A DNA stretch of 64,000 nt from Caulobacter rhizosphaerae (lineage in GTDB: Bacteria; Pseudomonadota; Alphaproteobacteria; Caulobacterales; Caulobacteraceae): assembly GCF_010977555.1 (NCBI RefSeq), contig NZ_CP048815.1, forward strand, positions 806,001 through 870,000, read 5' to 3'. The notes below the pieces were generated by a model. That model was given only the letters and a program-made list of their open reading frames with translations. It was not told where the DNA came from and did not search any database. The position numbers were made by a program, and so were the translations under genes. Every line of letters starts with the position of its first letter. Positions within the stretch are counted from its first letter, which is position 1. Shown piece by piece: positions 1-64,000 of this stretch.

Positions 1-180
1 GTGAAGGTGTCCGTCGGCGCCAACAACCTGCTCAACCGCTATCCCAACCGGATCAACGGCCTGCTGCGCGAGCACTACCTGAAGAACAACAGCAACGGCT
101 TCGTCACCCAGTTCCCCTCGTTCTCGCCCTTCGGCATCAACGGCGGCTACTACTACGGCAAGGTCACCTACAGCTTCTAG
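1..180 (+). CDS. TonB-dependent receptor, C-terminal fragment (cut by window start)
   Basis: The open frame enters from the left edge and ends at TAG 178-180, so only the last 59 residues are visible. It carries the strand pattern of an outer-membrane beta-barrel end (VSVGANNLLNRYP early, NGGYYYGKVTYSF at the terminus, closing on an aromatic residue). The same signature (ISVGANNLF and NGGYYYAKFAYNF) ends the complete receptor that follows, so the two are tandem paralogues. Family knowledge: such receptors import a ligand across the outer membrane using TonB energy. The ligand cannot be told from this fragment. Confidence 0.85.
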   Translation: MKVSVGANNLLNRYPNRINGLLREHYLKNNSNGFVTQFPSFSPFGINGGYYYGKVTYSF

Positions 181-605
181 GTTCCGGGGCGGTCCCGGCG
201 TCCACGGTTCGGATGTCGGGGCCGCGATCGGGCCGGTCCGCGAGCCGGGCGTTCGCGTCCGGCTCGTCCTGTTTCGGGGGGCGCGAGGGGCTTCCTTGCG
301 GCCCGGACGCCAAGCCGATGATCAGAAGACGGCCAGAAGGCGCCATGGGCGCCGCGCAAAGGGGCGCCCGGGCCGATCTGGCGCCATGCCGGGGTTCATT
401 AAGGGTTACGGCTATTGCCGAACTTTACCCCCTGAGGAAGTCTTCGATCAGCGGCGGTCGGCCGCCGCTTGTATATGTCATCAGAGCTTGAAATATTCTT
501 CCTACGGTTGACAGCATTCAGTTCAAGAAGAAGAAAAAAATCTATCGGGGGATTCCACAGGCGGCGAAAACCACAGCGCGTTTGTAACGCCACCAGGGGA
601 TCTTA
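181..605. other. Intergenic region between tandem TonB receptor genes
   Basis: This 425-bp spacer holds no convincing gene. Short overlapping frames on both strands have no recognisable content. The last 120 bp become AT-richer and contain TTGACA at 508-513 and a purine-rich run at 525-540, so the promoter and leader of the downstream receptor are probably here. I could not identify a convincing -10 box. Confidence 0.5.
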
Positions 606-3065
606 ATGAATAAGTGTTCGCGGAATATCCTGCTTGCCGGGATCTCAACTCTTTCGCTCGGCATGGCGAGCGCCAGCTTGGCCTATGCCGCCGACACGCC
701 GCCCGAGCAGGCCACCACCGAGGTCGAGACGGTCATCGTCACCGGCACGCGCACCACCGGCATGAAGGCCGTCGACAGCGCCGCGCCGATCCAGGTCGTC
801 GATTCCGCCTCGCTGAAGCGGGCCGGCAAGCCGGACCTGATCGCGGCCCTGGCCCAGGCGATCCCCTCGTTCAATGCGCAATCGTTCGGCGGCGACACCG
901 CGGCCCTGACCCTGTCGGCCCGGCTTCGCGGCCTGAGCGCCAACCACACCCTGGTGCTGATCAACGGCAAGCGGCGACATGGCACGGCCAACCTGGCGGT
1001 TCTAGGCGGACCCTACCAAGGCGGCGCGGCGGCCGACCTGAACTTCATCCCGCTGTCGGCCATCGACCATATCGAAGTGCTGACCGACGGCGCCGCAGCC
1101 CAGTACGGCACCGACGCCATCGCCGGCGTGGTCAACATCATCCTGAAGAAGAACACCTCCGGCGGCTCGCTGGACGTCACGGCCGGCCGCTATTACGGCG
1201 GCGACGGCAAGACCGGCAACGTGTCGGGCAATATCGGCCTGTCGCCGTTCGCCAACGCCTACCTGAACCTTACCGCCGAGACCCGCTATCACGACTTCAG
1301 CGACTGGGGCGGCGACGACCAGCGGGTGATCCGCGGAAACACCGCCGCCAACGGCTGGAGCACGATCCTCGCCGGCTATCCGCACACCAACAAGATCTCG
1401 GGCGACGCCCGCTACCAACTGACCACCGTGGCCTATAACGGCGGCGTGGAGATCGGCGACCTGGAGGTCTATTCGTTCGGCACCTACGGCCACAAGTACG
1501 CCGGCGCCTACGAAAACTTCCGCACGCCTACCCGCCTGCCGCAGCTCTATCCGCTGGGCTTCAACCCGATGGAGACCATCAAGGAAGAGGACTACGCCGT
1601 CACCGGCGGCGTGAAGGGCAAGGTGTTCGGCGACTGGGACTGGGACCTGAGCTCGACCTACGGCCAGGACTTCGACGCGATCAACATCACCAACTCGGTC
1701 AACAAGGACCTCTATCTCGCCGCGCCGTCGGTGCCGGGCGCGGGCTCGACCCAGTCGGCCTTCCACGCCGGCGCCTTCCTCTCCACCCAATGGAGCACCA
1801 CCCTGGACGTCAGCCGTCCCTTCGACGTTGGCCTGGCCGGACCGCTGACCGTCGCCTTCGGGGCCGAGCAGCGTCACGAGACCTACAAGATCAAGGCCGG
1901 CGAATACGCTTCGCGCTATAACGGCGGCTCGCAGTCCTATCCGGGCTTCTCGCTGACCGACGCCGGCAAGCACGAACGCGACAACGTCGCGGCCTATCTC
2001 GACCTGGCGGTCAAGCCGGTGGAAGCCCTGCAACTGGACGCCGCCGTCCGCTACGAGCACTTCAGCGACTTCGGCGACACCACGGTCGGCAAGCTGACCG
2101 GCCGTTACGACTTCTCGCCGGCCTTCGCCCTGCGCGGCACGGCCAGCACCGGCTTCCGCGCTCCGACCCTGGCCGAGGAATACTATTCGGCCACCAATGT
2201 CGGGCCGACCTCGGCCTTCGTGCAACTGGCGCCCAACTCCGCCGGCGCCAAGCTGGTGGGCGTCAACGGCCTGAAGCCTGAAAAGTCGACGAACTACAGC
2301 GTCGGTTTCGTGGCCCATCCGGGCGGCGGGCTGTCGGCGACCTTCGACGTCTATCAGATCGAGATCGAAGACCGCATCGCCGGCAGCGGCTCGCTGTACG
2401 GGGCTGGCGGCGCGGTCAACTACCCGGCGGTGGCCGCGGCGATCGCGGCGAACGGCAACTCGATCTCCGACGACGCCACCGACATCGGCATCAACATCTT
2501 CACCAACGGCCTGGACACCCGCACCCGCGGGGCCGAGGCGGTCATCAACTATGCCAGCAGCTTCGGCGACCTGGGCCGGGTCGACTGGAGCCTGGCGGCC
2601 AACTACGGCAAGACGGAGGTCACCAAGATCGCCGCCGCGCCGACCCAGCTGTCCGGCGCCTCGCTGTACGACAAGTCCGCCATTTCCGACCTGGAAACCG
2701 CCGCCCCGCGGTACAAGGTCTCGGCCGGCGCGCTCTACAATCGCGGTCCGGTGACGATCAATCTGCACGAGACGCTGTACGGAAAGTCCTCCAGCTACAC
2801 CACCTATGACGGCGGCACTTACTGGCTGGAGAAGATCAAGCCGGCCTTCATCACCGACCTCGAGATCGATTGGCGGGTGATGGAGCAGTTCAAGATCTCG
2901 GTCGGGGCCAACAACCTGTTCGACAAGCAGCCGGAGAAGAAGAGCGCCGCCCAGATCAAGGATGCCGCCGACAACGGCAATGGTGCGCAGGACATCTATC
3001 CCAGCTTCTCGCCGTACGGCCTCAATGGCGGCTACTACTACGCCAAGTTCGCCTACAACTTCTGA
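606..3065 (+). CDS. TonB-dependent receptor (outer-membrane transporter)
   Basis: An 819-residue outer-membrane receptor. It begins with a Sec signal peptide (about residues 1-29, cleaved near AYA-ADTPP). A plug domain (about 45-190) follows, recognisable from ETVIVTGTR (TonB-box-like region), VLINGKRRH, and IEVLTDGAAAQYGTDAIAGV before NIILKK. The rest is a 22-strand-type barrel ending in aromatic F. Length is normal for the family. It lies downstream of a tandem paralogue and upstream, in the same direction, of an amine oxidase, cytochrome c and RidA, so its ligand may be an amine, amino acid or peptide. That is inference from context. A strong terminator follows directly, so the downstream genes probably have their own promoter. 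Confidence 0.95.
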   Translation: MNKCSRNILLAGISTLSLGMASASLAYAADTPPEQATTEVETVIVTGTRTTGMKAVDSAAPIQVVDSASLKRAGKPDLIAALAQAIPSFNAQSFGGDTAALTLSARLRGLSANHTLVLINGKRRHGTANLAVLGGPYQGGAAADLNFIPLSAIDHIEVLTDGAAAQYGTDAIAGVVNIILKKNTSGGSLDVTAGRYYGGDGKTGNVSGNIGLSPFANAYLNLTAETRYHDFSDWGGDDQRVIRGNTAANGWSTILAGYPHTNKISGDARYQLTTVAYNGGVEIGDLEVYSFGTYGHKYAGAYENFRTPTRLPQLYPLGFNPMETIKEEDYAVTGGVKGKVFGDWDWDLSSTYGQDFDAINITNSVNKDLYLAAPSVPGAGSTQSAFHAGAFLSTQWSTTLDVSRPFDVGLAGPLTVAFGAEQRHETYKIKAGEYASRYNGGSQSYPGFSLTDAGKHERDNVAAYLDLAVKPVEALQLDAAVRYEHFSDFGDTTVGKLTGRYDFSPAFALRGTASTGFRAPTLAEEYYSATNVGPTSAFVQLAPNSAGAKLVGVNGLKPEKSTNYSVGFVAHPGGGLSATFDVYQIEIEDRIAGSGSLYGAGGAVNYPAVAAAIAANGNSISDDATDIGINIFTNGLDTRTRGAEAVINYASSFGDLGRVDWSLAANYGKTEVTKIAAAPTQLSGASLYDKSAISDLETAAPRYKVSAGALYNRGPVTINLHETLYGKSSSYTTYDGGTYWLEKIKPAFITDLEIDWRVMEQFKISVGANNLFDKQPEKKSAAQIKDAADNGNGAQDIYPSFSPYGLNGGYYYAKFAYNF

Positions 3066-3090
3066 TCTCCGAAAGCGGTATCGAACAAGG

Positions 3091-3122
3091 AAAAGCCGGG
3101 CCTCGCGCCCGGCTTTTCTGTA
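3091..3122 (+). terminator. Rho-independent terminator after TonB receptor
   Basis: An 11-bp perfect stem, AAAAGCCGGGC (3091-3101) with GCCCGGCTTTT (3107-3117), closed by a 5-nt loop and followed by T-rich sequence. It lies 26 bp after the receptor stop codon. Confidence 0.9.
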
Positions 3123-3368
3123 TTTTCGTCAATGATTTCCGCCGACGGATTTTCCGGCGGCGAGATCTTGATTTCGGGCGTGAAATTTCACGCCGCCCGC
3201 TCTCCGCACAAGCCTCGCCACGGGCGCCCAAGGGGGCGGCGCCAGAAGGTTTTCTCATAAGACGGACGAGTTTTTCGCATTGTTGTCGGGTCGGCTTGGT
3301 CTGACATAGCCAAGGCGATCGTCTGGCTCGCAGGCGTCTTTCGCGGCAAGAAAAAATCGGGGACCAGT
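3123..3368. other. Intergenic region upstream of amine oxidase gene
   Basis: Non-coding leader between the receptor terminator and the amine oxidase start. Short frames here look like chance. It should contain the promoter for the oxidase-cytochrome-RidA group. No specific operator was recognised. Confidence 0.4.
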
Positions 3369-4985
3369 ATGGGTGACCAATCGGCGGCCGCGCCGTTGAG
3401 CGAGGCGGGCGGCGTGCTGACGCGGCGGCGGTTCTTCGAGGGCCTGGCGGCGTTCGGCGGGGTGTCGCTGGCCATGGCCGGCATGGACGCCCTGGGCTTC
3501 GGCTTCGCCTCGGCCCGGACCGCCCCGCCCAAGCTGGAGGGCGACGCCAAGGGGACCAAGGTCGTGGTGCTGGGCGCGGGCCTGGCCGGCATGACCGCGG
3601 CCTACGAACTGACCAAGGCGGGCTACCAGGTGCAGGTGATCGAGGCCCGCTCCTTCGCCGGCGGCCGCTGCCAGACGGCCCGCAAGGGCTTCCAGCACAC
3701 CGACCTGGTCGGCAACAACCAGACCTGCGAGTTCGACGAGGGGCTCTACATCAACCACGGCCCGTGGCGGATCCCGTATCACCACCGCTCGACCCTGCAC
3801 TACACCAAGCTGTTCGGGGTCCAGCTGGAGAGCTTCGTCAACGACAACGACGCGGCCTATGTCTATTTCGAGAAGGGCGACGGACCGCTGGCCGGCAAGC
3901 CGATCCGCAAGGGGCAGATCGCCGCCGACGTCCGCGGCTACGCCGCCGAGATGATCGCCAAGGCCGCCTCCAAGGGGCAGCTCGACGCGCCCCTGACCGC
4001 GGCGGACCGTGACCTGTTCGTGGCCTACATGATCAACGAGGGCCGCCTCTCGCCGACCGACCTGGCCTATACCGGCACCGAGGGCCGCGGCTTCGACGTC
4101 CATCCCGGGGCCGGCGTGGATCCGGGGCCCGGCAAGCCCTCGACGCCCTACAGCCTGTCGGACGTGCTGCACTCCAACGCCTGGCGGGTGCTCAGCTCGG
4201 TCTCGGGCTACGAGCAGCAGCGCACCATGCTGCAGCCGGTCGGCGGCATGGACCAGATCGCCAAGGGCTTCGAGAAGCGCGTCGGCACGCTGATCCGCTA
4301 TTCGTGCGTGGTCGACAAGATCAAGCAGGGCCCCAAGGGCGTGGTGGTCACCTACACCGACAAGTTCGGCGAGCAGGACACGATCACCGCCGACTACTGC
4401 GTCTGCACCATCCCGCTCAGCGTGCTCAAGAACATCGACGCCGACTTCTCCAAGCCGTTCAAGGCGGCGATGTCGGGGGTGGCCTACGCGCCGGTCAACA
4501 AGATCGGTCTGCAGATGAAGACCCGGTTCTGGGAAGAGAACCACCACATCTACGGCGGCCACATCTACAACGACATGCCGGGCATCGGCACGATCACCCT
4601 GCCGTCCACCGGCTGGCAGGGCCAGAAGGGCGTGCTGCTGGGCTACTACGCGTTCGGCGGCGAGGCGGCCAAGATCAGCGCCAAGCCGCCGGCCGAGCGC
4701 GCGGCCTTCGCCGTGGCCGCCGGCCAGAAGATCTTCCCAGAATACGCCGAGAACTTCGAGAACGCCTTCTCGTTCAGCTGGCACCTGGCGCCGTTCAATC
4801 TGGGCGGCTGGGCCGAGTGGGGCGAGGAGGGGCGCAAGGCGGCCTATCCCGTGCTGTGCGAGCCCGACGGCCGCATCTACCTGGCCGGCGAGCACCTGAC
4901 CTATCTGGGCGGCTGGCAGGCCGGGGCCATCGAGTCGGCCTGGCAGCAGATCGGCAAGCTGCACGCCCGCGTGCTCACGGCCTGA
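3369..4985 (+). CDS. Tat-exported flavin amine oxidase (monoamine / L-amino-acid oxidase family)
   Basis: A 538-residue FAD enzyme. The N-terminus has a twin-arginine signal (LTRRRFFEGLAAFGG) followed by a hydrophobic stretch, which predicts folded export to the periplasm. The FAD Rossmann motif VVVLGAGLAGMTAAYEL begins near residue 65 and continues to IEARSFAGGRC. The C-terminal FAD-binding block of the family, YLAGEHLTYLGGWQAGAIES, lies around 500-525. The family oxidises amines or amino acids to imines, reducing FAD. A cytochrome c gene starts 41 bp downstream and a RidA gene follows, suggesting that electrons leave through the cytochrome rather than O2 and that RidA removes the reactive imine. 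Substrate unknown. Confidence 0.9.
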   Translation: MGDQSAAAPLSEAGGVLTRRRFFEGLAAFGGVSLAMAGMDALGFGFASARTAPPKLEGDAKGTKVVVLGAGLAGMTAAYELTKAGYQVQVIEARSFAGGRCQTARKGFQHTDLVGNNQTCEFDEGLYINHGPWRIPYHHRSTLHYTKLFGVQLESFVNDNDAAYVYFEKGDGPLAGKPIRKGQIAADVRGYAAEMIAKAASKGQLDAPLTAADRDLFVAYMINEGRLSPTDLAYTGTEGRGFDVHPGAGVDPGPGKPSTPYSLSDVLHSNAWRVLSSVSGYEQQRTMLQPVGGMDQIAKGFEKRVGTLIRYSCVVDKIKQGPKGVVVTYTDKFGEQDTITADYCVCTIPLSVLKNIDADFSKPFKAAMSGVAYAPVNKIGLQMKTRFWEENHHIYGGHIYNDMPGIGTITLPSTGWQGQKGVLLGYYAFGGEAAKISAKPPAERAAFAVAAGQKIFPEYAENFENAFSFSWHLAPFNLGGWAEWGEEGRKAAYPVLCEPDGRIYLAGEHLTYLGGWQAGAIESAWQQIGKLHARVLTA

Positions 4986-5026
4986 AGTCGCGCTATGCCT
5001 GTCCAAAGGTTGCTTGAGGAGTTTCC

Positions 5027-5419
5027 ATGAGTCGTTCAATCGTCTTCCTCGCCGGCGTGCTGGCCGCCTCCACCGTCTCGGCGGCCGCCTTCGCCGCCAC
5101 CCCTTCGGCCCTGTTCAACGACAACTGCTCGGCCTGCCACCAGACGACGGGCAAGGGCGTGAAGGGCGCGTTCCCGGCCCTGGCCGGCGACCCGTTCGTC
5201 CAGGGCGACCCGGCCCCGATGATGGCCACGGTCCTGGCCGGCCGGGCCGGCATGCCGTCGTTCAAGGACGACCTGAACGACCTGGAGCTGGCCTCGGTGT
5301 TGACCTACGTCCGCACCTCGTGGGGCAACAAGGGCAAGCCGGTCAGCGCCTCCGACGTCGCCGCCGCTCGCGCCGCGATCAAGGCCGGCAAGAAGCCCGC
5401 CAGCCTGCAGGCCCACTAG
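5027..5419 (+). CDS. Secreted mono-haem cytochrome c (class I)
   Basis: A 130-residue protein with a clear Sec signal peptide (about 1-23, AAAFA-ATPSA). A single haem-attachment motif CSACH follows at about residues 36-40, and a probable distal methionine lies in GRAGMPSF. Length and layout fit small periplasmic class I cytochromes c. It lies 41 bp after the amine oxidase stop, with AGGAG about 8 bp before its ATG. I infer that it is the electron acceptor of that enzyme or links it to the terminal oxidase. Confidence 0.92.
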   Translation: MSRSIVFLAGVLAASTVSAAAFAATPSALFNDNCSACHQTTGKGVKGAFPALAGDPFVQGDPAPMMATVLAGRAGMPSFKDDLNDLELASVLTYVRTSWGNKGKPVSASDVAAARAAIKAGKKPASLQAH

Positions 5420-5485
5420 AGCATCGGATCGCGGGCGCCGTCCGCCATCCCGGAATTTCGCAACGGACAGTCTCTGGAGACGACC

Positions 5486-5977
5486 ATGAAGCGCCTGATC
5501 CTCGCCGCCGCCCTCGCCAGCCTCGCTGGAACCGCCGCCCATGCCCAGGAGATCGTCCGGGGCGGCGCGCCGACCTCGCCGATCGCCAGCGTGGTGACCG
5601 TGCCGGCCGGCTACGACACCATCTATGTCAGCGGCATGACCCCGCCGCCGCTCGACCCCAAGGGCGACCCGGCCCTGCCCGCCACCTTCGGCGACACCAA
5701 GACCCAGACCATGGGCGTCCTGACGCGCATCCAGGAGGCCCTCAAGAGCCAGGGCGCGACCATGGGCGACGTGGTGATGATGCGCGTCCTGCTGGTCGGC
5801 GACCCGGCCAAGGGCGGCAAGATGGACTTCATGGGCATGATGGAGGCCTACAAGACCTTCTTCGGCACCGCCGAACAGCCCAACAAGCCCTCGCGCATCA
5901 CCAGCCAGATCACCTCGCTGGTGCAACCGGGCATGCTGGTGGAGATCGAGGTCCAGGCGGCGAGGAAGCCCAAGTAG
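5486..5977 (+). CDS. Secreted RidA-family imine/enamine deaminase
   Basis: A 163-residue RidA (YjgF/UK114) protein with a Sec signal peptide (about 1-20, AAHA-QEIV), which is unusual because the classical family is cytosolic. Family landmarks are present: YVSGMTPP, QTMGVLTRIQEALKSQGATMGDVV, and the C-terminal KPSRITSQITSLVQPGMLVEIE. The arginine of KPSR matches the catalytic arginine used to bind the carboxylate of imino acids. RidA enzymes speed hydrolysis of imines to carbonyl plus ammonia. As the third gene after the amine oxidase and cytochrome c, it probably clears the oxidase product in the periplasm. Confidence 0.9.
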   Translation: MKRLILAAALASLAGTAAHAQEIVRGGAPTSPIASVVTVPAGYDTIYVSGMTPPPLDPKGDPALPATFGDTKTQTMGVLTRIQEALKSQGATMGDVVMMRVLLVGDPAKGGKMDFMGMMEAYKTFFGTAEQPNKPSRITSQITSLVQPGMLVEIEVQAARKPK

Positions 5978-5993
5978 GATCGATTGGCACGGA

Positions 5994-6021
5994 TGGGGAC
6001 AGGCCCATGGGCCTGTCCCCA
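5994..6021. repeat. 28-bp perfect palindrome, REP-like (GGGGACAGGCCC type)
   Basis: A perfect self-complementary 28-mer centred on CCATGG. Each half is TGGGGACAGGCCCA or its complement. The same element with one mismatch recurs at 12371-12398. It lies in the intergenic space after the RidA gene, where it could act as a terminator-like hairpin. Confidence 0.85.
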
Positions 6022-6076
6022 GCATCTTCCTCGGCGACCTTTCGCCACGCGCGCAACTGCCCTCTGTTAATCCTCC

Positions 6077-6095
6077 CTAACCGGCTGTTAACCAT
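6077..6095 (+). promoter_or_regulatory. Putative CtrA box in the fliQ promoter
   Basis: CTAA-N7-TTAACCAT lies 63 bp before the fliQ ATG. The known CtrA consensus is TTAA-N7-TTAA, often extended to TTAACCAT; this copy has one mismatch in the left half. A further TTAA lies just upstream at 6067-6070. In Caulobacter the fliQ operon is a class II flagellar operon controlled by CtrA, which fits. Confidence 0.75.
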
Positions 6096-6157
6096 GAGGG
6101 ACGATGGTGCGAGTCACCGTCAGTTCCCGCGTACGCGCGTCACGTAGAGGCCTTCCG

Positions 6158-6421
6158 ATGAGCGGAGCCGAAGTCCTGGATGTCGGCCGCGACGCCATCT
6201 GGCTGACCCTGCAGCTCTGCGCGCCGATCCTGATCGTCGGCCTGGTGGTCGGCGTGGCCATCGGCCTGTTCCAGGCCCTGACCCAGATCCAGGAGGCCAC
6301 CCTGGTCTACGCGCCCAAGATCGTGGCGATCTTCGTGGCCCTGCTGCTGTTCCTGCCGCTGATGGGCGCGCTGATGTCCGGCTTCATGAAGGAAATCGCC
6401 GCCAAGATCGCTGGAATGTAG
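6158..6421 (+). CDS. fliQ: Flagellar type III export protein FliQ
   Basis: An 87-residue inner-membrane protein with two transmembrane helices. FliQ-typical segments are VGVAIGLFQALTQIQEATL and KIVAIFVALLLFLPLMG. The frame is open further upstream to 6104, but the ATG at 6158 gives the normal FliQ length and has TAGAGG 8 bp upstream, so I chose it. It is a component of the export gate (FliPQR-FlhB) of the flagellar basal body. It is followed 11 bp later by fliR and then flhB, forming an operon. Confidence 0.96.
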   Translation: MSGAEVLDVGRDAIWLTLQLCAPILIVGLVVGVAIGLFQALTQIQEATLVYAPKIVAIFVALLLFLPLMGALMSGFMKEIAAKIAGM

Positions 6422-6432
6422 GGGGAGGGGGC

Positions 6433-7188
6433 TTGGACAGCTTCGCCACCGTTCTGCAGGTCTATGCCGGCGGCCTGGTCTTCGCCCGGATCGGCGCGAT
6501 GGTCATGCTGATGCCCGGCGTCGGCGAGACCGTCGTGCCGCCGCGCATCCGGCTGTCGTTCGCCGTGCTGATGGCCCTGCTGCTGGCCCCCCTGGTCTCC
6601 AAGTCGATCGTCACCGTACCCAGCAGCGTCGGCGCCGTCGGCGGCGCGGTGCTGCACGAGGTGCTGGTCGGACTGATGATCGGGGCGGTGCTGAAGCTGT
6701 TCGTCAGCTCGCTGACCACCGCCGGCGAGATCATCTCGATCCAGACCTCGCTGTCGTTCGCCCAGACCACCAACCCGGCCGGCGCGCCCAGCAGCACGGC
6801 CGTGGCCACCTTCCTGTCGATGCTGGGCCTGACCCTGATCATGGTCACAGACCTGCATCACCTGTTCATCGGGGCGATGGCCAAGTCGTTCGACCTGTTC
6901 CCGTTCAGCCGCCCCGTGCCGGTGGGCGACGCCGCCGAACTGGCCGTCCGCACGGTGGCCGAGTCGTTCAAGCTGGGCCTGCAGCTGGCGGCTCCGGTCC
7001 TGGTGTTCTCGATCGTCTTCAACCTGGCGACCGGCCTGGTCGGCCGGGTGATGCCGTCGTTCCAGATCTTCTTCGTCACCTCGCCGCTCAGCGTCATCCT
7101 GGGCCTCTCCCTGCTGGGCCTCTCGCTCGGCGGCATCGCCATGGTGTGGACCGATCACTATCGGGACCTCCTGGCGGTGTTCAACTAG
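6433..7188 (+). CDS. fliR: Flagellar type III export protein FliR
   Basis: A 251-residue polytopic membrane protein of the flagellar export gate. It contains the FliR blocks ARIGAMVMLMPGVGE near the start, EVLVGLMIGAVLKLFVSS, and FQIFFVTSPLSVILGLSLL near the end. The start codon is TTG, directly preceded by GGGGGAGGGG, which is a strong ribosome-binding site. The gene is 11 bp after fliQ and 9 bp before flhB. Confidence 0.96.
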   Translation: MDSFATVLQVYAGGLVFARIGAMVMLMPGVGETVVPPRIRLSFAVLMALLLAPLVSKSIVTVPSSVGAVGGAVLHEVLVGLMIGAVLKLFVSSLTTAGEIISIQTSLSFAQTTNPAGAPSSTAVATFLSMLGLTLIMVTDLHHLFIGAMAKSFDLFPFSRPVPVGDAAELAVRTVAESFKLGLQLAAPVLVFSIVFNLATGLVGRVMPSFQIFFVTSPLSVILGLSLLGLSLGGIAMVWTDHYRDLLAVFN

Positions 7189-7197
7189 GGGGACGCC

Positions 7198-8280
7198 ATG
7201 GCCGACGAGCAGGACGACGCGTCAAAGACAGAAGAACCAACAGCCAAGAAGCTGTCGGATGCCCGCGCCAAGGGCGACGTTCCCAAGTCCGCCGACATCT
7301 CGCAGCTGGCCTCGCTGTCCGGGGCGTTCGGCGTGGTGGTCATCGCCGGCGGCTGGCTGGCCCGCGACATGGTCAATTCCCTGACCCCGTTCCTGGCCCA
7401 TGCGGGGACCATGGACGTCGAGGGCGGCATCCGCGCCATCGCCAAGACGGCGGTCATGGCCGCCCTGCCGGCGGTGGTGCTGGTGATGGTGGTCTCGGGC
7501 CTGCTGGGCGCGGCGGCCAACGTGGCCCAGTCCGGCTTCATCCTGTCGGCCGACAAGATCAAGCCGGACCTCAAGAAGCTGGACCTGATCAAGGGTCTCC
7601 AGCGGGTCTTCGGTCCCGACGGCTTCGTGCAGTTCGCCAAGTCGGCCGTGAAGTTCCTGGTCACCGGGCTCATCGCCTGGTTCGTGGTCAAGCCGGACGC
7701 GGCCCAGATCACCACCCTGGTGGGCATGGACGTGGCGGCGATCATCCCCCTGTCCTTGAAGCTGTGCATGAAGCTGTTCTGGATGGTGCTGATCTTCCTG
7801 ATCGCCACCGCCGGCTTCGACTGGTTCTGGCAGCGCCTGCGCTTCAACAAGCGCATGCGGATGAGCGTCCAGGACGTCAAGGACGAGATGAAGCAGTCCG
7901 AGGGCGACCCGCACATCAAGGGCAAGCAGAAGCAGCTGCGCATGCAGCGCTCGCGCCAGCGGATGATGGCGGCCGTGCCCAAGGCCACCGTCGTGGTCAT
8001 GAACCCGACCCACTACGCCGTGGCGCTGAAGTACGAGCAGGGCGAGACCGCCGCGCCGATCTGCGTGGCCAAGGGCGTCGACGACCTGGCCCTGAAGATC
8101 CGCGCCGTGGCCGAGGAGGCCGGCGTCTACGTGCTGGAAGACCCGCCCCTGGCCCGCGCCCTCTACGCGGCCATGGACATCGACGAGCAGATTCCCGCCG
8201 AACACTTCGAGGCCGTGGCCAGGGTCATCGGCTTCGTGATGAGCAACAAGCAGGCCAGGAAGCGGGCGTGGGCGGACTGA
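7198..8280 (+). CDS. flhB: Flagellar export substrate-specificity switch FlhB
   Basis: A 360-residue inner-membrane protein. It has the acidic N-terminus typical of FlhB (DDASKTEEPTAKKLSDARAKGDVPKS), four membrane segments, and a cytoplasmic domain with the autocleavage motif NPTH starting at about residue 269. Family knowledge: cleavage between N and P of NPTH switches export from rod/hook to filament substrates. Last gene of the fliQ-fliR-flhB operon. GGGGGA precedes its ATG. Confidence 0.97.
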   Translation: MADEQDDASKTEEPTAKKLSDARAKGDVPKSADISQLASLSGAFGVVVIAGGWLARDMVNSLTPFLAHAGTMDVEGGIRAIAKTAVMAALPAVVLVMVVSGLLGAAANVAQSGFILSADKIKPDLKKLDLIKGLQRVFGPDGFVQFAKSAVKFLVTGLIAWFVVKPDAAQITTLVGMDVAAIIPLSLKLCMKLFWMVLIFLIATAGFDWFWQRLRFNKRMRMSVQDVKDEMKQSEGDPHIKGKQKQLRMQRSRQRMMAAVPKATVVVMNPTHYAVALKYEQGETAAPICVAKGVDDLALKIRAVAEEAGVYVLEDPPLARALYAAMDIDEQIPAEHFEAVARVIGFVMSNKQARKRAWAD

Positions 8281-8437
8281 GTTGCGGCGTCTTGGCGGAC
8301 TGGGCCGGACCACCATAATCCCGTCACGGAATCAGCGGTCGATCACGGATCGCGCTCTGCGAGCGGGTTAAGGCTATTCTATTCCGCGAATCGATGGGCT
8401 GGATGCCCGCAAGGCTGAAGAAGGATTTCGGTCCCCC

Positions 8438-10537
8438 ATGACCGAGGCGCCCATGAAAGACTTTGGCGCGACAGACGCCGCCGGCGCTGGCAAGCGCCGC
8501 CCCGACCTGCTGATCTGGGGCGCGGCGGTGTTCCTGGTCCTGGCCGCGGTGTTCGCCGCCGCCCCCGCCCTGCGGGCCGGTCCCGCCACCCTGGCGGGCC
8601 TGCTGCTGCTGGGCGGCGTCGCCGGCGTGGCGATCCTGGGCTTGGTGGCCATCCGCGCGTCAACCACGACCGGCGACCCCGAGCCCGAGGGCGCCGAGGC
8701 GTTCGTCGAGGCCTTGTCCGAGCCGGCCGCCGTCACCGCCGCCGACGGCCGCGTGCTGGCGGCCAATCTCGCCTGGGTCCAGGCCGTAGGCGACGCCCGA
8801 CGCCTGCCCCGTGGCGCGGCCGGGGCTCGTCTGTTCGCCGCCCTGGTCAAGGCCCGCGACGGCCAGCGCGCCGAGGGCACGTTGATCATCGCCGGCCAGG
8901 AGCGTCGCGCCGAGGCCGCCCGCCTGCGGGGCGGCCGCCTGCTGGTTCGCCTGCCGTCGGTGGTGGAGAAGGAGGTCTTCGTCCCGACCGCCGCTCCGGC
9001 TCCCGTGGTCGCCCAGTCCGCCCCGGCCCCGCGCACGCTGGACGCCTTCTCCGGCGCTTCGCCGTTCGGCGCGGCCCTGCTGGAGGGGCTGGACCCATTC
9101 AACTCGCGCGTCCTCGAGGCCAATCCTGCCCTGGCCGCCATGACGGGCGCCGTGCCGTCCGGCACGCTGTTCGGCGCCCTGATCGACCCGCCGTCCCGCG
9201 CCGAGGCCGAGACCCGCCTGGCCGAGGGCAAGAGCGGCCCGTTCGAGGTGCGCCTGGCCCGCGATCCCGCCCGCATCGCCCATCTCTATCTCTACCGCGC
9301 CGACGGGCGGCTGGTGGCCTATCTGATCGACGTCTCCGAGCAGAAGCAGATGGAGCTGCAGCTGGCCCAGGCCCAGAAGATGCAGGCCATCGGCCAGCTG
9401 GCCGGCGGCGTGGCCCACGACTTCAACAACCTGCTGACCGCCATCCAGCTGCGTCTGGACGAGCTGCTGCACCGCCATCCGGTCGGCGATCCGTCGTACG
9501 AGGGCCTCAACGAAATCCGCCAGACCGGCGTGCGCGCGGCCGACCTGGTCCGCAAGCTGCTGGCCTTCAGCCGCAAGCAAACCGTGCAGCGCGAAGTGCT
9601 GGAGCTGGGCGAGCTGATCAGCGAGTTCGAGGTCCTGCTGCGCCGCCTGTTGCGCGAGGACGTCAAGCTGGTCACCGACTACGGCCGCGACTTGCCGCAA
9701 GTGCGGGCCGACAAGAGCCAGCTCGAGACCGCCGTGATGAACCTGGCCGTCAACGCCCGCGACGCGGTGCGGGCGGCCAAGGGCGGCGGCGTCGTGCGCA
9801 TCCGCACCGCCCGCCTGACCCAGGACGAGGCCCAGAGCCTGGGCTTCCCCGGCGCCGAAGGCGACCAGGCCTTCATCGAGGTCAGCGACGACGGCCCCGG
9901 CATCCCGCCCGAGGTGATGGGCAAGATCTTCGACCCGTTCTTCACCACCAAGCCGGTGGGCGAGGGCACGGGCCTGGGCCTGGCGACCGTCTACGGCATC
10001 GTCAAGCAGAGCGACGGCTGGATCCACGTCCACAGCCGTCCGGGCGAGGGCGCGGCCTTCCGCATCTTCCTGCCCGTGCACGAACCGACCCCGGCCCAGC
10101 AGGCCGCCGCCGCGACCGCCGCGGCCGCCCCGGAGGCCAAGCCGCGCCCGCCGCGCGACCTGTCGGGCGCCGGCCGCATCCTGTTCGTCGAGGACGAGGA
10201 CGCCGTGCGCGGCGTCGCCGCCCGCCTGCTTCGCGCGAGGGGGTACGAGGTGCTGGAGGCCAGCGACGGCGAGGAGGCCCTGATCATCGCCGAGGAGCAC
10301 GCCGGCACGATCGACCTCCTGATCAGCGACGTGATCATGCCCGGCATCGACGGGCCGACCCTGCTGAAGAAGGCCCGCGCCTATCTGGGCAACGCGCCGG
10401 TGATGTTCATCAGCGGCTATGCCGAGGCCGAGTTTAGCGACCTCCTGGAAGGCGAGACGGGCGTGACCTTCCTGCCCAAGCCGATCGACATCAAGACCCT
10501 GGCCGAACGGGTCAAGCAGCAGCTGCAGGCGGCGTAG
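8438..10537 (+). CDS. cckA: Hybrid sensor histidine kinase CckA
   Basis: A 699-residue bifunctional kinase/phosphatase that phosphorylates CtrA and CpdR through ChpT in Caulobacter. In order: two membrane helices (about 27-75), PAS-like regions, a HisKA domain with phospho-accepting His in [14 protein letters not shown] (about H327), the HATPase_c domain with [10 protein letters not shown] and [13 protein letters not shown], an Ala/Pro linker, and a receiver domain with Asp in [13 protein letters not shown] (about D631). The position right after flhB matches Caulobacter crescentus, which supports orthology rather than just family membership. An internal ATG 15 bp downstream (8453) is an alternative start. 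GCTATTCT at 8373-8380 could be a -10 box. Confidence 0.95.
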
Positions 10538-10722
10538 GGCCGATCAACCGGCAAATCCCCCCACGCCTCGGTCCTGGGGCGTGGACCTGTTCGCCAGCCG
10601 GGAGCGGTCCCGAGCTCGGCGAGAAAAAATCGCAAGGTCCCGGAAGAAAGCGCGCGGTCCCGTCGTTGGACGGATCAGGAAGCGGTGGAAGCGCCGCTCC
10701 GAGCCATCTTCAGGAGAAGACC

Positions 10723-11571
10723 ATGCGCAAGATCTCGTTCTTCATGACCGCCACGGCCGCCGCCATGCTGTTGGCCGCGCCGATGGCGCAAGCCCAGATT
10801 CTCGGCGGCGGCGGCGGCGGGCTGGGCGGCGGCCTCGGCGGAGGTCTCGGCGGCGGCTTGGGCGGCGGCCTGGGCGGACTGACCGGACAAGGGAGCGGCG
10901 CGCTGACCGGGGCCGGCCAGTTCGGGACGCCCGATGTTGGCGGCGTCGCCTCGCGGGCCACCGAGGCGACTGGGCGGGTGCGGGACCGCGCCACCGACGC
11001 CACCGGCCGGGTCCGCGACCACGCCGATCGCGCGACGCGGCGGGCCCGCGACACCGCCGGCGGCGTCCAGGGCCTGGCGCAGGGCGCCACCAGCAACGCC
11101 GCCGCCAGCGGTTCGGCCGCGGGGTCCGGCTCGGCCTCGGCCGCCGGCCAGTCCCTGACCGGCGCCCTGTCGGGCAATGGGGCCGGGAGCGGTTCGTTGA
11201 CGGCTCCGGACGCCAGCGGCGCGACCTCGCAGGCCGCCGGGACCGGTCGCAACACGGTCGGCGCGGCGCGCGACCGGGCGACCTCGGTCGCCTCGCGGGG
11301 GACGGGGCAGGCCCGCAACGTCCTGGGTTCGGCCCGTGACGCCGCCGGTTCCGCCAGCGCGGGCGGTTCCGGCGACGCCGACGCGGCCGGCGGCCTGACC
11401 GGCGACGGTCTGTCCGGTTCGCTGACTGGCTCGGGGTCGAGCAACGCCACGACCAGCCAGGGCTCGACCGGCAACAGCGGCTCGCTGGGCCTGTCGGGCT
11501 CGGCCTCGCGCCATGGGGCCAACGCCTCGGCCAACGGCGCCGGCTCGGGCGACGTCAAGGTCGGCAACTAG
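10723..11571 (+). CDS. Secreted Gly/Ser/Ala-rich low-complexity protein
   Basis: A 282-residue protein with a Sec signal peptide (MRKISFFMTATAAAMLLAAP, cleaved near AQA-QI). It continues with a (LGGGLGG)n block at about residues 30-55, then arginine/aspartate repeats of the type RDRATDATGRVRDHADRATR, and a long Ser/Gly/Ala tail. The start was chosen at 10723 because it begins the signal peptide and has AGGAGA 6 bp upstream. I do not recognise a family. Composition suggests an extended or disordered envelope or extracellular protein. No function is assigned. Confidence 0.75.
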   Translation: MRKISFFMTATAAAMLLAAPMAQAQILGGGGGGLGGGLGGGLGGGLGGGLGGLTGQGSGALTGAGQFGTPDVGGVASRATEATGRVRDRATDATGRVRDHADRATRRARDTAGGVQGLAQGATSNAAASGSAAGSGSASAAGQSLTGALSGNGAGSGSLTAPDASGATSQAAGTGRNTVGAARDRATSVASRGTGQARNVLGSARDAAGSASAGGSGDADAAGGLTGDGLSGSLTGSGSSNATTSQGSTGNSGSLGLSGSASRHGANASANGAGSGDVKVGN

Positions 11572-11696
11572 CCCGACCGCTCCGGATCGATCGGAAAGGG
11601 CGTCGCCACAGGGCGGCGTCCTTTTCGCATATCGATGTTCGCTATCGTGCTAGGGTCTGGCGCCGGTTCGAGCCGGCTCACCAGGGGGACGACCAG

Positions 11697-12329
11697 ATGC
11701 CTAGCCACGCCGCGATCCGACCGCCGAGTCCGATCCTCCTCGCCTTGACCCTCGCCGCCTGGGTGGTGTCGACGCCGGCGGCCTGGGCCCAGCGGCCAGT
11801 CATCCGAATGCCCGTGCAAGCCGCCCCGGCCCAGCCGCCGGCGACCAATCCGCTGCTGAAGATGCCCGCCGGGACGATCACCAGCGCCGCCGATCCGCTG
11901 GAGCTGCTCAAGCAGGTCAACATCCTGCGCGGCCAGGTCGCGACGCTACAGCAGCAGACGGCGACCTTGCAGGGCCAGGTCAGCGACCAAGCCCATATGA
12001 TCGACAGCCTGAAGAATGGGCTGGCGACCGTTTCGCTGAAGGGAATCGCCAACACCAACGACCTGGTGGCCGTCAACGGCGGCTTGGCCAGCCTGCAGAG
12101 CGAGTTGGCCAACGTGAAGGGGCAGTTGGGGAGCGTGAAGAGTGACTTGGGGACCGTGAAGAGCGACGCGGCGACCCTGAAGTCGAACTTCGACTCTCAC
12201 GGGCACTATCACAAGTTCGCCTACGACCTTAATGGCCAGCAGAAGATCGACGCGATGCTGACTTCGGGGCCGTCGGTCTATTGCAAGAAGACCAAGGACG
12301 GCAACAGCTGGATCTGCAATCAGCCATAA
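11697..12329 (+). CDS. Secreted coiled-coil protein, unknown
   Basis: A 210-residue protein with a signal peptide (about 1-31, ending AWA-QRP). A proline-rich stretch follows, then a coiled coil at about 65-165 with repeated LKQ, LQQQTATLQGQV and LANVKGQLGSVKSDLGTVK heptads. The short C-terminal domain has two cysteines (YCKKTKDGNSWICNQ) and a histidine-rich HGHYHKF segment. AGGGGGA lies just before the ATG. No family recognised. Shape suggests a periplasmic or cell-surface oligomer. It ends upstream of a shared terminator facing rpoD. Confidence 0.75.
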   Translation: MPSHAAIRPPSPILLALTLAAWVVSTPAAWAQRPVIRMPVQAAPAQPPATNPLLKMPAGTITSAADPLELLKQVNILRGQVATLQQQTATLQGQVSDQAHMIDSLKNGLATVSLKGIANTNDLVAVNGGLASLQSELANVKGQLGSVKSDLGTVKSDAATLKSNFDSHGHYHKFAYDLNGQQKIDAMLTSGPSVYCKKTKDGNSWICNQP

Positions 12330-12370
12330 TTAGAGGTCCCGTAGTTCCGGCTTGACGCCCAACACTCGAT

Positions 12371-12398
12371 TGGGGACAGGCCCATGGGCCGGTCCCCA
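12371..12398. repeat. 28-bp palindrome, REP-like (GGGGACAGGCCC type)
   Basis: Second copy of the element at 5994-6021, with one mismatch between its arms (GGGCCGGTCCCC on the right). It lies directly after the secreted coiled-coil gene and before the terminator. Confidence 0.85.
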
Positions 12399-12417
12399 GC
12401 CCGTTTCATGCGAACAA

Positions 12418-12450
12418 AAAAGCCCGCCCCATTGTCCGGGGCGGGCTTTT
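12418..12450. terminator. rpoD: Bidirectional terminator between rpoD and the coiled-coil gene
   Basis: A 13-bp perfect stem, AAAAGCCCGCCCC (12418-12430) with GGGGCGGGCTTTT (12438-12450), with a 7-nt loop. An A run on the left (12416 onward) supplies the U tract for minus-strand transcripts and TTTT serves the plus strand. It lies 27 bp past the rpoD stop. Confidence 0.92.
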
Positions 12451-12477
12451 CCATTCAGGCTTGGCGGTCTCGAGCGC

Positions 12478-14430
<1,953 letters not shown>

Positions 14431-15107
14431 TCAGGTCTCCGAAACGACGCGGCGCCGAAATCTGGCGCACGTCGAGAATGTGTCCGTGATGGGTCGCCTG
14501 CGCATCGCGCCCTGTCGTCCGTGCAAGCTGTCCAGTGAACCGCTGAAAAAATTCTCAAGATAAACGCCTGACACGCGCGGAAGAGCCATGGGCTAACGCT
14601 CCGCGAGCAGGGCTCTTTACGGAGGCGTCGTCTTCGTGCGCGATCAGCGTCGACCCTTGAGGGTTTCGGCGGCCACTGGGACTTGGCGGCGGCGAGGGTG
14701 ACATCCTGTTTCAAGGAGGGCGCGCGCATGAGAATGGCGGCCCGAGCGATGTCAATCAGCAGCGTGGCAAATCCTTGAGTCGCCAGATGGCGTTGCATGA
14801 CGCGTGAGTCAAGATGTGAAGAGGGTAATCGGCCCGTCTTGTCGCGCCCGAGGCGCGACGGCCTCAAGATTTGGGGCGAAACGATCTTTGCGTGTGGCTG
14901 CGGCATATTCGCCTACAGCTAGAAACAAAACCCTTTCACCACGCTTTTCAGCGACACTCGAGGTTCGGCCATGGATCGGCGGACGTCGCGACACCGCGTG
15001 GGGAGCATCAGATGGGCAGGAAGCGACGCCACCGGGGTCAGCGGTCCTTGCGCGCGATTCAAGGTCGCGCTCGCCGGCCGAAGAGCTGAGGGAACCGACC
15101 CGCGCCC
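14431..15107. other. Long divergent intergenic region between rpoD and a histidine kinase gene
   Basis: 677 bp without a supported gene. It must carry the rpoD promoter(s) (leftward) and the kinase promoter (rightward). An imperfect hairpin with arms AGAGCC and GGCTCT is visible around 14583-14620. The stretch is less GC-biased than the flanking genes. Short frames in all phases have no recognisable content. Confidence 0.5.
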
Positions 15108-17042
15108 ATGTTTTCGACGCCCAGCCCGGATCAGAGCGCGAACGGCCATCACCGGCCGCAACCCTCCGCGCGCCATAGCCGCCATCTGCTGATCATCAGC
15201 GCCGTCATCTTCGTCATCGCCCAGAGCCTAGTCGTGATGCTCGGCTTCGCGGGCATGGCGGTTTCCAACGTGGCGCGCGCCTATGTCGCCGGCGAGGCGC
15301 AGTACTCGAAGGCGCAGAAGGAAGCGGTGATCTCGCTGATGCGCTACGTCCAGTCGGGCTCGGACGCCGACTTCGCGATGTTCCGCGCGGCGTTGGAGGC
15401 GCCCAAGGGAGACCAGGCGGCGCGATACGCGCTGGAATCGACGCCGGCCGACTTCCGCGCCGCCAGGGCCGGCTTCCTGCGGGGGCGAAACGCCAGCGAC
15501 GACATCCCGGCGATCATCTCGGGCTTCGTGATCATGCGGCGCTGGGCGCCCTTCGCCCGGGCGGTCGAGAGCTGGCGCGAGGGCGACCGGCAGTTCATGG
15601 CCTTGGAGCAGCTTGGCGAGCGGATCCGGCGCGGCGGATCGACCGACGCCGAGAAAGCGGCCTATCTGGCCGAGGCCGGCGCGTTGGACCGGTCCGCCTC
15701 GGCCCATGAGCGGCAGTTCTCGGACCAGATGGGTCGGGTCGCGCGCCTCGCGGCCGGGCTGGCCTACGCCGCGGTGGCCGGGCTCAGTCTCGCCGTCTGC
15801 GCGATCGGCGTCTGGGTGGCCTGGCGGGTGCACACGGTCTGGGTTCGAACCTCCGAGGCCCTGGCCGAGGCCCGCGACCGAGCCGAGCAGGCCAACCGCG
15901 CCAAGAGCGATTTCCTGGCCAATGTCAGCCACGAGATTCGCACGCCCTTGAACGGGGTTCTCGGGATGGTGCAGATCATGCGGCGCGAAGAGCGCGAAGC
16001 CGGCCAAAGGCAGCGGCTCGACGTGATCGCCGACGCCGGACAGACGCTATTGTCCGTTCTCGATGGGGTGCTGGACCTCTCGAAGATCGACGCCGGCCGG
16101 CTGGAGATGGAGCTTCAGCCGTTCGACATCGAGGAGGTCGTCAGGCTGGCGACGGCCGCCCACGCCGCCATGGCCGAGCAGAGCGAGGTATGCTTCCGCG
16201 TCGAATGGCGTCCGGAGGCGCGAGGAATCTGGTGCGGCGACGGCGGCAAGCTGCGCCAGGTGCTCTCGAATCTGGTCTCGAACGCACACAAGTTCACGGC
16301 GCGCGGGTCCATCGTGCTGCGGATCGGGCCGACGCCGGATGGTCTCGGATTCGAGGTGGCCGACACGGGACTTGGCATCGCGGGCGACAAGCAGGCGTTG
16401 GTCTTCGAGCCGTTCACCCAGGCGGACGCCTCCATGACTCGCCGGTTCGGCGGAACCGGCCTGGGCCTGGCGATCTGTCGTCAGTTTGTCCGGTTGATGG
16501 GCGGCGACCTGAGGCTGCTGAGCCAGCTGGGCGTCGGCTCGACCTTTTCGTTCGAGCTGCCCCTGGCGCGCGGCGAGCGAAAGACGCCGTCAGGCGAACC
16601 TGGGCAGGGACAGGCGCTGGAGCGGGCCTCGCGGCCTGTCCGCATTCTGGCGGCCGAGGACAATCCCATCAATCAGTTGATCTTGCGGGCCCTGTTGGAG
16701 CCCTTCGACATCGCGTTGACGGTGGTCGCCGATGGCCGGGAGGCGGTCGAGGCGTGGGGAAGCGAGGCCTTCGATCTGATCCTCATGGACATCCAGATGC
16801 CTATCCTGAACGGAACCGACGCGACCGTCGAGATCCGCGCACGCGAGCGTTTGAGGGGCCTCCAACGCATCCCCATCGTCGCGCTCACGGCGAACGTCAT
16901 GCATCACCAGATCGAGGGTTATGTTCAGGCCGGCATGGACGGGCATGTCTCCAAGCCCATCGAGATATCCGAACTGCTTGGCGCCATCGAAACGGCCCTG
17001 GCCGCGAACGGGACGTCGGAGGACGACGCGCGGGTCGCCTAG
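15108..17042 (+). CDS. Membrane hybrid sensor histidine kinase with C-terminal receiver
   Basis: 644 residues. Two membrane helices (about 26-50 and 212-238) bracket a periplasmic sensor region of about 160 residues with no recognised fold. A short coiled coil (ALAEARDRAEQANRAKSDFL) leads to the HisKA box SHEIRTPLNGVLGMVQIM (His about 275). The HATPase_c domain follows with NLVSNAHKF, VADTGLGIAG and GTGLGLAICRQFVRLMGG. The receiver at the C-terminus has phospho-acceptor Asp in LILMDIQMPILNG (about D561) and ends VSKPIEISELLGAIE. The partner phosphotransferase or regulator is not in the window. It lies on the plus strand between rpoD and dnaG, which are usually adjacent, and so looks inserted there. 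Confidence 0.92.
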   Translation: MFSTPSPDQSANGHHRPQPSARHSRHLLIISAVIFVIAQSLVVMLGFAGMAVSNVARAYVAGEAQYSKAQKEAVISLMRYVQSGSDADFAMFRAALEAPKGDQAARYALESTPADFRAARAGFLRGRNASDDIPAIISGFVIMRRWAPFARAVESWREGDRQFMALEQLGERIRRGGSTDAEKAAYLAEAGALDRSASAHERQFSDQMGRVARLAAGLAYAAVAGLSLAVCAIGVWVAWRVHTVWVRTSEALAEARDRAEQANRAKSDFLANVSHEIRTPLNGVLGMVQIMRREEREAGQRQRLDVIADAGQTLLSVLDGVLDLSKIDAGRLEMELQPFDIEEVVRLATAAHAAMAEQSEVCFRVEWRPEARGIWCGDGGKLRQVLSNLVSNAHKFTARGSIVLRIGPTPDGLGFEVADTGLGIAGDKQALVFEPFTQADASMTRRFGGTGLGLAICRQFVRLMGGDLRLLSQLGVGSTFSFELPLARGERKTPSGEPGQGQALERASRPVRILAAEDNPINQLILRALLEPFDIALTVVADGREAVEAWGSEAFDLILMDIQMPILNGTDATVEIRARERLRGLQRIPIVALTANVMHHQIEGYVQAGMDGHVSKPIEISELLGAIETALAANGTSEDDARVA

Positions 17043-17073
17043 AGTCTGCCGGGTCATCTGATCCCGGCGCGGC

Positions 17074-18966
17074 CTAGCTGGCCGCCTGCCAGAATTCCAG
17101 CCCGCTGATCTGGCGCTCCAACACCGCGATGCGGGTGCGCAGGTCGCGGGTGGCGGCCAGGGTTCCAGCGGTGACCGCCTCTCGGCGTAGAGCCTCCAGG
17201 GCGCGCTCGCTGTCGGCGATCTCGATCAGCGCCTCGTAGCAGGCGGACCACAGGGCGCGGGCCTGGTGGGCCTCCATCTTCGGATCCAGGAACGGCGCGC
17301 TGATCGCCGCGGCCACGCGCTCGGCCTCCGTCAGCTGCGGGCCCAAGCCCTTGCGGTTGAGGATGTCGCGGAACGGCACGTCGTCGCTGATCTCGTCGGC
17401 CAGGGCCTCGAACAGCTCGATCGCCAGCGGGGCCAGGCGCGGGTCGCCGAAGCCGACGCGCTCGACCGCCTCGTCATAAGGACGGGCCCAGGCGGGATGG
17501 CGCAGGGCGGCCACGGCCACGGCGGCGTGGAAGGGGTTCAGCCGCGTGGTGATCTGCGCCCGGGCCACGCCGCGGATGCCCGGATCGGGTGGACCGCGAT
17601 CACGGCCGCCCTTCCATTGACCGCGCGGGACGAACGGACGACCGCCGCCGTCGCCGAAACCGCCGCCGAAAGCCGGCTTGGGAAACAGAGCGTCCAGCTT
17701 GGCGTAGAGATCGTCGCGATAGGCGGCCGACAGGTCCTTGTCGGCGATCGTCCCGGCGGCGGCGCGCAGGCGCTGCTTGAAGCCGGCCTTGCGCTCGGGG
17801 GTGTCCAGCGGTTCCAGGTCGCGCTCGCGGGCGAACAGGGCGTCGACGAACGGCGTGGTCTGGGTCAGCTGGGCCTTGAGGGCCGTTGGGCCCTGCTCGC
17901 GCAGCACGTCGTCGGGATCCTTGCCGCCGACCACGATCGAGAACTTGAACGAGCGGCCGGGCTTGAGCAGCGGCAGGGCGCGGTCGATGGCCCGGCTGGC
18001 GGCCCGCTGGCCGGCCTTGTCGCCGTCGAAGCTGAGGGTGGGCTCGGGATGCAGGCGCCACAGCACCTCCATCTGCTCTTCGGTCATGGCCGTGCCCATC
18101 GGGGCCACGGCCGGCAGACCGGCGCGCTGACAGGCGACGACGTCCATGTAGCCCTCGACCACCAGCAGCGGGGTCTGTTCGGTGGGCGCGGCGGCCTGGG
18201 CGGCGTGCAGCAGCTTGCGGGCCTCGTACAGGCCGTACAGCAGCCGGCCCTTGTGGAAGAGCGTGGTCTCCGGCCCGTTCAGGTACTTGGCGCGGGCCTG
18301 GGGATCCATGGCCCGGCCGCCGAACGACACCACCCGGCCCCGGGTGTCGGTGATCGGGAAGATGATGCGGTCGCGGAACCGGTCATAGGGCTGGCCGCCG
18401 TCCTCCGGGGCGATCAGCAGGCCCGCTTCGACCAGCTCGGCCGGCTTGGCGCCCTTGGCGACCAAGTAGTCCTTCAGCGCCGTGCGGCCGTTCGGCGAGA
18501 AGCCGATGCGAAACCGGCTCCACTGGTCCTCGGGCAGGGCGCGGCGGGCCAGGTAGTCGCGGGCGGCCTGGCCGACCGGACGGCGCAGCTCGCTCTCGAA
18601 CCAGGCGGCGGCCAGCTCCATCCAGTCGGTCAGGGTGGCGCGCTTCTTGTCGTCCTGGGCGGCGCGGGCGTCGGGCTCCGGCAGGGCCATGCCCGCCTCG
18701 GCCGCCAGCCGCTCGACCGCCTCGGTGAAGGTCAGCCGCTCGGTCTCCTGCAGATAGGAGATGATGTCGCCGTGCTTGCCGCTGGAGAAGCAGTGGTAGA
18801 AGCCCTTGTCGTCGTTGACGAAGAACGACGGGCTCTTTTCCTTGGTGAACGGCGACAGCCCCGCATATTCGCGCCCCTGCCGCCGCAGCTTCACCGACTT
18901 CCCGATCACGTCGGAAGGGCGAAGACGTTGCTTCAGTTCGTCGAGGAAGTGGTCGTCGAAACGCAT
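17074..18966 (-). CDS. dnaG: DNA primase with degenerate zinc-binding domain
   Basis: 630 residues from the ATG at 18966 (MRFDDHFLDELKQRLRP, the usual alphaproteobacterial start); the frame is open 42 bp further upstream. The N-terminal CHC2-like domain reads YAGLSPFTKEKSPSF and FYHCFSSGKHGD. Three of the four zinc ligands found in E. coli DnaG (CPFH and CFGC) are replaced here (SPFT and CFSS). The RNA polymerase/TOPRIM core follows with FPITDTRGRVVSFGGRA, VVEGYMDVVACQRAG and SFDGDKAGQRAASRA. The C-terminal helicase-interaction region is at about 450-630. It makes RNA primers at the replication fork. Confidence 0.97.
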   Translation of the reverse strand: MRFDDHFLDELKQRLRPSDVIGKSVKLRRQGREYAGLSPFTKEKSPSFFVNDDKGFYHCFSSGKHGDIISYLQETERLTFTEAVERLAAEAGMALPEPDARAAQDDKKRATLTDWMELAAAWFESELRRPVGQAARDYLARRALPEDQWSRFRIGFSPNGRTALKDYLVAKGAKPAELVEAGLLIAPEDGGQPYDRFRDRIIFPITDTRGRVVSFGGRAMDPQARAKYLNGPETTLFHKGRLLYGLYEARKLLHAAQAAAPTEQTPLLVVEGYMDVVACQRAGLPAVAPMGTAMTEEQMEVLWRLHPEPTLSFDGDKAGQRAASRAIDRALPLLKPGRSFKFSIVVGGKDPDDVLREQGPTALKAQLTQTTPFVDALFARERDLEPLDTPERKAGFKQRLRAAAGTIADKDLSAAYRDDLYAKLDALFPKPAFGGGFGDGGGRPFVPRGQWKGGRDRGPPDPGIRGVARAQITTRLNPFHAAVAVAALRHPAWARPYDEAVERVGFGDPRLAPLAIELFEALADEISDDVPFRDILNRKGLGPQLTEAERVAAAISAPFLDPKMEAHQARALWSACYEALIEIADSERALEALRREAVTAGTLAATRDLRTRIAVLERQISGLEFWQAAS

Positions 18967-19065
18967 GGCGGCTGGCGCCAACATAGGCCCAGCCGGCGGA
19001 TTCCGCACGCCGGATGATCAGTTCGTCCAGAGTTGGATGAGCTTTGTGGATAATCAGCGCGGGCC

Positions 19066-19144
19066 GGGGACATGCCCTTGCGGCCCGTCCCCATGTTCAA
19101 AGCGCCGCCTCTGCTTTGGGGACACGCCGCAAGGGCATGTCCCC
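19066..19144. repeat. Inverted pair of 27-bp palindromes (GGGGACAYGCCCTTGCGG type)
   Basis: Two copies of one imperfect palindrome, at 19066-19092 and 19118-19144, in opposite orientation with a 25-bp spacer, so the pair forms one large hairpin. An identical arrangement occurs at 27373-27451. The arrangement resembles REP/BIME elements. It lies between the dnaG start and the end of the EamA gene. Confidence 0.88.
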
Positions 19145-19148
19145 GGTC

Positions 19149-20036
19149 TCAAACCGGCGCCAGAAACCGCATCCGCACCTTCGGCCAGAACATGTTCACC
19201 GCCAGCCCGGCCAGCACCAGCGCCGCGGCCAGCAGCTTCCAGCCCGGCAGGCTCTCGTGCAGCAGGATCGCCGAGGCGCCCATGCCGAACACCGGCACCA
19301 GCAGGGCCATGGGCGTCACCGTCGCGGCCGGGTGGCGGGCCAGGAGCCAGCCCCAGGCCGCATAGCCGAACATGGTGTTTCCCACCGCCTGCCAGGCCAC
19401 CGCGCCCCAGGTCAGGGCGTCGGCGTTTCTCACGCCGGCCACCATGGCCGGCCAGCCCTCCAGCCACAGCGCCATCAGGAACAGCGGCGGGATCGAGAAC
19501 AGGCTGGCCCAGACCACATAGGCCAGCATGTTCACCGTGCCGGCCTGGCGGGCGACGATGTTGCCGCCGGCCCAGCTGGCGGCGGCCAGCAGGATCAGCA
19601 GCACCCCCAGCGGCGTGGCGGCCCCGCCGCCATGGGCGGCGATCAGCACGATGCCCGAGGCGGCCAGCAGCAGGGCGGCGACCTGGAACGGCTGCACCTT
19701 CTCGCCGCTGATCTTCATGGCCATGCCGATGGTGAAGAACACCTGGGTCTGCACCACCAGCGAGGCCAGGCCCGGCGAGATGTGGCCCTTCATGGCCACG
19801 AACAGCAGGCCGAACTGCCCCGCCCCGATCAGGACGCCATAGGCCGCCAGGTTCCTCCACGGGACCTGCGGCCGCTTGACGAAGAACACGACGGGCAGCA
19901 GCACCAGGGTGAAGCGCAGGGTGGCGAACAGCAGTGGCGGCAGATGGTCCAGCGCCACCCGGATGACCACGAAATTGGTCCCCCAGACCGCCACCACGGC
20001 CAGGGCGAGCAGGAAGTGGCGCAGCGGCAGCGACAT
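19149..20036 (-). CDS. EamA/DMT-family membrane exporter
   Basis: 295 residues with about ten transmembrane helices and the internal duplication of the drug/metabolite transporter family. The first half starts MSLPLRHFLLALAVVAVWGTNFVVI and the second includes LLILLAAASWAGGNIVAR. The ATG at 20036 was chosen because it begins directly before the first EamA helix; the frame runs on upstream but without membrane character. The family exports amino acids or other small metabolites; the substrate is unknown. It stands alone, downstream of the convergent or divergent neighbours. Confidence 0.9.
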   Translation of the reverse strand: MSLPLRHFLLALAVVAVWGTNFVVIRVALDHLPPLLFATLRFTLVLLPVVFFVKRPQVPWRNLAAYGVLIGAGQFGLLFVAMKGHISPGLASLVVQTQVFFTIGMAMKISGEKVQPFQVAALLLAASGIVLIAAHGGGAATPLGVLLILLAAASWAGGNIVARQAGTVNMLAYVVWASLFSIPPLFLMALWLEGWPAMVAGVRNADALTWGAVAWQAVGNTMFGYAAWGWLLARHPAATVTPMALLVPVFGMGASAILLHESLPGWKLLAAALVLAGLAVNMFWPKVRMRFLAPV

Positions 20037-20101
20037 CGGCGGTCTCCGGACGAACTGCGCCGTATCTAGGCTTTCCCGACGGGCGACGCCACGCCCCAGA
20101 C

Positions 20102-20959
20102 CTAGTCGTTCAAGGTCTCGCCGGTCAGCACCTGCTCGTCGACCTCGATGCGGGCGATGGCGGCGTGCGGACCCCGACCGGCGAACACCCGCAGCTCGTA
20201 GGTCTTGTCGGCTGGCCAGACCTTCAGGGTCCAGCAGCGCAGGGTCTGCGCGCCGCGATGGTCGTCGGAACAGGGCCAGACTGAGCGCAGGTCCGCCAGG
20301 CTCAGGCGTCGCAGGATCGCCGGACAGGATTCGGGCGTCGCCGTCGCCACCCGGCAGTCGATGTCGTAGGCTGGATCCGGCCCGGCCGCGCCCTCGGCGG
20401 CCCGGGTCAGCCACCAGGCGCCGCTCAGGGCCGCCTCGGCCGTCGGGGCCGAGAAGAAGGTCACGTCCTGGTCGGCCAGCTGGCCGCACGCCGCCTGGGC
20501 GTCGGGCGGCGGCGGACCGTCGTAGTAATCGTCCTCGCGGGCCGGCGGCGCCTCCAGGTGATAGCGGGTCGAAGCCTTCAGGCTGGCGGCGCGCATGGGC
20601 GTGTCGGCGCCTTGGTCGGGTGCTTGCGCGCCGTCGGCGGGCTCGAACGTCACGACGACGCCGTCGCGGGCGCAGACCCCCGGCGCCCAGGTGGCGCGGG
20701 GCGTGCTCTGGAAGGCCAGGTCGCGCAGCGGCCTGGTCGGGGTGCGGCCGCCGGGCGTGGGGCGGGGGTCGGATGGAACCAGCAGGTCGGCGACCAGATC
20801 CATGACCCGGTGGGTCAGTTCGACGGGCGGCAAAGAGCGCGCCTGCGTCTTGCTCAGGGTCCCGCTCGATGTCTCGGCCTGCGCCGCCGCGACGACCGGC
20901 GCAGCCAACGCCGACAACGCCGCGAGCGCCATAGGGGCCGCCGATCCTCGCCTTGCCAT
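20102..20959 (-). CDS. Secreted protein of unknown function
   Basis: 285 residues with a signal peptide (MARRGSAAPMALAALSALAAPVVAAAQA). The mature part contains several cysteines (DIDCRVATATPESC, VWPCSDD, LRCWTLKVW) and an acidic central segment (PPAREDDYYDGPPPPDAQ). The C-terminal portion looks like beta sheet (TYELRVFAGRGPHAAIARIEVDEQ). I do not recognise a family. It is probably a periplasmic protein with disulfides. It lies 66 bp from the EamA start on the same strand, so it may follow it or share control. Confidence 0.75.
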   Translation of the reverse strand: MARRGSAAPMALAALSALAAPVVAAAQAETSSGTLSKTQARSLPPVELTHRVMDLVADLLVPSDPRPTPGGRTPTRPLRDLAFQSTPRATWAPGVCARDGVVVTFEPADGAQAPDQGADTPMRAASLKASTRYHLEAPPAREDDYYDGPPPPDAQAACGQLADQDVTFFSAPTAEAALSGAWWLTRAAEGAAGPDPAYDIDCRVATATPESCPAILRRLSLADLRSVWPCSDDHRGAQTLRCWTLKVWPADKTYELRVFAGRGPHAAIARIEVDEQVLTGETLND

Positions 20960-21103
20960 AGCCTGTCCTCCAAGGGCTGCTCCTAAGGTGATCTCACCAA
21001 TGTGACCGTCAAGCGGCGGCGCTCGCGATGGAGTTCAAACAATCGTTTGACGTTTGGTGGCTGGCCGGCTTTAGCTTCCCGCCGAACCAACGGAGCCGCG
21101 ACG

Positions 21104-22168
21104 ATGTCCAGCTGGGATTTCCTGGTCGCCAAGACCGATCTTCGCCAGGCCAGGATCGCGCCCGTCGATGCACCGCCCCTGGCCGACGGCGAGGCACGGC
21201 TGGCGATCGAGCGCTTTGCCCTGACCGCCAACAATGTCACCTATGCGGTGTTCGGCGAGGAGATGCGCTACTGGGACTTCTTTCCTGGACCGGAGGGTTG
21301 GGGGCGGATCCCGGTGTGGGGCCATGCGCGGGTCGAGGCCTCGACCCATCCGGACCTGACCGTCGGCCAACGGTTCTACGGCTACTATCCGATGTCGACG
21401 CATCTAACGGTGACGCCGCGCAAGACCCGCACCGGTTTCGCCGATGTCGCGCCGCACCGGGCCAACCTGCCGCCGGTCTACAACCAGTACCAGGCGGTGG
21501 GCGCGGCCAGCCCGGCCGAGGACTACCAGGCCCTGCTGCGGCCGCTGTTCATCACCGGTTTCCTGATCGAGGATTTCCTGGATGAAAACGACCTGTTCGG
21601 CGCGCGGTCCGTGCTGCTGACCAGCGCGTCCAGCAAGACGGCGATCAGCCTGGCCTTTCAGCTCAAGCAACGCGGCCAGGCGCGGGTGGTCGGCCTGACC
21701 TCAGCCCGGAACGCGGCTTTCGTCGAGGGGCTGGGCTGCTACGACCAGGTGGTGACCTACGACGCGGTGGTCGACGCGCCGATCGAGGAACCAGCGGTTC
21801 TGGTCGACTTCGCGGGGGACGCGCCGTTGCGGCGGGTCGTGCACGAGCGGTTCGGCGACGCCCTGGCCTATTCCTGCGTGGTCGGCGGCACCCATTGGGA
21901 AGCCGGACCCAGCGACGGCCGGCTGCCTGGGCCCAGGCCGGTGTTCTTCTTCGCCCCCGACCGCATCCGCAAGCGCGCCGCCGACTGGGGGCCGGGCGGA
22001 CTGGACCAGCGCCACGACGCCGCCTGGACTCCCTTCGCCGCCGACGCGCCGCGCTGGCTGCGGGTGATCGAGGGCGTGGGACCCGAGGCGATGGCGCAGG
22101 CCTATGCGGCCGTGGTCGCCGGCGAGGCCGGGCCGGACCAGGGGCATGTGCTGGCGCCCCAGGGCTAG
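21104..22168 (+). CDS. DUF2855 family protein (MDR-reductase-like)
   Basis: 354 residues from the ATG at 21104 (MSSWDFLVAKTDLRQARIAP); the frame is open to 21002 but the upstream part lacks family character. It matches the DUF2855 pattern: an N-terminal GroES-like half (LADGEARLAIERFALTANNVTYAVFGE) and a nucleotide-binding-like half (ARSVLLTSASSKTAISLAFQLK, RVVGLTSARNAAFVEGLGCYD). The family resembles medium-chain reductases but no reaction has been assigned as far as I know. It converges with the DUF885 gene, 5 bp between stops. Confidence 0.85.
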   Translation: MSSWDFLVAKTDLRQARIAPVDAPPLADGEARLAIERFALTANNVTYAVFGEEMRYWDFFPGPEGWGRIPVWGHARVEASTHPDLTVGQRFYGYYPMSTHLTVTPRKTRTGFADVAPHRANLPPVYNQYQAVGAASPAEDYQALLRPLFITGFLIEDFLDENDLFGARSVLLTSASSKTAISLAFQLKQRGQARVVGLTSARNAAFVEGLGCYDQVVTYDAVVDAPIEEPAVLVDFAGDAPLRRVVHERFGDALAYSCVVGGTHWEAGPSDGRLPGPRPVFFFAPDRIRKRAADWGPGGLDQRHDAAWTPFAADAPRWLRVIEGVGPEAMAQAYAAVVAGEAGPDQGHVLAPQG

Positions 22169-22173
22169 CCGGC

Positions 22174-23469
22174 CTACTTCGCCAGGTCCGCCGGCGTGGT
22201 CGCTTGCGAGATCACCGCCTCCATCCGCTTCCAGCGCGCGTCCTGCGACGGGCCGGCCCGCTCGACGTGGGCCCGGACCATCTCCTGGCCGAGATTGTAG
22301 TTGATCACATAGCTCCGGTACGCCTCGATGAAGCTCAGCGACTTCTCGGCCTTGGCGCGCGAGGTCAGGGCGTACTTGGCCAGGGCGGCGACGGCGGCGT
22401 CCTTGTCCATCTTTCCCGACAGGTAGAGGTCGGCGATGGTGTTCTGGACGCTGGCCAGGTCGGCGGTGGCGGTGGTCAGGGCGTCGTAGGTCGCGGCCGT
22501 GGCCGGATCCAGCCCCGCCAGCGGGTAGAGCGTGCTGCGCTCGAAGGCCAGCTTTTCGGTCCCGGGGAAGGCCAGGCGGATGCCGTAGTTGGCCGAGCCT
22601 TCGGCGATCAGCGACTGCGGCGAGAACAGCGGATAGACGCTGAACTCGACCCAGCCCTTGGCCTTGGTCAACTTCTCTTCCAGCAGGGCGTTCAGCACAT
22701 GGTGGCCCGGATAGCCCTCGTGGCAGCCCAGGTCGACGGCGCGGCTGATCGGGGTGGGCAGGTCGGTATTGACCTCGATCAGGCTGTGGGCGCCGCCCTT
22801 GTACCAGTTGTAGCCGCTCCAGGGCTTCTTGGTGACGAAGGCGAGATCGAAGCGCTCGCCCTTGGGCAGGGCGATGTGGGCTTGCGTCCGCGCCTTGCAC
22901 TCGGCGATCGCTGCCTTCATCACCGGCTCCAGGCGGTCGGTCGGGATGGTGTAGCGCGCCTGGAAGGCGGAGACGCGGGTCGCCAGGTCGCCCTCGCCGG
23001 GGACTAGCTTGTCGATCCTGGCCAGGATCGGGTCGTAGGCGGTCAGCGGCTTGATCGGCGGGCGCACCCCGAACAGGCCCTCGGCCTCGTCCTGGAAGCT
23101 GAACTTGACGCCCGCCAGCATGGCCAGGCGGGTCTGGGCGGCCTTGACCTGGCCGGCCAGGAAGGCCTTGCGACGCACTTCGTCGGGGCTGAGGGCCTTG
23201 CCGTCGACGGTCTTCAGGGCGGCGGCCAGGCGGTCGGCCTCGGCGCGCAGGGCGGGGACCTCGCGCGGCTTGGCCTTGGCCGCGGTCGCCCACTCGGCGG
23301 GGCCGTAATAGGCGTCGACATAGCCGGGCTCGCGTTCGCCGGCCTCCAGCGTCAGCCGCACGAAGTCCTTGGCGATGACGTCCAGCTTGGCGCCTTCAGG
23401 CGGAGCGGCCAGGGCGGGCGAAGCCAGCAGGGCCAGGGCGGCGGTCGCGGCGGCGAGGCGGAGGATCAT
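22174..23469 (-). CDS. Secreted DUF885-family metallopeptidase
   Basis: 431 residues with a signal peptide (MILRLAAATAALALLASPALA). The key motif HEGYPGHH is at about residues 250-257, giving the HExxxH zinc-binding pattern of DUF885 proteins, and the family's NYGIRLAFPGTEKLAFERSTLYPLAG follows. The fold is related to gluzincin carboxypeptidases. Substrates are probably peptides, acting in the periplasm or envelope. The start at 23469 begins the signal peptide; the frame continues upstream without supporting features. Confidence 0.88.
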   Translation of the reverse strand: MILRLAAATAALALLASPALAAPPEGAKLDVIAKDFVRLTLEAGEREPGYVDAYYGPAEWATAAKAKPREVPALRAEADRLAAALKTVDGKALSPDEVRRKAFLAGQVKAAQTRLAMLAGVKFSFQDEAEGLFGVRPPIKPLTAYDPILARIDKLVPGEGDLATRVSAFQARYTIPTDRLEPVMKAAIAECKARTQAHIALPKGERFDLAFVTKKPWSGYNWYKGGAHSLIEVNTDLPTPISRAVDLGCHEGYPGHHVLNALLEEKLTKAKGWVEFSVYPLFSPQSLIAEGSANYGIRLAFPGTEKLAFERSTLYPLAGLDPATAATYDALTTATADLASVQNTIADLYLSGKMDKDAAVAALAKYALTSRAKAEKSLSFIEAYRSYVINYNLGQEMVRAHVERAGPSQDARWKRMEAVISQATTPADLAK

Positions 23470-23537
23470 GGAAGGCGCGTCCAGGTCGAAACGGGCGTGC
23501 ACGCTGCCCTGCGCCGCTGATCGCCGCAAGGGCGCGG

Positions 23538-24635
23538 CTAGCCCCGCGCCGTCACCGCCAGGCCCGGGAAGTCGCTGAACAGGCCGTCGACGCCGGCCGC
23601 GTACAGCGCCTTGAACACCGCGGCGACCTCGCCCGGCTGGGCCAGGTAGTCGGCCGCCGTCGCGTCGCCCCGGCGCAGGGACGCCGGCAGGAAGTAGTTC
23701 TCGGCCCGCACGGTCCAGGGGTGGACGACCAGGCCGGCGGCGTGGGCGTCCTTCACCAGCGTGGTGGCCGGCAACAGGCTGGCCGCGTCCTGCGGCACGA
23801 CCTGGGTCTTCTCCGGCCCCAGGCCGTCGGCGTAGAGCGCCACGTCCTTCAGGCCGGACGGGCCGCACAGTTGGGCGTAGGTCACGTTCGGCAGGTCGGC
23901 CGGGCCGCCCTCGCTGTCGGTCAGCTGCACCAGCCGCGCCCGGGTCTTGCCGCGGATCCTCTTCAGCGGCGTGACCTCGAAGCACTGGACGAAGACCGGG
24001 GCGGTGGCGGAGTCCAGGTCGTTCTTCTTCAGCAGGGCGACCAGGCGGTCCTCGAGCGGCAGGCCGATCCCGGCGAAGTAGCTGGGGTGCTTCATCTCCG
24101 GATAGACGCCGATCGTCCGGCCAGTGCGGCGGCTGCCGGCCTTGGCGATGGCCACCACCTCGTCGAAGGTCAGCAGCGGGACCTGGCCGTCGTATGTCGT
24201 GTTGCCGGGACGCAGCTTGGGCAGCCGTTCGCGGGCCCGCAGGGTCTTGATCTCGGCCAGGGTGAAGTCCTCGGTGAACCAGCCGGTCACCGGCTGGCCG
24301 TCGATGGTCTTGGTCGCCTTGCGGTCGGCGAATTCGGGCCGCGAGGCGACGTCGGTGGTGCCGCCGATCTCGTTCTCGTGCCGGGCGACCAGGTGGCCGT
24401 CCTTGGTCGGCACCAGGTCGGGCTCGATGAAGTCGCAGCCCTGGTCGATGGCCAGGTCGTAGGCCAGCCCCGTGTGCTCGGGCCGCAGGCCCGAGGCGCC
24501 GCGGTGGGCGATGACGATCGGCCGCTTCGGGGCGGCGGCGAAGCTCAGGCCGGAGGTCAGGGTCCCCGCCAGGGCGGCGGTGGCCATGGTGTGAGTGGCG
24601 AGGGCGCGTCGGGTCAGCAGGGTCATGGCGGCCAT
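23538..24635 (-). CDS. Periplasmic glycerophosphodiester phosphodiesterase (GlpQ type)
   Basis: 365 residues. The N-terminus has a twin-arginine-like signal (TRRALATHTMATAALAG). The GDPD fold is marked by IAHRGASGLRPEHT (catalytic His about 44), CDFIEPDLVPTKDGHLVARHE (metal ligands Glu and Asp, then second His), and the C-terminal VHPWTVRAENYF and AAGVDGLFSDFPGLAV. It cleaves glycerophosphodiesters to glycerol-3-phosphate and an alcohol. An internal ATG 9 bp downstream (24626) is an alternative start; neither has a clear Shine-Dalgarno. I avoid the glpQ symbol because several paralogues are usual. Confidence 0.9.
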   Translation of the reverse strand: MAAMTLLTRRALATHTMATAALAGTLTSGLSFAAAPKRPIVIAHRGASGLRPEHTGLAYDLAIDQGCDFIEPDLVPTKDGHLVARHENEIGGTTDVASRPEFADRKATKTIDGQPVTGWFTEDFTLAEIKTLRARERLPKLRPGNTTYDGQVPLLTFDEVVAIAKAGSRRTGRTIGVYPEMKHPSYFAGIGLPLEDRLVALLKKNDLDSATAPVFVQCFEVTPLKRIRGKTRARLVQLTDSEGGPADLPNVTYAQLCGPSGLKDVALYADGLGPEKTQVVPQDAASLLPATTLVKDAHAAGLVVHPWTVRAENYFLPASLRRGDATAADYLAQPGEVAAVFKALYAAGVDGLFSDFPGLAVTARG

Positions 24636-24692
24636 CTAGCGCGCCGATGTGACGGTTTGACCAGCCTCGGCGCCCCCCCGTCCCGCGCTTTC

Positions 24693-25004
24693 CTAGTCCT
24701 TGCCGGACCGGCTGAGGATGGCCAGCAGGCCCTGCGATTTCTGGGGCAGGTCGGTGGCCAGGCGCGAGGCCATTTCGCGCACGCCGACCGCATAGGCCTC
24801 GCCGCCCTCGGCGATCTCGCCCGCCCGCCGCGCCAGGTCCTCGAGATCGCGAGCCAGAGCCTCGATCTGCTCGCGGGCCAGCAGCCGCGCCTCGCGTTGC
24901 AGGCGCCGGATGCGCTGGGTGGTGGTCTCGGGCCCGCGGCCGAGATCATAGACCTCGACGGGGCCGGTCTGTTCGGGGACCAGGGTCAAAAGCGGACCGT
25001 TCAT
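24693..25004 (-). CDS. Small conserved-looking coiled-coil protein, unknown
   Basis: 103 residues beginning MNGPLLTLVPEQTGPVEVYD, then a long helical segment rich in Arg/Glu/Ala (RIRRLQREARLLAREQIEALARDLEDLARRA, about 31-62) and a second helix. No signal peptide or membrane segment. GGAGGCGACGACGCC precedes the ATG, which is a good ribosome-binding site. No family recognised. Predicted as a soluble cytoplasmic helical protein. Confidence 0.7.
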   Translation of the reverse strand: MNGPLLTLVPEQTGPVEVYDLGRGPETTTQRIRRLQREARLLAREQIEALARDLEDLARRAGEIAEGGEAYAVGVREMASRLATDLPQKSQGLLAILSRSGKD

Positions 25005-25165
25005 GGCGTCGTCGCCTCCTCGGGCGGCGTCCGGACGCGGCGCCGGCCCTCGCCAATAGAAGGTTGGCGCGTCGCCGACCGTTCCCCCGCGGCGCGCCGT
25101 TTGGCGCGATCGTCGGCCGCCGTGGCCGCCATGCCACAGCTTCGCGCGGAGGTGGTCGCCGGCGC

Positions 25166-25753
25166 CTAGGAAGCGGGCGCCTCGCCGGCCTTTTCGCCGC
25201 CCTCCCGACCGCCCTGTCCCGCGATCGGGGCGCCCGGCTCGCAGGGGCCCTGATAGGTGCTGACCGCCTTCATGCGCAGGGTCTGCTTGCGCCCGAAGGC
25301 CGAGACCACCAGCTCCAGGTCGGTGGTGGCGGTGGTGACGAAGTCGCCGCTGACCCGGCCGGTCAGGGCGTAGTCGATGTGGTCCTTCTGGCAGGCGTGG
25401 TCCAGGCGGAAGCCGTCGGCCGTGCGCGTCACCGTGGGGCTGCCGCAGGGCGAGACCTTGCGGGCCGCCTCGGCCCCGGGGTCGAAGCCCTGGCCCACGC
25501 ACTGGGTGGAGTCCTCGGGACCGGCCGGGGTCTGGGTGACCGTCTTCCACAGGCCCGGCTTGAGGGTGGTGGGGCCGCCGGCCGCCGGGGCGGCGTCCTG
25601 CTGGGCGATCGGCGTCTGGCTGTCGCCGGCCGCCGGGTCGTGGGCCCGGTCGTCGGTGCGGGAGCAGGCGGCCAGACCCAGGGGAGCGACCAGCAGGGGG
25701 GCGACCAGCAGGATCGGAACCAGGCGGCGGGAGCTCGGGACCAGGTGACGCAT
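25166..25753 (-). CDS. DUF3617-family lipoprotein
   Basis: 195 residues with a lipoprotein signal (LLVAPLLVAPLGLAAC, lipobox LAAC at about residue 30) and a disordered Ala/Asp linker. The DUF3617 core then begins at LKPGLWKTVTQTPAG and continues with TQCVGQ, DFVTTATTDLEL and VSTYQGPC. The family is common in Caulobacter and sphingomonads and has no established function. A second member is at 55401 in this window. Confidence 0.82.
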   Translation of the reverse strand: MRHLVPSSRRLVPILLVAPLLVAPLGLAACSRTDDRAHDPAAGDSQTPIAQQDAAPAAGGPTTLKPGLWKTVTQTPAGPEDSTQCVGQGFDPGAEAARKVSPCGSPTVTRTADGFRLDHACQKDHIDYALTGRVSGDFVTTATTDLELVVSAFGRKQTLRMKAVSTYQGPCEPGAPIAGQGGREGGEKAGEAPAS

Positions 25754-25859
25754 CCGGCGACCCTAGCGCGTTCCGCGGCCGCCCGAAAAGGCCCCACCCT
25801 TCTGGCGCGTCCCCACGGACCCCGACTCGCGCCATGCTCGCGCCCAAGCGGAGTTGCCC

Positions 25860-26453
25860 ATGGCCGAAACCCTCGAACAGCTGATCGATCGCCTGCGCGC
25901 CGTGGAGGCGCAGATCGAGGCCGCCTTCGCCGCCCGCGACGCCGAGCGGGCCGCCGCCGCCGGCCTGGTGATCGAGGCCGGCAAGCCCTGCTTCAAGGCC
26001 GACGCCCTGCGTCGCCAGAGGGCCCACCGCAAGGGCCTGCACCTGGCCCGCACCCCGTGGCCGACCCTGCTGACCATGCCGCTGATCTACGGCATGGCCC
26101 TGCCGCTGATGATGCTGGACCTCAGCGTCAGCCTCTACCAGCTGGGCTGCTTCACCGCCTGGCGCATCCAGCGGGTGCGCAGGCGAGACTATGTGGTCAT
26201 CGACCGCCACCGGCTGGGCTATCTGAACCTGGTGCAGAAGCTGAACTGCGCGTTCTGCGGCTACGGCAACGGCGTCATCGCCTACGCCCGCGAGATCACC
26301 GCCCGCACCGAGCAGTACTGGTGCCCGATCAAGCACGCCCTGAAGGTCAAGGGCAGCCACGACCGCTACCGCGACTTCCAGGCCTATGGCGACGCCGAGG
26401 GCTATGTGGCGAGCTCGGGGTCGTATCGCGAGCGGCTGAAGCGAGGCGCTTAG
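25860..26453 (+). CDS. Protein with paired cysteine motifs, unknown
   Basis: 197 residues. It has an N-terminal helix (ETLEQLIDRLRAVEAQIEAAF), a hydrophobic central part (LLTMPLIYGMALPLMMLDLSVSLYQLGCFTAW), then a strongly patterned region with NCAFCGYGNGVIAYAREI and RTEQYWCPIKHAL. The CxxC plus CPxxH set could bind a metal or Fe-S cluster; that is inference. The ATG at 25860 was chosen over 25854 for the better spacing to GCGGAG. I do not recall a named family. Its 3' end overlaps a weakly supported minus-strand frame. Confidence 0.75.
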   Translation: MAETLEQLIDRLRAVEAQIEAAFAARDAERAAAAGLVIEAGKPCFKADALRRQRAHRKGLHLARTPWPTLLTMPLIYGMALPLMMLDLSVSLYQLGCFTAWRIQRVRRRDYVVIDRHRLGYLNLVQKLNCAFCGYGNGVIAYAREITARTEQYWCPIKHALKVKGSHDRYRDFQAYGDAEGYVASSGSYRERLKRGA

Positions 26454-26724
26454 GGTCGCCCCGGTTCTTCTGGCCCCGACCCCGCCAGTAGAAGGCCCAG
26501 ATGTCCGGCTCGGGCGGCTCGACGCCGTCCAGCGCCATCTGGCGCACCCAGCTGGGCAGCCAGAGAGCCGCCAGATGGGCGTCACGGGGATGGTCGCGGT
26601 GGACCTGGGCCATCTTGGCGATCGCCGCCCGGATGAAGCCGACCTTGAACCGCGCGCGGATATAGGCGCGCCTCGCGCGCTGGAGCCGGGCCGGGCGGGT
26701 GCGTTTGGAGCGGGGCTGGACCAT
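26347..26724 (-). CDS. Possible small basic protein, unknown
   Basis: 125 residues from the ATG at 26724 with AAGGAAA 8 bp upstream. The first 85 residues look protein-like (RRAYIRARFKVGFIRAAIAKMAQ and tryptophan-rich LWLPSWVRQMALDG and IWAFYWRGRG). The tail is Arg/Pro/Ser-rich and overlaps 107 bp of the opposite-strand Cys-motif gene, so either the stop has been lost by a frameshift or the last third is spurious. No family recognised. Confidence 0.4.
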   Translation of the reverse strand: MVQPRSKRTRPARLQRARRAYIRARFKVGFIRAAIAKMAQVHRDHPRDAHLAALWLPSWVRQMALDGVEPPEPDIWAFYWRGRGQKNRGDPKRLASAARDTTPSSPHSPRRRHRPGSRGSGRGCP

Positions 26725-26747
26725 GGGGTTTCCTTTCGACAGGCGGC

Positions 26748-26862
26748 GAGCCCCCTCCGGCCCTCCGGGCCACCTCCCCCAGAGGGGGAGGATCTGATCG
26801 GCCGCCGCATCGCGTAGCTGCTCCCCCTCTGGGGGAGCTGTCGCGAAGCGACTGAGGGGGTC
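26748..26862. repeat. Inverted repeat with CCCCCTC / GAGGGGG ends
   Basis: The ends are AGCCCCCTC (left) and GAGGGGGTC (right). Inside are two nested complementary blocks, CTCCCCCAGAGGGGGAG around 26774-26790 and CTCCCCCTCTGGGGGAG around 26821-26837, plus TCGCGAAGCGACTGAG. It is of the intergenic palindromic type common in Caulobacterales genomes. Confidence 0.7.
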
Positions 26863-27372
26863 TTCGCCGGCACGATCTCTCATCCTCACGCGATCTCTCG
26901 CTGAGCTATCGGAAAGGGACGCGGAGCGCCGGACATCGTCCGGAGGTCTTTGATAAATACCGTTTCGACGAAGCCGATCGCTCCGCGCGCTCGTTATCCG
27001 CCAGCGTCCGGTGGGCAGCCCTGTTGAGGCTTAGCCGGACCCGGTCTCGATCCCTTTCGGGAGAAACCGGACGCCGGGGGCGCGGGCCTATGGGCATACT
27101 CGCGCTTTATCCCCGTTCGACGCCGACGGCGGGCGGGCTCCCCAACGATGGAAGGCCCCGGACACGCTGAAGTAACCCCCTCCAGCCCAGTCCCGCTCGA
27201 TCGCCCCCCGCCGCCGCATCGGTCGCTGGCCATGCGCCCTTTCCCTGCAACGAGGTGAGAGCAGGATACGGGCGGTTTGGAGGGGTGGGGATCAAAACGG
27301 GTCGAGAAAGTTCAGGGCGTTGAAATCGCTGGGGTTCGTCCCCGACGCCCCAAGGATAAGCGCCCCCCGCCG

Positions 27373-27451
27373 GGGGACACGCCCTTGCGGCGTGTCCCCA
27401 ACCGCCTGGCTCCGTGCGAAACGTGGGGACACGCCGCAAGGGCGTGTCCCC
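27373..27451. repeat. Inverted pair of 27-bp palindromes (GGGGACACGCCCTTGCGG type)
   Basis: Copies at 27373-27399 and 27425-27451, the second being the exact reverse complement of the first, with a 25-bp spacer. Same architecture and spacer length as the pair at 19066-19144. It lies 10 bp beyond the 3' end of the GNAT gene. Confidence 0.9.
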
Positions 27452-27460
27452 GGCCGCCCC

Positions 27461-27880
27461 CTAAACCTTCACCCGGAAATGGAACGCGTCCACGGCCAGG
27501 CCCTCGCGGAAATAGAACCGGTGGGCGGCCTCGCGGACCACGTTGGAGATCAGCTCCAGGTGGCCGCAGCCCTCGCGCCGGGCCTCGACCTTCAGCCAGT
27601 CCAGCAGCGCCTTGCCGTGGCCCTTCGACCGGACCCGTTCGTCGGCGACCAGGTCGTCGACGCTGAGGAACCGGCCGCAATACAGCATGTCCAGCACCCG
27701 ATACCCGGCCACGGCCCGCGCCACGCCCTCCTGCGCCACATAGGCCAGCCGGAACCCGTCGCTGGCCATCAGCTGGCGGATGCGGGCGACATAGGTCTCG
27801 CGGGCGAGGTGGGGCCGGAGCTGGGCCATCACCTCGAAGGTGGCCAGGATCTCGGCGTCGGTGTGGGCGAGGGTGATCAT
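27461..27880 (-). CDS. GNAT-family N-acetyltransferase
   Basis: 139 residues with the GNAT core: motif A LVADERVRSKGHGKALLDWLKVEARREGC (acetyl-CoA loop R-x-x-G-x-G/A pattern RSKGHGKA) and the C-terminal HRFYFREGLAVDAFHFRV typical of the family. The ATG at 27880 follows a GATCCCCCC stretch with no clear ribosome site. Substrate unknown. It is flanked on both sides by palindromic repeats. Confidence 0.88.
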   Translation of the reverse strand: MITLAHTDAEILATFEVMAQLRPHLARETYVARIRQLMASDGFRLAYVAQEGVARAVAGYRVLDMLYCGRFLSVDDLVADERVRSKGHGKALLDWLKVEARREGCGHLELISNVVREAAHRFYFREGLAVDAFHFRVKV

Positions 27881-27917
27881 GGGGGGATCTAAGCCCATTC
27901 CATCGCCCCCTCTCAAC

Positions 27918-28045
27918 CGTCATCCCGGGCCTCGTGCCCGGGACCCCTCGTTCAGCCGACGGTGCATCGCCTTGGCGCGCCGGCGCGCCACCCCTCCGCA
28001 CCTGCGGCGGACAAAGGGGTCCCGGGCACAAGGCCCGGGATGACG
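27918..28045. repeat. 128-bp inverted repeat with CGTCATCCCGGGCC ends
   Basis: Long imperfect palindrome. The left arm CGTCATCCCGGGCC...GGGACCCCT pairs with the right arm AGGGGTCCCGGG...GGCCCGGGATGACG. A second copy in inverted internal orientation is at 38689-38817. Both lie just outside gene ends. It is of the dispersed intergenic repeat type seen across alphaproteobacteria. Confidence 0.85.
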
Positions 28046-28093
28046 GGGGTTGGGGGTAGTGGGCGCTTCCCCTTCCTCGCGAAGGGGAGCCAG

Positions 28094-28230
28094 CCTTTCA
28101 TCTCACGGCGAGACGGTCGCCGGTCTGGACAGGCTGCTCAAGGACGGCGCGCCGCGTCGCGGCTGGCCGCAGGCCAGTCCTTGACTGACCTGTCCAGACC
28201 GGCACGCTGCCGCCTACGAGAGATGAAAGG
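28094..28230. repeat. 137-bp MITE-like inverted repeat
   Basis: Outer arms CCTTTCATCTC (28094-28104) and GAGATGAAAGG (28220-28230) are exact complements. Inner arms of 27 bp (28119-28145 and 28177-28203) match except for four central bases and contain GCCGGTCTGGACAGG and TCAAGGAC. The core holds a further GC-rich hairpin. It encodes no protein. It sits at the left edge of the AT-rich island, and I see no other copy in this window. Confidence 0.75.
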
Positions 28231-28332
28231 GAGGTAGCGAGGCTACTACTGAAGAAGCGTCTAAGCTTCTATTTCTCGCCATACTGCATTCGCATCATGT
28301 TGAATCGCCCAGCGATAAGCCATGTGAACTTC

Positions 28333-29738
28333 TCAATCCCATTTTCCAAGACGAACTTCCCGAAGGCGTTGATCTGAAAAATCATAGTAAAGGCGTTCAA
28401 TGTGCCCTTCTTCATCCTGCTTACTAGCAACAAGAAAGTTTATTCGAAATAGAAACTCCGCCAATTCCGAAGATGACGCACTCATATTTCTATACGAGAA
28501 GCGCAAATTTAGGCGCTCCTTAATGTTGTTAATTTTTGATATTAATTGATCATTTGTGTAGTAATTTCTCTTCTTTGGAATTATCGTATCATTTTTCGAT
28601 CTTTTCGACTTCTTTATTTCGGATGGACGCATCTCGTATAGAAAATTTTCCACATCAGGAAGTTCGCTTCTGAATTCTACAACAGTATCATTCAGTCTCT
28701 TTGTGCAATATTCTGGAATTATTGCTTGTAGGGCCGAGGTGTCTATAATGCTATCCTGTTTAAGGGCTTCCTTTGCCGCTAGGCGGCATAGTCCAATTAA
28801 ATCTCTTGGGCGCTGCCGTACAAATGACATCATAACGTGTCGCATTGGTGCGTTTTCCCAGGCACCCGCGGCTCGAAATTTATCTTCAAAATAGGAGCTG
28901 AAAACCCCTCGGAAAACTTCTTCCTGACTGCCATTTTCGATTAGGTCGGTTAAGTCGCGTTCTTCATAGAGCGCGATTCTCTTGGCGACGACGCGAAATA
29001 TATCGTCATTAGTCCATCTAACTCTCACAACGCCGCTTTGAACTTTGTCTATTATGTCTGCTGTCACGGACATATAGTTAAATAGGTCAGATCTTATCGA
29101 TATTTTGAATTTAACGTCACCGCCGCTATCTGCCGCGATTTGAAAGCAGGCCTGAACTAAGCGACCAATGCGATCGGCGCTCTTTTTGCTGCCGTCCCAT
29201 TCAACATCTGTATCATCAATATAGATGTTGATTGATGGAATATTCTTAAGCAGCCAAGGCGCAATCTTTGATGCAGCTTTCTGAAGTTTCTCGTTGTGTC
29301 CGACTAAAATCGAGCTGCCGAGCTGTGAAAGTCTCCCAATCATCCCACCCGCCCCGCTCGGAACGCCAACAATCTCCATCGCATCTTCGGCCAGCTTTCC
29401 GGCTACCTCTGAGAGTAGGGCTTCTTCATAGCTATTCGAAAGCTATTTATTGAAATTGATGCGCCATCCTTTTCGGTGGATCGAGAGAGTATATTGGATC
29501 CACGAATGAATATATTCGGAAATTGATCGCGCTTATCATCCATCGATGATACGAGCATTAGCGCTGTTTTTCCGATTCCTTTCTGTCCAACCACTAGGGT
29601 AATGGGGTTAGGAGCTCGAACTTCATAGTACGATTCATTCGAGACAAAAGCCGAATACAAGCGCGCCGGATCTTCAGTATCTGCTGCGTCAGATCCAAAA
29701 ATCTCGCCAAGATTATCATGTGAAAACGGTGTGGTCAT
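28333..29738 (-). pseudogene. Frameshifted P-loop ATPase (possibly Sll1717-like) in an AT-rich island
   Basis: Two frames on the minus strand together make one ATPase. The first (29738-29403) starts MTTPFSHDNLGEIFGSDAAD and has Walker A VVGQKGIGKTALM at about residue 50. It stops 24 bp before the ATG of the second frame (29379-28333). Reading the second frame upstream of its ATG gives NSYEEALLSEVAGKLAEDAMEIVG, so it continues the same protein with a one-base shift near 29440. The second part holds a Walker B-like INIYIDDTDVEWD and a long helical region. The layout resembles Sll1717-type ATPases, with modest certainty. Base composition is far more AT-rich than all neighbours, which indicates horizontal transfer. 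It may be a decayed defence gene. Confidence 0.7.
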
Positions 29739-29981
29739 GACTCGCCCCTTGGTCGTGAGCGTAGACGTTTCGCGCCATTTCGCAAAGGGCTGCAGTGGTA
29801 GGAGGTGACCGCCCGGTTCAAGGAGTTTGAAGCGGAGACGTATGCCTCTTTCAAAGGCAACGTTCGGGCAACAGGGACGTACACTCTGATTTCCAGCGCA
29901 CGGTCAGCGGACCCGCTGACGTCCAGCGGCAGCGGAACAGCTTCGCCCCCAATCCCGCGCCTTCTCTGGAGAGAAGCCCCC

Positions 29982-32261
<2,280 letters not shown>

Positions 32262-32399
32262 GCACGGAAGGTAGGTCCGCGCGGGCGGGAAGGCTAGGGG
32301 GCCTGCTGACAGCGGATGTCAGCAGAATGGCGGCAGGTGGCGGCATTGCCTTTCACGCTCAAGGTTGCGATCCTGGCCGGGACAACCACGGGGGTGGCC

Positions 32400-33812
32400 A
32401 TGGCGGACATCAAGCGCGGAGGCCTGGGCCTCCTCCTGGCGATCGGCCTGATCGGAGCGGGCGCGGGCGCGGGCGCGGGCGGGGGCGCGGCCTCGGCCCA
32501 GAGCTCGGACATGCGGCTGATCCGCGAGCCTGTTTATGGCGAGCTGCGCGACGTGCTGGGCGCGGTCCTGCCGGTCGCGACGCCCAGCGCCCGCTGCGCC
32601 CGGCCCGCCCAGCTGCCCGACGGCGCCTGCCTGGAGGCGGTGCTGGCCGGGATGAAGGCCCGGGGCGCGACCACCGGCCGGGTGCTGACCGCGCCGGCCG
32701 CCGGCGGCGGGGCGGGGACGGTGATCTCCGGCCCGATCGGCGAGGCCTACCGCCTGTACGACGTGACGCTGCGCGGTGGCGGGCCGGTGGTCGTCCCGAT
32801 CGACCTGCCCAGCTCCTCGGTGCGGGTCCCGCGCGACTGCTTCGCGACCGGCCGCGGCGTCGACTACCGGCTCGACCTGCGCGACGGCCAGCTGGCGGCG
32901 CGCGAGGTCCAGGCCGTCAGCTGCGGCGGGCCGGTCCCGCCGATCGGCTATGGCGGCCCGCGCCGGCCGCCGATCGGACCAAATGAGCCGGGCGAGCGCT
33001 GGCCGGCCACCGCCGCGGTCGAGGTGCTGGGCGCGCCCCGGCAGCTGGCCGCGCCGCGTCCGGACTGCCCGCCGGACGCGGCCCTGCGCGACGGCGTCTG
33101 CTTCGCGGCCGGGATCGCCGAACTGGCGTTCAGGCCCGAGCTGAAGGAACTGGACGTGATCGGCGCCAAGCGGCCGGTGGTCCCCGGCGTGGTGCTGACG
33201 GCCAAGGAGACCGAGCAGTATGTGCTCAAGCGCGGCCGCAAGGGCTTCAAGGCCGACAAGCGCTGGTTCGACAAGTCCAGCCTCGCCGCCCCGGCCGGCT
33301 GCGGCCTGACGAGCCCGGTCGACTTCGAGGTCGAGGCCGGCGACCGGGTGCACGAGCGGGCCCTGGCCGGCTGCGGCGCGCCGCCCGCCCCGCCGCCCGT
33401 GGCCACCTACGAGGCCTATGGCGCGGTGATGCCGGTGGTCATGGGCAACCGCCCCGGCTGCGCCGAACGCGGCGAGCAGCTGCTGGGCGACGCCTGCTTC
33501 AGCGACGTGATCGGCTGGATGCGGGCCCGCAAGATCCCCAAGGCCGAGGCCCTGGTGCTGGACGGCTTCTATCGTCCCGGCGAGCGGGTTTATGGCGGCG
33601 GCCCGATCCGGTTCTCTTACGCCTCGGTCTGGGTCAATCCGGACGGGACCTACAAGGCCGACCGCAAGCACAGCTATTCGGCTCAGATCCGCTCCAGCGG
33701 CTGCTCGACGCTCACCGACGCGGGCGGCGAGGCCAGCGGCATGACGCTGATCCGCGCCGACGGCGGCGTGATGGCCCGCGCCTACCAGTGGGTGGCCTGC
33801 CCGGTGCGGTAG
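32400..33812 (+). CDS. Secreted protein with three Cys-patterned repeats, unknown
   Basis: 470 residues from the ATG at 32400 (signal peptide KRGGLGLLLAIGLIGAGAG..., cleaved near ASA-QSS); the frame is open upstream to 32316. The mature protein is three successive modules of about 130-145 residues. Each has cysteines in the same order and spacing: C66/C77/C147/C175, C223/C234/C301/C325 and C354/C366/C435/C467. The first pair in each brackets a short DG-A/V-C-L/F motif (LPDGACLEAVL, LRDGVCFAAGI, LGDACFSDVI). All twelve cysteines probably form disulfides in the periplasm. I do not recognise the family. Confidence 0.85.
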   Translation: MADIKRGGLGLLLAIGLIGAGAGAGAGGGAASAQSSDMRLIREPVYGELRDVLGAVLPVATPSARCARPAQLPDGACLEAVLAGMKARGATTGRVLTAPAAGGGAGTVISGPIGEAYRLYDVTLRGGGPVVVPIDLPSSSVRVPRDCFATGRGVDYRLDLRDGQLAAREVQAVSCGGPVPPIGYGGPRRPPIGPNEPGERWPATAAVEVLGAPRQLAAPRPDCPPDAALRDGVCFAAGIAELAFRPELKELDVIGAKRPVVPGVVLTAKETEQYVLKRGRKGFKADKRWFDKSSLAAPAGCGLTSPVDFEVEAGDRVHERALAGCGAPPAPPPVATYEAYGAVMPVVMGNRPGCAERGEQLLGDACFSDVIGWMRARKIPKAEALVLDGFYRPGERVYGGGPIRFSYASVWVNPDGTYKADRKHSYSAQIRSSGCSTLTDAGGEASGMTLIRADGGVMARAYQWVACPVR

Positions 33813-33884
33813 GGCGCGCGGGATGCTTGCAGGTTTGCAATCTTGAGGTGAACCTGTCGCTCCGAGTTCAGGAAGGGCGGTGCG

Positions 33885-35132
33885 ATGGACATGACGCGCA
33901 GGGGCGTGGCGACGGGTCTGGCGGCCGCGAGCGCGTTTCCCGGCCTAGCCGCGGCGCAGGCGTCGCCGGCGCCGGCGGAGGCCAGCCCCCAGACCCGCCT
34001 CTTCCTGGAGCGCCGCTACCTGCCGGTCTGGCGAGCCATCCAAGCCGCGCCCCAGGATCCGGGCCTGCAGCAGATGGCCTCCTTCCTCGGTGACGAGGCC
34101 ACGGCCCTGGCCTCGGCCGGCCTGGGACCGGCGGGCGATCCGCCCCTGCCGGCCGACGCGACCGCCCAGGACGCCCTGGCCGCCATCGTCGAGGCGGCGC
34201 GCGACCGCCGCGTCGTCGTGCTCAACGAGGCCCACGTCGCCTCGCGCCACCGCGGATTCCTGGCGCGGGTGCTCCGCGCCCTGCGGCCGCTGGGCTTCGA
34301 CGTCCTGGCCGCCGAGGACTTCCTCAATAGCCGGGAGCCCGGCGCGCCGACCGTGCGGAGCTACAGGGCGGGCGCGGCCCTGGATCCCAGCCTGGGCTTC
34401 TACCTGCACGACCCGGTCTATGCCGAGGCGGTCCGCGAGGCGGCCGGCCTGGGCTACCGGCTGGCGTCCTACGAGCAGCGGGAGGACCAATGCGTGAGCG
34501 GCGAGGACAAGCTGGCCGCCATGGCGCGTCGCGAGACGGCCGAGGCCGACAACTTCATCGCCGACGTGCTGGCGCCCAACCCCAGCTCGCGGGTCCTGGT
34601 CCATTGCGGCTATTCCCACCTGCGCAAGACGCCCGACCATCGAGGAACGACGTGGTTCGCCGCCCGGCTGAAGGAAAAGTCGGGGATCGACCCCCTCTGC
34701 GTCTCCCAGGCCTACACCGGTTCGTTCGAGCCTCACGGCGCCGATCCGCCGATGACGACCGCGGTGCTGGAGCGTTTCAGACCCGTCGATTCGATCGTGG
34801 TGCGAGGGGCGGACGGGTGGCTCGGGGCGGAGCCGGCCGGGGCCGACCTGGCCGTGTTCCATCCGCCTCTGGCCGACGTCGCCGGTCGCCCGGGCTGGCT
34901 GGCGGCCGACCATGAGCGCCGCCGGGTGGAGGTCGCCGCGCCCCGCCCGCGAACGGCGACGGTCCTCCTTCAGGCGGTCCACGCCGTCGACTCCGACCAG
35001 GCCATCCCGGCCGACCAGCTGGTGCTGGCGCCGGAGGCCGCTTCGGCCGTGCTGTTCCTGCGGCCCGGCGCCTATCGCCTGCGGCTGGAAACCGAGACCG
35101 GCCTTGTCCCGCTCAGGACGCTGACGGTCTGA
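33885..35132 (+). CDS. Secreted ChaN / erythromycin-esterase-like protein
   Basis: 415 residues with a twin-arginine-like or Sec signal (MTRRGVATGLAAASAFPGLAAAQA). The core has VVVLNEAHVASRHRGFLARVLRALRPLGFDVLAAEDF and VLVHCGYSHLRK, which match the N-E-x-H and H-x-G-x-x-H positions of the ChaN/Tiki/Ere-like superfamily. That superfamily includes haem-binding lipoproteins and esterases, so the exact activity is not decided. A C-terminal beta domain (about 300-415) is unrecognised. GGAAGGG precedes the start. Confidence 0.72.
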   Translation: MDMTRRGVATGLAAASAFPGLAAAQASPAPAEASPQTRLFLERRYLPVWRAIQAAPQDPGLQQMASFLGDEATALASAGLGPAGDPPLPADATAQDALAAIVEAARDRRVVVLNEAHVASRHRGFLARVLRALRPLGFDVLAAEDFLNSREPGAPTVRSYRAGAALDPSLGFYLHDPVYAEAVREAAGLGYRLASYEQREDQCVSGEDKLAAMARRETAEADNFIADVLAPNPSSRVLVHCGYSHLRKTPDHRGTTWFAARLKEKSGIDPLCVSQAYTGSFEPHGADPPMTTAVLERFRPVDSIVVRGADGWLGAEPAGADLAVFHPPLADVAGRPGWLAADHERRRVEVAAPRPRTATVLLQAVHAVDSDQAIPADQLVLAPEAASAVLFLRPGAYRLRLETETGLVPLRTLTV

Positions 35133-35230
35133 CCGCGCCAGAGGTCTGACCTATTCAGGCCGCGTGTAAGATGTGTTAGCGCTATCACCGGTCACGGCGC
35201 GACAGGACGCCGAGCCGCGACGGGAAGCGT

Positions 35231-36907
35231 ATGGACCAGGGACCTCTGCAGAACCGAGCTGGCTGGCCGCGGCCGAGGCGCGTCGCGGCCGCGGCCCTGG
35301 CGGCTTCGCTGCTGCTGGTCCAGGGCGCGGCCGCCGGCATGCCCCACCTGGAGGCCCAGGGTTCGGCCCGGCGGCTGGTGGTCGACGGCAAGCCGATGCT
35401 GGTGCTGGGCGGCGAGCTGGGCAATTCCAGCGCCTCCAGCCAGGCCTACATGGCCCGCTACTGGCCCAAGCTGAAGGCCATGAACCTCAACACCGTGCTG
35501 GCGCCGGTCTCGTGGGAGCTGGTCGAGCCGAAGGAAGGGGCCTACGACTTCTCCAGCGTCGACGGCCTGCTGAAGGACGCCCGGGCCCAGGACATGCACC
35601 TGATGATCCTGTGGTTCGGGGCCTGGAAGAACAGCATGTCGACCTATGTCCCCGCGTGGGTGAAGCGCGACGACGCCCGCTTCCCCCGGGCCAAGGCGGC
35701 CAACGGGGGCAGCCAGGAGATCCTGTCGGCCTTCTCGGCCCAGACCCGCGACGCCGACGCCGGGGCCTACGCCGCCCTGCTGGCCCACCTGAAGGCGGTG
35801 GACGCCCAGGGCACGGTGCTGATGGTCCAGGTCGAGAACGAGATCGGCATGTTGCCGGTCGCCCGCGAGTGGGGGCCCGAAGCCAACGCCGCCTGGGCCG
35901 CGCCCGTGCCGCCCGAACTGCTCGAGCGCCTGGTGGCCGGCGGCGAGGCGATCGAGCCCGAGCTGCGCGCCCTGTGGCGGGCCCATGGGGCGAAGACCGC
36001 CGGGAGCTGGGCGCAGGTGTTCGGCGACGGCGACGCCGGCCAGGAGGTGTTCACCGCCTGGTTCTACGCCCGCTACGCCGACGCCGTGACCCGGGCCGGC
36101 AAGGCCGCTTATCCGCTGCCGATGTACGTCAATGTCGCCCTGAACCGCACGGGCAAGGCGCCGGGCGACTATCCCAGCGGCGGGCCGCTGCCGCACCTGA
36201 TCGACGTCTGGAAGACCGGCGCGCCCAGCGTCGACCTGATCTCGCCCGACATCTATTTCCCCAACTTCAACGACCTGGCCGGCCGCTACAAGCGTCCGGA
36301 CAACGCGCTGTTCATCCCCGAGGCCAACAATGTCGGCGCGCCCGAGACGCCGGCCAACGCCTTCTACACGATCGGCAAGCTGGACGCGTTGGGCTTCTCG
36401 CCGTTCCAGGTCGAGAACGCCGACGACACGGCCCAGGCGGCGGTCACCCAGGCCTATGGCGTGCTCAAGCAGTTGACCCCTGCGATCCTGGCGGCCCAGG
36501 GCCTAGGCAAGATGTCGGGCTTCAAGCCGCGCGTGCTGGAGGACGGCACGGTGCTGGACCAGCCGGTCAGCCAGGTGATCGGCGACTACAGGTTCACCGT
36601 CGGCTTCCTCGACCCCTGGACGCCCAAGGCCGACCAGAAGACCGCCGCCCACGGCGGGCTGATCATCCAGATTGGTCCGGAAGAGTACCTGATCGCCGGC
36701 CGGGGCCTGGTCGTCACCTTCGCCGGCGCTGGGAACGGTCCCGCCCTGGCCGGCATCGACAGCGCGGTCGAGGGCGTGTTCGACGCCCAGGGCCGCTGGG
36801 TCCCTGGCCGGACCCTGAACGGCGACCAGACCCACCAGGGCCGCCACATCCGCCTCGCCCCCGGCCAGTTCCAGATCCAGCGGGTGAAGTTCTACCGGTA
36901 TCGGTGA
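35231..36907 (+). CDS. Secreted GH35-type beta-galactosidase (DUF5597-containing)
   Basis: 558 residues with a basic N-terminus and hydrophobic signal (RRVAAAALAASLLLVQGAAA). The TIM-barrel domain of glycoside hydrolase family 35 is shown by MLVLGGELGNSSAS, LNTVLAPVSWELVEPKEGAYDF and the acid/base motif MVQVENEIGMLP (about 200). DLISPDIYFPNF, PLFIPEANNVGA-like and a C-terminal DUF5597-type beta domain follow. It removes terminal beta-galactose from oligosaccharides, probably in the periplasm, as in bacteria that use plant xyloglucan. It stands alone here without a sugar operon. Confidence 0.88.
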   Translation: MDQGPLQNRAGWPRPRRVAAAALAASLLLVQGAAAGMPHLEAQGSARRLVVDGKPMLVLGGELGNSSASSQAYMARYWPKLKAMNLNTVLAPVSWELVEPKEGAYDFSSVDGLLKDARAQDMHLMILWFGAWKNSMSTYVPAWVKRDDARFPRAKAANGGSQEILSAFSAQTRDADAGAYAALLAHLKAVDAQGTVLMVQVENEIGMLPVAREWGPEANAAWAAPVPPELLERLVAGGEAIEPELRALWRAHGAKTAGSWAQVFGDGDAGQEVFTAWFYARYADAVTRAGKAAYPLPMYVNVALNRTGKAPGDYPSGGPLPHLIDVWKTGAPSVDLISPDIYFPNFNDLAGRYKRPDNALFIPEANNVGAPETPANAFYTIGKLDALGFSPFQVENADDTAQAAVTQAYGVLKQLTPAILAAQGLGKMSGFKPRVLEDGTVLDQPVSQVIGDYRFTVGFLDPWTPKADQKTAAHGGLIIQIGPEEYLIAGRGLVVTFAGAGNGPALAGIDSAVEGVFDAQGRWVPGRTLNGDQTHQGRHIRLAPGQFQIQRVKFYRYR

Positions 36908-37031
36908 GCCGGTGGCCGCCTCTGAACCCTTGGCGGACCAAGCCTATTGGCGCCGCGCCGTCGCCCGCCAAACCGCAAGATCGGTCGAGCGCGCGACGGC
37001 CGCGCGCGGCAAGCTAGGATCGTCACAGCGG

Positions 37032-37916
37032 ATGAGAATGATGACGACGGCGCTCGACCACTACCATGCCCGGATGCAGAGGGTGCTGGACCATATCGAC
37101 CGGCATCTGGACGGCGACCTGGATCTGGAGGCGGTGAGCGGCGTCGCGGCGTTCTCGAAATTCCATTTCCATCGGCAGTTCAAGGCGACGTTCGGAATCT
37201 CGCTGCACCATTACGTCCAGCTGGCCCGCATGAAGCGGGCCTCGAAACAGCTGGCCGACGGGCAGGGGGTGAGCGTCACCGAGATCGCCATGGACGCGGG
37301 CTTTGAGTCGCCCGACGCCTTCGCCCGCGCCTTTCGGCAGCGGTTCGCGCAGTCGCCGTCGCGTTTCCGGAAATCTCCCGAATGGGAGCCGTGGCTTGCG
37401 GCCATCTCGCCGCTCAACGCAGCCAGGAGCAAGATCATGCAAGAGACCTTCACCCCCGACCAGGTCACGATCCGCGAGGTGGGGCCGACCCGCGTGGCGA
37501 TGTTCGAGCACCGGGGCGACCCGCAGACCTTCGACGTCACCCGCGAGCGGTTCATCGCCTGGCGCAAGGCGGCCGGACTGACGCCCAAGACAAGTTCGAC
37601 CTTCAACATCTGGTACACCGAGCGGCGGCCCGCCAACCCGGCCGACTATCGGATGGACCTGTGCGTCGGCGTCTCCGCCGACCAGAAAATCGAGGGCGAG
37701 GGGGTCCGGGAAGGCGAAATCCCCGGCGGGCGCTGCGCGGTGCTGCGGGTGACGGGCGACACCCACAATCTGGAGCCCGCCGCCCTTTATCTCTACCGCG
37801 ACTGGCTGCCGGCCAGCGGCGAGGAAATGCGCGATTTCCCGATCTACTGCCAACGCTTCTTCCTGGACACGCCGGAACACGGCACGGCGGCGGAGCTGCA
37901 TCTGCCGTTGAGGTGA
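37032..37916 (+). CDS. AraC-family regulator with GyrI-like effector domain
   Basis: 294 residues. The N-terminal AraC DNA-binding domain (about 10-110) has two helix-turn-helix units, LEAVSGVAAFSKFHFHRQFKATFG and VTEIAMDAGFESPDAFARAFRQRFAQSPSRFR. The C-terminal GyrI-like (SOUL-like effector-binding) domain (about 135-294) has VTIREVGPTRVAMFEHRGDPQ and IYCQRFFLDTPEHGTAAELHLPL. Family members include Rob and MarA-like regulators of drug efflux. The start is one of three nearby ATGs (37032, 37038, 37041); the frame is open to 36912. Confidence 0.9.
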   Translation: MRMMTTALDHYHARMQRVLDHIDRHLDGDLDLEAVSGVAAFSKFHFHRQFKATFGISLHHYVQLARMKRASKQLADGQGVSVTEIAMDAGFESPDAFARAFRQRFAQSPSRFRKSPEWEPWLAAISPLNAARSKIMQETFTPDQVTIREVGPTRVAMFEHRGDPQTFDVTRERFIAWRKAAGLTPKTSSTFNIWYTERRPANPADYRMDLCVGVSADQKIEGEGVREGEIPGGRCAVLRVTGDTHNLEPAALYLYRDWLPASGEEMRDFPIYCQRFFLDTPEHGTAAELHLPLR

Positions 37917-37972
37917 GACGCCTCGCTCACGTACCCAGACCTTCGGACCCGGGTTCGGCGTTTGGGCTCGCT

Positions 37973-38650
37973 TCAGAGCTTCGGCGGCGCCGTCACGTCC
38001 GGTCCCGTCGGGACCGGGACGCGGCGGGCCGAGGTGATCGGCACGGGCGGGTCGAGGATCTGGCCCTTCATCACCGGATTGATCGCCTTGCCGGGCGTGG
38101 GCAGGGCCAGGATCTTCTTGGCCACGTCCATGCCCTGGACCACGCGGCCGAAGGCGGCGAAGCCGAGGTTGTCGCCGGTTCCGGTCGGGTTGGCGTCCAG
38201 GTAGGGCGCGTCGCCGATGCAGATGAAGAAGTCCGAGGTGGCGGTGCCCGGGGCGGTGCGGGCGATCGACACCGCGCCGTCCACATGCTTGAGCCCCGTC
38301 TGGCTGGTCGGTTCGTGGGCGATGGGCGGCAGGGCGCCGACGTTCTGCAGCCCGCCCTGGATCAGGCCGTAGTCGACGGCGCCGGGCGCCCGCGAGGCCC
38401 GGAAGAAGGTCGCCTTGTCATAGAGCTTCCTGTCGACATAGCGCAGGAAGTTGGCGGTGGTGATCGGGGCCTGCTCGACGGCCAACTCGATGACGATCCG
38501 GCCTTGCGGGGTGTCAAGGGCGACGTAGGCGTTGGGCAGGGGCGGCCGCGTCAGGGGCGAAGGAGCAAGAACCTGGGCGGCGGCCGGAAAGGCGGCCAGC
38601 AGGCCGGCGCCGACCAGGATCTCGCGGCGGACGAAGGGGCGTTGGGTCAT
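37973..38650 (-). CDS. Periplasmic cyclophilin-type peptidyl-prolyl isomerase
   Basis: 225 residues from the ATG at 38650. The signal looks like a Tat or Sec type (RPFVRREILVGAGLLAAFPAAAQ). The cyclophilin core has GRIVIELAVEQAPITTANFLRYVDRKLYD, FFRASRAP, GLIQGG and TSDFFICIGD, then GFAAFGRVVQGMDVAKKI. It catalyses cis-trans isomerisation of prolyl bonds. The usual FHR motif is FFRAS, so Arg is kept. The proline-rich C-terminal tail is unusual. The frame runs 30 bp upstream of the chosen start. Confidence 0.88.
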   Translation of the reverse strand: MTQRPFVRREILVGAGLLAAFPAAAQVLAPSPLTRPPLPNAYVALDTPQGRIVIELAVEQAPITTANFLRYVDRKLYDKATFFRASRAPGAVDYGLIQGGLQNVGALPPIAHEPTSQTGLKHVDGAVSIARTAPGTATSDFFICIGDAPYLDANPTGTGDNLGFAAFGRVVQGMDVAKKILALPTPGKAINPVMKGQILDPPVPITSARRVPVPTGPDVTAPPKL

Positions 38651-38688
38651 GGGGATGAGACTAGCGTAGTCCCGCATCATTCTTCCAC

Positions 38689-38817
38689 CGTCATCCCGGG
38701 CCTTGTACCCGGGACCCCTCTGTCAGCCGCAAGGGCAGGGGTGTGGCGCGGCTAGCGCGCCAAGGCGCTTCACCGTCAGCTGAACCAGGGGTCCCGGGCG
38801 CAAGGCCCGGGATGACG
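38689..38817. repeat. 129-bp inverted repeat with CGTCATCCCGGGCC ends
   Basis: Second copy of the family at 27918-28045. The arms are CGTCATCCCGGGCC...GGGACCCCT and AGGGGTCCCGGG...GGCCCGGGATGACG. The interior is the reverse orientation of the first copy. It lies in the space between the cyclophilin start and the next gene's 3' end. Confidence 0.85.
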
Positions 38818-38849
38818 GCTGAAAGAGGGACGGGCGATCTCTCTAAAAC

Positions 38850-39269
38850 CTAAACCAGCATCCCGTGCCCGCGCAGCACCACCAGCCGGCCGGCGTTGAA
38901 GAACGGCAGGGACAGGGTGACGGCGATCAGGATCTCGAAGGCCAGGCTGCCCAGGTTGAGGCGGTCGCGCGCCCGGTCGACCAGGGCCGAGACCGCCCGG
39001 CCCAGGGCCGCGCCCAGCCAGGCCATGGCCAGGGCGAAGGCCATGGCCGCCCCGACGTGCGACTGGTAGCCCAGGAACAGGGCCGCGGCGGCGTGCGACA
39101 GGATCAGCAGGCCGCCCAGGGCCCGACCCTCGGTCCTGCCGTCGCCGTCCGGAGCGGTCAGGCCGAGGACCGAACCTGGCCGGGCCAGGGTCAGGCCGCC
39201 CAGCACCCCGCCGATCACGCAGGCGATGATCGCCAGGAGAAGCGAAAGGCCGTAGCTCGAAATGATCAC
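38850..39269 (-). CDS. Small four-helix membrane protein, unknown
   Basis: 139 residues with four predicted membrane segments (LSLLLAIIACVIGGVLGGLTL, LGGLLILSHAAAALFLG, AMAFALAMAWLGAALGRAVSAL, LAFEILIAVTLSLPFF). No family recognised. It starts 32 bp after the end of the VOC gene on the same strand, so the two may be cotranscribed. Confidence 0.75.
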   Translation of the reverse strand: MIISSYGLSLLLAIIACVIGGVLGGLTLARPGSVLGLTAPDGDGRTEGRALGGLLILSHAAAALFLGYQSHVGAAMAFALAMAWLGAALGRAVSALVDRARDRLNLGSLAFEILIAVTLSLPFFNAGRLVVLRGHGMLV

Positions 39270-39300
39270 GCGGGTCAGGTCTCCAGCCGCCTATGCGGGC

Positions 39301-39711
39301 TTATGCGGGCGCATGGCAGACCGCCTCGATGTTGCGGCCGTCCGGGTCGAGCACGAAGGCTCCATAGTAGTTGGGGTGATAATGCGGCCGAACCCCCGGC
39401 GGCCCGTTGTCCACCCCGCCGGCGGCCAGGGCGGCGGCGTGGAAGGCGTCGACCTGGGCCCGCGTGGCCGCCACGAAGGCCACGTGCATCGGGCCCGTCA
39501 GGGTTTCGCCGCCGCCGATCCAGAAGCTGGGCTTGCCCGCCTGGATGTCGCGGCTGTCGGCGCCGGGGCCGTAGCCGAGGTAGCCGTAGGATCCCGTTTC
39601 GTCGGCGGTGACGCTCATCACCACCTCGACGCCCAGGGGCGCGAAGGCGGCGTCGTAGAAGGCCTTGGAGACCTTCAGGTCGCGCACGGTCAGTCCGATA
39701 TGGTCGATCAT
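39301..39711 (-). CDS. VOC-family (glyoxalase/dioxygenase fold) protein
   Basis: 136 residues with the vicinal-oxygen-chelate fold: MIDHIGLTVRDLKVSKAFYDAAFAPLGVEVV at the start (metal-ligand His near residue 4), GPMHVAFVAATRAQVDAFHAAALAAGG in the middle, and YYGAFVLDPDGRNIEAVCH at the end. Members include glyoxalases, dioxygenases and resistance proteins; the substrate is unknown. Confidence 0.88.
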   Translation of the reverse strand: MIDHIGLTVRDLKVSKAFYDAAFAPLGVEVVMSVTADETGSYGYLGYGPGADSRDIQAGKPSFWIGGGETLTGPMHVAFVAATRAQVDAFHAAALAAGGVDNGPPGVRPHYHPNYYGAFVLDPDGRNIEAVCHAPA

Positions 39712-39954
39712 CAGCGCACTCCTACCCTGAACACGACTCCGCAGTCGCCTCGCCGGTCGGGCTCCCCCGGCCGCTTGAACCTGAAGGCCAGGTCGTCCGG
39801 GAAGGTCAACAGCCCGATCAGGGCCAGGGCAGGGGGCTTCATCGTCTTCATGCCGCCGTCTTCGTTCCTATCTATGTCCGTCGCCGGATCGTCGTCCATC
39901 CGGGAGCCGGCCTGCCTACGGCAAATCGCCCCCAAGCAAGTTGGAGGCTCGTCC

Positions 39955-39983
39955 TTGACTCGCCTCACCGCCGGTCCTAACTC
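39955..39983 (+). promoter_or_regulatory. groES: Putative groESL promoter
   Basis: TTGACT at 39955-39960 and CCTAACTC at 39976-39983, spaced by 15 bp, resemble the Caulobacter housekeeping -35 and -10 boxes. It lies just upstream of the CIRCE element, so HrcA bound there would block it. A heat-shock sigma-32 promoter may overlap; I could not separate the two. Confidence 0.5.
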
Positions 39984-39993
39984 CTGCGCGGCG

Positions 39994-40020
39994 TTAGCAC
40001 TCGATGGGAGCGACTGCTAA
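39994..40020. promoter_or_regulatory. CIRCE operator (HrcA binding site) upstream of groESL
   Basis: TTAGCACTC-N9-GACTGCTAA. This is the CIRCE consensus TTAGCACTC-N9-GAGTGCTAA with a single mismatch in the right arm. It lies 61 bp before the groES ATG. HrcA repressor binds CIRCE and is released on heat stress. Confidence 0.95.
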
Positions 40021-40081
40021 CAGCGGCGCTCCCGACTGCAGACGAACCATAAATGAAAACCGTCCCGACGGAGAACGAGTC

Positions 40082-40372
40082 ATGAAATTTCGCCCTCTCG
40101 GCGACCGCGTCCTGGTGAAGCGTGTCGAAGAAGAAACCAAGACCAAGGGCGGGATCATCATCCCCGACACCGCCAAGGAAAAGCCGCAGGAAGGCGAAGT
40201 CGTCGCCGTCGGCCCCGGCGCCCGCAACGACAAGGGCGACATCGTCGCCCTGGACGTGAAGGCCGGCGACCGCATCCTGTTCGGCAAGTGGTCCGGCACC
40301 GAAGTGAAGGTGGACGGCCAGGATCTGCTGATCATGAAGGAAAGCGACGTCCTGGGCATCGTCGAGGCCTAA
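40082..40372 (+). CDS. groES: Co-chaperonin GroES
   Basis: 96 residues, the standard length. Starts [20 protein letters not shown], with the mobile loop [15 protein letters not shown] that contacts GroEL, and ends [17 protein letters not shown] at 40082 has GGAGAACGAG upstream. The first gene of a two-gene operon with groEL (57-bp spacer), under CIRCE control. The GroES heptamer caps the GroEL folding chamber. Confidence 0.99.
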
Positions 40373-40417
40373 AGGCCCGAGTTGCTCTCCGCTTTCGACC
40401 CCAAGTTTCTCTTTTAG

Positions 40418-42076
<1,659 letters not shown>

Positions 42077-42110
42077 GAAGTCCGGTCAGCCTAGGCTGAA
42101 CGAAATGGAG

Positions 42111-42145
42111 AAGGGCGGGACCGAAAGGTCCCGCCCTTTTCTTTT
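42111..42145 (+). terminator. groEL: Rho-independent terminator after groEL
   Basis: A 12-bp perfect stem, AAGGGCGGGACC (42111-42122) with GGTCCCGCCCTT (42127-42138), with a stable GAAA tetraloop, followed by TTCTTTT. It is also close to the 3' end of the convergent LysR gene and may serve both. Confidence 0.95.
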
Positions 42146-42147
42146 GG

Positions 42148-43092
42148 CTATTGCGCCTGCGCCCGACGCCGCTCCCACGCGACCAGGATGTCGAGGAAGG
42201 CCGTGACCCGGGCGCGCCGAAAGCGGGTCGCGGGCGTGACGGCGTAGATCCCGCCGCTCTCGAGACTCCAGGCGGGCAGCACGCGGATCAGGCGGCCGCT
42301 GGCCAGGTCGGCCTGCACCGCATAGTCCGGCAGGATCGAGAGGCCGACGCCGGCCCGCACCGCTTCCAGAACCCCCAGGGTGGCGTCGATGGCCAGCGCC
42401 GCCGACACCCGCACCGACCGCTGCTGGCCTTCGCCGTTGGAAAAGGTCCAGCCCAGCGGGTCGCGCAGGACGCTGTTGGCGACGAAGGGCAGATCCGCGA
42501 CCTGGCTAGGCTCGGCGCCGTCGCCCAGCCGGGCCGCCAAGGCGGGGCTCGCGACCAGGATCTGCTGGAACGATCCGATCCGCCGCGCCCGCAAGGCGCT
42601 GTCGGTCAGCCAGCCGACCCGGATCGCCAGTTCCATGTCCTTCTCGACCGGATCCAGGGTCCGGTCGCTGATCACCAGGTCGGCGGTGCAGGCCGGAAAC
42701 CGGCGGTGGAACTCGGCGATGGCCGGGACGACGACGGCGACGCCGTAGTCGAACGGGGCGGTCAGCCGCAGCAGGCCGGTCGGCGCGCGATCGTCGGCCT
42801 CCAGACCGTCGAAGGCCTCCTGCGCTTCGGACAGCACGCGGGCGCAACGTTCGTAGAAGGCGCGCCCTTCCTCGGTCGGCCGCACGCTGCGGGTGGTGCG
42901 GACCAGCAGGGTGGTCTCGAACGCGCGCTCGAGCTTGGCGACCTGCTGGCTGACCACGGCCTTGGTGATGCCCAGCCGATCGGCCGCCGCCGTGAACGAG
43001 CCGGTTTCGACCACCTCGGCGAAATAGGCCATGCGCTTGAGATTGTTGAGGCCGCGATCGGCGCCGTCCCGGTGATTGTATGTCTGTGACAT
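42148..43092 (-). CDS. LysR-family transcriptional regulator
   Basis: 314 residues. The winged helix-turn-helix is at about 15-75 (MAYFAEVVETGSFTAAADRLGITKAVVSQQVAKLE) and the effector-binding domain occupies the rest (LRLTAPFDYGVAVVVPAIAEFHRRFP). It is divergent from a metallo-beta-lactamase-fold gene and an NTF2-like gene with 73 bp between starts, the classical LysR arrangement, so it likely controls them. A perfect inverted repeat overlaps its start codon. Confidence 0.9.
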   Translation of the reverse strand: MSQTYNHRDGADRGLNNLKRMAYFAEVVETGSFTAAADRLGITKAVVSQQVAKLERAFETTLLVRTTRSVRPTEEGRAFYERCARVLSEAQEAFDGLEADDRAPTGLLRLTAPFDYGVAVVVPAIAEFHRRFPACTADLVISDRTLDPVEKDMELAIRVGWLTDSALRARRIGSFQQILVASPALAARLGDGAEPSQVADLPFVANSVLRDPLGWTFSNGEGQQRSVRVSAALAIDATLGVLEAVRAGVGLSILPDYAVQADLASGRLIRVLPAWSLESGGIYAVTPATRFRRARVTAFLDILVAWERRRAQAQ

Positions 43093-43094
43093 AC
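43078..43094. promoter_or_regulatory. Perfect inverted repeat at the LysR start, putative operator
   Basis: GTATGTC-TGT-GACATAC, 7-bp arms and 3-bp spacer, overlaps the LysR ATG (43090-43092). In LysR-type pairs the autoregulatory site is often in this interval. It could equally be a chance palindrome; no second copy was seen in the 73-bp space. Confidence 0.5.
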
Positions 43095-43165
43095 GATGAG
43101 TGTATTTTCCCGACCTTTGCATGGCAATCGGCCGGGCGCATCCTGCGGGAGATCAGGAGCCCCTC

Positions 43166-44062
43166 ATGCCCACCCGGAGACTGATGATGACGATGATCGC
43201 AGGCGGCGCCGCCGCAACCCTCGCCGGCCAGAGCGATGCGCTGGCCGCTGGCGTCACGCTGGACTGGAAGGCCTTCCCCGCTGGGGAAAACGGCTTCTTC
43301 CGCGCGCCGGTCCTGGTCTGGGGCCCCAAGGAAGCCGTGCTGATCGACGGCGGCTTCACCCTGCCCGACGGCCAGGCGCTGGCCGACGCCATCAAGGCCA
43401 CGGGCCGCGAGCTGACGACCGTCTATGTCAGCCAGAGCGACCCGGACTATTATTTCAGCCTAGGACCGATCAAGGCCGCCTTCCCGGAGGCCAAGGTCTT
43501 GGCCGCTTCCGACACGATCGCGGCGATCCAGGCCAGCGTCGAGAAGAAGCTGGCGACCTGGGGGCCGCAGTTGGGCGACAACGGCCCCAAGACGCTCGCG
43601 GACATCGTCATGCCGACCGCCTTCGACGGTGATCAGTTGACCGTCGACGGCCAGGCGATCCAGATCGTCCCGGCCCAGGGCTTGGCCAATCGCCGCTATC
43701 TCTGGGCGCCGTCGCTGTCGGCGGTCTTCGGCGGCGTGCTGGTGTTCTCCGGCGTCCATGTCTGGACCGCGGACACCGCCGGCGCCGAGGCCCGCGCCGC
43801 CTGGGTCGCGCAGCTGGACGCCCTGCTGGCCCGCAAGCCGGCCGTGGTCGTGCCCGGCCACATGACGACCACGGCGCCAACCGGCTCGGCGGCGTTGACC
43901 TACACCCGAGACTACCTGCTGGCCTTCGAGCAGGAACTGGCCAAGGCCAAGGACTCCGCGGCCCTGATCGCGGCGATGACCGCCCGCTATCCGGACGCCG
44001 GCATGGGCCTGGCCCTGCAGATCGGCGCCAAGGTCGCCACCGGCGAAATGAAGTGGGGCTGA
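43166..44062 (+). CDS. Exported metallo-beta-lactamase-fold protein lacking the zinc-ligand motif
   Basis: 298 residues with a signal containing twin arginine (PTRRLMMTMIAGGAAATLAG). The fold is recognisable from EAVLIDGGFTLPDGQALADAI and the terminal VVVPGHMTT. The canonical HxHxDH motif is replaced by SQSDPDYY, and the later zinc ligands in the GHT and SGD positions also differ (QGLANR, FSGVHV). It is probably not a classical di-zinc hydrolase. The ATG at 43166 has CAGGAG 6 bp upstream. It is followed with a 1-bp gap by an NTF2-like gene. Confidence 0.88.
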   Translation: MPTRRLMMTMIAGGAAATLAGQSDALAAGVTLDWKAFPAGENGFFRAPVLVWGPKEAVLIDGGFTLPDGQALADAIKATGRELTTVYVSQSDPDYYFSLGPIKAAFPEAKVLAASDTIAAIQASVEKKLATWGPQLGDNGPKTLADIVMPTAFDGDQLTVDGQAIQIVPAQGLANRRYLWAPSLSAVFGGVLVFSGVHVWTADTAGAEARAAWVAQLDALLARKPAVVVPGHMTTTAPTGSAALTYTRDYLLAFEQELAKAKDSAALIAAMTARYPDAGMGLALQIGAKVATGEMKWG

Positions 44063-44063
44063 G

Positions 44064-44462
44064 ATGGCCTCCAACAAGGACGTCATACGCGGGACCTACG
44101 AGGCCTCGCCGGCGCAGAAGGGCGAGCGGCTGCGGGCGGCGCTCGCGCCCGACGCGACCTGGACCGAAGCGGCCGGCTTTCCCTATGCCGGGACCTATGT
44201 CGGCTTCGACGCCATCGCCGCCAACGTCTTCCAGCGCCTGGCCACCGAATGGATCGACTACCGCGCCGAGGCGCACACCTATCTCGAGGACGGCGACCAT
44301 GTCGCCGCCTTCGGGGTCTATTCGGGAACCTATCGCGCCACCGGCAAGGCCATGACCGCCACCTTCGCCCACCTCTACACGCTCAAGGACGGCCAGATCG
44401 TCCGCATGGAGCAGGTGGTGGACAGCGCCATGGTGCTGCGGGCGCTGGATCCCGGCGCCTGA
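44064..44462 (+). CDS. NTF2-like / SnoaL-family protein
   Basis: 132 residues with the cone-shaped NTF2-like fold: NKDVIRGTYEASPAQKGERLRAALAPDATWTEAAGFPYAGTYVG, then AEAHTYLEDGDHVAAFGVYSGTYRATGKAMTATFAHLYTLKDGQIVRMEQVVD. Its ATG is 1 bp beyond the stop codon of the preceding gene (TGAGATG), so translation is probably coupled. The family covers isomerases, hydrolases and pure binding proteins, so function is open. Confidence 0.88.
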   Translation: MASNKDVIRGTYEASPAQKGERLRAALAPDATWTEAAGFPYAGTYVGFDAIAANVFQRLATEWIDYRAEAHTYLEDGDHVAAFGVYSGTYRATGKAMTATFAHLYTLKDGQIVRMEQVVDSAMVLRALDPGA

Positions 44463-44606
44463 GCGGTCCTGGCGAGGCGAGCGCCGCCGCGAGTTCCCGC
44501 CCCGCTTGTGGATAACCGATCACGGTCGCGTTAACACCTGCAGCGAAAACGTGGCGAAGCTCGTTCCTGACTCCGCGGACGCAAAAGGCGTCGAGGAGGC
44601 TGGTCG

Positions 44607-44735
44607 ATGGCGAGACACGAGATCCACCATTTCCGTAACCGGCGTACCCCCAAGGCCGTCTATATCGCCCTGGGCCTGGCTTTGTGGCTAACCCTGGGCC
44701 TGCTCAGCCAGGCGGCGTTCCAGATGCTGGGCTAG
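44607..44735 (+). CDS. 42-residue single-helix membrane protein
   Basis: MARHEIHHFRNRRTPKAVY is a basic, cytosolic-type head, followed by one membrane helix (IALGLALWLTLGLLSQAAF) and a 4-residue tail. GAGGAGG lies 8 bp upstream of the ATG, an excellent ribosome-binding site. The base bias at third positions is that of real genes here. No family recognised. Its last 32 bp overlap the 3' end of the convergent minus-strand gene. Confidence 0.65.
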   Translation: MARHEIHHFRNRRTPKAVYIALGLALWLTLGLLSQAAFQMLG

Positions 44736-45309
44736 GGCTTCCAGGGCGGATTCGCGGAGGATCGGCGGGCAGGCCTGGCCAGGACCGGCCGGGGCGTCTG
44801 CCGCCCGGGCCGGTCATCGGCGCGCCGCCGCCCCAGGCGTCCCAGCAGGCGAACGTCTCTTCCTCGGTCATGTGCTCGCTGGACTGGCCCAGGCACGCGC
44901 GCTTGTAGCGGCGGTCCTCGGCCGCCTCCCACAGCCTGCGGGCCCGGCGGGCGCTGGCCGGATCCAGGTACTCGCCGCCGCCGACCCGCCAGCGCGGCTC
45001 CACGGCCTGGGACATATTCGGGCCGGCCGGGACGGTGGGCAGGACCAGCGGCGCGACGCTGGACGGCGACGTCTGGAGCCGAGGCGGGGCCGGCGAGGGC
45101 GGACCGGCCTGACGAGGCGGCGCGGTCCGCCGGTCGGGCTCGACTTTGGGCGGAACGGGGCGCGGCTCCAGGGCGACGACCACGGTCGGCGGGTCGGCCA
45201 TGGAAGGCGTCCGCCGTTCCAGGGTCAGCAGGGCCAGCAGGCCGGCATTGATCGCCAGGCCCGCCCCGCCGGCCGCCAGCCGCGCTCGCCATCGCCCCCG
45301 CGCGGTCAT
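44704..45309 (-). CDS. Membrane-anchored proline-rich protein, unknown
   Basis: 201 residues. A single N-terminal membrane anchor (LAAGGAGLAINAGLLALLTLE, about 10-30) is followed by a proline-rich periplasmic stretch (PPTVVVALEPRPVPPKVEPD and PPRQAGPPSPAPPRLQ), a TonB-like layout. A C-terminal domain with two cysteines follows (RRYKRACLGQSSEHMTEEETFACWDAWGG), then a Pro/Gly tail. No family recognised. Confidence 0.65.
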   Translation of the reverse strand: MTARGRWRARLAAGGAGLAINAGLLALLTLERRTPSMADPPTVVVALEPRPVPPKVEPDRRTAPPRQAGPPSPAPPRLQTSPSSVAPLVLPTVPAGPNMSQAVEPRWRVGGGEYLDPASARRARRLWEAAEDRRYKRACLGQSSEHMTEEETFACWDAWGGGAPMTGPGGRRPGRSWPGLPADPPRIRPGSPSPASGTPPG

Positions 45310-45429
45310 GGATCCGACCTCCCGTCGTACGTCCGGAGGTTGCGGCGTCCGGCTTGGCCGATTTACGGCGACGCTATGGCCGATTGCGGCAAGGCTTGAG
45401 CCGGCCCGCGAAATCGCTACATCGATCCC

Positions 45430-45744
45430 ATGTTCCGCCAGCGCCCCGACGCCGATCTGATTGTTCAAGGCTGGGTGGTCGGCGTGATGGTCGAGACGCC
45501 CGGCGAGCGGCTGCCCGTCCGCCACTACTTCGCCGTCGGCAAGCCCGACCGCGCCCAGGCCGAATGGGCCGCGGTGGACCTGGCCATGCAGGCCGGCCCC
45601 GTTGCGTCCAGTCCTTCCGCCGGTCGCGAGCCGGTCGAGGCCCTGCGCGAGGTGGTCGCCTACAAGATGCGCGAACTGGGGCTGAAGCCCGGCGAGGCGC
45701 GGGCCCTGGGCGACAAGTTCCCGCGCCGATGGCTGCCGGCCTAG
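45430..45744 (+). CDS. Small protein of unknown function
   Basis: 104 residues without signal or membrane segment. Sequence landmarks: DADLIVQGWVVGVMVET, VRHYFAVGKPDRAQAEWAAVDLAMQ and a C-terminal helix REVVAYKMRELGLKPGEARALGD. Predicted soluble, alpha/beta. No family recognised. Confidence 0.65.
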   Translation: MFRQRPDADLIVQGWVVGVMVETPGERLPVRHYFAVGKPDRAQAEWAAVDLAMQAGPVASSPSAGREPVEALREVVAYKMRELGLKPGEARALGDKFPRRWLPA

Positions 45745-45779
45745 GGCGGACCAAGATCCAGGCTCCCGGGGGAGCGAAA

Positions 45780-45864
45780 CCTCGTCCTTCGACAAGCTCA
45801 GGATGAGGTTTTCGACTGCTGAGCCTGTAAATGGTCCTCATCCTGAGCTTGTCGAAGGACGAGG
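45780..45864. repeat. Perfect 29-bp inverted repeat (CCTCGTCCTTCGACAAGCTC type)
   Basis: Left arm at 45780-45808 and right arm at 45836-45864 are exact reverse complements (GAGCTTGTCGAAGGACGAGG on the right), with a 27-bp spacer. It is a dispersed intergenic repeat family of alphaproteobacteria. It lies between two same-strand genes. Confidence 0.88.
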
Positions 45865-45966
45865 ACCACGCTCGGCCTTGAATGATCGGTCCTGGCGCGC
45901 TCGTCCGGGATGACAACTTGGAAGACGTGCGTCATCCTCCGCCGCGAACAAGCGTTGGGGGTGTCG

Positions 45967-47133
45967 ATGTCACGCAAGCTGTGGGCCGCTCTGGGCCTGG
46001 TCACCGCGTTGGGCCTGGGGGCGGCGGCCTGCGCCCAGCCGGCCCCCGCCGGTCCGGTCGCGCCGAACGACTACGCCAAGGACGAAAACTGGCTGTGCCG
46101 GCCCGGCCGCGACGACGCCTGCGCCGCCGACCAGACCGCCACGGTGGTCCAGGCGGACGGCTCCACCCGCATTGAGCCGTTCAAGGCCGATCCCGACGCC
46201 CCGATCGACTGCTTCTACGTCTATCCCACGGTGTCCAGCGACCCCGGCGGCAACAGCGACATGACGCCGGACCTGCCGGAAAAGGCGGTGGCCGACCAGC
46301 AGTTCGCCCGCTTCGGCCAGGTCTGCAAGCTGTACGCCCCCAGCTATCGCCAGGTGACCATCGCCGCCCTGCGCAAGGTGATGATGGGCCAGGCCTCGAA
46401 CGGCGACGGCGAGCTGGCCTATGCCGACGTGCTGGCCGCCTGGAAGGACTACCTGGCCCGCGACAATCACGGCCGCGGCGTGGTGCTGGTGGGCCATTCG
46501 CAGGGGTCGCGCATCCTGCTGCGGCTGATCAAGGAGGAGATCGACGGCAAGCCGGTGCAGAAGCAGCTGGTTTCGGCCCTGATCCTGGGCATGAACACGC
46601 CGGTCGACCCGGCCACCGACGCCTATGGCTCGCTGCCCCTGTGCCGCAAGGCCGGCCAGACCGGCTGCGTGATCTCCTACGTCTCGTTCCGCGCCGACAG
46701 CCCGCCGCCGGCCAGCAGCAAGTTCTTCGGCAAGGTCGCCGAACCGGGCATGAAGGCCGCCTGCGTCAATCCCGCGGCCCTGGCCGGCGGCTCGGCCCCG
46801 CTGCGCAGCTATTTCGCCGACCGCACGATCATGGGCACGGCCATGCGCCCGGCCACGGTCTGGACCAAGGACGCGACGGTCTCGACGCCGTTCGTGGAAC
46901 TGCCGGGACTGGTCTCGGCCGAGTGCGTCAGCAGCGGCGGCTTCGACTATCTGGCCGTCACGGTCCACCCCGACAAGGCCGACCCGCGCACCGACAACAT
47001 CCCCGGCGACCTGCTGGTGCTGGGCCAGCCGCTGAAGGACTGGGGGCTGCACCTGGTGGACGTCAACCTGACCATGGGCGACCTGGTGGCGGTGGTGGGG
47101 GAACAGGCCAAGGCCTACGCCGCGGTAAGGTAG
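45967..47133 (+). CDS. Secreted DUF3089-family alpha/beta hydrolase
   Basis: 388 residues from the ATG at 45967 (signal peptide KLWAALGLVTALGLGAAAC, possible lipoprotein cysteine in GAAAC). The alpha/beta-hydrolase nucleophile elbow GHSQGS is at about residues 176-181, in VVLVGHSQGSRILLRLI. Preceding APIDCFYVYPTVSSDPGGNSD is typical of DUF3089. Family members are lipase/esterase-like; the substrate is unknown. The frame is open upstream to 45910. Confidence 0.85.
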   Translation: MSRKLWAALGLVTALGLGAAACAQPAPAGPVAPNDYAKDENWLCRPGRDDACAADQTATVVQADGSTRIEPFKADPDAPIDCFYVYPTVSSDPGGNSDMTPDLPEKAVADQQFARFGQVCKLYAPSYRQVTIAALRKVMMGQASNGDGELAYADVLAAWKDYLARDNHGRGVVLVGHSQGSRILLRLIKEEIDGKPVQKQLVSALILGMNTPVDPATDAYGSLPLCRKAGQTGCVISYVSFRADSPPPASSKFFGKVAEPGMKAACVNPAALAGGSAPLRSYFADRTIMGTAMRPATVWTKDATVSTPFVELPGLVSAECVSSGGFDYLAVTVHPDKADPRTDNIPGDLLVLGQPLKDWGLHLVDVNLTMGDLVAVVGEQAKAYAAVR

Positions 47134-47148
47134 GCCGCTGAAACGCGG

Positions 47149-47250
47149 TGCGTCCTTCGAGGCTCGGCTGGGCCTCGCACCTCAGGATGAGGAAGTCAGC
47201 ACAAAGGTCCTCATCCTGAGGCGCCCGCGCAGCGGGCCTCGAAGGACGCA
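47149..47250. repeat. 102-bp inverted repeat (TGCGTCCTTCGAGGC ends)
   Basis: Left TGCGTCCTTCGAGGC pairs with right GCCTCGAAGGACGCA. Inner arms CCTCAGGATGAGGA and TCCTCATCCTGAGG also pair. It shares the CTCAGGATGAGG core with the repeat at 45780-45864. It lies between convergent genes. Confidence 0.85.
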
Positions 47251-47255
47251 GTGAG

Positions 47256-47432
47256 CTACTTCGTCACGCTCTTGAACACCGTCACCCCCAGGACGGCGAA
47301 GATGATGAAGCCCAGCAGGAACAGGAAGAACAGGATCTTGGCGATCCCCGCCGCCGCGCCGGCGATGCCGGTGAAGCCCAGGGCGCCGGCGATCAGGGCG
47401 ACGATGGCCAGGATGAAAGCCCATTTCAGCAT
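47256..47432 (-). CDS. DUF1328 (YtjA-like) small membrane protein
   Basis: 58 residues with two membrane helices: [40 protein letters not shown], then [12 protein letters not shown]. This is the DUF1328 signature. The family is often induced by stress, but its role is unknown. AGGAAACC lies before the ATG. Confidence 0.92.
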
Positions 47433-47565
47433 GGTGGTTTCCTCAAAGGCTGGGCCCGCCTGTCGCGGGCTTCCCAGGGGCAACGCGGCCTCGGCGCGCC
47501 CTGTTCCCGTCGCGATCCCGTTCGGCGCCTTGTGTTAAGGGCCTCGGCTGGGTAACCCATTCCCC

Positions 47566-49494
47566 ATGGCCTCCAAGCCCGAAAGCCCGACCGAACCGTT
47601 CAAGCGCGCCCTGGCCCACGCGGCGCGATCGCTCGCCGAGACCCCCGACCTTGAGGTGGTGTTCTCCGGCGAGGGCCCCAGCCTGATCGGCAACCGGGCG
47701 GTGCTGCCCCATCCGCCGCGCGACCTGAACGCCAAGGAGGCCGCCCGCATCCGCGGCCTGGCCGACCAGATGGCCCTGCGCCTAGCCCACCATGACGCGG
47801 TCGCCCACGCCCGGGCTCGCCCCGGCTCGCCCGACGGCCAGGCGGCCTTCGAGGCCATCGAGCAGGCGCGGCTGGAAGCGATCGGTTCGAACGCCCTGGG
47901 CGGGGTGCGGGCCAACCTGACCGCCGCCCTCGAGGCTCGCCTGGAAAAGCAGGGCCTGACCCGCGCCGTCGCCACCGACCGCCAGTCCGCGCCGATGGCC
48001 GAGATCCTGTCGCTGATGGTCCGCGAGCGCCTGACCGGCGACGCCCCGCCTGATGGCGCCAAGGCCCTGGTCGACATCCTGCGCGCCGACATCGAGGCCC
48101 GGGCCGGCAAGGACCTGGACCGCCTGGCCGCCGCCATCGACGACCAGGCCGCCTTCGCCCGGGTCACCCGCGAGATCCTGCGCGACCTGGACCTGGGCGA
48201 GGACATGTCCGACGCCACCGAGCAGTCCGACGAGGACCAGGGCGACGAGGACCAGAACACCGAGGCCTCCGAGGACGATTCCGGCGAAGGCGAGGGCGAG
48301 CAGTCCGACGGCGCCCAGCCCGAGCAGGCCGAGACCTCCGACCGCGAGTCCGAGGCCGGCGACGAGGAGATGGTCCAGTCCGAGCAGGACGGCGACCCGG
48401 AGGACACCGAAGAGGCCCCGGAGATGGGCGACGGCGCCAAGCCGGCCCGTCCGGACCAGGGGCAGGGCGGCTCCAACGAGCCGGCCTACAAGGTGTTCAC
48501 CACGGCCTATGACGAGGTGGTGCCGGCCGAGGACCTGTGCGACGCCGACGAGCTGACCCGCCTGCGCGCCTATCTGGACCAGCAGCTGGCGGCCTTTTCC
48601 AGCGTCGTTTCGCGGCTGGCCAACAAGCTGCAGCGCCGCCTGCTGGCCCAGCAGAACCGCGCCTGGACCTTCGACCTGGAGGAGGGGATGCTGGACGTCG
48701 CCCGCCTGACCCGGGTGATCATCGACCCCACCGCTCCGCTGTCGTTCAAGCAGGAGGAGGACGTCGAGTTCCGCGACACCGTCGTGACCCTGCTGATCGA
48801 CAATTCCGGCTCGATGCGCGGCCGGCCGATCATGGTGGCGGCGGTCTGCGCCGACATCCTGGCCCGCACCCTGGAGCGCTGCGCGGTCAAGGTCGAGGTG
48901 CTGGGCTTCACCACCCGCGCCTGGAAGGGCGGCAGCGCCCGCGACGAGTGGATCAAGACCGGCAAGCCGCCCGCCCCGGGCCGGCTGAACGACCTGCGCC
49001 ACATCATCTACAAGAGCGCCGACGCGCCTTGGAGAAGGGCCCGCAAGAACCTGGGCCTGATGATGCGCGAGGGCCTGCTGAAGGAGAACATCGACGGCGA
49101 GGCCCTGATGTGGGCCCACCAGCGGCTGATCGGCCGGCCCGAAGCCCGCCGCATTCTGATGGTGATCTCCGACGGCGCGCCGGTGGACGACTCCACCCTC
49201 AGCGTCAATTCGGGCCACTATCTGGAGCGCCACTTGCGGCAGGTGATCGCCGAGATCGAGACCAGGAGCCCCGTCGAGCTGATCGCCGTCGGTATCGGCC
49301 ACGACGTGACGCGCTACTACCGCCGGGCGGTGACCATCGTCGATGTCGAGCAGCTGGGCGGCGCCCTGGTCGACCAGCTGGCCGGGCTGTTCGACGAGGA
49401 GCCCAAGGCGGTCAAGCGGGCCCGGGGGCTTCTGGCCGCCCCGCCGACCGTGCAGCCTTCTCAGCCGAAACCCGCCCGCAAGGTTCCCGCGTGA
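47566..49494 (+). CDS. cobT: Aerobic cobaltochelatase subunit CobT
   Basis: 642 residues. The N-terminal part matches CobT ([28 protein letters not shown]). A very acidic linker (about 205-290, [16 protein letters not shown] and similar) precedes the C-terminal von Willebrand A domain with the MIDAS motif DNSGSMRG (about D412). With CobS and CobN it inserts cobalt into hydrogenobyrinate a,c-diamide in aerobic vitamin B12 synthesis. cobS, usually adjacent, is not upstream here. The next gene starts within its stop (GTGA), so they are coupled. Confidence 0.95.
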
Positions 49495-50555
49495 TCGGAC
49501 TGCGCGGCTTGCTGGTGCTGGGCCTGGCGTCCGCGGCCCTGGGGCAGTGCGCCAAGGCCCCGCCGCAACCGGTCGTGCTGCCGATCGCGCCGGTCAAGGT
49601 CGGGCCGGAGATTAGCGTGGTCGCCACGCCCGTGCCGCTGAGCTCGGCCAATCCGCCGCCCACAGCCATCGGCCGCTTCGTCTATGCCGGCGGCGTGGCG
49701 ATCAGCAGCCCCGACACCCAGCGCCTGCACGGCCTGTCGGACCTGAAGTTCGGCCCCGACGGCGGGTTGGTGGCGATCGGCGACGACGGCGACCTGTTCG
49801 AGGCCCGGCTGAAGCTGGACGAGGCCGGCCGCCTGGTCGGCCTGACCGACGGCAAGCTGTCGCCGCTGAAGGGCCCGGACGGCCAGCCGCTGCAGGGCAA
49901 GGAGAAGGCCGACGCCGAGGGCCTGGCGATCCTGCCCAACGGCGACCGCCTGGTCAGCTTCGAGCGCGACCACCGCATCTGGCTCTATCCGCGCCAGCCG
50001 GACGGGACCTACGGCCTGCCGCGGGCCGTCAACAAGCCCAGCACCACCTTCCCCGACAACGAGGGCATGGAGGCCCTGACCGCCTATCCGATCGCCGGTC
50101 CCGACGCCTATCTGGTGGGCGGCGAGGAGGGCGAGGTGTGGCTTTGCCGGCTGTCGGCGCCGTGCGTGGGCCAGACGCCGCAGTCGCCGCCCGACTTCAC
50201 CTGGGGCCTGACCAGCTTCGCGGCCTTCGAGGGCCAGTCGGTCGCCGCCCTGTTCCGGGCCTATGACCCGATCCGCGGCTGGCGCGGTCAGGTGCGGTTC
50301 GTGATCGACCCCCGCGCCCCCGCCGCCCGGCAGTACCTGGCCGCCACCCTGACCCTGGACGGGGCGATCACCCGCGACAATTTCGAGGGGATCGCGCTCA
50401 GCAGGAGCCCGTCCGGCGCGACGCGGATCTACATCCTGTCGGACGACAACGACACGCCGACCGAGCGCACCCTGCTGATGGCCTTCGACTGGACGGCCCC
50501 GCCACCGCCGCCCCCCGCGCCGCCGAAGCCGAAGAAGCCGGTGCGGCGGCGCTGA
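49491..50555 (+). CDS. Esterase-like activity of phytase family, lipoprotein
   Basis: 354 residues from a GTG at 49491 that overlaps the cobT stop by 4 bp (GTGA). A signal peptide follows directly ([18 protein letters not shown]), with a candidate lipid-anchor cysteine at about residue 20. The beta-propeller-like family is shown by [50 protein letters not shown] and [15 protein letters not shown] proline/lysine tail ends the protein ([16 protein letters not shown]). Family members have esterase or phytase-like activity; the cellular role beside cobT is unclear. Confidence 0.85.
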
Positions 50556-50575
50556 GACCTTCCGCCGGAATCCTG

Positions 50576-51061
50576 ATGAGCGCCCTGCTGGCGACCGCCC
50601 TGGGCTGTCCCGCCATGGCCGGGCCGCGGGCCCTCGCGCCCGTCGCGATCATCTCGGCGGACGCCCAGCACGTGGTCGGGCTCGTCGAGGGCGTCATCGT
50701 GGGGGAGCCCGGGGCGAAAGCGGTCCGCCGCGCGCGCATCGTCCTCTATTCGCCCACCCAGGACGACGTCGCCGACGCCGCCGGTCGCTATGTCGGCAAG
50801 GCCAATGTCAGCGTGTTCCGGTTGCAGGTCGATTGCGACGGCGCCCGCATCCGCGCGGCCGCCGCCGACTATTTCCAGTGGCCCGATGCGGCGCGCGCCC
50901 ACCACGTCGACTATGACAAGGCCCTGTTCATCCCGGCCGAGGAAGGCCAGACCCGGGCCATCGTCTCGGCGGTCTGCGCGGCGACCGCCGATGATCCTGG
51001 GGCACCCGAGCTGGCGCCCGACCTGGCGGCCTTCGTCCAGGCCGCCAAGGCCCGCTTCTAG
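50576..51061 (+). CDS. Small secreted protein, unknown
   Basis: 161 residues with a short signal peptide (MSALLATALGCPAMAGPR). Landmarks: VGEPGAKAVRRARIVLYSPTQ, a cysteine in LQVDCDGARIRAAAADYFQWPD and a second in VSAVCAAT, which may form one disulfide. No family recognised. It starts 20 bp after the phytase-like gene, so it may belong to the cobT transcript. Its stop overlaps that of the convergent aldo/keto reductase (CTAG). Confidence 0.72.
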   Translation: MSALLATALGCPAMAGPRALAPVAIISADAQHVVGLVEGVIVGEPGAKAVRRARIVLYSPTQDDVADAAGRYVGKANVSVFRLQVDCDGARIRAAAADYFQWPDAARAHHVDYDKALFIPAEEGQTRAIVSAVCAATADDPGAPELAPDLAAFVQAAKARF

Positions 51062-51936
51062 AGCCCTGACTGCGCGCCGATCCCCTCCAGGTCCGCCATG
51101 ACCTCGTCCGGCAGCGCCAGCGACGCCGCCGCCAGGTTCTCGCGCAGGTGGGCGACCGACGAGGTGCCGGGGATCAGCAGGATGTTGGGGGCGCGGCGCA
51201 GCAGCCAGGCCAGGGCGACCTGCATCGGCGTGGCCTGCAGCCGCGCGGCGACGTCCGACAAGGCGGTCGATTGCAGTGGGCTGAAGCCGCCCAGCGGGAA
51301 GAACGGCACATAGGCGATCCCGTCCCTGGCCAGCGCGTCGATCAGGGCGTCGTCCTCGCGGTGGGCCAGGTTGTACTGGTTCTGCACGCAGACGATCTCC
51401 GCGATCCCGCGGCCCTCCGCCACCTGGGTCGGGGTCACGTTGGACAGGCCGATGTGGCGCACCAGGCCCTGCCGCTGGAGATCGGCCAGAACCTGGAGCG
51501 GCGCAGCGATCGAGCCCTCGGCCGGGCCGTGGACGTCGAACATGATCCGCAGGTTGACGACGTCCAGCGCCTCCAGGCCCAGATTGCGCAGGTTGTCGTG
51601 CACGGCGCGCTCCAGCTGGTCGGCGCCAAAGGCCGGAGTCCAGGAGGCGTCGTCACCGCGCATCGCGCCGATCTTGGTGACGATCACCAAGTCGCCGGGA
51701 TAGGGCGCCAGCGCCTCGCGGATGATCTGGTTGGTGACGTGAGGGCCATAGAAGTCGCTGGTGTCGATGTGGTTGACGCCGGCCGACACCGCCTCGCGCA
51801 GGACCGCCAGCGCAGCGTCGCGGTCGCGCGGCGGGCCGAAGACGCCGGGTCCGGCCAGTTGCATGGCGCCATAGCCCAGCCGCCTCACGGTCCGGCCGCC
51901 GAGGGTGAAGGTTCCCGCCTGATAGATCGCCTGCAT
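51058..51936 (-). CDS. Aldo/keto reductase
   Basis: 292 residues with the full family set: GAMQLAGPGVFG, INHIDTSDFYGPHVTNQIIREAL (catalytic Asp and Tyr), VIVTKIGAMRG (Lys), LVRHIGLSNVTPTQV, CVQNQYNLAHRED, and IPGTSSVAHLRENLAA for NADPH binding. Reduces carbonyls with NADPH; the substrate is unknown. Close to oxidoreductases of the YajO/IolS type. Confidence 0.93.
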   Translation of the reverse strand: MQAIYQAGTFTLGGRTVRRLGYGAMQLAGPGVFGPPRDRDAALAVLREAVSAGVNHIDTSDFYGPHVTNQIIREALAPYPGDLVIVTKIGAMRGDDASWTPAFGADQLERAVHDNLRNLGLEALDVVNLRIMFDVHGPAEGSIAAPLQVLADLQRQGLVRHIGLSNVTPTQVAEGRGIAEIVCVQNQYNLAHREDDALIDALARDGIAYVPFFPLGGFSPLQSTALSDVAARLQATPMQVALAWLLRRAPNILLIPGTSSVAHLRENLAAASLALPDEVMADLEGIGAQSGL

Positions 51937-52141
51937 GGTCGTCTCCTTGTGACGCCGCCAAGTTAGGGCTTCGGTCGGCCGCCGATAATCTGGGGCAATC
52001 GATACGAACTGTGCGGATATGCGAACAATCCGAGCCGCTCGCCGACGAGCGCGGGGATTTTCGACGGCGGGCGCTGGGCGCCCGAAAACTCGGCAGCCGT
52101 AGGTAGTTTCTTTTGAAACTCAATATTTTAGTTCAAGCGGC

Positions 52142-52255
52142 GGTATGGCTATGTTACCGCTACCTTCGATGGATTGAGCGGGCGAGATCCCAACGGCCAT
52201 CAGAGGAACGCGTCGGGAGGTGGTTGAACTCCAACCCCCTTTCGGAACTGAAATC
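52142..52255 (+). promoter_or_regulatory. Promoter and structured 5' leader of the first UrcA-like gene
   Basis: GGCTATG near 52147 may be the -10 box. The leader contains GAGCGGGCGAGATCCC at 52176-52191, identical to the leader of the second UrcA gene. TCCC-A-ACG can pair with CGT-C-GGGA (52211-52218). The hairpin GGTTG-AACTC-CAACC follows at 52222-52236, with 19 nt left before the ATG. The second gene has the same parts in the same order and spacing. Confidence 0.65.
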
Positions 52256-52555
52256 ATGAAGACTCTGTTTGTTCTGGCCGCCTCGGCCATCGCCCTGACC
52301 AGCGTTTCGTCGGCCTTCGCCGGCGAGCAGCACGTCAAGGTTCGCGGCCGCACCGTCGCCGCCATCCACGCCGACATCGTCGCCGCCGCCTCGTCGATCT
52401 GCCGCGAAGAGATCGGCCAGCACCCCAACGACCTGTATTCCGATTGCGTCCGCGAAGTGACCCGCGACGCCGTGCAGAAGGTGGGCAGCCCCACCCTCAA
52501 GGCCTATGACCGCCAGGCGTTCCGCACCAGCGGCCTGCTGAAGGTCAGCTACTAG
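52256..52555 (+). CDS. UrcA-family secreted protein
   Basis: 99 residues with a signal peptide (MKTLFVLAASAIALTSVSSAFA). The mature domain has the UrcA pattern of alternating helices and two cysteines: VKVRGRTVAAIHADIVAAASSICREE and YSDCVREVTRDAVQKVG. The family is common in Caulobacter and sphingomonads with unknown function. It is followed by a paralogue with the same leader. The frame is open to 52220, but the signal peptide begins at 52256. Confidence 0.85.
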   Translation: MKTLFVLAASAIALTSVSSAFAGEQHVKVRGRTVAAIHADIVAAASSICREEIGQHPNDLYSDCVREVTRDAVQKVGSPTLKAYDRQAFRTSGLLKVSY

Positions 52556-52669
52556 GACTCGTTCGGGCCCGGTTTCGCGCGGCTTTTGGCGGCGCGGGAC
52601 CGGGTTTCCTCCCAAGGTTGTCGCGGCCTTGCCTGTCAACGAATTTTGTGACCGCACTGCAATATAACC

Positions 52670-52798
52670 GTTGATAAGTAAAAACGAGCAAGCTATGGCT
52701 TGGTCGAGGCGACAGAGCGGGCGAGATCCCGGACCAGCCGCCGCGGGGAAACGCATTTCGGACGGGTTGAAGTTCAACGCTGTCCTGGAATCCGTCCC
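52670..52798 (+). promoter_or_regulatory. Promoter and structured 5' leader of the second UrcA-like gene
   Basis: TTGATA at about 52672 and GCTATGGC at about 52692 resemble -35 and -10 boxes. GAGCGGGCGAGATCCC at 52715-52730 is identical to the first UrcA leader. Its CCC may pair with GGG (52764-52766). The hairpin GTTGAA-G-TTCAAC follows at 52766-52778, leaving 20 nt before the ATG. Confidence 0.65.
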
Positions 52799-53089
52799 AT
52801 GATCCGCTCCATCGTCCTGGCCGCCTCGGCCGTCGCCCTGTTCGCCGCCGCGCCCGCCGGCGCCGCCGAAGTCCGCATCAAGACCGCCGGCAAGGCTCCG
52901 GCCGAACTGCGCGCCGAGATCGTCAAGGCCGCCTCGACCGTCTGCTGGCAGACCGTCCGCGGCGAGAGCCTGGCCTCCTACCTGTACCCCGCCTGCGTCC
53001 GCGCCTCGGTCAACGACGCGGTGGTCAAGCTGAACAACCCGGAACTGGTCTCGTACAACGACGCCAACCCGGCCATCCGCGCCCGCTAA
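52799..53089 (+). CDS. UrcA-family secreted protein (paralogue)
   Basis: 96 residues with a signal peptide (MIRSIVLAASAVALFAAAPAGAA). The mature part parallels the preceding gene: VRIKTAGKAPAELRAEIVKAASTVCWQ and YLYPACVRASVNDAVVKLN, with the two cysteines in matching places. It has its own promoter-like sequence and leader. Function unknown. A terminator follows. Confidence 0.85.
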   Translation: MIRSIVLAASAVALFAAAPAGAAEVRIKTAGKAPAELRAEIVKAASTVCWQTVRGESLASYLYPACVRASVNDAVVKLNNPELVSYNDANPAIRAR

Positions 53090-53146
53090 GACGCGTTTCC
53101 AAGTTTAGTACGGGGCGGCGTATCGGCCCCTTCAGTGGCGTTGAAG

Positions 53147-53176
53147 AGCCCTCTCCGGTGACGGGGAGGGCTTTTT
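53147..53176 (+). terminator. Rho-independent terminator after the UrcA pair
   Basis: A 10-bp stem AGCCCTCTCC (53147-53156) with GGGGAGGGCT (53163-53172), one G-U pair, followed by TTTT. It is 57 bp after the second UrcA stop. Confidence 0.88.
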
Positions 53177-53295
53177 CATGGGCCGTCGGCGCGCCAGGCC
53201 GGGACTTTCGACATCGCTGACGCCGACCGTAATACAGCCCTGGCGCGCGACGCGTCGGGCGCCTAACCTGCGTTGCAATCGGGGAGGGCGTCCAC

Positions 53296-54831
53296 ATGAA
53301 AACCAGATCCTTGGCCGCGGCCGCCTGCGTGTCGCTGCTGTGGCTGGCGGCGTGCTCGACGCCGACGGCCGCGCCCGACTCCAAGGCCGCCGCCGACGGC
53401 ATGGCGGGCGCGTCGACCGTCCGAGGCCGGGGCGAGGCGAGCGCGCCGCTGGCGCGGGTCCCCGCCGCCGAGCGGGAGGTGGCGGATTCGGTGGTGGTCA
53501 GCGCCTCGCGCGCCGGGCCCGACGCGCGCGACGGCGGCTCGTCGCCCCCACCTCCACCGCCGCCTCCTCCGCCCCCGCCGCCGCCCCCGCCGCCATCGCC
53601 GCTTGGCTACATGGATCCCGAACCCGCTCCCCCGCCGTCACCTGGCGCCGCGCCGCCGGCGCCGAACGCGCGGAACGGCGGGGCCCTGGAGCCGGTGATC
53701 GAGCGCCGTGAGCACGAGCCGCCCCTGGCCCAGTCGCCGGCCCGGCGGGCGGGGCAGCTGACCGCCGCCGATCACGACGACCTGCTCAATCCCGACCTCT
53801 ACCAGGCCTATGCCGACCGATTCCGCCAGCGCCTGGGCCGCAAGCTCTATCCGGCCGTCGATACGGGCCAGCAGCTGCGGATCCGGGTGGTGGATCGCGA
53901 TGGGCGGCGGGCGCCGCTGTCCGCCGTGACCGTCCGCCGGGCCGACGGCGAGGCGCTGAGGCTGATGACCAAGGCCGACGGCCAGGTGGTGGTCTTCCCC
54001 AAGCTCGACCGGCTGGGCGAGCGCGTCGAGGCGTCAGTGACCGCCGCGGATGGCCGCGTGGTGTCCGGCGTGGCGGCGCCGCGCCCCGGCGCACCGCGCA
54101 CCCTGACCCTGCGCCTGCCGGGGCGCGCCAAGCCGGTCCAGGCCGTGGACGTGCTGCTGGTCATGGACACCACCGGCAGCATGGCCGACGAGCTCAGCTA
54201 CCTGACGGCGGAGCTGTCCGACATCCTGGGGACGGTGGGCGAGCGCCACGCCGGCGTCGACATCCGCGCCGGCCTGCTGTTCTACCGAGACCTGGGCGAC
54301 GCCTATACCGTGCGGACCTACCCGTTCACCGGCGACCGCCAGGCCGTCCAGGCGAGCCTGGCCCACCAGTCGGCCAATGGCGGCGGCGACTTTCCCGAAG
54401 CCATGCAGGTCGCGCTCCAGGAAGCCGACGCCTATCCCTGGCGCGAGGGGGCGGTGAAGCTGATGCTGCTGGTCGCCGACGCCCCGCCGCACGAGTCCGA
54501 CCGGGCCCAGGCCTGGACCTCGATACTGTCGGCGCGCGAGCGGGGGATCCAGGTCGTGCCGGTGGCGGCCAGCGGCGTCGATGACGACGCCCAGTACCTG
54601 ATGCGCGCGGCGGCGGCCGTCAGCCAGAGCCGCTACATCTTCATCACCGACGATTCCGGGATCGGCGCCGCCCACGCCGAGCCGTCGGTCGACTGCTATG
54701 TCGTCACCCGGCTAAACGACCTGATCGGCCGGGTCATCGACGGCCTGGTCTCGGGCCGTCGCGTCGAGGCCGAGCCCGACGCTGTGATCCGCCAGGTCGG
54801 GCGCTATGACCGGGGCGTCTGCCGGCGCTGA
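53296..54831 (+). CDS. Von Willebrand factor A lipoprotein with poly-proline linker
   Basis: 511 residues. A lipoprotein signal (SLAAAACVSLLWLAAC, lipobox LAAC) anchors it to a membrane. A run of about 17 consecutive prolines lies at about residues 84-100, then Pro/Ala linker. An Ig-like or peptidase-regulatory-like domain (LRIRVVDRDGRRAPLSAVTVRRADG) precedes the vWA domain with MIDAS motif VMDTTGSMADELSYL (about D291) and NGGGDFPEAMQVALQEA. vWA domains bind proteins through a metal ion. Likely an envelope adhesion or assembly factor. A bidirectional terminator follows. Confidence 0.88.
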   Translation: MKTRSLAAAACVSLLWLAACSTPTAAPDSKAAADGMAGASTVRGRGEASAPLARVPAAEREVADSVVVSASRAGPDARDGGSSPPPPPPPPPPPPPPPPPSPLGYMDPEPAPPPSPGAAPPAPNARNGGALEPVIERREHEPPLAQSPARRAGQLTAADHDDLLNPDLYQAYADRFRQRLGRKLYPAVDTGQQLRIRVVDRDGRRAPLSAVTVRRADGEALRLMTKADGQVVVFPKLDRLGERVEASVTAADGRVVSGVAAPRPGAPRTLTLRLPGRAKPVQAVDVLLVMDTTGSMADELSYLTAELSDILGTVGERHAGVDIRAGLLFYRDLGDAYTVRTYPFTGDRQAVQASLAHQSANGGGDFPEAMQVALQEADAYPWREGAVKLMLLVADAPPHESDRAQAWTSILSARERGIQVVPVAASGVDDDAQYLMRAAAAVSQSRYIFITDDSGIGAAHAEPSVDCYVVTRLNDLIGRVIDGLVSGRRVEAEPDAVIRQVGRYDRGVCRR

Positions 54832-54846
54832 TCAGCGCAGACGCGA

Positions 54847-54878
54847 AAAGGCCCGCGAGGCGAACCTCGCGGGCCTTT
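54847..54878. terminator. Bidirectional terminator between the vWA gene and rpmB
   Basis: A 14-bp perfect stem, AAAGGCCCGCGAGG (54847-54860) with CCTCGCGGGCCTTT (54865-54878), closed by a CGAA tetraloop. It lies 15 bp past the vWA stop and 22 bp past the rpmB stop, so serves both. Confidence 0.92.
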
Positions 54879-54900
54879 CGTCGGTCGAAACCGAAGAGGC

Positions 54901-55200
54901 TTAGGCGGCGACGGCGGTCGCGGCGGCCTTGGCCTTGACCTGGCGCTTGATCTTCAGGGCGCGCGGCGACAGCTGCTCGTCCTTGGCGCCCAGCAGGAAG
55001 GTGTCCAGGCCGCCCTTGAAGTCCAGGGTGCGCAGGGCCGCGTTGCTGATGCGCAGCTTGAAGGTCTGACCCAGGGAGTCGGACTGCAGCGAAGCGGGCG
55101 ACAGGGCCGGCAGGAAGCGGCGCTTGGTCTTGATGTTCGAGTGGCTCACATTGTGGCCGACCATCGGACCGATCCCGGTGAGTTCGCAACGGCGCGACAT
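54901..55200 (-). CDS. rpmB: 50S ribosomal protein L28
   Basis: 99 residues. Starts [31 protein letters not shown], the L28 signature, with a single remaining cysteine. Alphaproteobacterial L28 is longer than the E. coli protein because of a C-terminal extension, which is visible here ([17 protein letters not shown]). The frame is open far upstream; the ATG at 55200 is the conserved start. Confidence 0.98.
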
Positions 55201-55400
55201 GGTGGATACCTTGGGCTTGGGCGAAGCCGGAGGCTCCGCAACATGAATTTCGGCGCGCGAAGGACGGACCACCGCGCGAGAGCGGGCGATATAGGCGAAG
55301 GGAGCTTGCCGAGTCAAGCCGCGCCGCGCCCCAACATCGCCTTCAAACGCGGTTCATCTGCCGCTCTATATATAAGCCGTCCCACCAGGAGATCGACCGC

Positions 55401-55856
55401 ATGCGCCTGCTCGCCCCCGCCATGATCGCCGGAACCCTGATCCTGGGCGCCGTGGCGGCCGTCGCAGCGCCCCGGATCGCCGCCCAGGCCACGGGCGCGG
55501 CCGGCGCCCATACGACGATCCTGCCTGGCCAGTGGGAGTACAGCTACCGTATCGGCCCGATCCCGGCCGGCGGCGAGGATCGCTGTCTCAAGCAGGCCGA
55601 CGTCGAGCAGTTCTCCAAGGGCATCTGCACCCGCAAATACACCTGCGACTACGACACCCGCCTGGTGCGGGACGGCAAGGTGGCGCTTAAGGGGACCTGG
55701 ACCGACAAGAAGGGCCGCGTGGCCCCGGTGACGGCCAACGGGACCTATACGCCCGAAAGCTTCCGCCTGAACGTCCACATGAAGACCATCAACGGCATCC
55801 CCCTGGCCGGGGTGCTGGACGCCAAGCGCGTCAGCGCCGAGTGCAAGGCGGCGTAG
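55401..55856 (+). CDS. Secreted DUF3617-like protein
   Basis: 151 residues with a signal peptide (RLLAPAMIAGTLILGAVAAVAA). The core resembles DUF3617: ILPGQWEYSYRIGPIPAGGEDRCLKQADVE, then CDYDTRLVRDGKVALKGTW and KGRVAPVTANGTYTPESF with the paired cysteine pattern. Same family as the lipoprotein at 25166. Function unknown. Confidence 0.78.
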   Translation: MRLLAPAMIAGTLILGAVAAVAAPRIAAQATGAAGAHTTILPGQWEYSYRIGPIPAGGEDRCLKQADVEQFSKGICTRKYTCDYDTRLVRDGKVALKGTWTDKKGRVAPVTANGTYTPESFRLNVHMKTINGIPLAGVLDAKRVSAECKAA

Positions 55857-55968
55857 GGCGGTCGCGACGGAGGCGCTCGGTCGCCGGGTTGCCAAGGCTC
55901 GATCCTGGCGCGAAAACCGGCGCGTCGCATCCGGGGGACGATCTCCGGACGGCGTGGAGATCCAGCGC

Positions 55969-56175
55969 ATGGCCGACGAGACCGCCGTCAATCCCCAGAC
56001 CGCCCCCCAGATCACCGATGCTGTCACCCAATCGAACGTGAGGGTGGTCGGCGAGTCGCCCGCCATTGCCGCGGGCTTGCTCCCCCCGGACAACATTCAC
56101 TTCCAGAACGCCATCGCCGACCAACAGCAGCGGGAAGCCCTGATCCGGGCCCAGCGCGCGACGCGCGAGGACTGA
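55969..56175 (+). CDS. RebB-family protein (R-body / killing-trait family)
   Basis: 68 residues. The N-terminal block AVNPQTAPQITDAVTQSNVRVVGESPAIAAG closely follows the RebB signature (N-QITDAVTQ-NVKVVGE-PAMA), and the C-terminal FQNAIADQQQREAL matches the family's NAV-QQQ segment. RebA/RebB proteins polymerise into R-bodies, coiled ribbons that unroll and kill Paramecium in Caedibacter. Here the gene is alone, without other reb genes nearby. The start at 55969 has TGGAGA 8 bp upstream; a GTG at 55954 would add 5 residues. Confidence 0.8.
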   Translation: MADETAVNPQTAPQITDAVTQSNVRVVGESPAIAAGLLPPDNIHFQNAIADQQQREALIRAQRATRED

Positions 56176-56200
56176 GACGCTCGTCGCGCGCGGCGCGCCG

Positions 56201-56250
56201 TGTTTGTGGTTAATGGGAATTAAGCTACAATAGCTTGTAGGGAACAAACA
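56201..56250. other. AT-rich hairpin after the RebB gene, with a CtrA-like site
   Basis: TGTTTGT (56201-56207) pairs with ACAAACA (56244-56250), and inside it AAGCTA-CAA-TAGCTT (56222-56236) forms a perfect hairpin. TTAA-N6-TTAA (56210-56223) overlaps the left side. It could be a terminator, a small RNA or a regulatory site. The following sequence to 56332 holds no gene. Confidence 0.45.
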
Positions 56251-56332
56251 CTGAATCGGGCGAAGTCGCTGATTCGGTCATGATTCGTTTCGCTCGTGTT
56301 CGGCGAACGGTGAACGCCCGTTAACGCTTAAG

Positions 56333-56752
56333 CTAGTTGGCTCCCCTTTGCGGCGGCTCCAGCGCCGTCGCGACCAGTTGGGTGTCCATATATTCGGTCA
56401 GCGCGGCGATCCTGCCCTCCCTCATCCGCAGCACCCAGCAATAGGTGTTGTCGTAGCGCTTGCCGGTCTTGGTGGTGACCTTGCCGCGGCATTCGACCAC
56501 CACCGTGTCGCCCTCGGCGATGATGGCGTCGGCGGTGTTCACGTAGCGGTCGGCGAACTGGGCCATCAGCGGGGTCAGCAGCTCGTGGCGGATGGCGGCC
56601 TTGCCGGCATAGACGCCGGACCAGGCCGTGGTCCCGATCATCCGCCAGACGGCGGCCTCGTCCAGGCTGTCGAGAAACAGGCGGGCGTCGCCGCGCGCCA
56701 GGCCCTCGAAGATCGTCTGGACCCGTTGTTTGTTGTCCTCGGTCGCGCTCAT
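56333..56752 (-). CDS. NTF2-like / SnoaL-family protein
   Basis: 139 residues with the NTF2-like fold: NKQRVQTIFEGLARGDARLFLDSLDEAAVWRMIGTTAWSG, GKAAIRHELLTPLMAQFADRYV, TVVVECRGKVTTKTGKRYDNTYCWVLRMREGRIAALTEYMDT. Divergent from a LysR regulator with 87 bp between starts, as at 43.1 kb. Function unknown. Confidence 0.88.
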   Translation of the reverse strand: MSATEDNKQRVQTIFEGLARGDARLFLDSLDEAAVWRMIGTTAWSGVYAGKAAIRHELLTPLMAQFADRYVNTADAIIAEGDTVVVECRGKVTTKTGKRYDNTYCWVLRMREGRIAALTEYMDTQLVATALEPPQRGAN

Positions 56753-56839
56753 GGCGGCCCTCCGTGCAAGGGGAGCCTCATGATCCGGCAAGCAGCATCA
56801 TTCATCCAATCGATGCTCATGATGATCTATATTCGCCGG

Positions 56840-57742
56840 ATGAACCTCGCCCAGCTCGACCTGAACCTCCTGGTGGCCCTGGACGCCCTGCTGGCCGAGG
56901 GCGGCGTCGGGCGGGCGGCGCAACGCCTGAACCTGTCGCAGCCGGCGGTCAGCCACGCCCTGCGCCGCCTGCGCGAGGCGACCGGCGATCCGCTGCTGGT
57001 GCGGGTGGGACCGCGCATGGAGCTGACGCCGCACGCCCAGGCCCTGCGCGCGCCCCTGGCCCAGGCGCTGGAGCAGGTGCGCGGCCTGTTCCAGGCCCAG
57101 GGCTTCGACCCGGCGACCAGCGCCCGCGGCTTTCGCCTGATGATGCCCGACCTGTGCGTCGACCTGCTGATGCCGGCGGTGCTGGCCCAGGTCGCCGCCG
57201 CCGCGCCTGGCGTGCGCCTGGACGTCGTGCCCTGGCGCGGTCCGGCGGTGCTGACCCCCGACTTCGCCCGCACCATCGACCTGGTGGTCGCCTGGACCGG
57301 CGAGGCCTATCCAGGCTTCCATCGTCAGACGCTCTATACGGACCGCGACACCCTGGCCGTGCGGCGCGGCCATCCCGACGTCGGACGGCTGTCGACCCTG
57401 GCCGGCTTCAACGCCGCCCGCCACGTGGCCGTGGTCGGGGCGGGCGAGCGCGACGACGCCATCGAGCCCTTCCTGCGCCAGAACGGTGTCGAGCGCCGCA
57501 TCGCCCTGGCCGTGCCCAGCTACCTGCAGGCCCTGCGGATGACCGCTCGCTCCGACCTGGTGGCCTTCGTGCCGGGCCGGCTGATCGCGGCCCTGGCGGG
57601 GCCTCTGGACCTGGTGCGGGTCGAGCCGCCGATCGATCCGGGCGAGGACGCGCAGTACCTGTTCCACCCGGTGGTGGCGCACAGGGATCCGGGCTCTGTG
57701 TGGATCCGCGAGCTGGTGCTGCGGGTGGGCAGGGGGCTGTAG
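56840..57742 (+). CDS. LysR-family transcriptional regulator
   Basis: 300 residues with the HTH at the N-terminus (LDLNLLVALDALLAEGGVGRAAQRLNLSQPAVSHALRRL) and the effector domain from about 90. The NodD/LinR-like LDLNLL opening suggests the PnbR/LinR branch. Start set at 56840 (MNLAQLDLNLL); upstream ATGs at about 56780 and 56818 are possible. It is divergent from the NTF2-like gene and probably regulates it. Confidence 0.9.
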   Translation: MNLAQLDLNLLVALDALLAEGGVGRAAQRLNLSQPAVSHALRRLREATGDPLLVRVGPRMELTPHAQALRAPLAQALEQVRGLFQAQGFDPATSARGFRLMMPDLCVDLLMPAVLAQVAAAAPGVRLDVVPWRGPAVLTPDFARTIDLVVAWTGEAYPGFHRQTLYTDRDTLAVRRGHPDVGRLSTLAGFNAARHVAVVGAGERDDAIEPFLRQNGVERRIALAVPSYLQALRMTARSDLVAFVPGRLIAALAGPLDLVRVEPPIDPGEDAQYLFHPVVAHRDPGSVWIRELVLRVGRGL

Positions 57743-57756
57743 GGCCGGAGGGAGGC

Positions 57757-58329
57757 CTACCGCCCGCGTTGCGGCGCCACCGAGAACTCCAGGTCGAACA
57801 GCGTCGGCGCGGCGCTGGTCCGGGCCCGCTCGATGGTCAGCATCCGCGCCTTGGTCTCCACCCCGCCGGGGGCCGAGAAGCCGCCGCTCTTGCCGTCGGC
57901 GCCCAGCACCCGATGGCAGGGGACGATGATCGGCCAGGGGTTCTCGCCCAGGGCCTTGCCGATGGCCCGGGCCGCGCCCGGCTCGTTCATGGCCTTGGCG
58001 ATCTGGCCGTAGGTCGAGGTCTCGCCGGGCGGGATGGCGCGGGCGATCTCGTAGACCCGGCGGTTGAACGGGGCGACGACGGCGAAGTCCAGCTCGACGT
58101 CGGTCAGGTCGTCGCGCCCGCCCGACAGCAGGTCGTTGATCCGCTCGATCGTCCGCTGGACGGCCGGGGGCGGCGATCCCTCGACCGCGTCCGGATAGCG
58201 CCGGCGCAGGCGGGCCCAGGCGGCGCCCGGGGCGGCCTCGGGCAGCTGGGCGCCGACCAGCCCCTGTTCGCCCCAGGCCAGGCCGCACAGTCCGATCGGC
58301 GTCTCGAAGAGGGCGAAGCCTTGGGTCAT
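57757..58329 (-). CDS. Methylated-DNA-[protein]-cysteine S-methyltransferase
   Basis: 190 residues. The catalytic motif PWPIIVPCHRVLGADGKSGGFSAPGG contains the methyl-acceptor Cys (about C138). The helix-turn-helix and Arg finger region is IPPGETSTYGQIAKAMNEPGAARAIGKAL. It repairs O6-methylguanine by irreversible alkyl transfer. It lacks the Ada regulatory domain, so is an Ogt-type enzyme. Converges with the LysR gene. Confidence 0.95.
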   Translation of the reverse strand: MTQGFALFETPIGLCGLAWGEQGLVGAQLPEAAPGAAWARLRRRYPDAVEGSPPPAVQRTIERINDLLSGGRDDLTDVELDFAVVAPFNRRVYEIARAIPPGETSTYGQIAKAMNEPGAARAIGKALGENPWPIIVPCHRVLGADGKSGGFSAPGGVETKARMLTIERARTSAAPTLFDLEFSVAPQRGR

Positions 58330-58482
58330 GGGCCGATTATAGCAGCCGCAGGCGGCGTTTCGAGCGGCTTGGCGCTTCAGGCTGCGCTCGCCCTCGCGGA
58401 ACGGGCGTCCAGAAGGTGAAAATCGCCCGCGACGAACGCCGCCCTTCAGGTTTTGTCAGCCCCGGTCCGCCACCCTGGCGTC

Positions 58483-59304
58483 ATGGCCTTCTCCAGAGTC
58501 GCGCTCGCCAACGGACTGTCGACCCGGGTGCTGGACACCGGGGGCGCGGGGCCAACCCTGGTGCTGGTGCACGGCCTGGCCAACGCCATCGAGATCTGGG
58601 ATCGCGTGCGGCCGGCCCTGGCGGCCCGTTTCCGCGTGATCGCCTTTGATCTGCCCGGCTTCGGCCAGGCCAGCCGGCCGGACGCGGCCTATGACTCCGC
58701 GTTCTTCGTCGAGCAGCTGAAAGGCTTGCTCGACGCCCTGGCGATCGCGCGGGCCCATCTGGTCGGCAGCTCGCTGGGGGCCAGCGTGATCGTGCGGTTC
58801 TCGGGCGAGAACCTCCACCGGATCGACCGGGCCGTGCTGGCCGCGCCGGGCGGCTTTGGACGGGAGACCCATCTGCTGATGCGCCCGACGGCCTTGCCGC
58901 TGATCGGCGAGGCGCTGGGCCGTCCGACACCGTTCAACAATCGCCTCACCCTGCGCCTGGCCGTCCACGACCCCAAGGCCGTCACCCCCGAACTGCTCGC
59001 CCTGACCAACCGCTACGCCGCCGTGCCTGGCAGCGAGCGCTCCTTCCCGCGCACGTTGCGAACCGGCGTCGGCCTGCTGGGCGTCAAGGAGCGGGACAGC
59101 TTCGAGGGACTGGCCCGCCGGCTGGACCGCCCGACCCTCGTGCTCTGGGGTCGCGACGACCGGGTGTTCCCCGCCCGCCAGAGCGACCGGGCCATGGCCT
59201 TGCTCCCGCGGGCGGAGCGTGTGCTGATTGACCGTTGCGGACACTATCCGCACTGGGAGCAGCCCGAGGTCTTCGTCTCGGCGGTCGAGGCGTTTCTGGC
59301 ATGA
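58483..59304 (+). CDS. Alpha/beta hydrolase
   Basis: 273 residues. Oxyanion region LVLVHGLANAIEIWDRV, nucleophile elbow VGSSLGASV (Ser about 97), acid in LVLWGRDDRVFPA and catalytic His in IDRCGHYPHWEQPEVF form an intact triad. No signal peptide. A TTG at 58453 would add 10 residues but the ATG at 58483 is preferred. Its stop overlaps the next gene's start (ATGA), so the di-haem lipoprotein is translationally coupled. Confidence 0.88.
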   Translation: MAFSRVALANGLSTRVLDTGGAGPTLVLVHGLANAIEIWDRVRPALAARFRVIAFDLPGFGQASRPDAAYDSAFFVEQLKGLLDALAIARAHLVGSSLGASVIVRFSGENLHRIDRAVLAAPGGFGRETHLLMRPTALPLIGEALGRPTPFNNRLTLRLAVHDPKAVTPELLALTNRYAAVPGSERSFPRTLRTGVGLLGVKERDSFEGLARRLDRPTLVLWGRDDRVFPARQSDRAMALLPRAERVLIDRCGHYPHWEQPEVFVSAVEAFLA

Positions 59305-60860
59305 GCAGCCCCCGCAAGATCATCGCCGTCCTTGGCCTGGCGCTGCTGGGGAGCGCCTGCGCGCCGCCTTCGCCGCCTGCCGGGTCGGGGGCCGAGACCT
59401 TCGCCCGTCACGACTTCGGCGCGATCAACGTCCAGGCCCTGAACACCGTCGCCGTGCCGTGGAAGCTGACGGCCGCCGCTCTGGTGCTGGACGACCCGGC
59501 CGGCGGCGGGGTCGATCGCGCCCACCTGCGGCGACGGATGACGAGCTTCGGCTTCCTGTGGCCCGAGCGCCTGGAGGGCGCGGGCGAGGCTGTCCAGCCC
59601 AGCGCCGAACACCCGCTGGGGCTCAATGTCGGGACCGTCACGCCGGGCCTGCCGCCGGTGAAGATCAGCGTGGCCAACCTGGGATGCGCGGCCTGCCATG
59701 CCGGCCCGGTTTACGCCGCCGACGGCGCGCCCCTGACCCAGGCGGCGTGGCTGGGCTCGCCCAACACCAGCATAGACCTGGAGGCCTATACGCGGGCGGT
59801 GACCCAGGCGCTGCGGAGCGGTCTGCGAGACGAGCCGCGCCTGATGGCGGCGGTCGAGACGCTGTTCCCCGACACCGATGCCTGGGAGCGGGCCAGCCTA
59901 CGCTGGGCGGTGATCCCCCTGGCCAAGCGCCGGCTGCAGACCATCCCCGACGGCGCCAGCCCGCTGCCGTTCTCGAACGGCTCGCCGGGCGTGACCAACG
60001 GGGTGGCGGCGCTGAAGCTGCAAGGCCGGACGGCGCGCGACGCGATGGAGGCCGGCTTCACCTCGGTGCCGGACCTGGCCGATCGCGGCTTCCGCACCGC
60101 CCTGCTACAGGACGGGGCCTACGCGCCGCCGGGGCGGTCCCGCTGGCGGCCGATGACCCGCGACGACGTCACCCCGGCGCATCGGGACCGGCTGGCCGAC
60201 ATGGTCAGCTTCTTCACCGTGCCCAGCATGGGCCAGACGCCCAAGGGGGCCCATGCCCAGATCCCCGCCGCCCGACGGACCTTCGCCTGGCTGGCCGAGC
60301 GCCGGCCGCAGGCCTTCCCAGGCCCGATCGACGCCGGCCTCGCCGCCCGAGGCGCGGCGACCTATGCCCGGGCCTGCGCCAGCTGCCACGGCGAGTACGA
60401 CGGACCGTCCGAGCGTCCTCGCCTGGCCCGCTTTCCCAACTGGCGCGGCCGGATCGGAACCGATCCGGCCCGCGCCGAGGCCTTCACGCCGGCCCTGTCC
60501 CGCTACGTCGCGGACAGTCCCTACCGGACGGTGATCGACGCGCGGCGCACCGGCGAGTACGCCGCTCCGCCCCTGGCCGGCCTGTGGTCCAGCGCGCCGT
60601 ATCTGCATAACGGCTCGGTGCCGACCCTGGCCCAGCTGATGCTGCTGGAGCCGCGCGCCGAACGCTTCGCGGTCGGCGGCCACGCCCTGGACTTCAGGAC
60701 GGTGGGTGTGGCCTACCCGGCCGGCTACAGCGCCTGGTCGCGGCCGGCGGTCTACGACACCCGGCTGCCTGGCCGGTCCAATCGCGGCCACGAGGCGCAA
60801 TTCGACGGCCTCTCGCCGGAAGACCGCTGGGCGCTGATCGAGTACCTCAAGCGCCTCTAG
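59301..60860 (+). CDS. Di-haem cytochrome c lipoprotein (CCP/MauG-like)
   Basis: 519 residues with a lipoprotein signal (IIAVLGLALLGSAC, lipobox GSAC). Two haem motifs: CAACH at about 129-133 and CASCH at about 359-363. The conserved YLHNGSVPTLAQLMLLEPRAERF near the C-terminus is a signature of the di-haem peroxidase superfamily, in proteins longer than classical CcpA. Whether it is a peroxidase or an electron-transfer subunit cannot be told. ATG overlaps the preceding hydrolase stop. Converges with a nitroreductase-like gene, stops overlapping. Confidence 0.9.
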   Translation: MSSPRKIIAVLGLALLGSACAPPSPPAGSGAETFARHDFGAINVQALNTVAVPWKLTAAALVLDDPAGGGVDRAHLRRRMTSFGFLWPERLEGAGEAVQPSAEHPLGLNVGTVTPGLPPVKISVANLGCAACHAGPVYAADGAPLTQAAWLGSPNTSIDLEAYTRAVTQALRSGLRDEPRLMAAVETLFPDTDAWERASLRWAVIPLAKRRLQTIPDGASPLPFSNGSPGVTNGVAALKLQGRTARDAMEAGFTSVPDLADRGFRTALLQDGAYAPPGRSRWRPMTRDDVTPAHRDRLADMVSFFTVPSMGQTPKGAHAQIPAARRTFAWLAERRPQAFPGPIDAGLAARGAATYARACASCHGEYDGPSERPRLARFPNWRGRIGTDPARAEAFTPALSRYVADSPYRTVIDARRTGEYAAPPLAGLWSSAPYLHNGSVPTLAQLMLLEPRAERFAVGGHALDFRTVGVAYPAGYSAWSRPAVYDTRLPGRSNRGHEAQFDGLSPEDRWALIEYLKRL

Positions 60861-61825
60861 ACGAGGATCAGGCTTTCCAGCGGCAGGCGCGGCTTGGGCG
60901 GCTGGCGGCTGGCGGGCGCCAGACCCAGGCGGAAGGCGGTGATCAGCCGCCGGTCGAGGCCCAGGCCGTGCTCCGCCCTCAGGCTCGCCGAAGCGGCCTC
61001 GTCGTCGGCCAGAACCGCCATCGGCGAGGCCGACAGGCCGGCCTGGGTGAAGGCCAGCCAGACCCGATAGAAACGCCGGCCGGTCTCGAACGGCGGCTCG
61101 TCGGCGGGCCGATGGAACAACGCCACCGCCGTGGCCGACCGCACGACCGGCGCCTCGGCGACCAGGGCGCGGGCGAGGCCGACCTTGTCCAGCGCCTCGA
61201 ACACGCCCGGCCGCAGCACGAGGCCCGCCCCCGCGGCCTCAAGGGGCGACATCGCCATCGCCTCGGCGTTCAGGCCGTCCCGCGCCCAGTCGGCGTGACG
61301 CCTGGAAAGCCGCATCCAGGACACCAGTTCGGCGCGATAGTCCGCGCGTCGGAACCAGCGCAGGCTGGCGTCGTCGTAGAGCGCGGCCAGGTCGGCGATG
61401 GCCTCCTGCTCTTGCAGCATGACCAGGTCGGGACAGGTCTCGGCCAGCCGCGCGCAGGCGTCGCGGGCCGAGGGCGAGGCTTCGAACCGTCCGCGATAGG
61501 TCCGGCGCGCGCCCACGAAGGCGGCCAGGGGGTCGACCTCCGCTACGCCCTTGAGGGTGAGGACAGCGACGTCGGATCCGTCCGGGGCGACCTCCACGGC
61601 CAGGCCCTGCGAGGCGGCGGCGATCCGGAAGCCCTCCACCGCGCAGCCGTGGCTGACGGCGACGTCGCGGCCCTCCGGATCGCCGATCGGCAACCGCCGC
61701 GCCGGATCGGCGGTCACCACCACGCGCCCGTCCTCCGGACGCCAGCGGGTCGGCTGGATGTTGTGGACGCTCGGCGCCAGGCTGGCCTCGGCGACCAGGG
61801 TCCGGAGAACGCGCGGGTCGAGCAT
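60857..61825 (-). CDS. Nitroreductase-like / Acg-family FMN protein
   Basis: 322 residues. The opening APSVHNIQPTRWRPEDGRVVVTADPARRLP and the middle RRTYRGRFEASPS are typical of the Acg-type nitroreductase branch found in mycobacteria and alphaproteobacteria. It ends VWLAFTQAGLSASPMAVLAD and GLAPASRQPPKPRLPLESLI. Probably binds FMN; the role (reduction or FMN storage) is not known. It starts 3 bp after the stop codon of the upstream GNAT gene. Confidence 0.8.
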   Translation of the reverse strand: MLDPRVLRTLVAEASLAPSVHNIQPTRWRPEDGRVVVTADPARRLPIGDPEGRDVAVSHGCAVEGFRIAAASQGLAVEVAPDGSDVAVLTLKGVAEVDPLAAFVGARRTYRGRFEASPSARDACARLAETCPDLVMLQEQEAIADLAALYDDASLRWFRRADYRAELVSWMRLSRRHADWARDGLNAEAMAMSPLEAAGAGLVLRPGVFEALDKVGLARALVAEAPVVRSATAVALFHRPADEPPFETGRRFYRVWLAFTQAGLSASPMAVLADDEAASASLRAEHGLGLDRRLITAFRLGLAPASRQPPKPRLPLESLILV

Positions 61826-61827
61826 CG

Positions 61828-62940
61828 TCAGATCGCCTTGCGAAAGAGGTGCAGGCGATGCAGCCGCCGCGCGCCCAGCTTCTCCATCTGGCGCAGCGAG
61901 GCGGTGTTCTCGTCGCTGATCCAGGTCACCCCGCACTGGCGGTAGCCGCGCTCGTGCAGCGCCCGGGTCACGCGGTGGAGCATGGCGCCGTTGACGCCCT
62001 GGCCGTGCAGCGCCTGCTTCACCGAATAGAAGATGATCACGGCCCGGCGGCGACGCAGGCGGGCCTTCAGGAAGTGGAACAGGGCCGTTGGACCGAACCG
62101 GCCCTTGACGGCCTTCTGGAACGGATTGAGGTCCGGAATGCAGATCACCACCCCGGCCGGCCGCCCCTTGTAGTGGACGAGGCTGGCGATGGCCGGATCC
62201 ACGATCCACATCATCTCGCCGGCCTGGAAGTCGAATTCGGCCGGGGTCAGGGGCACGAACATCGGATTGTCCGAGAAGCCGTCGTTGAGGCACTGACGCG
62301 CTTCTTCGAACCGGACCTTGAAATGGCGGCGGCTGATCGGCGTCCAGGTCCAGTCCGGATCGTCGAGTATGGCCCGCTGGCGAGGCCCCAGCAGCCGGTC
62401 GGCCGTCTCCGGACCGACATCGAACTCGAAGGTCGACATGGGGAAGGTCGCGGCGAAACCGCAGGCCTCCAGCAGCCGTGGCAGGTGCGGCGGTCCCCAG
62501 ACCATGTCGGTATAGGGGACGCCGTCGAAGCCGTCGGTCAGCACGCCGGCCTGCTGCATGGCCGTCAGGTTGAACGACCCCACCAGTTCGTCGCAGCCCT
62601 GGTCGCGGGCGAAGGCCTCGGCTCGCGCGAACAGGGCCCGGGCCGCCTCGATATCATCGTCGCAGTCGAAGAAGCCGAACTGGCAACGCCGCGTCCCGTG
62701 ACGGAGGTTGGACGCCGGATGGGTGTGGACCACCAGGCGGCCGACGGGACGGCCGTCGCGCCGGGCCGTGAAATGGGTCAACCGCCCGCCGCCGTCGCGC
62801 ATGAGCGGATTGCGCGCCGGATCCAGATAGCGGTCCAGATCCGAGCGCATGGGCGTCACATAGGGACTGTCGGCCGGATAGATCGCGAACGGGACCTCGA
62901 AGAAGCCGTCCAGGTCACGCTCGCGCAGTTCGAGGCTCAT
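61828..62940 (-). CDS. GNAT-superfamily acyltransferase, long form
   Basis: 370 residues. The C-terminal GNAT domain reads VKQALHGQGVNGAMLHRVTRALHERGYRQCGVTWISDENTASLRQMEKLGARRLHRLHLF, with a loop equivalent to the acetyl-CoA pyrophosphate binder. The N-terminal half (PRHGTRRCQFGFFDCDDD-type, then ELVGSFNLTAMQQAGVLTDGFDG) is a degenerate second unit. Similar proteins act on lipids or peptides. Its ATG overlaps the stop of the upstream membrane-protein gene (ATGA), and the nitroreductase-like gene follows 2 bp after its own stop, so the three are an operon. Confidence 0.82.
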   Translation of the reverse strand: MSLELRERDLDGFFEVPFAIYPADSPYVTPMRSDLDRYLDPARNPLMRDGGGRLTHFTARRDGRPVGRLVVHTHPASNLRHGTRRCQFGFFDCDDDIEAARALFARAEAFARDQGCDELVGSFNLTAMQQAGVLTDGFDGVPYTDMVWGPPHLPRLLEACGFAATFPMSTFEFDVGPETADRLLGPRQRAILDDPDWTWTPISRRHFKVRFEEARQCLNDGFSDNPMFVPLTPAEFDFQAGEMMWIVDPAIASLVHYKGRPAGVVICIPDLNPFQKAVKGRFGPTALFHFLKARLRRRRAVIIFYSVKQALHGQGVNGAMLHRVTRALHERGYRQCGVTWISDENTASLRQMEKLGARRLHRLHLFRKAI

Positions 62941-64000
62941 CAGCGTTTCTCCGCGACCAGCCGGGCCATGCGGAAGGCCAGGGCCAGGTCGATCTCGGCC
63001 TCGACGCCGCGCGCCAGGCCGGGCAGCCGCGCCAGGACGACCCGCGCCGGCCCCAGGCTCAGCAAGCCGGCATGGGTCGCGCCATGCCGTTCCAACAGGT
63101 CGATCAAGGGTTCGGCCTCGGAGAGACTGGCGGCGGCTTCACCGGCCCTCAGGCGCTCGAGGCTCCAGACTGGCCGCCGCGCCAGGACGGCGGCCAGGGC
63201 CTGCGCGTCGTGATCGGCCAGCTGGCCCGCCTCCAGGACGGTCATGTCCTTCAGCAGAGGCTCCTCGGCCAGGTCGGCGAGAAAATGGTCGACAGACCCG
63301 GCGTCGGCGCGGACCAGGCGTCGGCGCAGCCCGCCCCGGCGATCGGCCGTTCCCTGGGCGTGCAGGCGGACCAGCAGCGAGGCGACGATCTGGCCCGCCA
63401 GCACGACGGCGAACAGCCGCGCGAGGTCGGCCGGGCCGCTCAGCGCCAAGGCCTGGGCCAGGCCGAGGCTGACGCCCGCCGCGACCGCCAGGAGCAGGCC
63501 GATTTCCACGGCCGTCCCGCGCGGGTCGCCGTTGGCGGACGAGAGGATGACCAGCACGATCAGCAGCGCCGCGATCGGGCTCAGGCCGATCCATGCTGTC
63601 ATCAGGGCGGTGAAATCGGTCAGGATCAGCGGGAGGGCCGCGGCCAGGCAAAGGGCGAGCGCCGCGACGACGCGGTTCTCGGACGCCGAGAGCTGGTCGC
63701 GGTCACGCGTCCCCAGCAGCACCAGGATCGCCATGAGCGAAAGCACGATCGGACCGGCCAGGCCGATCCGGGCGTCGAACGCCATGTCGCGGGCCGTCAG
63801 CAGGGCGAAGCCGAGGGCGACGAGGCTGGCGCCCATCACCGCCAGCTTCAGCAGGCGCGGCGCGTGCCGGCGCAGCACGCCTTCCGCCAGCAGCAGCGCG
63901 GCCGTCGGCGCCAGGGCCACGGCCGCGAAGGCCACGACCTGCAGGCCGTCCAGGCCGGTCAGCGCGTGCAGGGCCCGGCCGGCATAGAAGGCGGCCATCA
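62940..64000 (-). CDS. Polytopic membrane protein, 5' end cut by the window
   Basis: At least 352 residues; the reading frame is still open at the right edge, so the start is not seen. Seven or more membrane helices occupy about 1-210 of the visible part (VVAFAAVALAPTAALLLAEGV, LKLAVMGASLVALGFALLT, GLAGPIVLSLMAILVLLG, MTAWIGLSPIAALLIVLVIL, AGVSLGLAQALALSG, LFAVVLAGQIVASLLVRL). A cytosolic C-terminal part follows (LKDMTVLEAGQLADHDAQAL). No family recognised. First visible gene of the GNAT and nitroreductase operon. Confidence 0.75.
   Translation of the reverse strand, partial: MAAFYAGRALHALTGLDGLQVVAFAAVALAPTAALLLAEGVLRRHAPRLLKLAVMGASLVALGFALLTARDMAFDARIGLAGPIVLSLMAILVLLGTRDRDQLSASENRVVAALALCLAAALPLILTDFTALMTAWIGLSPIAALLIVLVILSSANGDPRGTAVEIGLLLAVAAGVSLGLAQALALSGPADLARLFAVVLAGQIVASLLVRLHAQGTADRRGGLRRRLVRADAGSVDHFLADLAEEPLLKDMTVLEAGQLADHDAQALAAVLARRPVWSLERLRAGEAAASLSEAEPLIDLLERHGATHAGLLSLGPARVVLARLPGLARGVEAEIDLALAFRMARLVAEKR

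Follow-up and report, generated by a model that had tools for sequence, protein, structure and literature searches.

Comparative analysis supports the conclusion that two genes for UrcA-like small secreted proteins in Caulobacter rhizosphaerae, located within a stretch of 64,000 nucleotides that was analysed as a whole (hereafter the window), are each preceded by a conserved, structured, cis-acting RNA leader. The element is conserved in Caulobacter, often as two tandem copies, and in a sister genus, and judging from its linker, an alphaR8 small RNA probably reads it as a control switch.

The leader elements, the promoter of copy B and the two genes described here lie on the forward strand. 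Copy A (99 amino acids) is encoded at 52256..52555 and copy B (96 amino acids) at 52799..53089, and both leaders follow an architecture common to 88 UrcA-like ORFs from 50 Caulobacter loci, in which a stem (P1) around the region of a 16-mer is followed by the linker AGAGGAACGC or a similar sequence (consensus roughly GRGGRAACGY, also given as GRGG(R)AA(A/G)CGY), a hairpin (P3) and then the ATG. In leader A, coordinates and covariation place P1 at 52168..52201, where GATGG (52168-52172) pairs with CCATC (52197-52201) around the 16-mer at 52176-52191; inside the 16-mer, a small apical stem (P2) joins GGG (52180-52182) to CCC (52189-52191). The conserved linker AGAGGAACGCG (52202..52212), which is complementary to the alphaR8 sRNA core and thereby a candidate docking site, leads into P3 (CGGGAGG-T-GGTTG / CAACC-C-CCTTTCG, 52213..52246), which ends about 10 nt 5' of the ATG. 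Leader B is built likewise, with P1 spanning 52708..52742 (GGCGAC 52708-52713 / GCCGCC 52737-52742, with one A-C mismatch) around a second 16-mer at 52715-52730, the linker GCGGGGAAACGC at 52743..52754, whose core (52745-52754) forms 10 contiguous pairs with the alphaR8 core when G-U is allowed, and P3 at 52756..52790. The linker pattern matched 79 of 80 leaders, L089 being missed, and the distance from the end of P3 to the ATG, measured for 78 of them on the model-fitted alignment, was 8-11 nt in 71.

The original prediction had been drawn from the two leaders of the window, and much of what it described is there. The same 16-nt sequence occurs in both: within the 5.96 Mb genome, GAGCGGGCGAGATCCC is matched perfectly at the two positions given above and nowhere else. 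Both leaders also have the GTTGAA-type hairpin followed by 19 or 20 nt to the ATG, and the sequence of P3 in leader B is unlike that in leader A while pairing is kept, as had been stated. The proposed CCC/GGG stem with a downstream GGG did not survive, in that folds pair the CCC with the GGG inside the same 16-mer, and it is superseded by P1 and P2; the helix with covariation support, namely P1, encloses the 16-mer and was missing from the list of elements first given.

The genes had been called UrcA genes, which holds insofar as the products are small, secreted and UrcA-like, and fails for genuine family membership, as copies A and B score 10.0 and 18.4 bits against TIGR04433 (UrcA family), both under its cut-off of 25. 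They share with urcA (CC3302) and its family the character of small secreted proteins and a sub-threshold similarity, and differ both in falling under the cut-off and in having the leader, since at the four genuine UrcA genes of the genome neither a credible model match (the best, at 16.7 bits, lay far from the start) nor an element recognizable by eye was found. The concern raised with the original prediction, that other UrcA leaders might lack the element, is borne out at these four genes as far as UrcA leaders in general are concerned. Two of the genuine UrcA genes stand in tandem at G000:C1 4729960-4730845, without the leader. The two window proteins are 38% identical over 64 aa, and a relative is encoded in 56 of 75 genus genomes, of which 40 have at least two matches, mostly a few hundred bases apart; the gene pair is old. 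A scan of named genomes returned 30 loci, mostly titled Caulobacter and including C. vibrioides, whose strain DSM 9893 has the genes, the remainder being metagenome bins with less specific titles, and one homologue (P0064) is named "UrcA family protein" in one source database.

Covariance models R1, R2 and R3 were built from 17, 68 and 80 hits, respectively, the last from 56 loci. The 17-leader model matches 87 of 88 leaders of the fetched Caulobacter loci in place, including the 17 on which it was trained, and gives a shortened hit on the 88th (L048 copy B). At E<=0.1 this model detects the element in 54 of the 75 genomes of the genus. A broader model, applied to 299 genomes of the family at E<=0.01, detects it in 78, which belong to two of 22 genera. 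In the second genus, which we guess to be Phenylobacterium, all 25 hits lie directly 5' of a small ORF related to copy B, and the leaders keep P1 (different in sequence, still paired), the linker and P3; the apical part of P1 differs between the two genera. None of the second-genus leaders examined has the 16-mer, so that this sequence, which is truly shared in the window and had been taken together with the CCC/GGG stem as a conserved core, cannot be the core of the element.

The searches of the family, order and class are samples of larger groups. Among 249 genomes of the order there was one further true case (G080), also preceding a small ORF related to copy B, and among 385 genomes of the class the genome studied here was the sole match; no credible copy was seen outside the two genera in the sampled family, order and class genomes, with search filters through which weak matches may escape detection. 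G861, the only hit from beyond these genera, was rejected, since no UrcA-like ORF follows it. As other gene targets, four weak hits that no UrcA-like gene accompanies (G021:C98, G010, G071:C116 and G006:C4) were likewise rejected: three fall inside or next to unrelated reading frames, and G071:C116, 5' of an unrelated ORF, has an E-value of 0.0069 with R2 and is absent with R3. Weak hits of this kind are expected by chance, because the E-values are per genome and 75 or 299 genomes were searched. The credible hits that were read show a strict link to one protein family.

Compensatory changes support an RNA structure. On a sequence-only alignment of 72 leaders (of the 78 left after removal of near-identical ones, the six divergent leaders L074-L079 being omitted), P1 is paired in 98.1% and has 36 double-changed cells vs 8.4 after shuffling, with slid controls at 0-1; on the model-fitted alignment of 80 leaders, double changes occur at 15 of 20 pairs. 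Shared ancestry was taken into account by a tree-aware null, for which branch events were counted on trees built without the tested columns and compared with 300 simulations. P1 then has 22 double events against a null mean of 0.69 and maximum of 3 (reached in 0/300; slid controls 0), and the outer part of P3 has 13 against a mean of 1.46 and maximum of 7 (0/300; slid controls 0-4). The sequence-only alignment gave 7 double events for P1 vs 0.33 (maximum 4; 0/300). P2 is weak, with 3 events vs 0.42 (1/300), and the inner part of P3 has no double events in the tree-aware count; its columns are invariant and for this reason uninformative on covariation. A stricter, R-scape-like scan of all pairs returned only one of 3741 column pairs at E<=0.05, and the three top-scoring pairs are all in the structure. 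A covariation search with the leaders as seed, as had been proposed, thus finds compensatory changes in P1 and outer P3 beyond tree-aware nulls, and the conserved structured RNA leader of the original prediction is upheld.

Total folding energy is ordinary, with z-scores of -0.83 and -0.35 for the window leaders and -0.92, 0.11 and -0.33 for those of three relatives, and therefore energy alone would not have revealed the element. In ensembles that include 45 nt of coding sequence, computed for 79 leaders (L085 was omitted), the probability of P1 exceeds 0.5 in 24% and is near zero in both window leaders, so P1 is poorly supported by single-sequence folding; the inner part of P3 is favoured in 91%, and the linker is mostly unpaired in 46%. 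The sequence CTGGCCGCCTCGGCC is identical in the signal-peptide codons of both genes (52274-52288 and 52817-52831), and in folds that include it the coding start pairs with the P1 region and so competes with the formation of P1. A small upstream ORF from a TTG in P3 was considered and dropped; by eye, its frame relative to the ATG varies among leaders.

The candidate partner comes from C. crescentus, where SisA-D are alphaR8 sRNAs and have the core UUUCCUCCCU, SisA represses mRNAs, and CrfA sponges SisA-D, which are reported to bind one of its loops, according to the available part of PMC12559287. The alphaR8 family was chosen as the partner after reading this one paper, and UrcA-like mRNAs are not named in the part of PMC12559287 that was available. 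The genome studied here has three alphaR8 genes above the Rfam RF00519 score, with the longer core GGGCGUUUCCUCCCU, and one CrfA carrying GGGGAGGAAACGCC at this loop, which the leader linker resembles. A 20-nt alphaR8 core pattern, with up to 3 mismatches allowed, is present in 15 of 15 other family genomes tested, where the best hits have 0-1; alphaR8 occurs also in genomes without the leader element.

Among the 32 distinct linkers, 31 form at least 9 pairs with alphaR8 with at most one bulge, vs 2.4% of random 13-mers. In a shuffle test at p<=0.05, pairing was better than expected for 30 of 32 linkers with the alphaR8 core, for 0/32 with the reversed core and for 0/32 with the 16S tail in what we take to be its sequence. 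When two consensus linkers were mutated at 1 to 3 random positions, -13 kcal/mol was kept in 75% to 4.5% of trials; all 32 observed variants reach this value, and they are not 32 independent tests, because they are related by descent and 11 are identical to a consensus in ten core positions. Neither random 15-mers from the window (0/4000) nor permuted cores (0/4000) match the linkers as well as the core does; of the cores with shuffled pyrimidines, 1.4% attain the median observed. Chance sites are common in DNA this rich in GC: an alphaR8 site at -13 kcal/mol or better is present in 57% of random stretches of 107 nt, and at -15 the comparison is 24% of such stretches vs 91% of leaders. For 14 of the 80 leaders the best site falls outside the linker, and 12 of them have it 11 nt further downstream, within P3. 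Interaction energies from co-folding are modest (-4.3 to -11.4), with a position that is sometimes not the linker.

The reading that fits these observations best, and to which we give about an even chance, is that of a folded leader presenting an alphaR8 docking site. Both leaders would be copies of one structured 5'-UTR element acting post-transcriptionally, in which the linker may serve as the docking site of Hfq-associated alphaR8 sRNAs (SisA-D in C. crescentus, MmgR elsewhere) and P1 and P3 would keep it open, much like the loop of the sponge RNA CrfA. Since the site lies some 44-54 nt upstream of the ATG, docking would be expected to alter mRNA stability or a P3 gate by the start codon rather than to mask the start codon itself. 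If the leaders behave like the published SisA targets, one would by default expect repression in cells well supplied with nutrients, lifted in carbon starvation when SisA is sequestered by CrfA. A more specific version, which we put forward tentatively and would sooner doubt than accept, makes the leader a dedicated mRNA-borne alphaR8 receiver or sponge, whose covarying two-stem scaffold displays a CrfA-like loop between hairpins, so that UrcA-like mRNAs would sense or titrate alphaR8.

Several known systems bear comparison. The leaders resemble the C. crescentus targets of SisA-D (alphaR8/MmgR, Rfam RF00519 'suhB') in a linker complementary to the core GGGCGUUUCCUCCCU and in a genome that has the sRNA genes; in the SisA target CCNA_03574 (G-6), as far as the available source text goes, the site is just before the start codon, whereas the candidate site here is well upstream of it, in a conserved covarying scaffold. 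With the sponge sRNA CrfA (RF01527) they share the G/A-rich loop and the same partner sequence, and they differ from it in being mRNA 5' UTRs; the RF01527 covariance model has no match at the leaders, and its one match in the genome is elsewhere. The serC, speF, ybhL and SAM-II elements are leader motifs of alphaproteobacteria. The window leaders are like such motifs, as far as the accessible portion of PMC1273637 describes them, in being structured 5' leaders, and unlike them in having no Rfam 15 match at or above the gathering score. Matches to the Rfam rnk and CrfA models at the E-value threshold were rejected, being far under the gathering scores and at coordinates other than the leaders. 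In the open-access literature searched, at the level of titles and the beginnings of abstracts, the leader family is not described, so that it adds to the structured leaders a family found in neither source and gains a concrete candidate partner. If the alphaR8 reading is true, small secreted UrcA-like proteins join the SisA/CrfA carbon-starvation circuit, and an sRNA target site is conserved as a folded scaffold far 5' of the start codon.

A promoter is predicted for copy B at 52671..52697 (-35 TTGATAA 52671-52677, -10 GCTATG 52692-52697), 10 nt 5' of P1, using an assumed promoter consensus, and it would place P1 near +3 to +5. A loose -35/-10 pattern was found 5' of 33 of 80 leaders, including copy B of the window and six of the second genus and no copy A. 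As the -10-like element ends 7-11 nt 5' of P1 in these 33 leaders, P1 would lie a few nucleotides behind the predicted transcript start, and where a promoter is recognised the element may make up nearly the whole predicted 5' UTR.

This placement bears on other explanations of the conserved fold. With P1 so close behind the -10-like element in these 33 leaders and P3 ending at a nearly constant distance before the ATG, the element could be a structural stabiliser or spacing scaffold that needs no sRNA partner, its 5'-terminal stem blocking decay and P3 keeping the start region open, for which the ompA 5' UTR, said to have a stabilising 5' stem, offers a comparison. Stabilisation by a 5'-terminal stem-loop is an established mechanism, to judge from titles cited in PMC3997798, yet we consider this explanation unlikely, given that it leaves the conservation of the linker and its complementarity to alphaR8 across variants unexplained. 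Two covarying stems that flank a conserved core, together with the strict link to one protein family and the uranium induction of the related gene urcA, would also suit a leader that senses a ligand or protein, be it a riboswitch, a metal sensor or autoregulation by the encoded protein. This is less probable again, as the element was found with one gene family in two genera, has no Rfam relative and does not conserve the apical part of P1 between them, and the induction of urcA by uranium is reported, in the available part of PMC8963506, to be transcriptional and to act via UzcRS.

Purines dominate the linker, in most cases with a GAGG or GGGG, and little but P3 stands between it and the start region; it could thus be read as a Shine-Dalgarno site that a looped-out P3 brings close to the start codon. 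A hairpin is said to do just this in phage T4 gene 25. The failure of all linkers to pair with the presumed 16S tail better than their shuffles makes such a role very improbable here, and 75.4% of C. crescentus starts are reported to have no Shine-Dalgarno sequence (PMC4117421, as far as available). The least probable explanation is that the conservation is one of DNA, in a promoter or operator, or that the similarity comes from recent duplication. Promoter-like elements and palindromes do lie directly upstream in many relatives, yet P1 and outer P3 have changed in pairs across their two arms, the position relative to the ATG is constant and the paralogues have diverged, all of which argues against it. 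Recent duplication as the sole source of similarity, a possibility noted with the original prediction, is judged unlikely because the proteins have diverged, both leaders recur across the genus and the second genus has the element.

Some further observations concern the flanks of the two genes. When the promoter regions of copy A in the window (52130-52165) and of its Caulobacter orthologues were compared, 37 of 39 had a 12-bp palindrome of the type GACAACGTTGTC / GACACCGGTGTC / GGTACCGGTACC with at most one mismatched pair, which seems to sit between the -35 and the -10; the two without it are L037 and the window strain itself (L031). By eye, a palindrome like TTGCGTCGCAA recurs 5' of the -35 in both genera (e.g., L076 copy B and the second-genus leader L110) and is possibly a shared transcription-factor site. 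By inspection, a terminator-like hairpin followed by T's lies 3' of copy B (53147-53176) and another inverted repeat 3' of copy A (about 52567-52607), for which reason the two copies look like separate transcription units. Downstream, 53296-54831 encodes a protein that combines a von Willebrand factor A domain with a long run of prolines.
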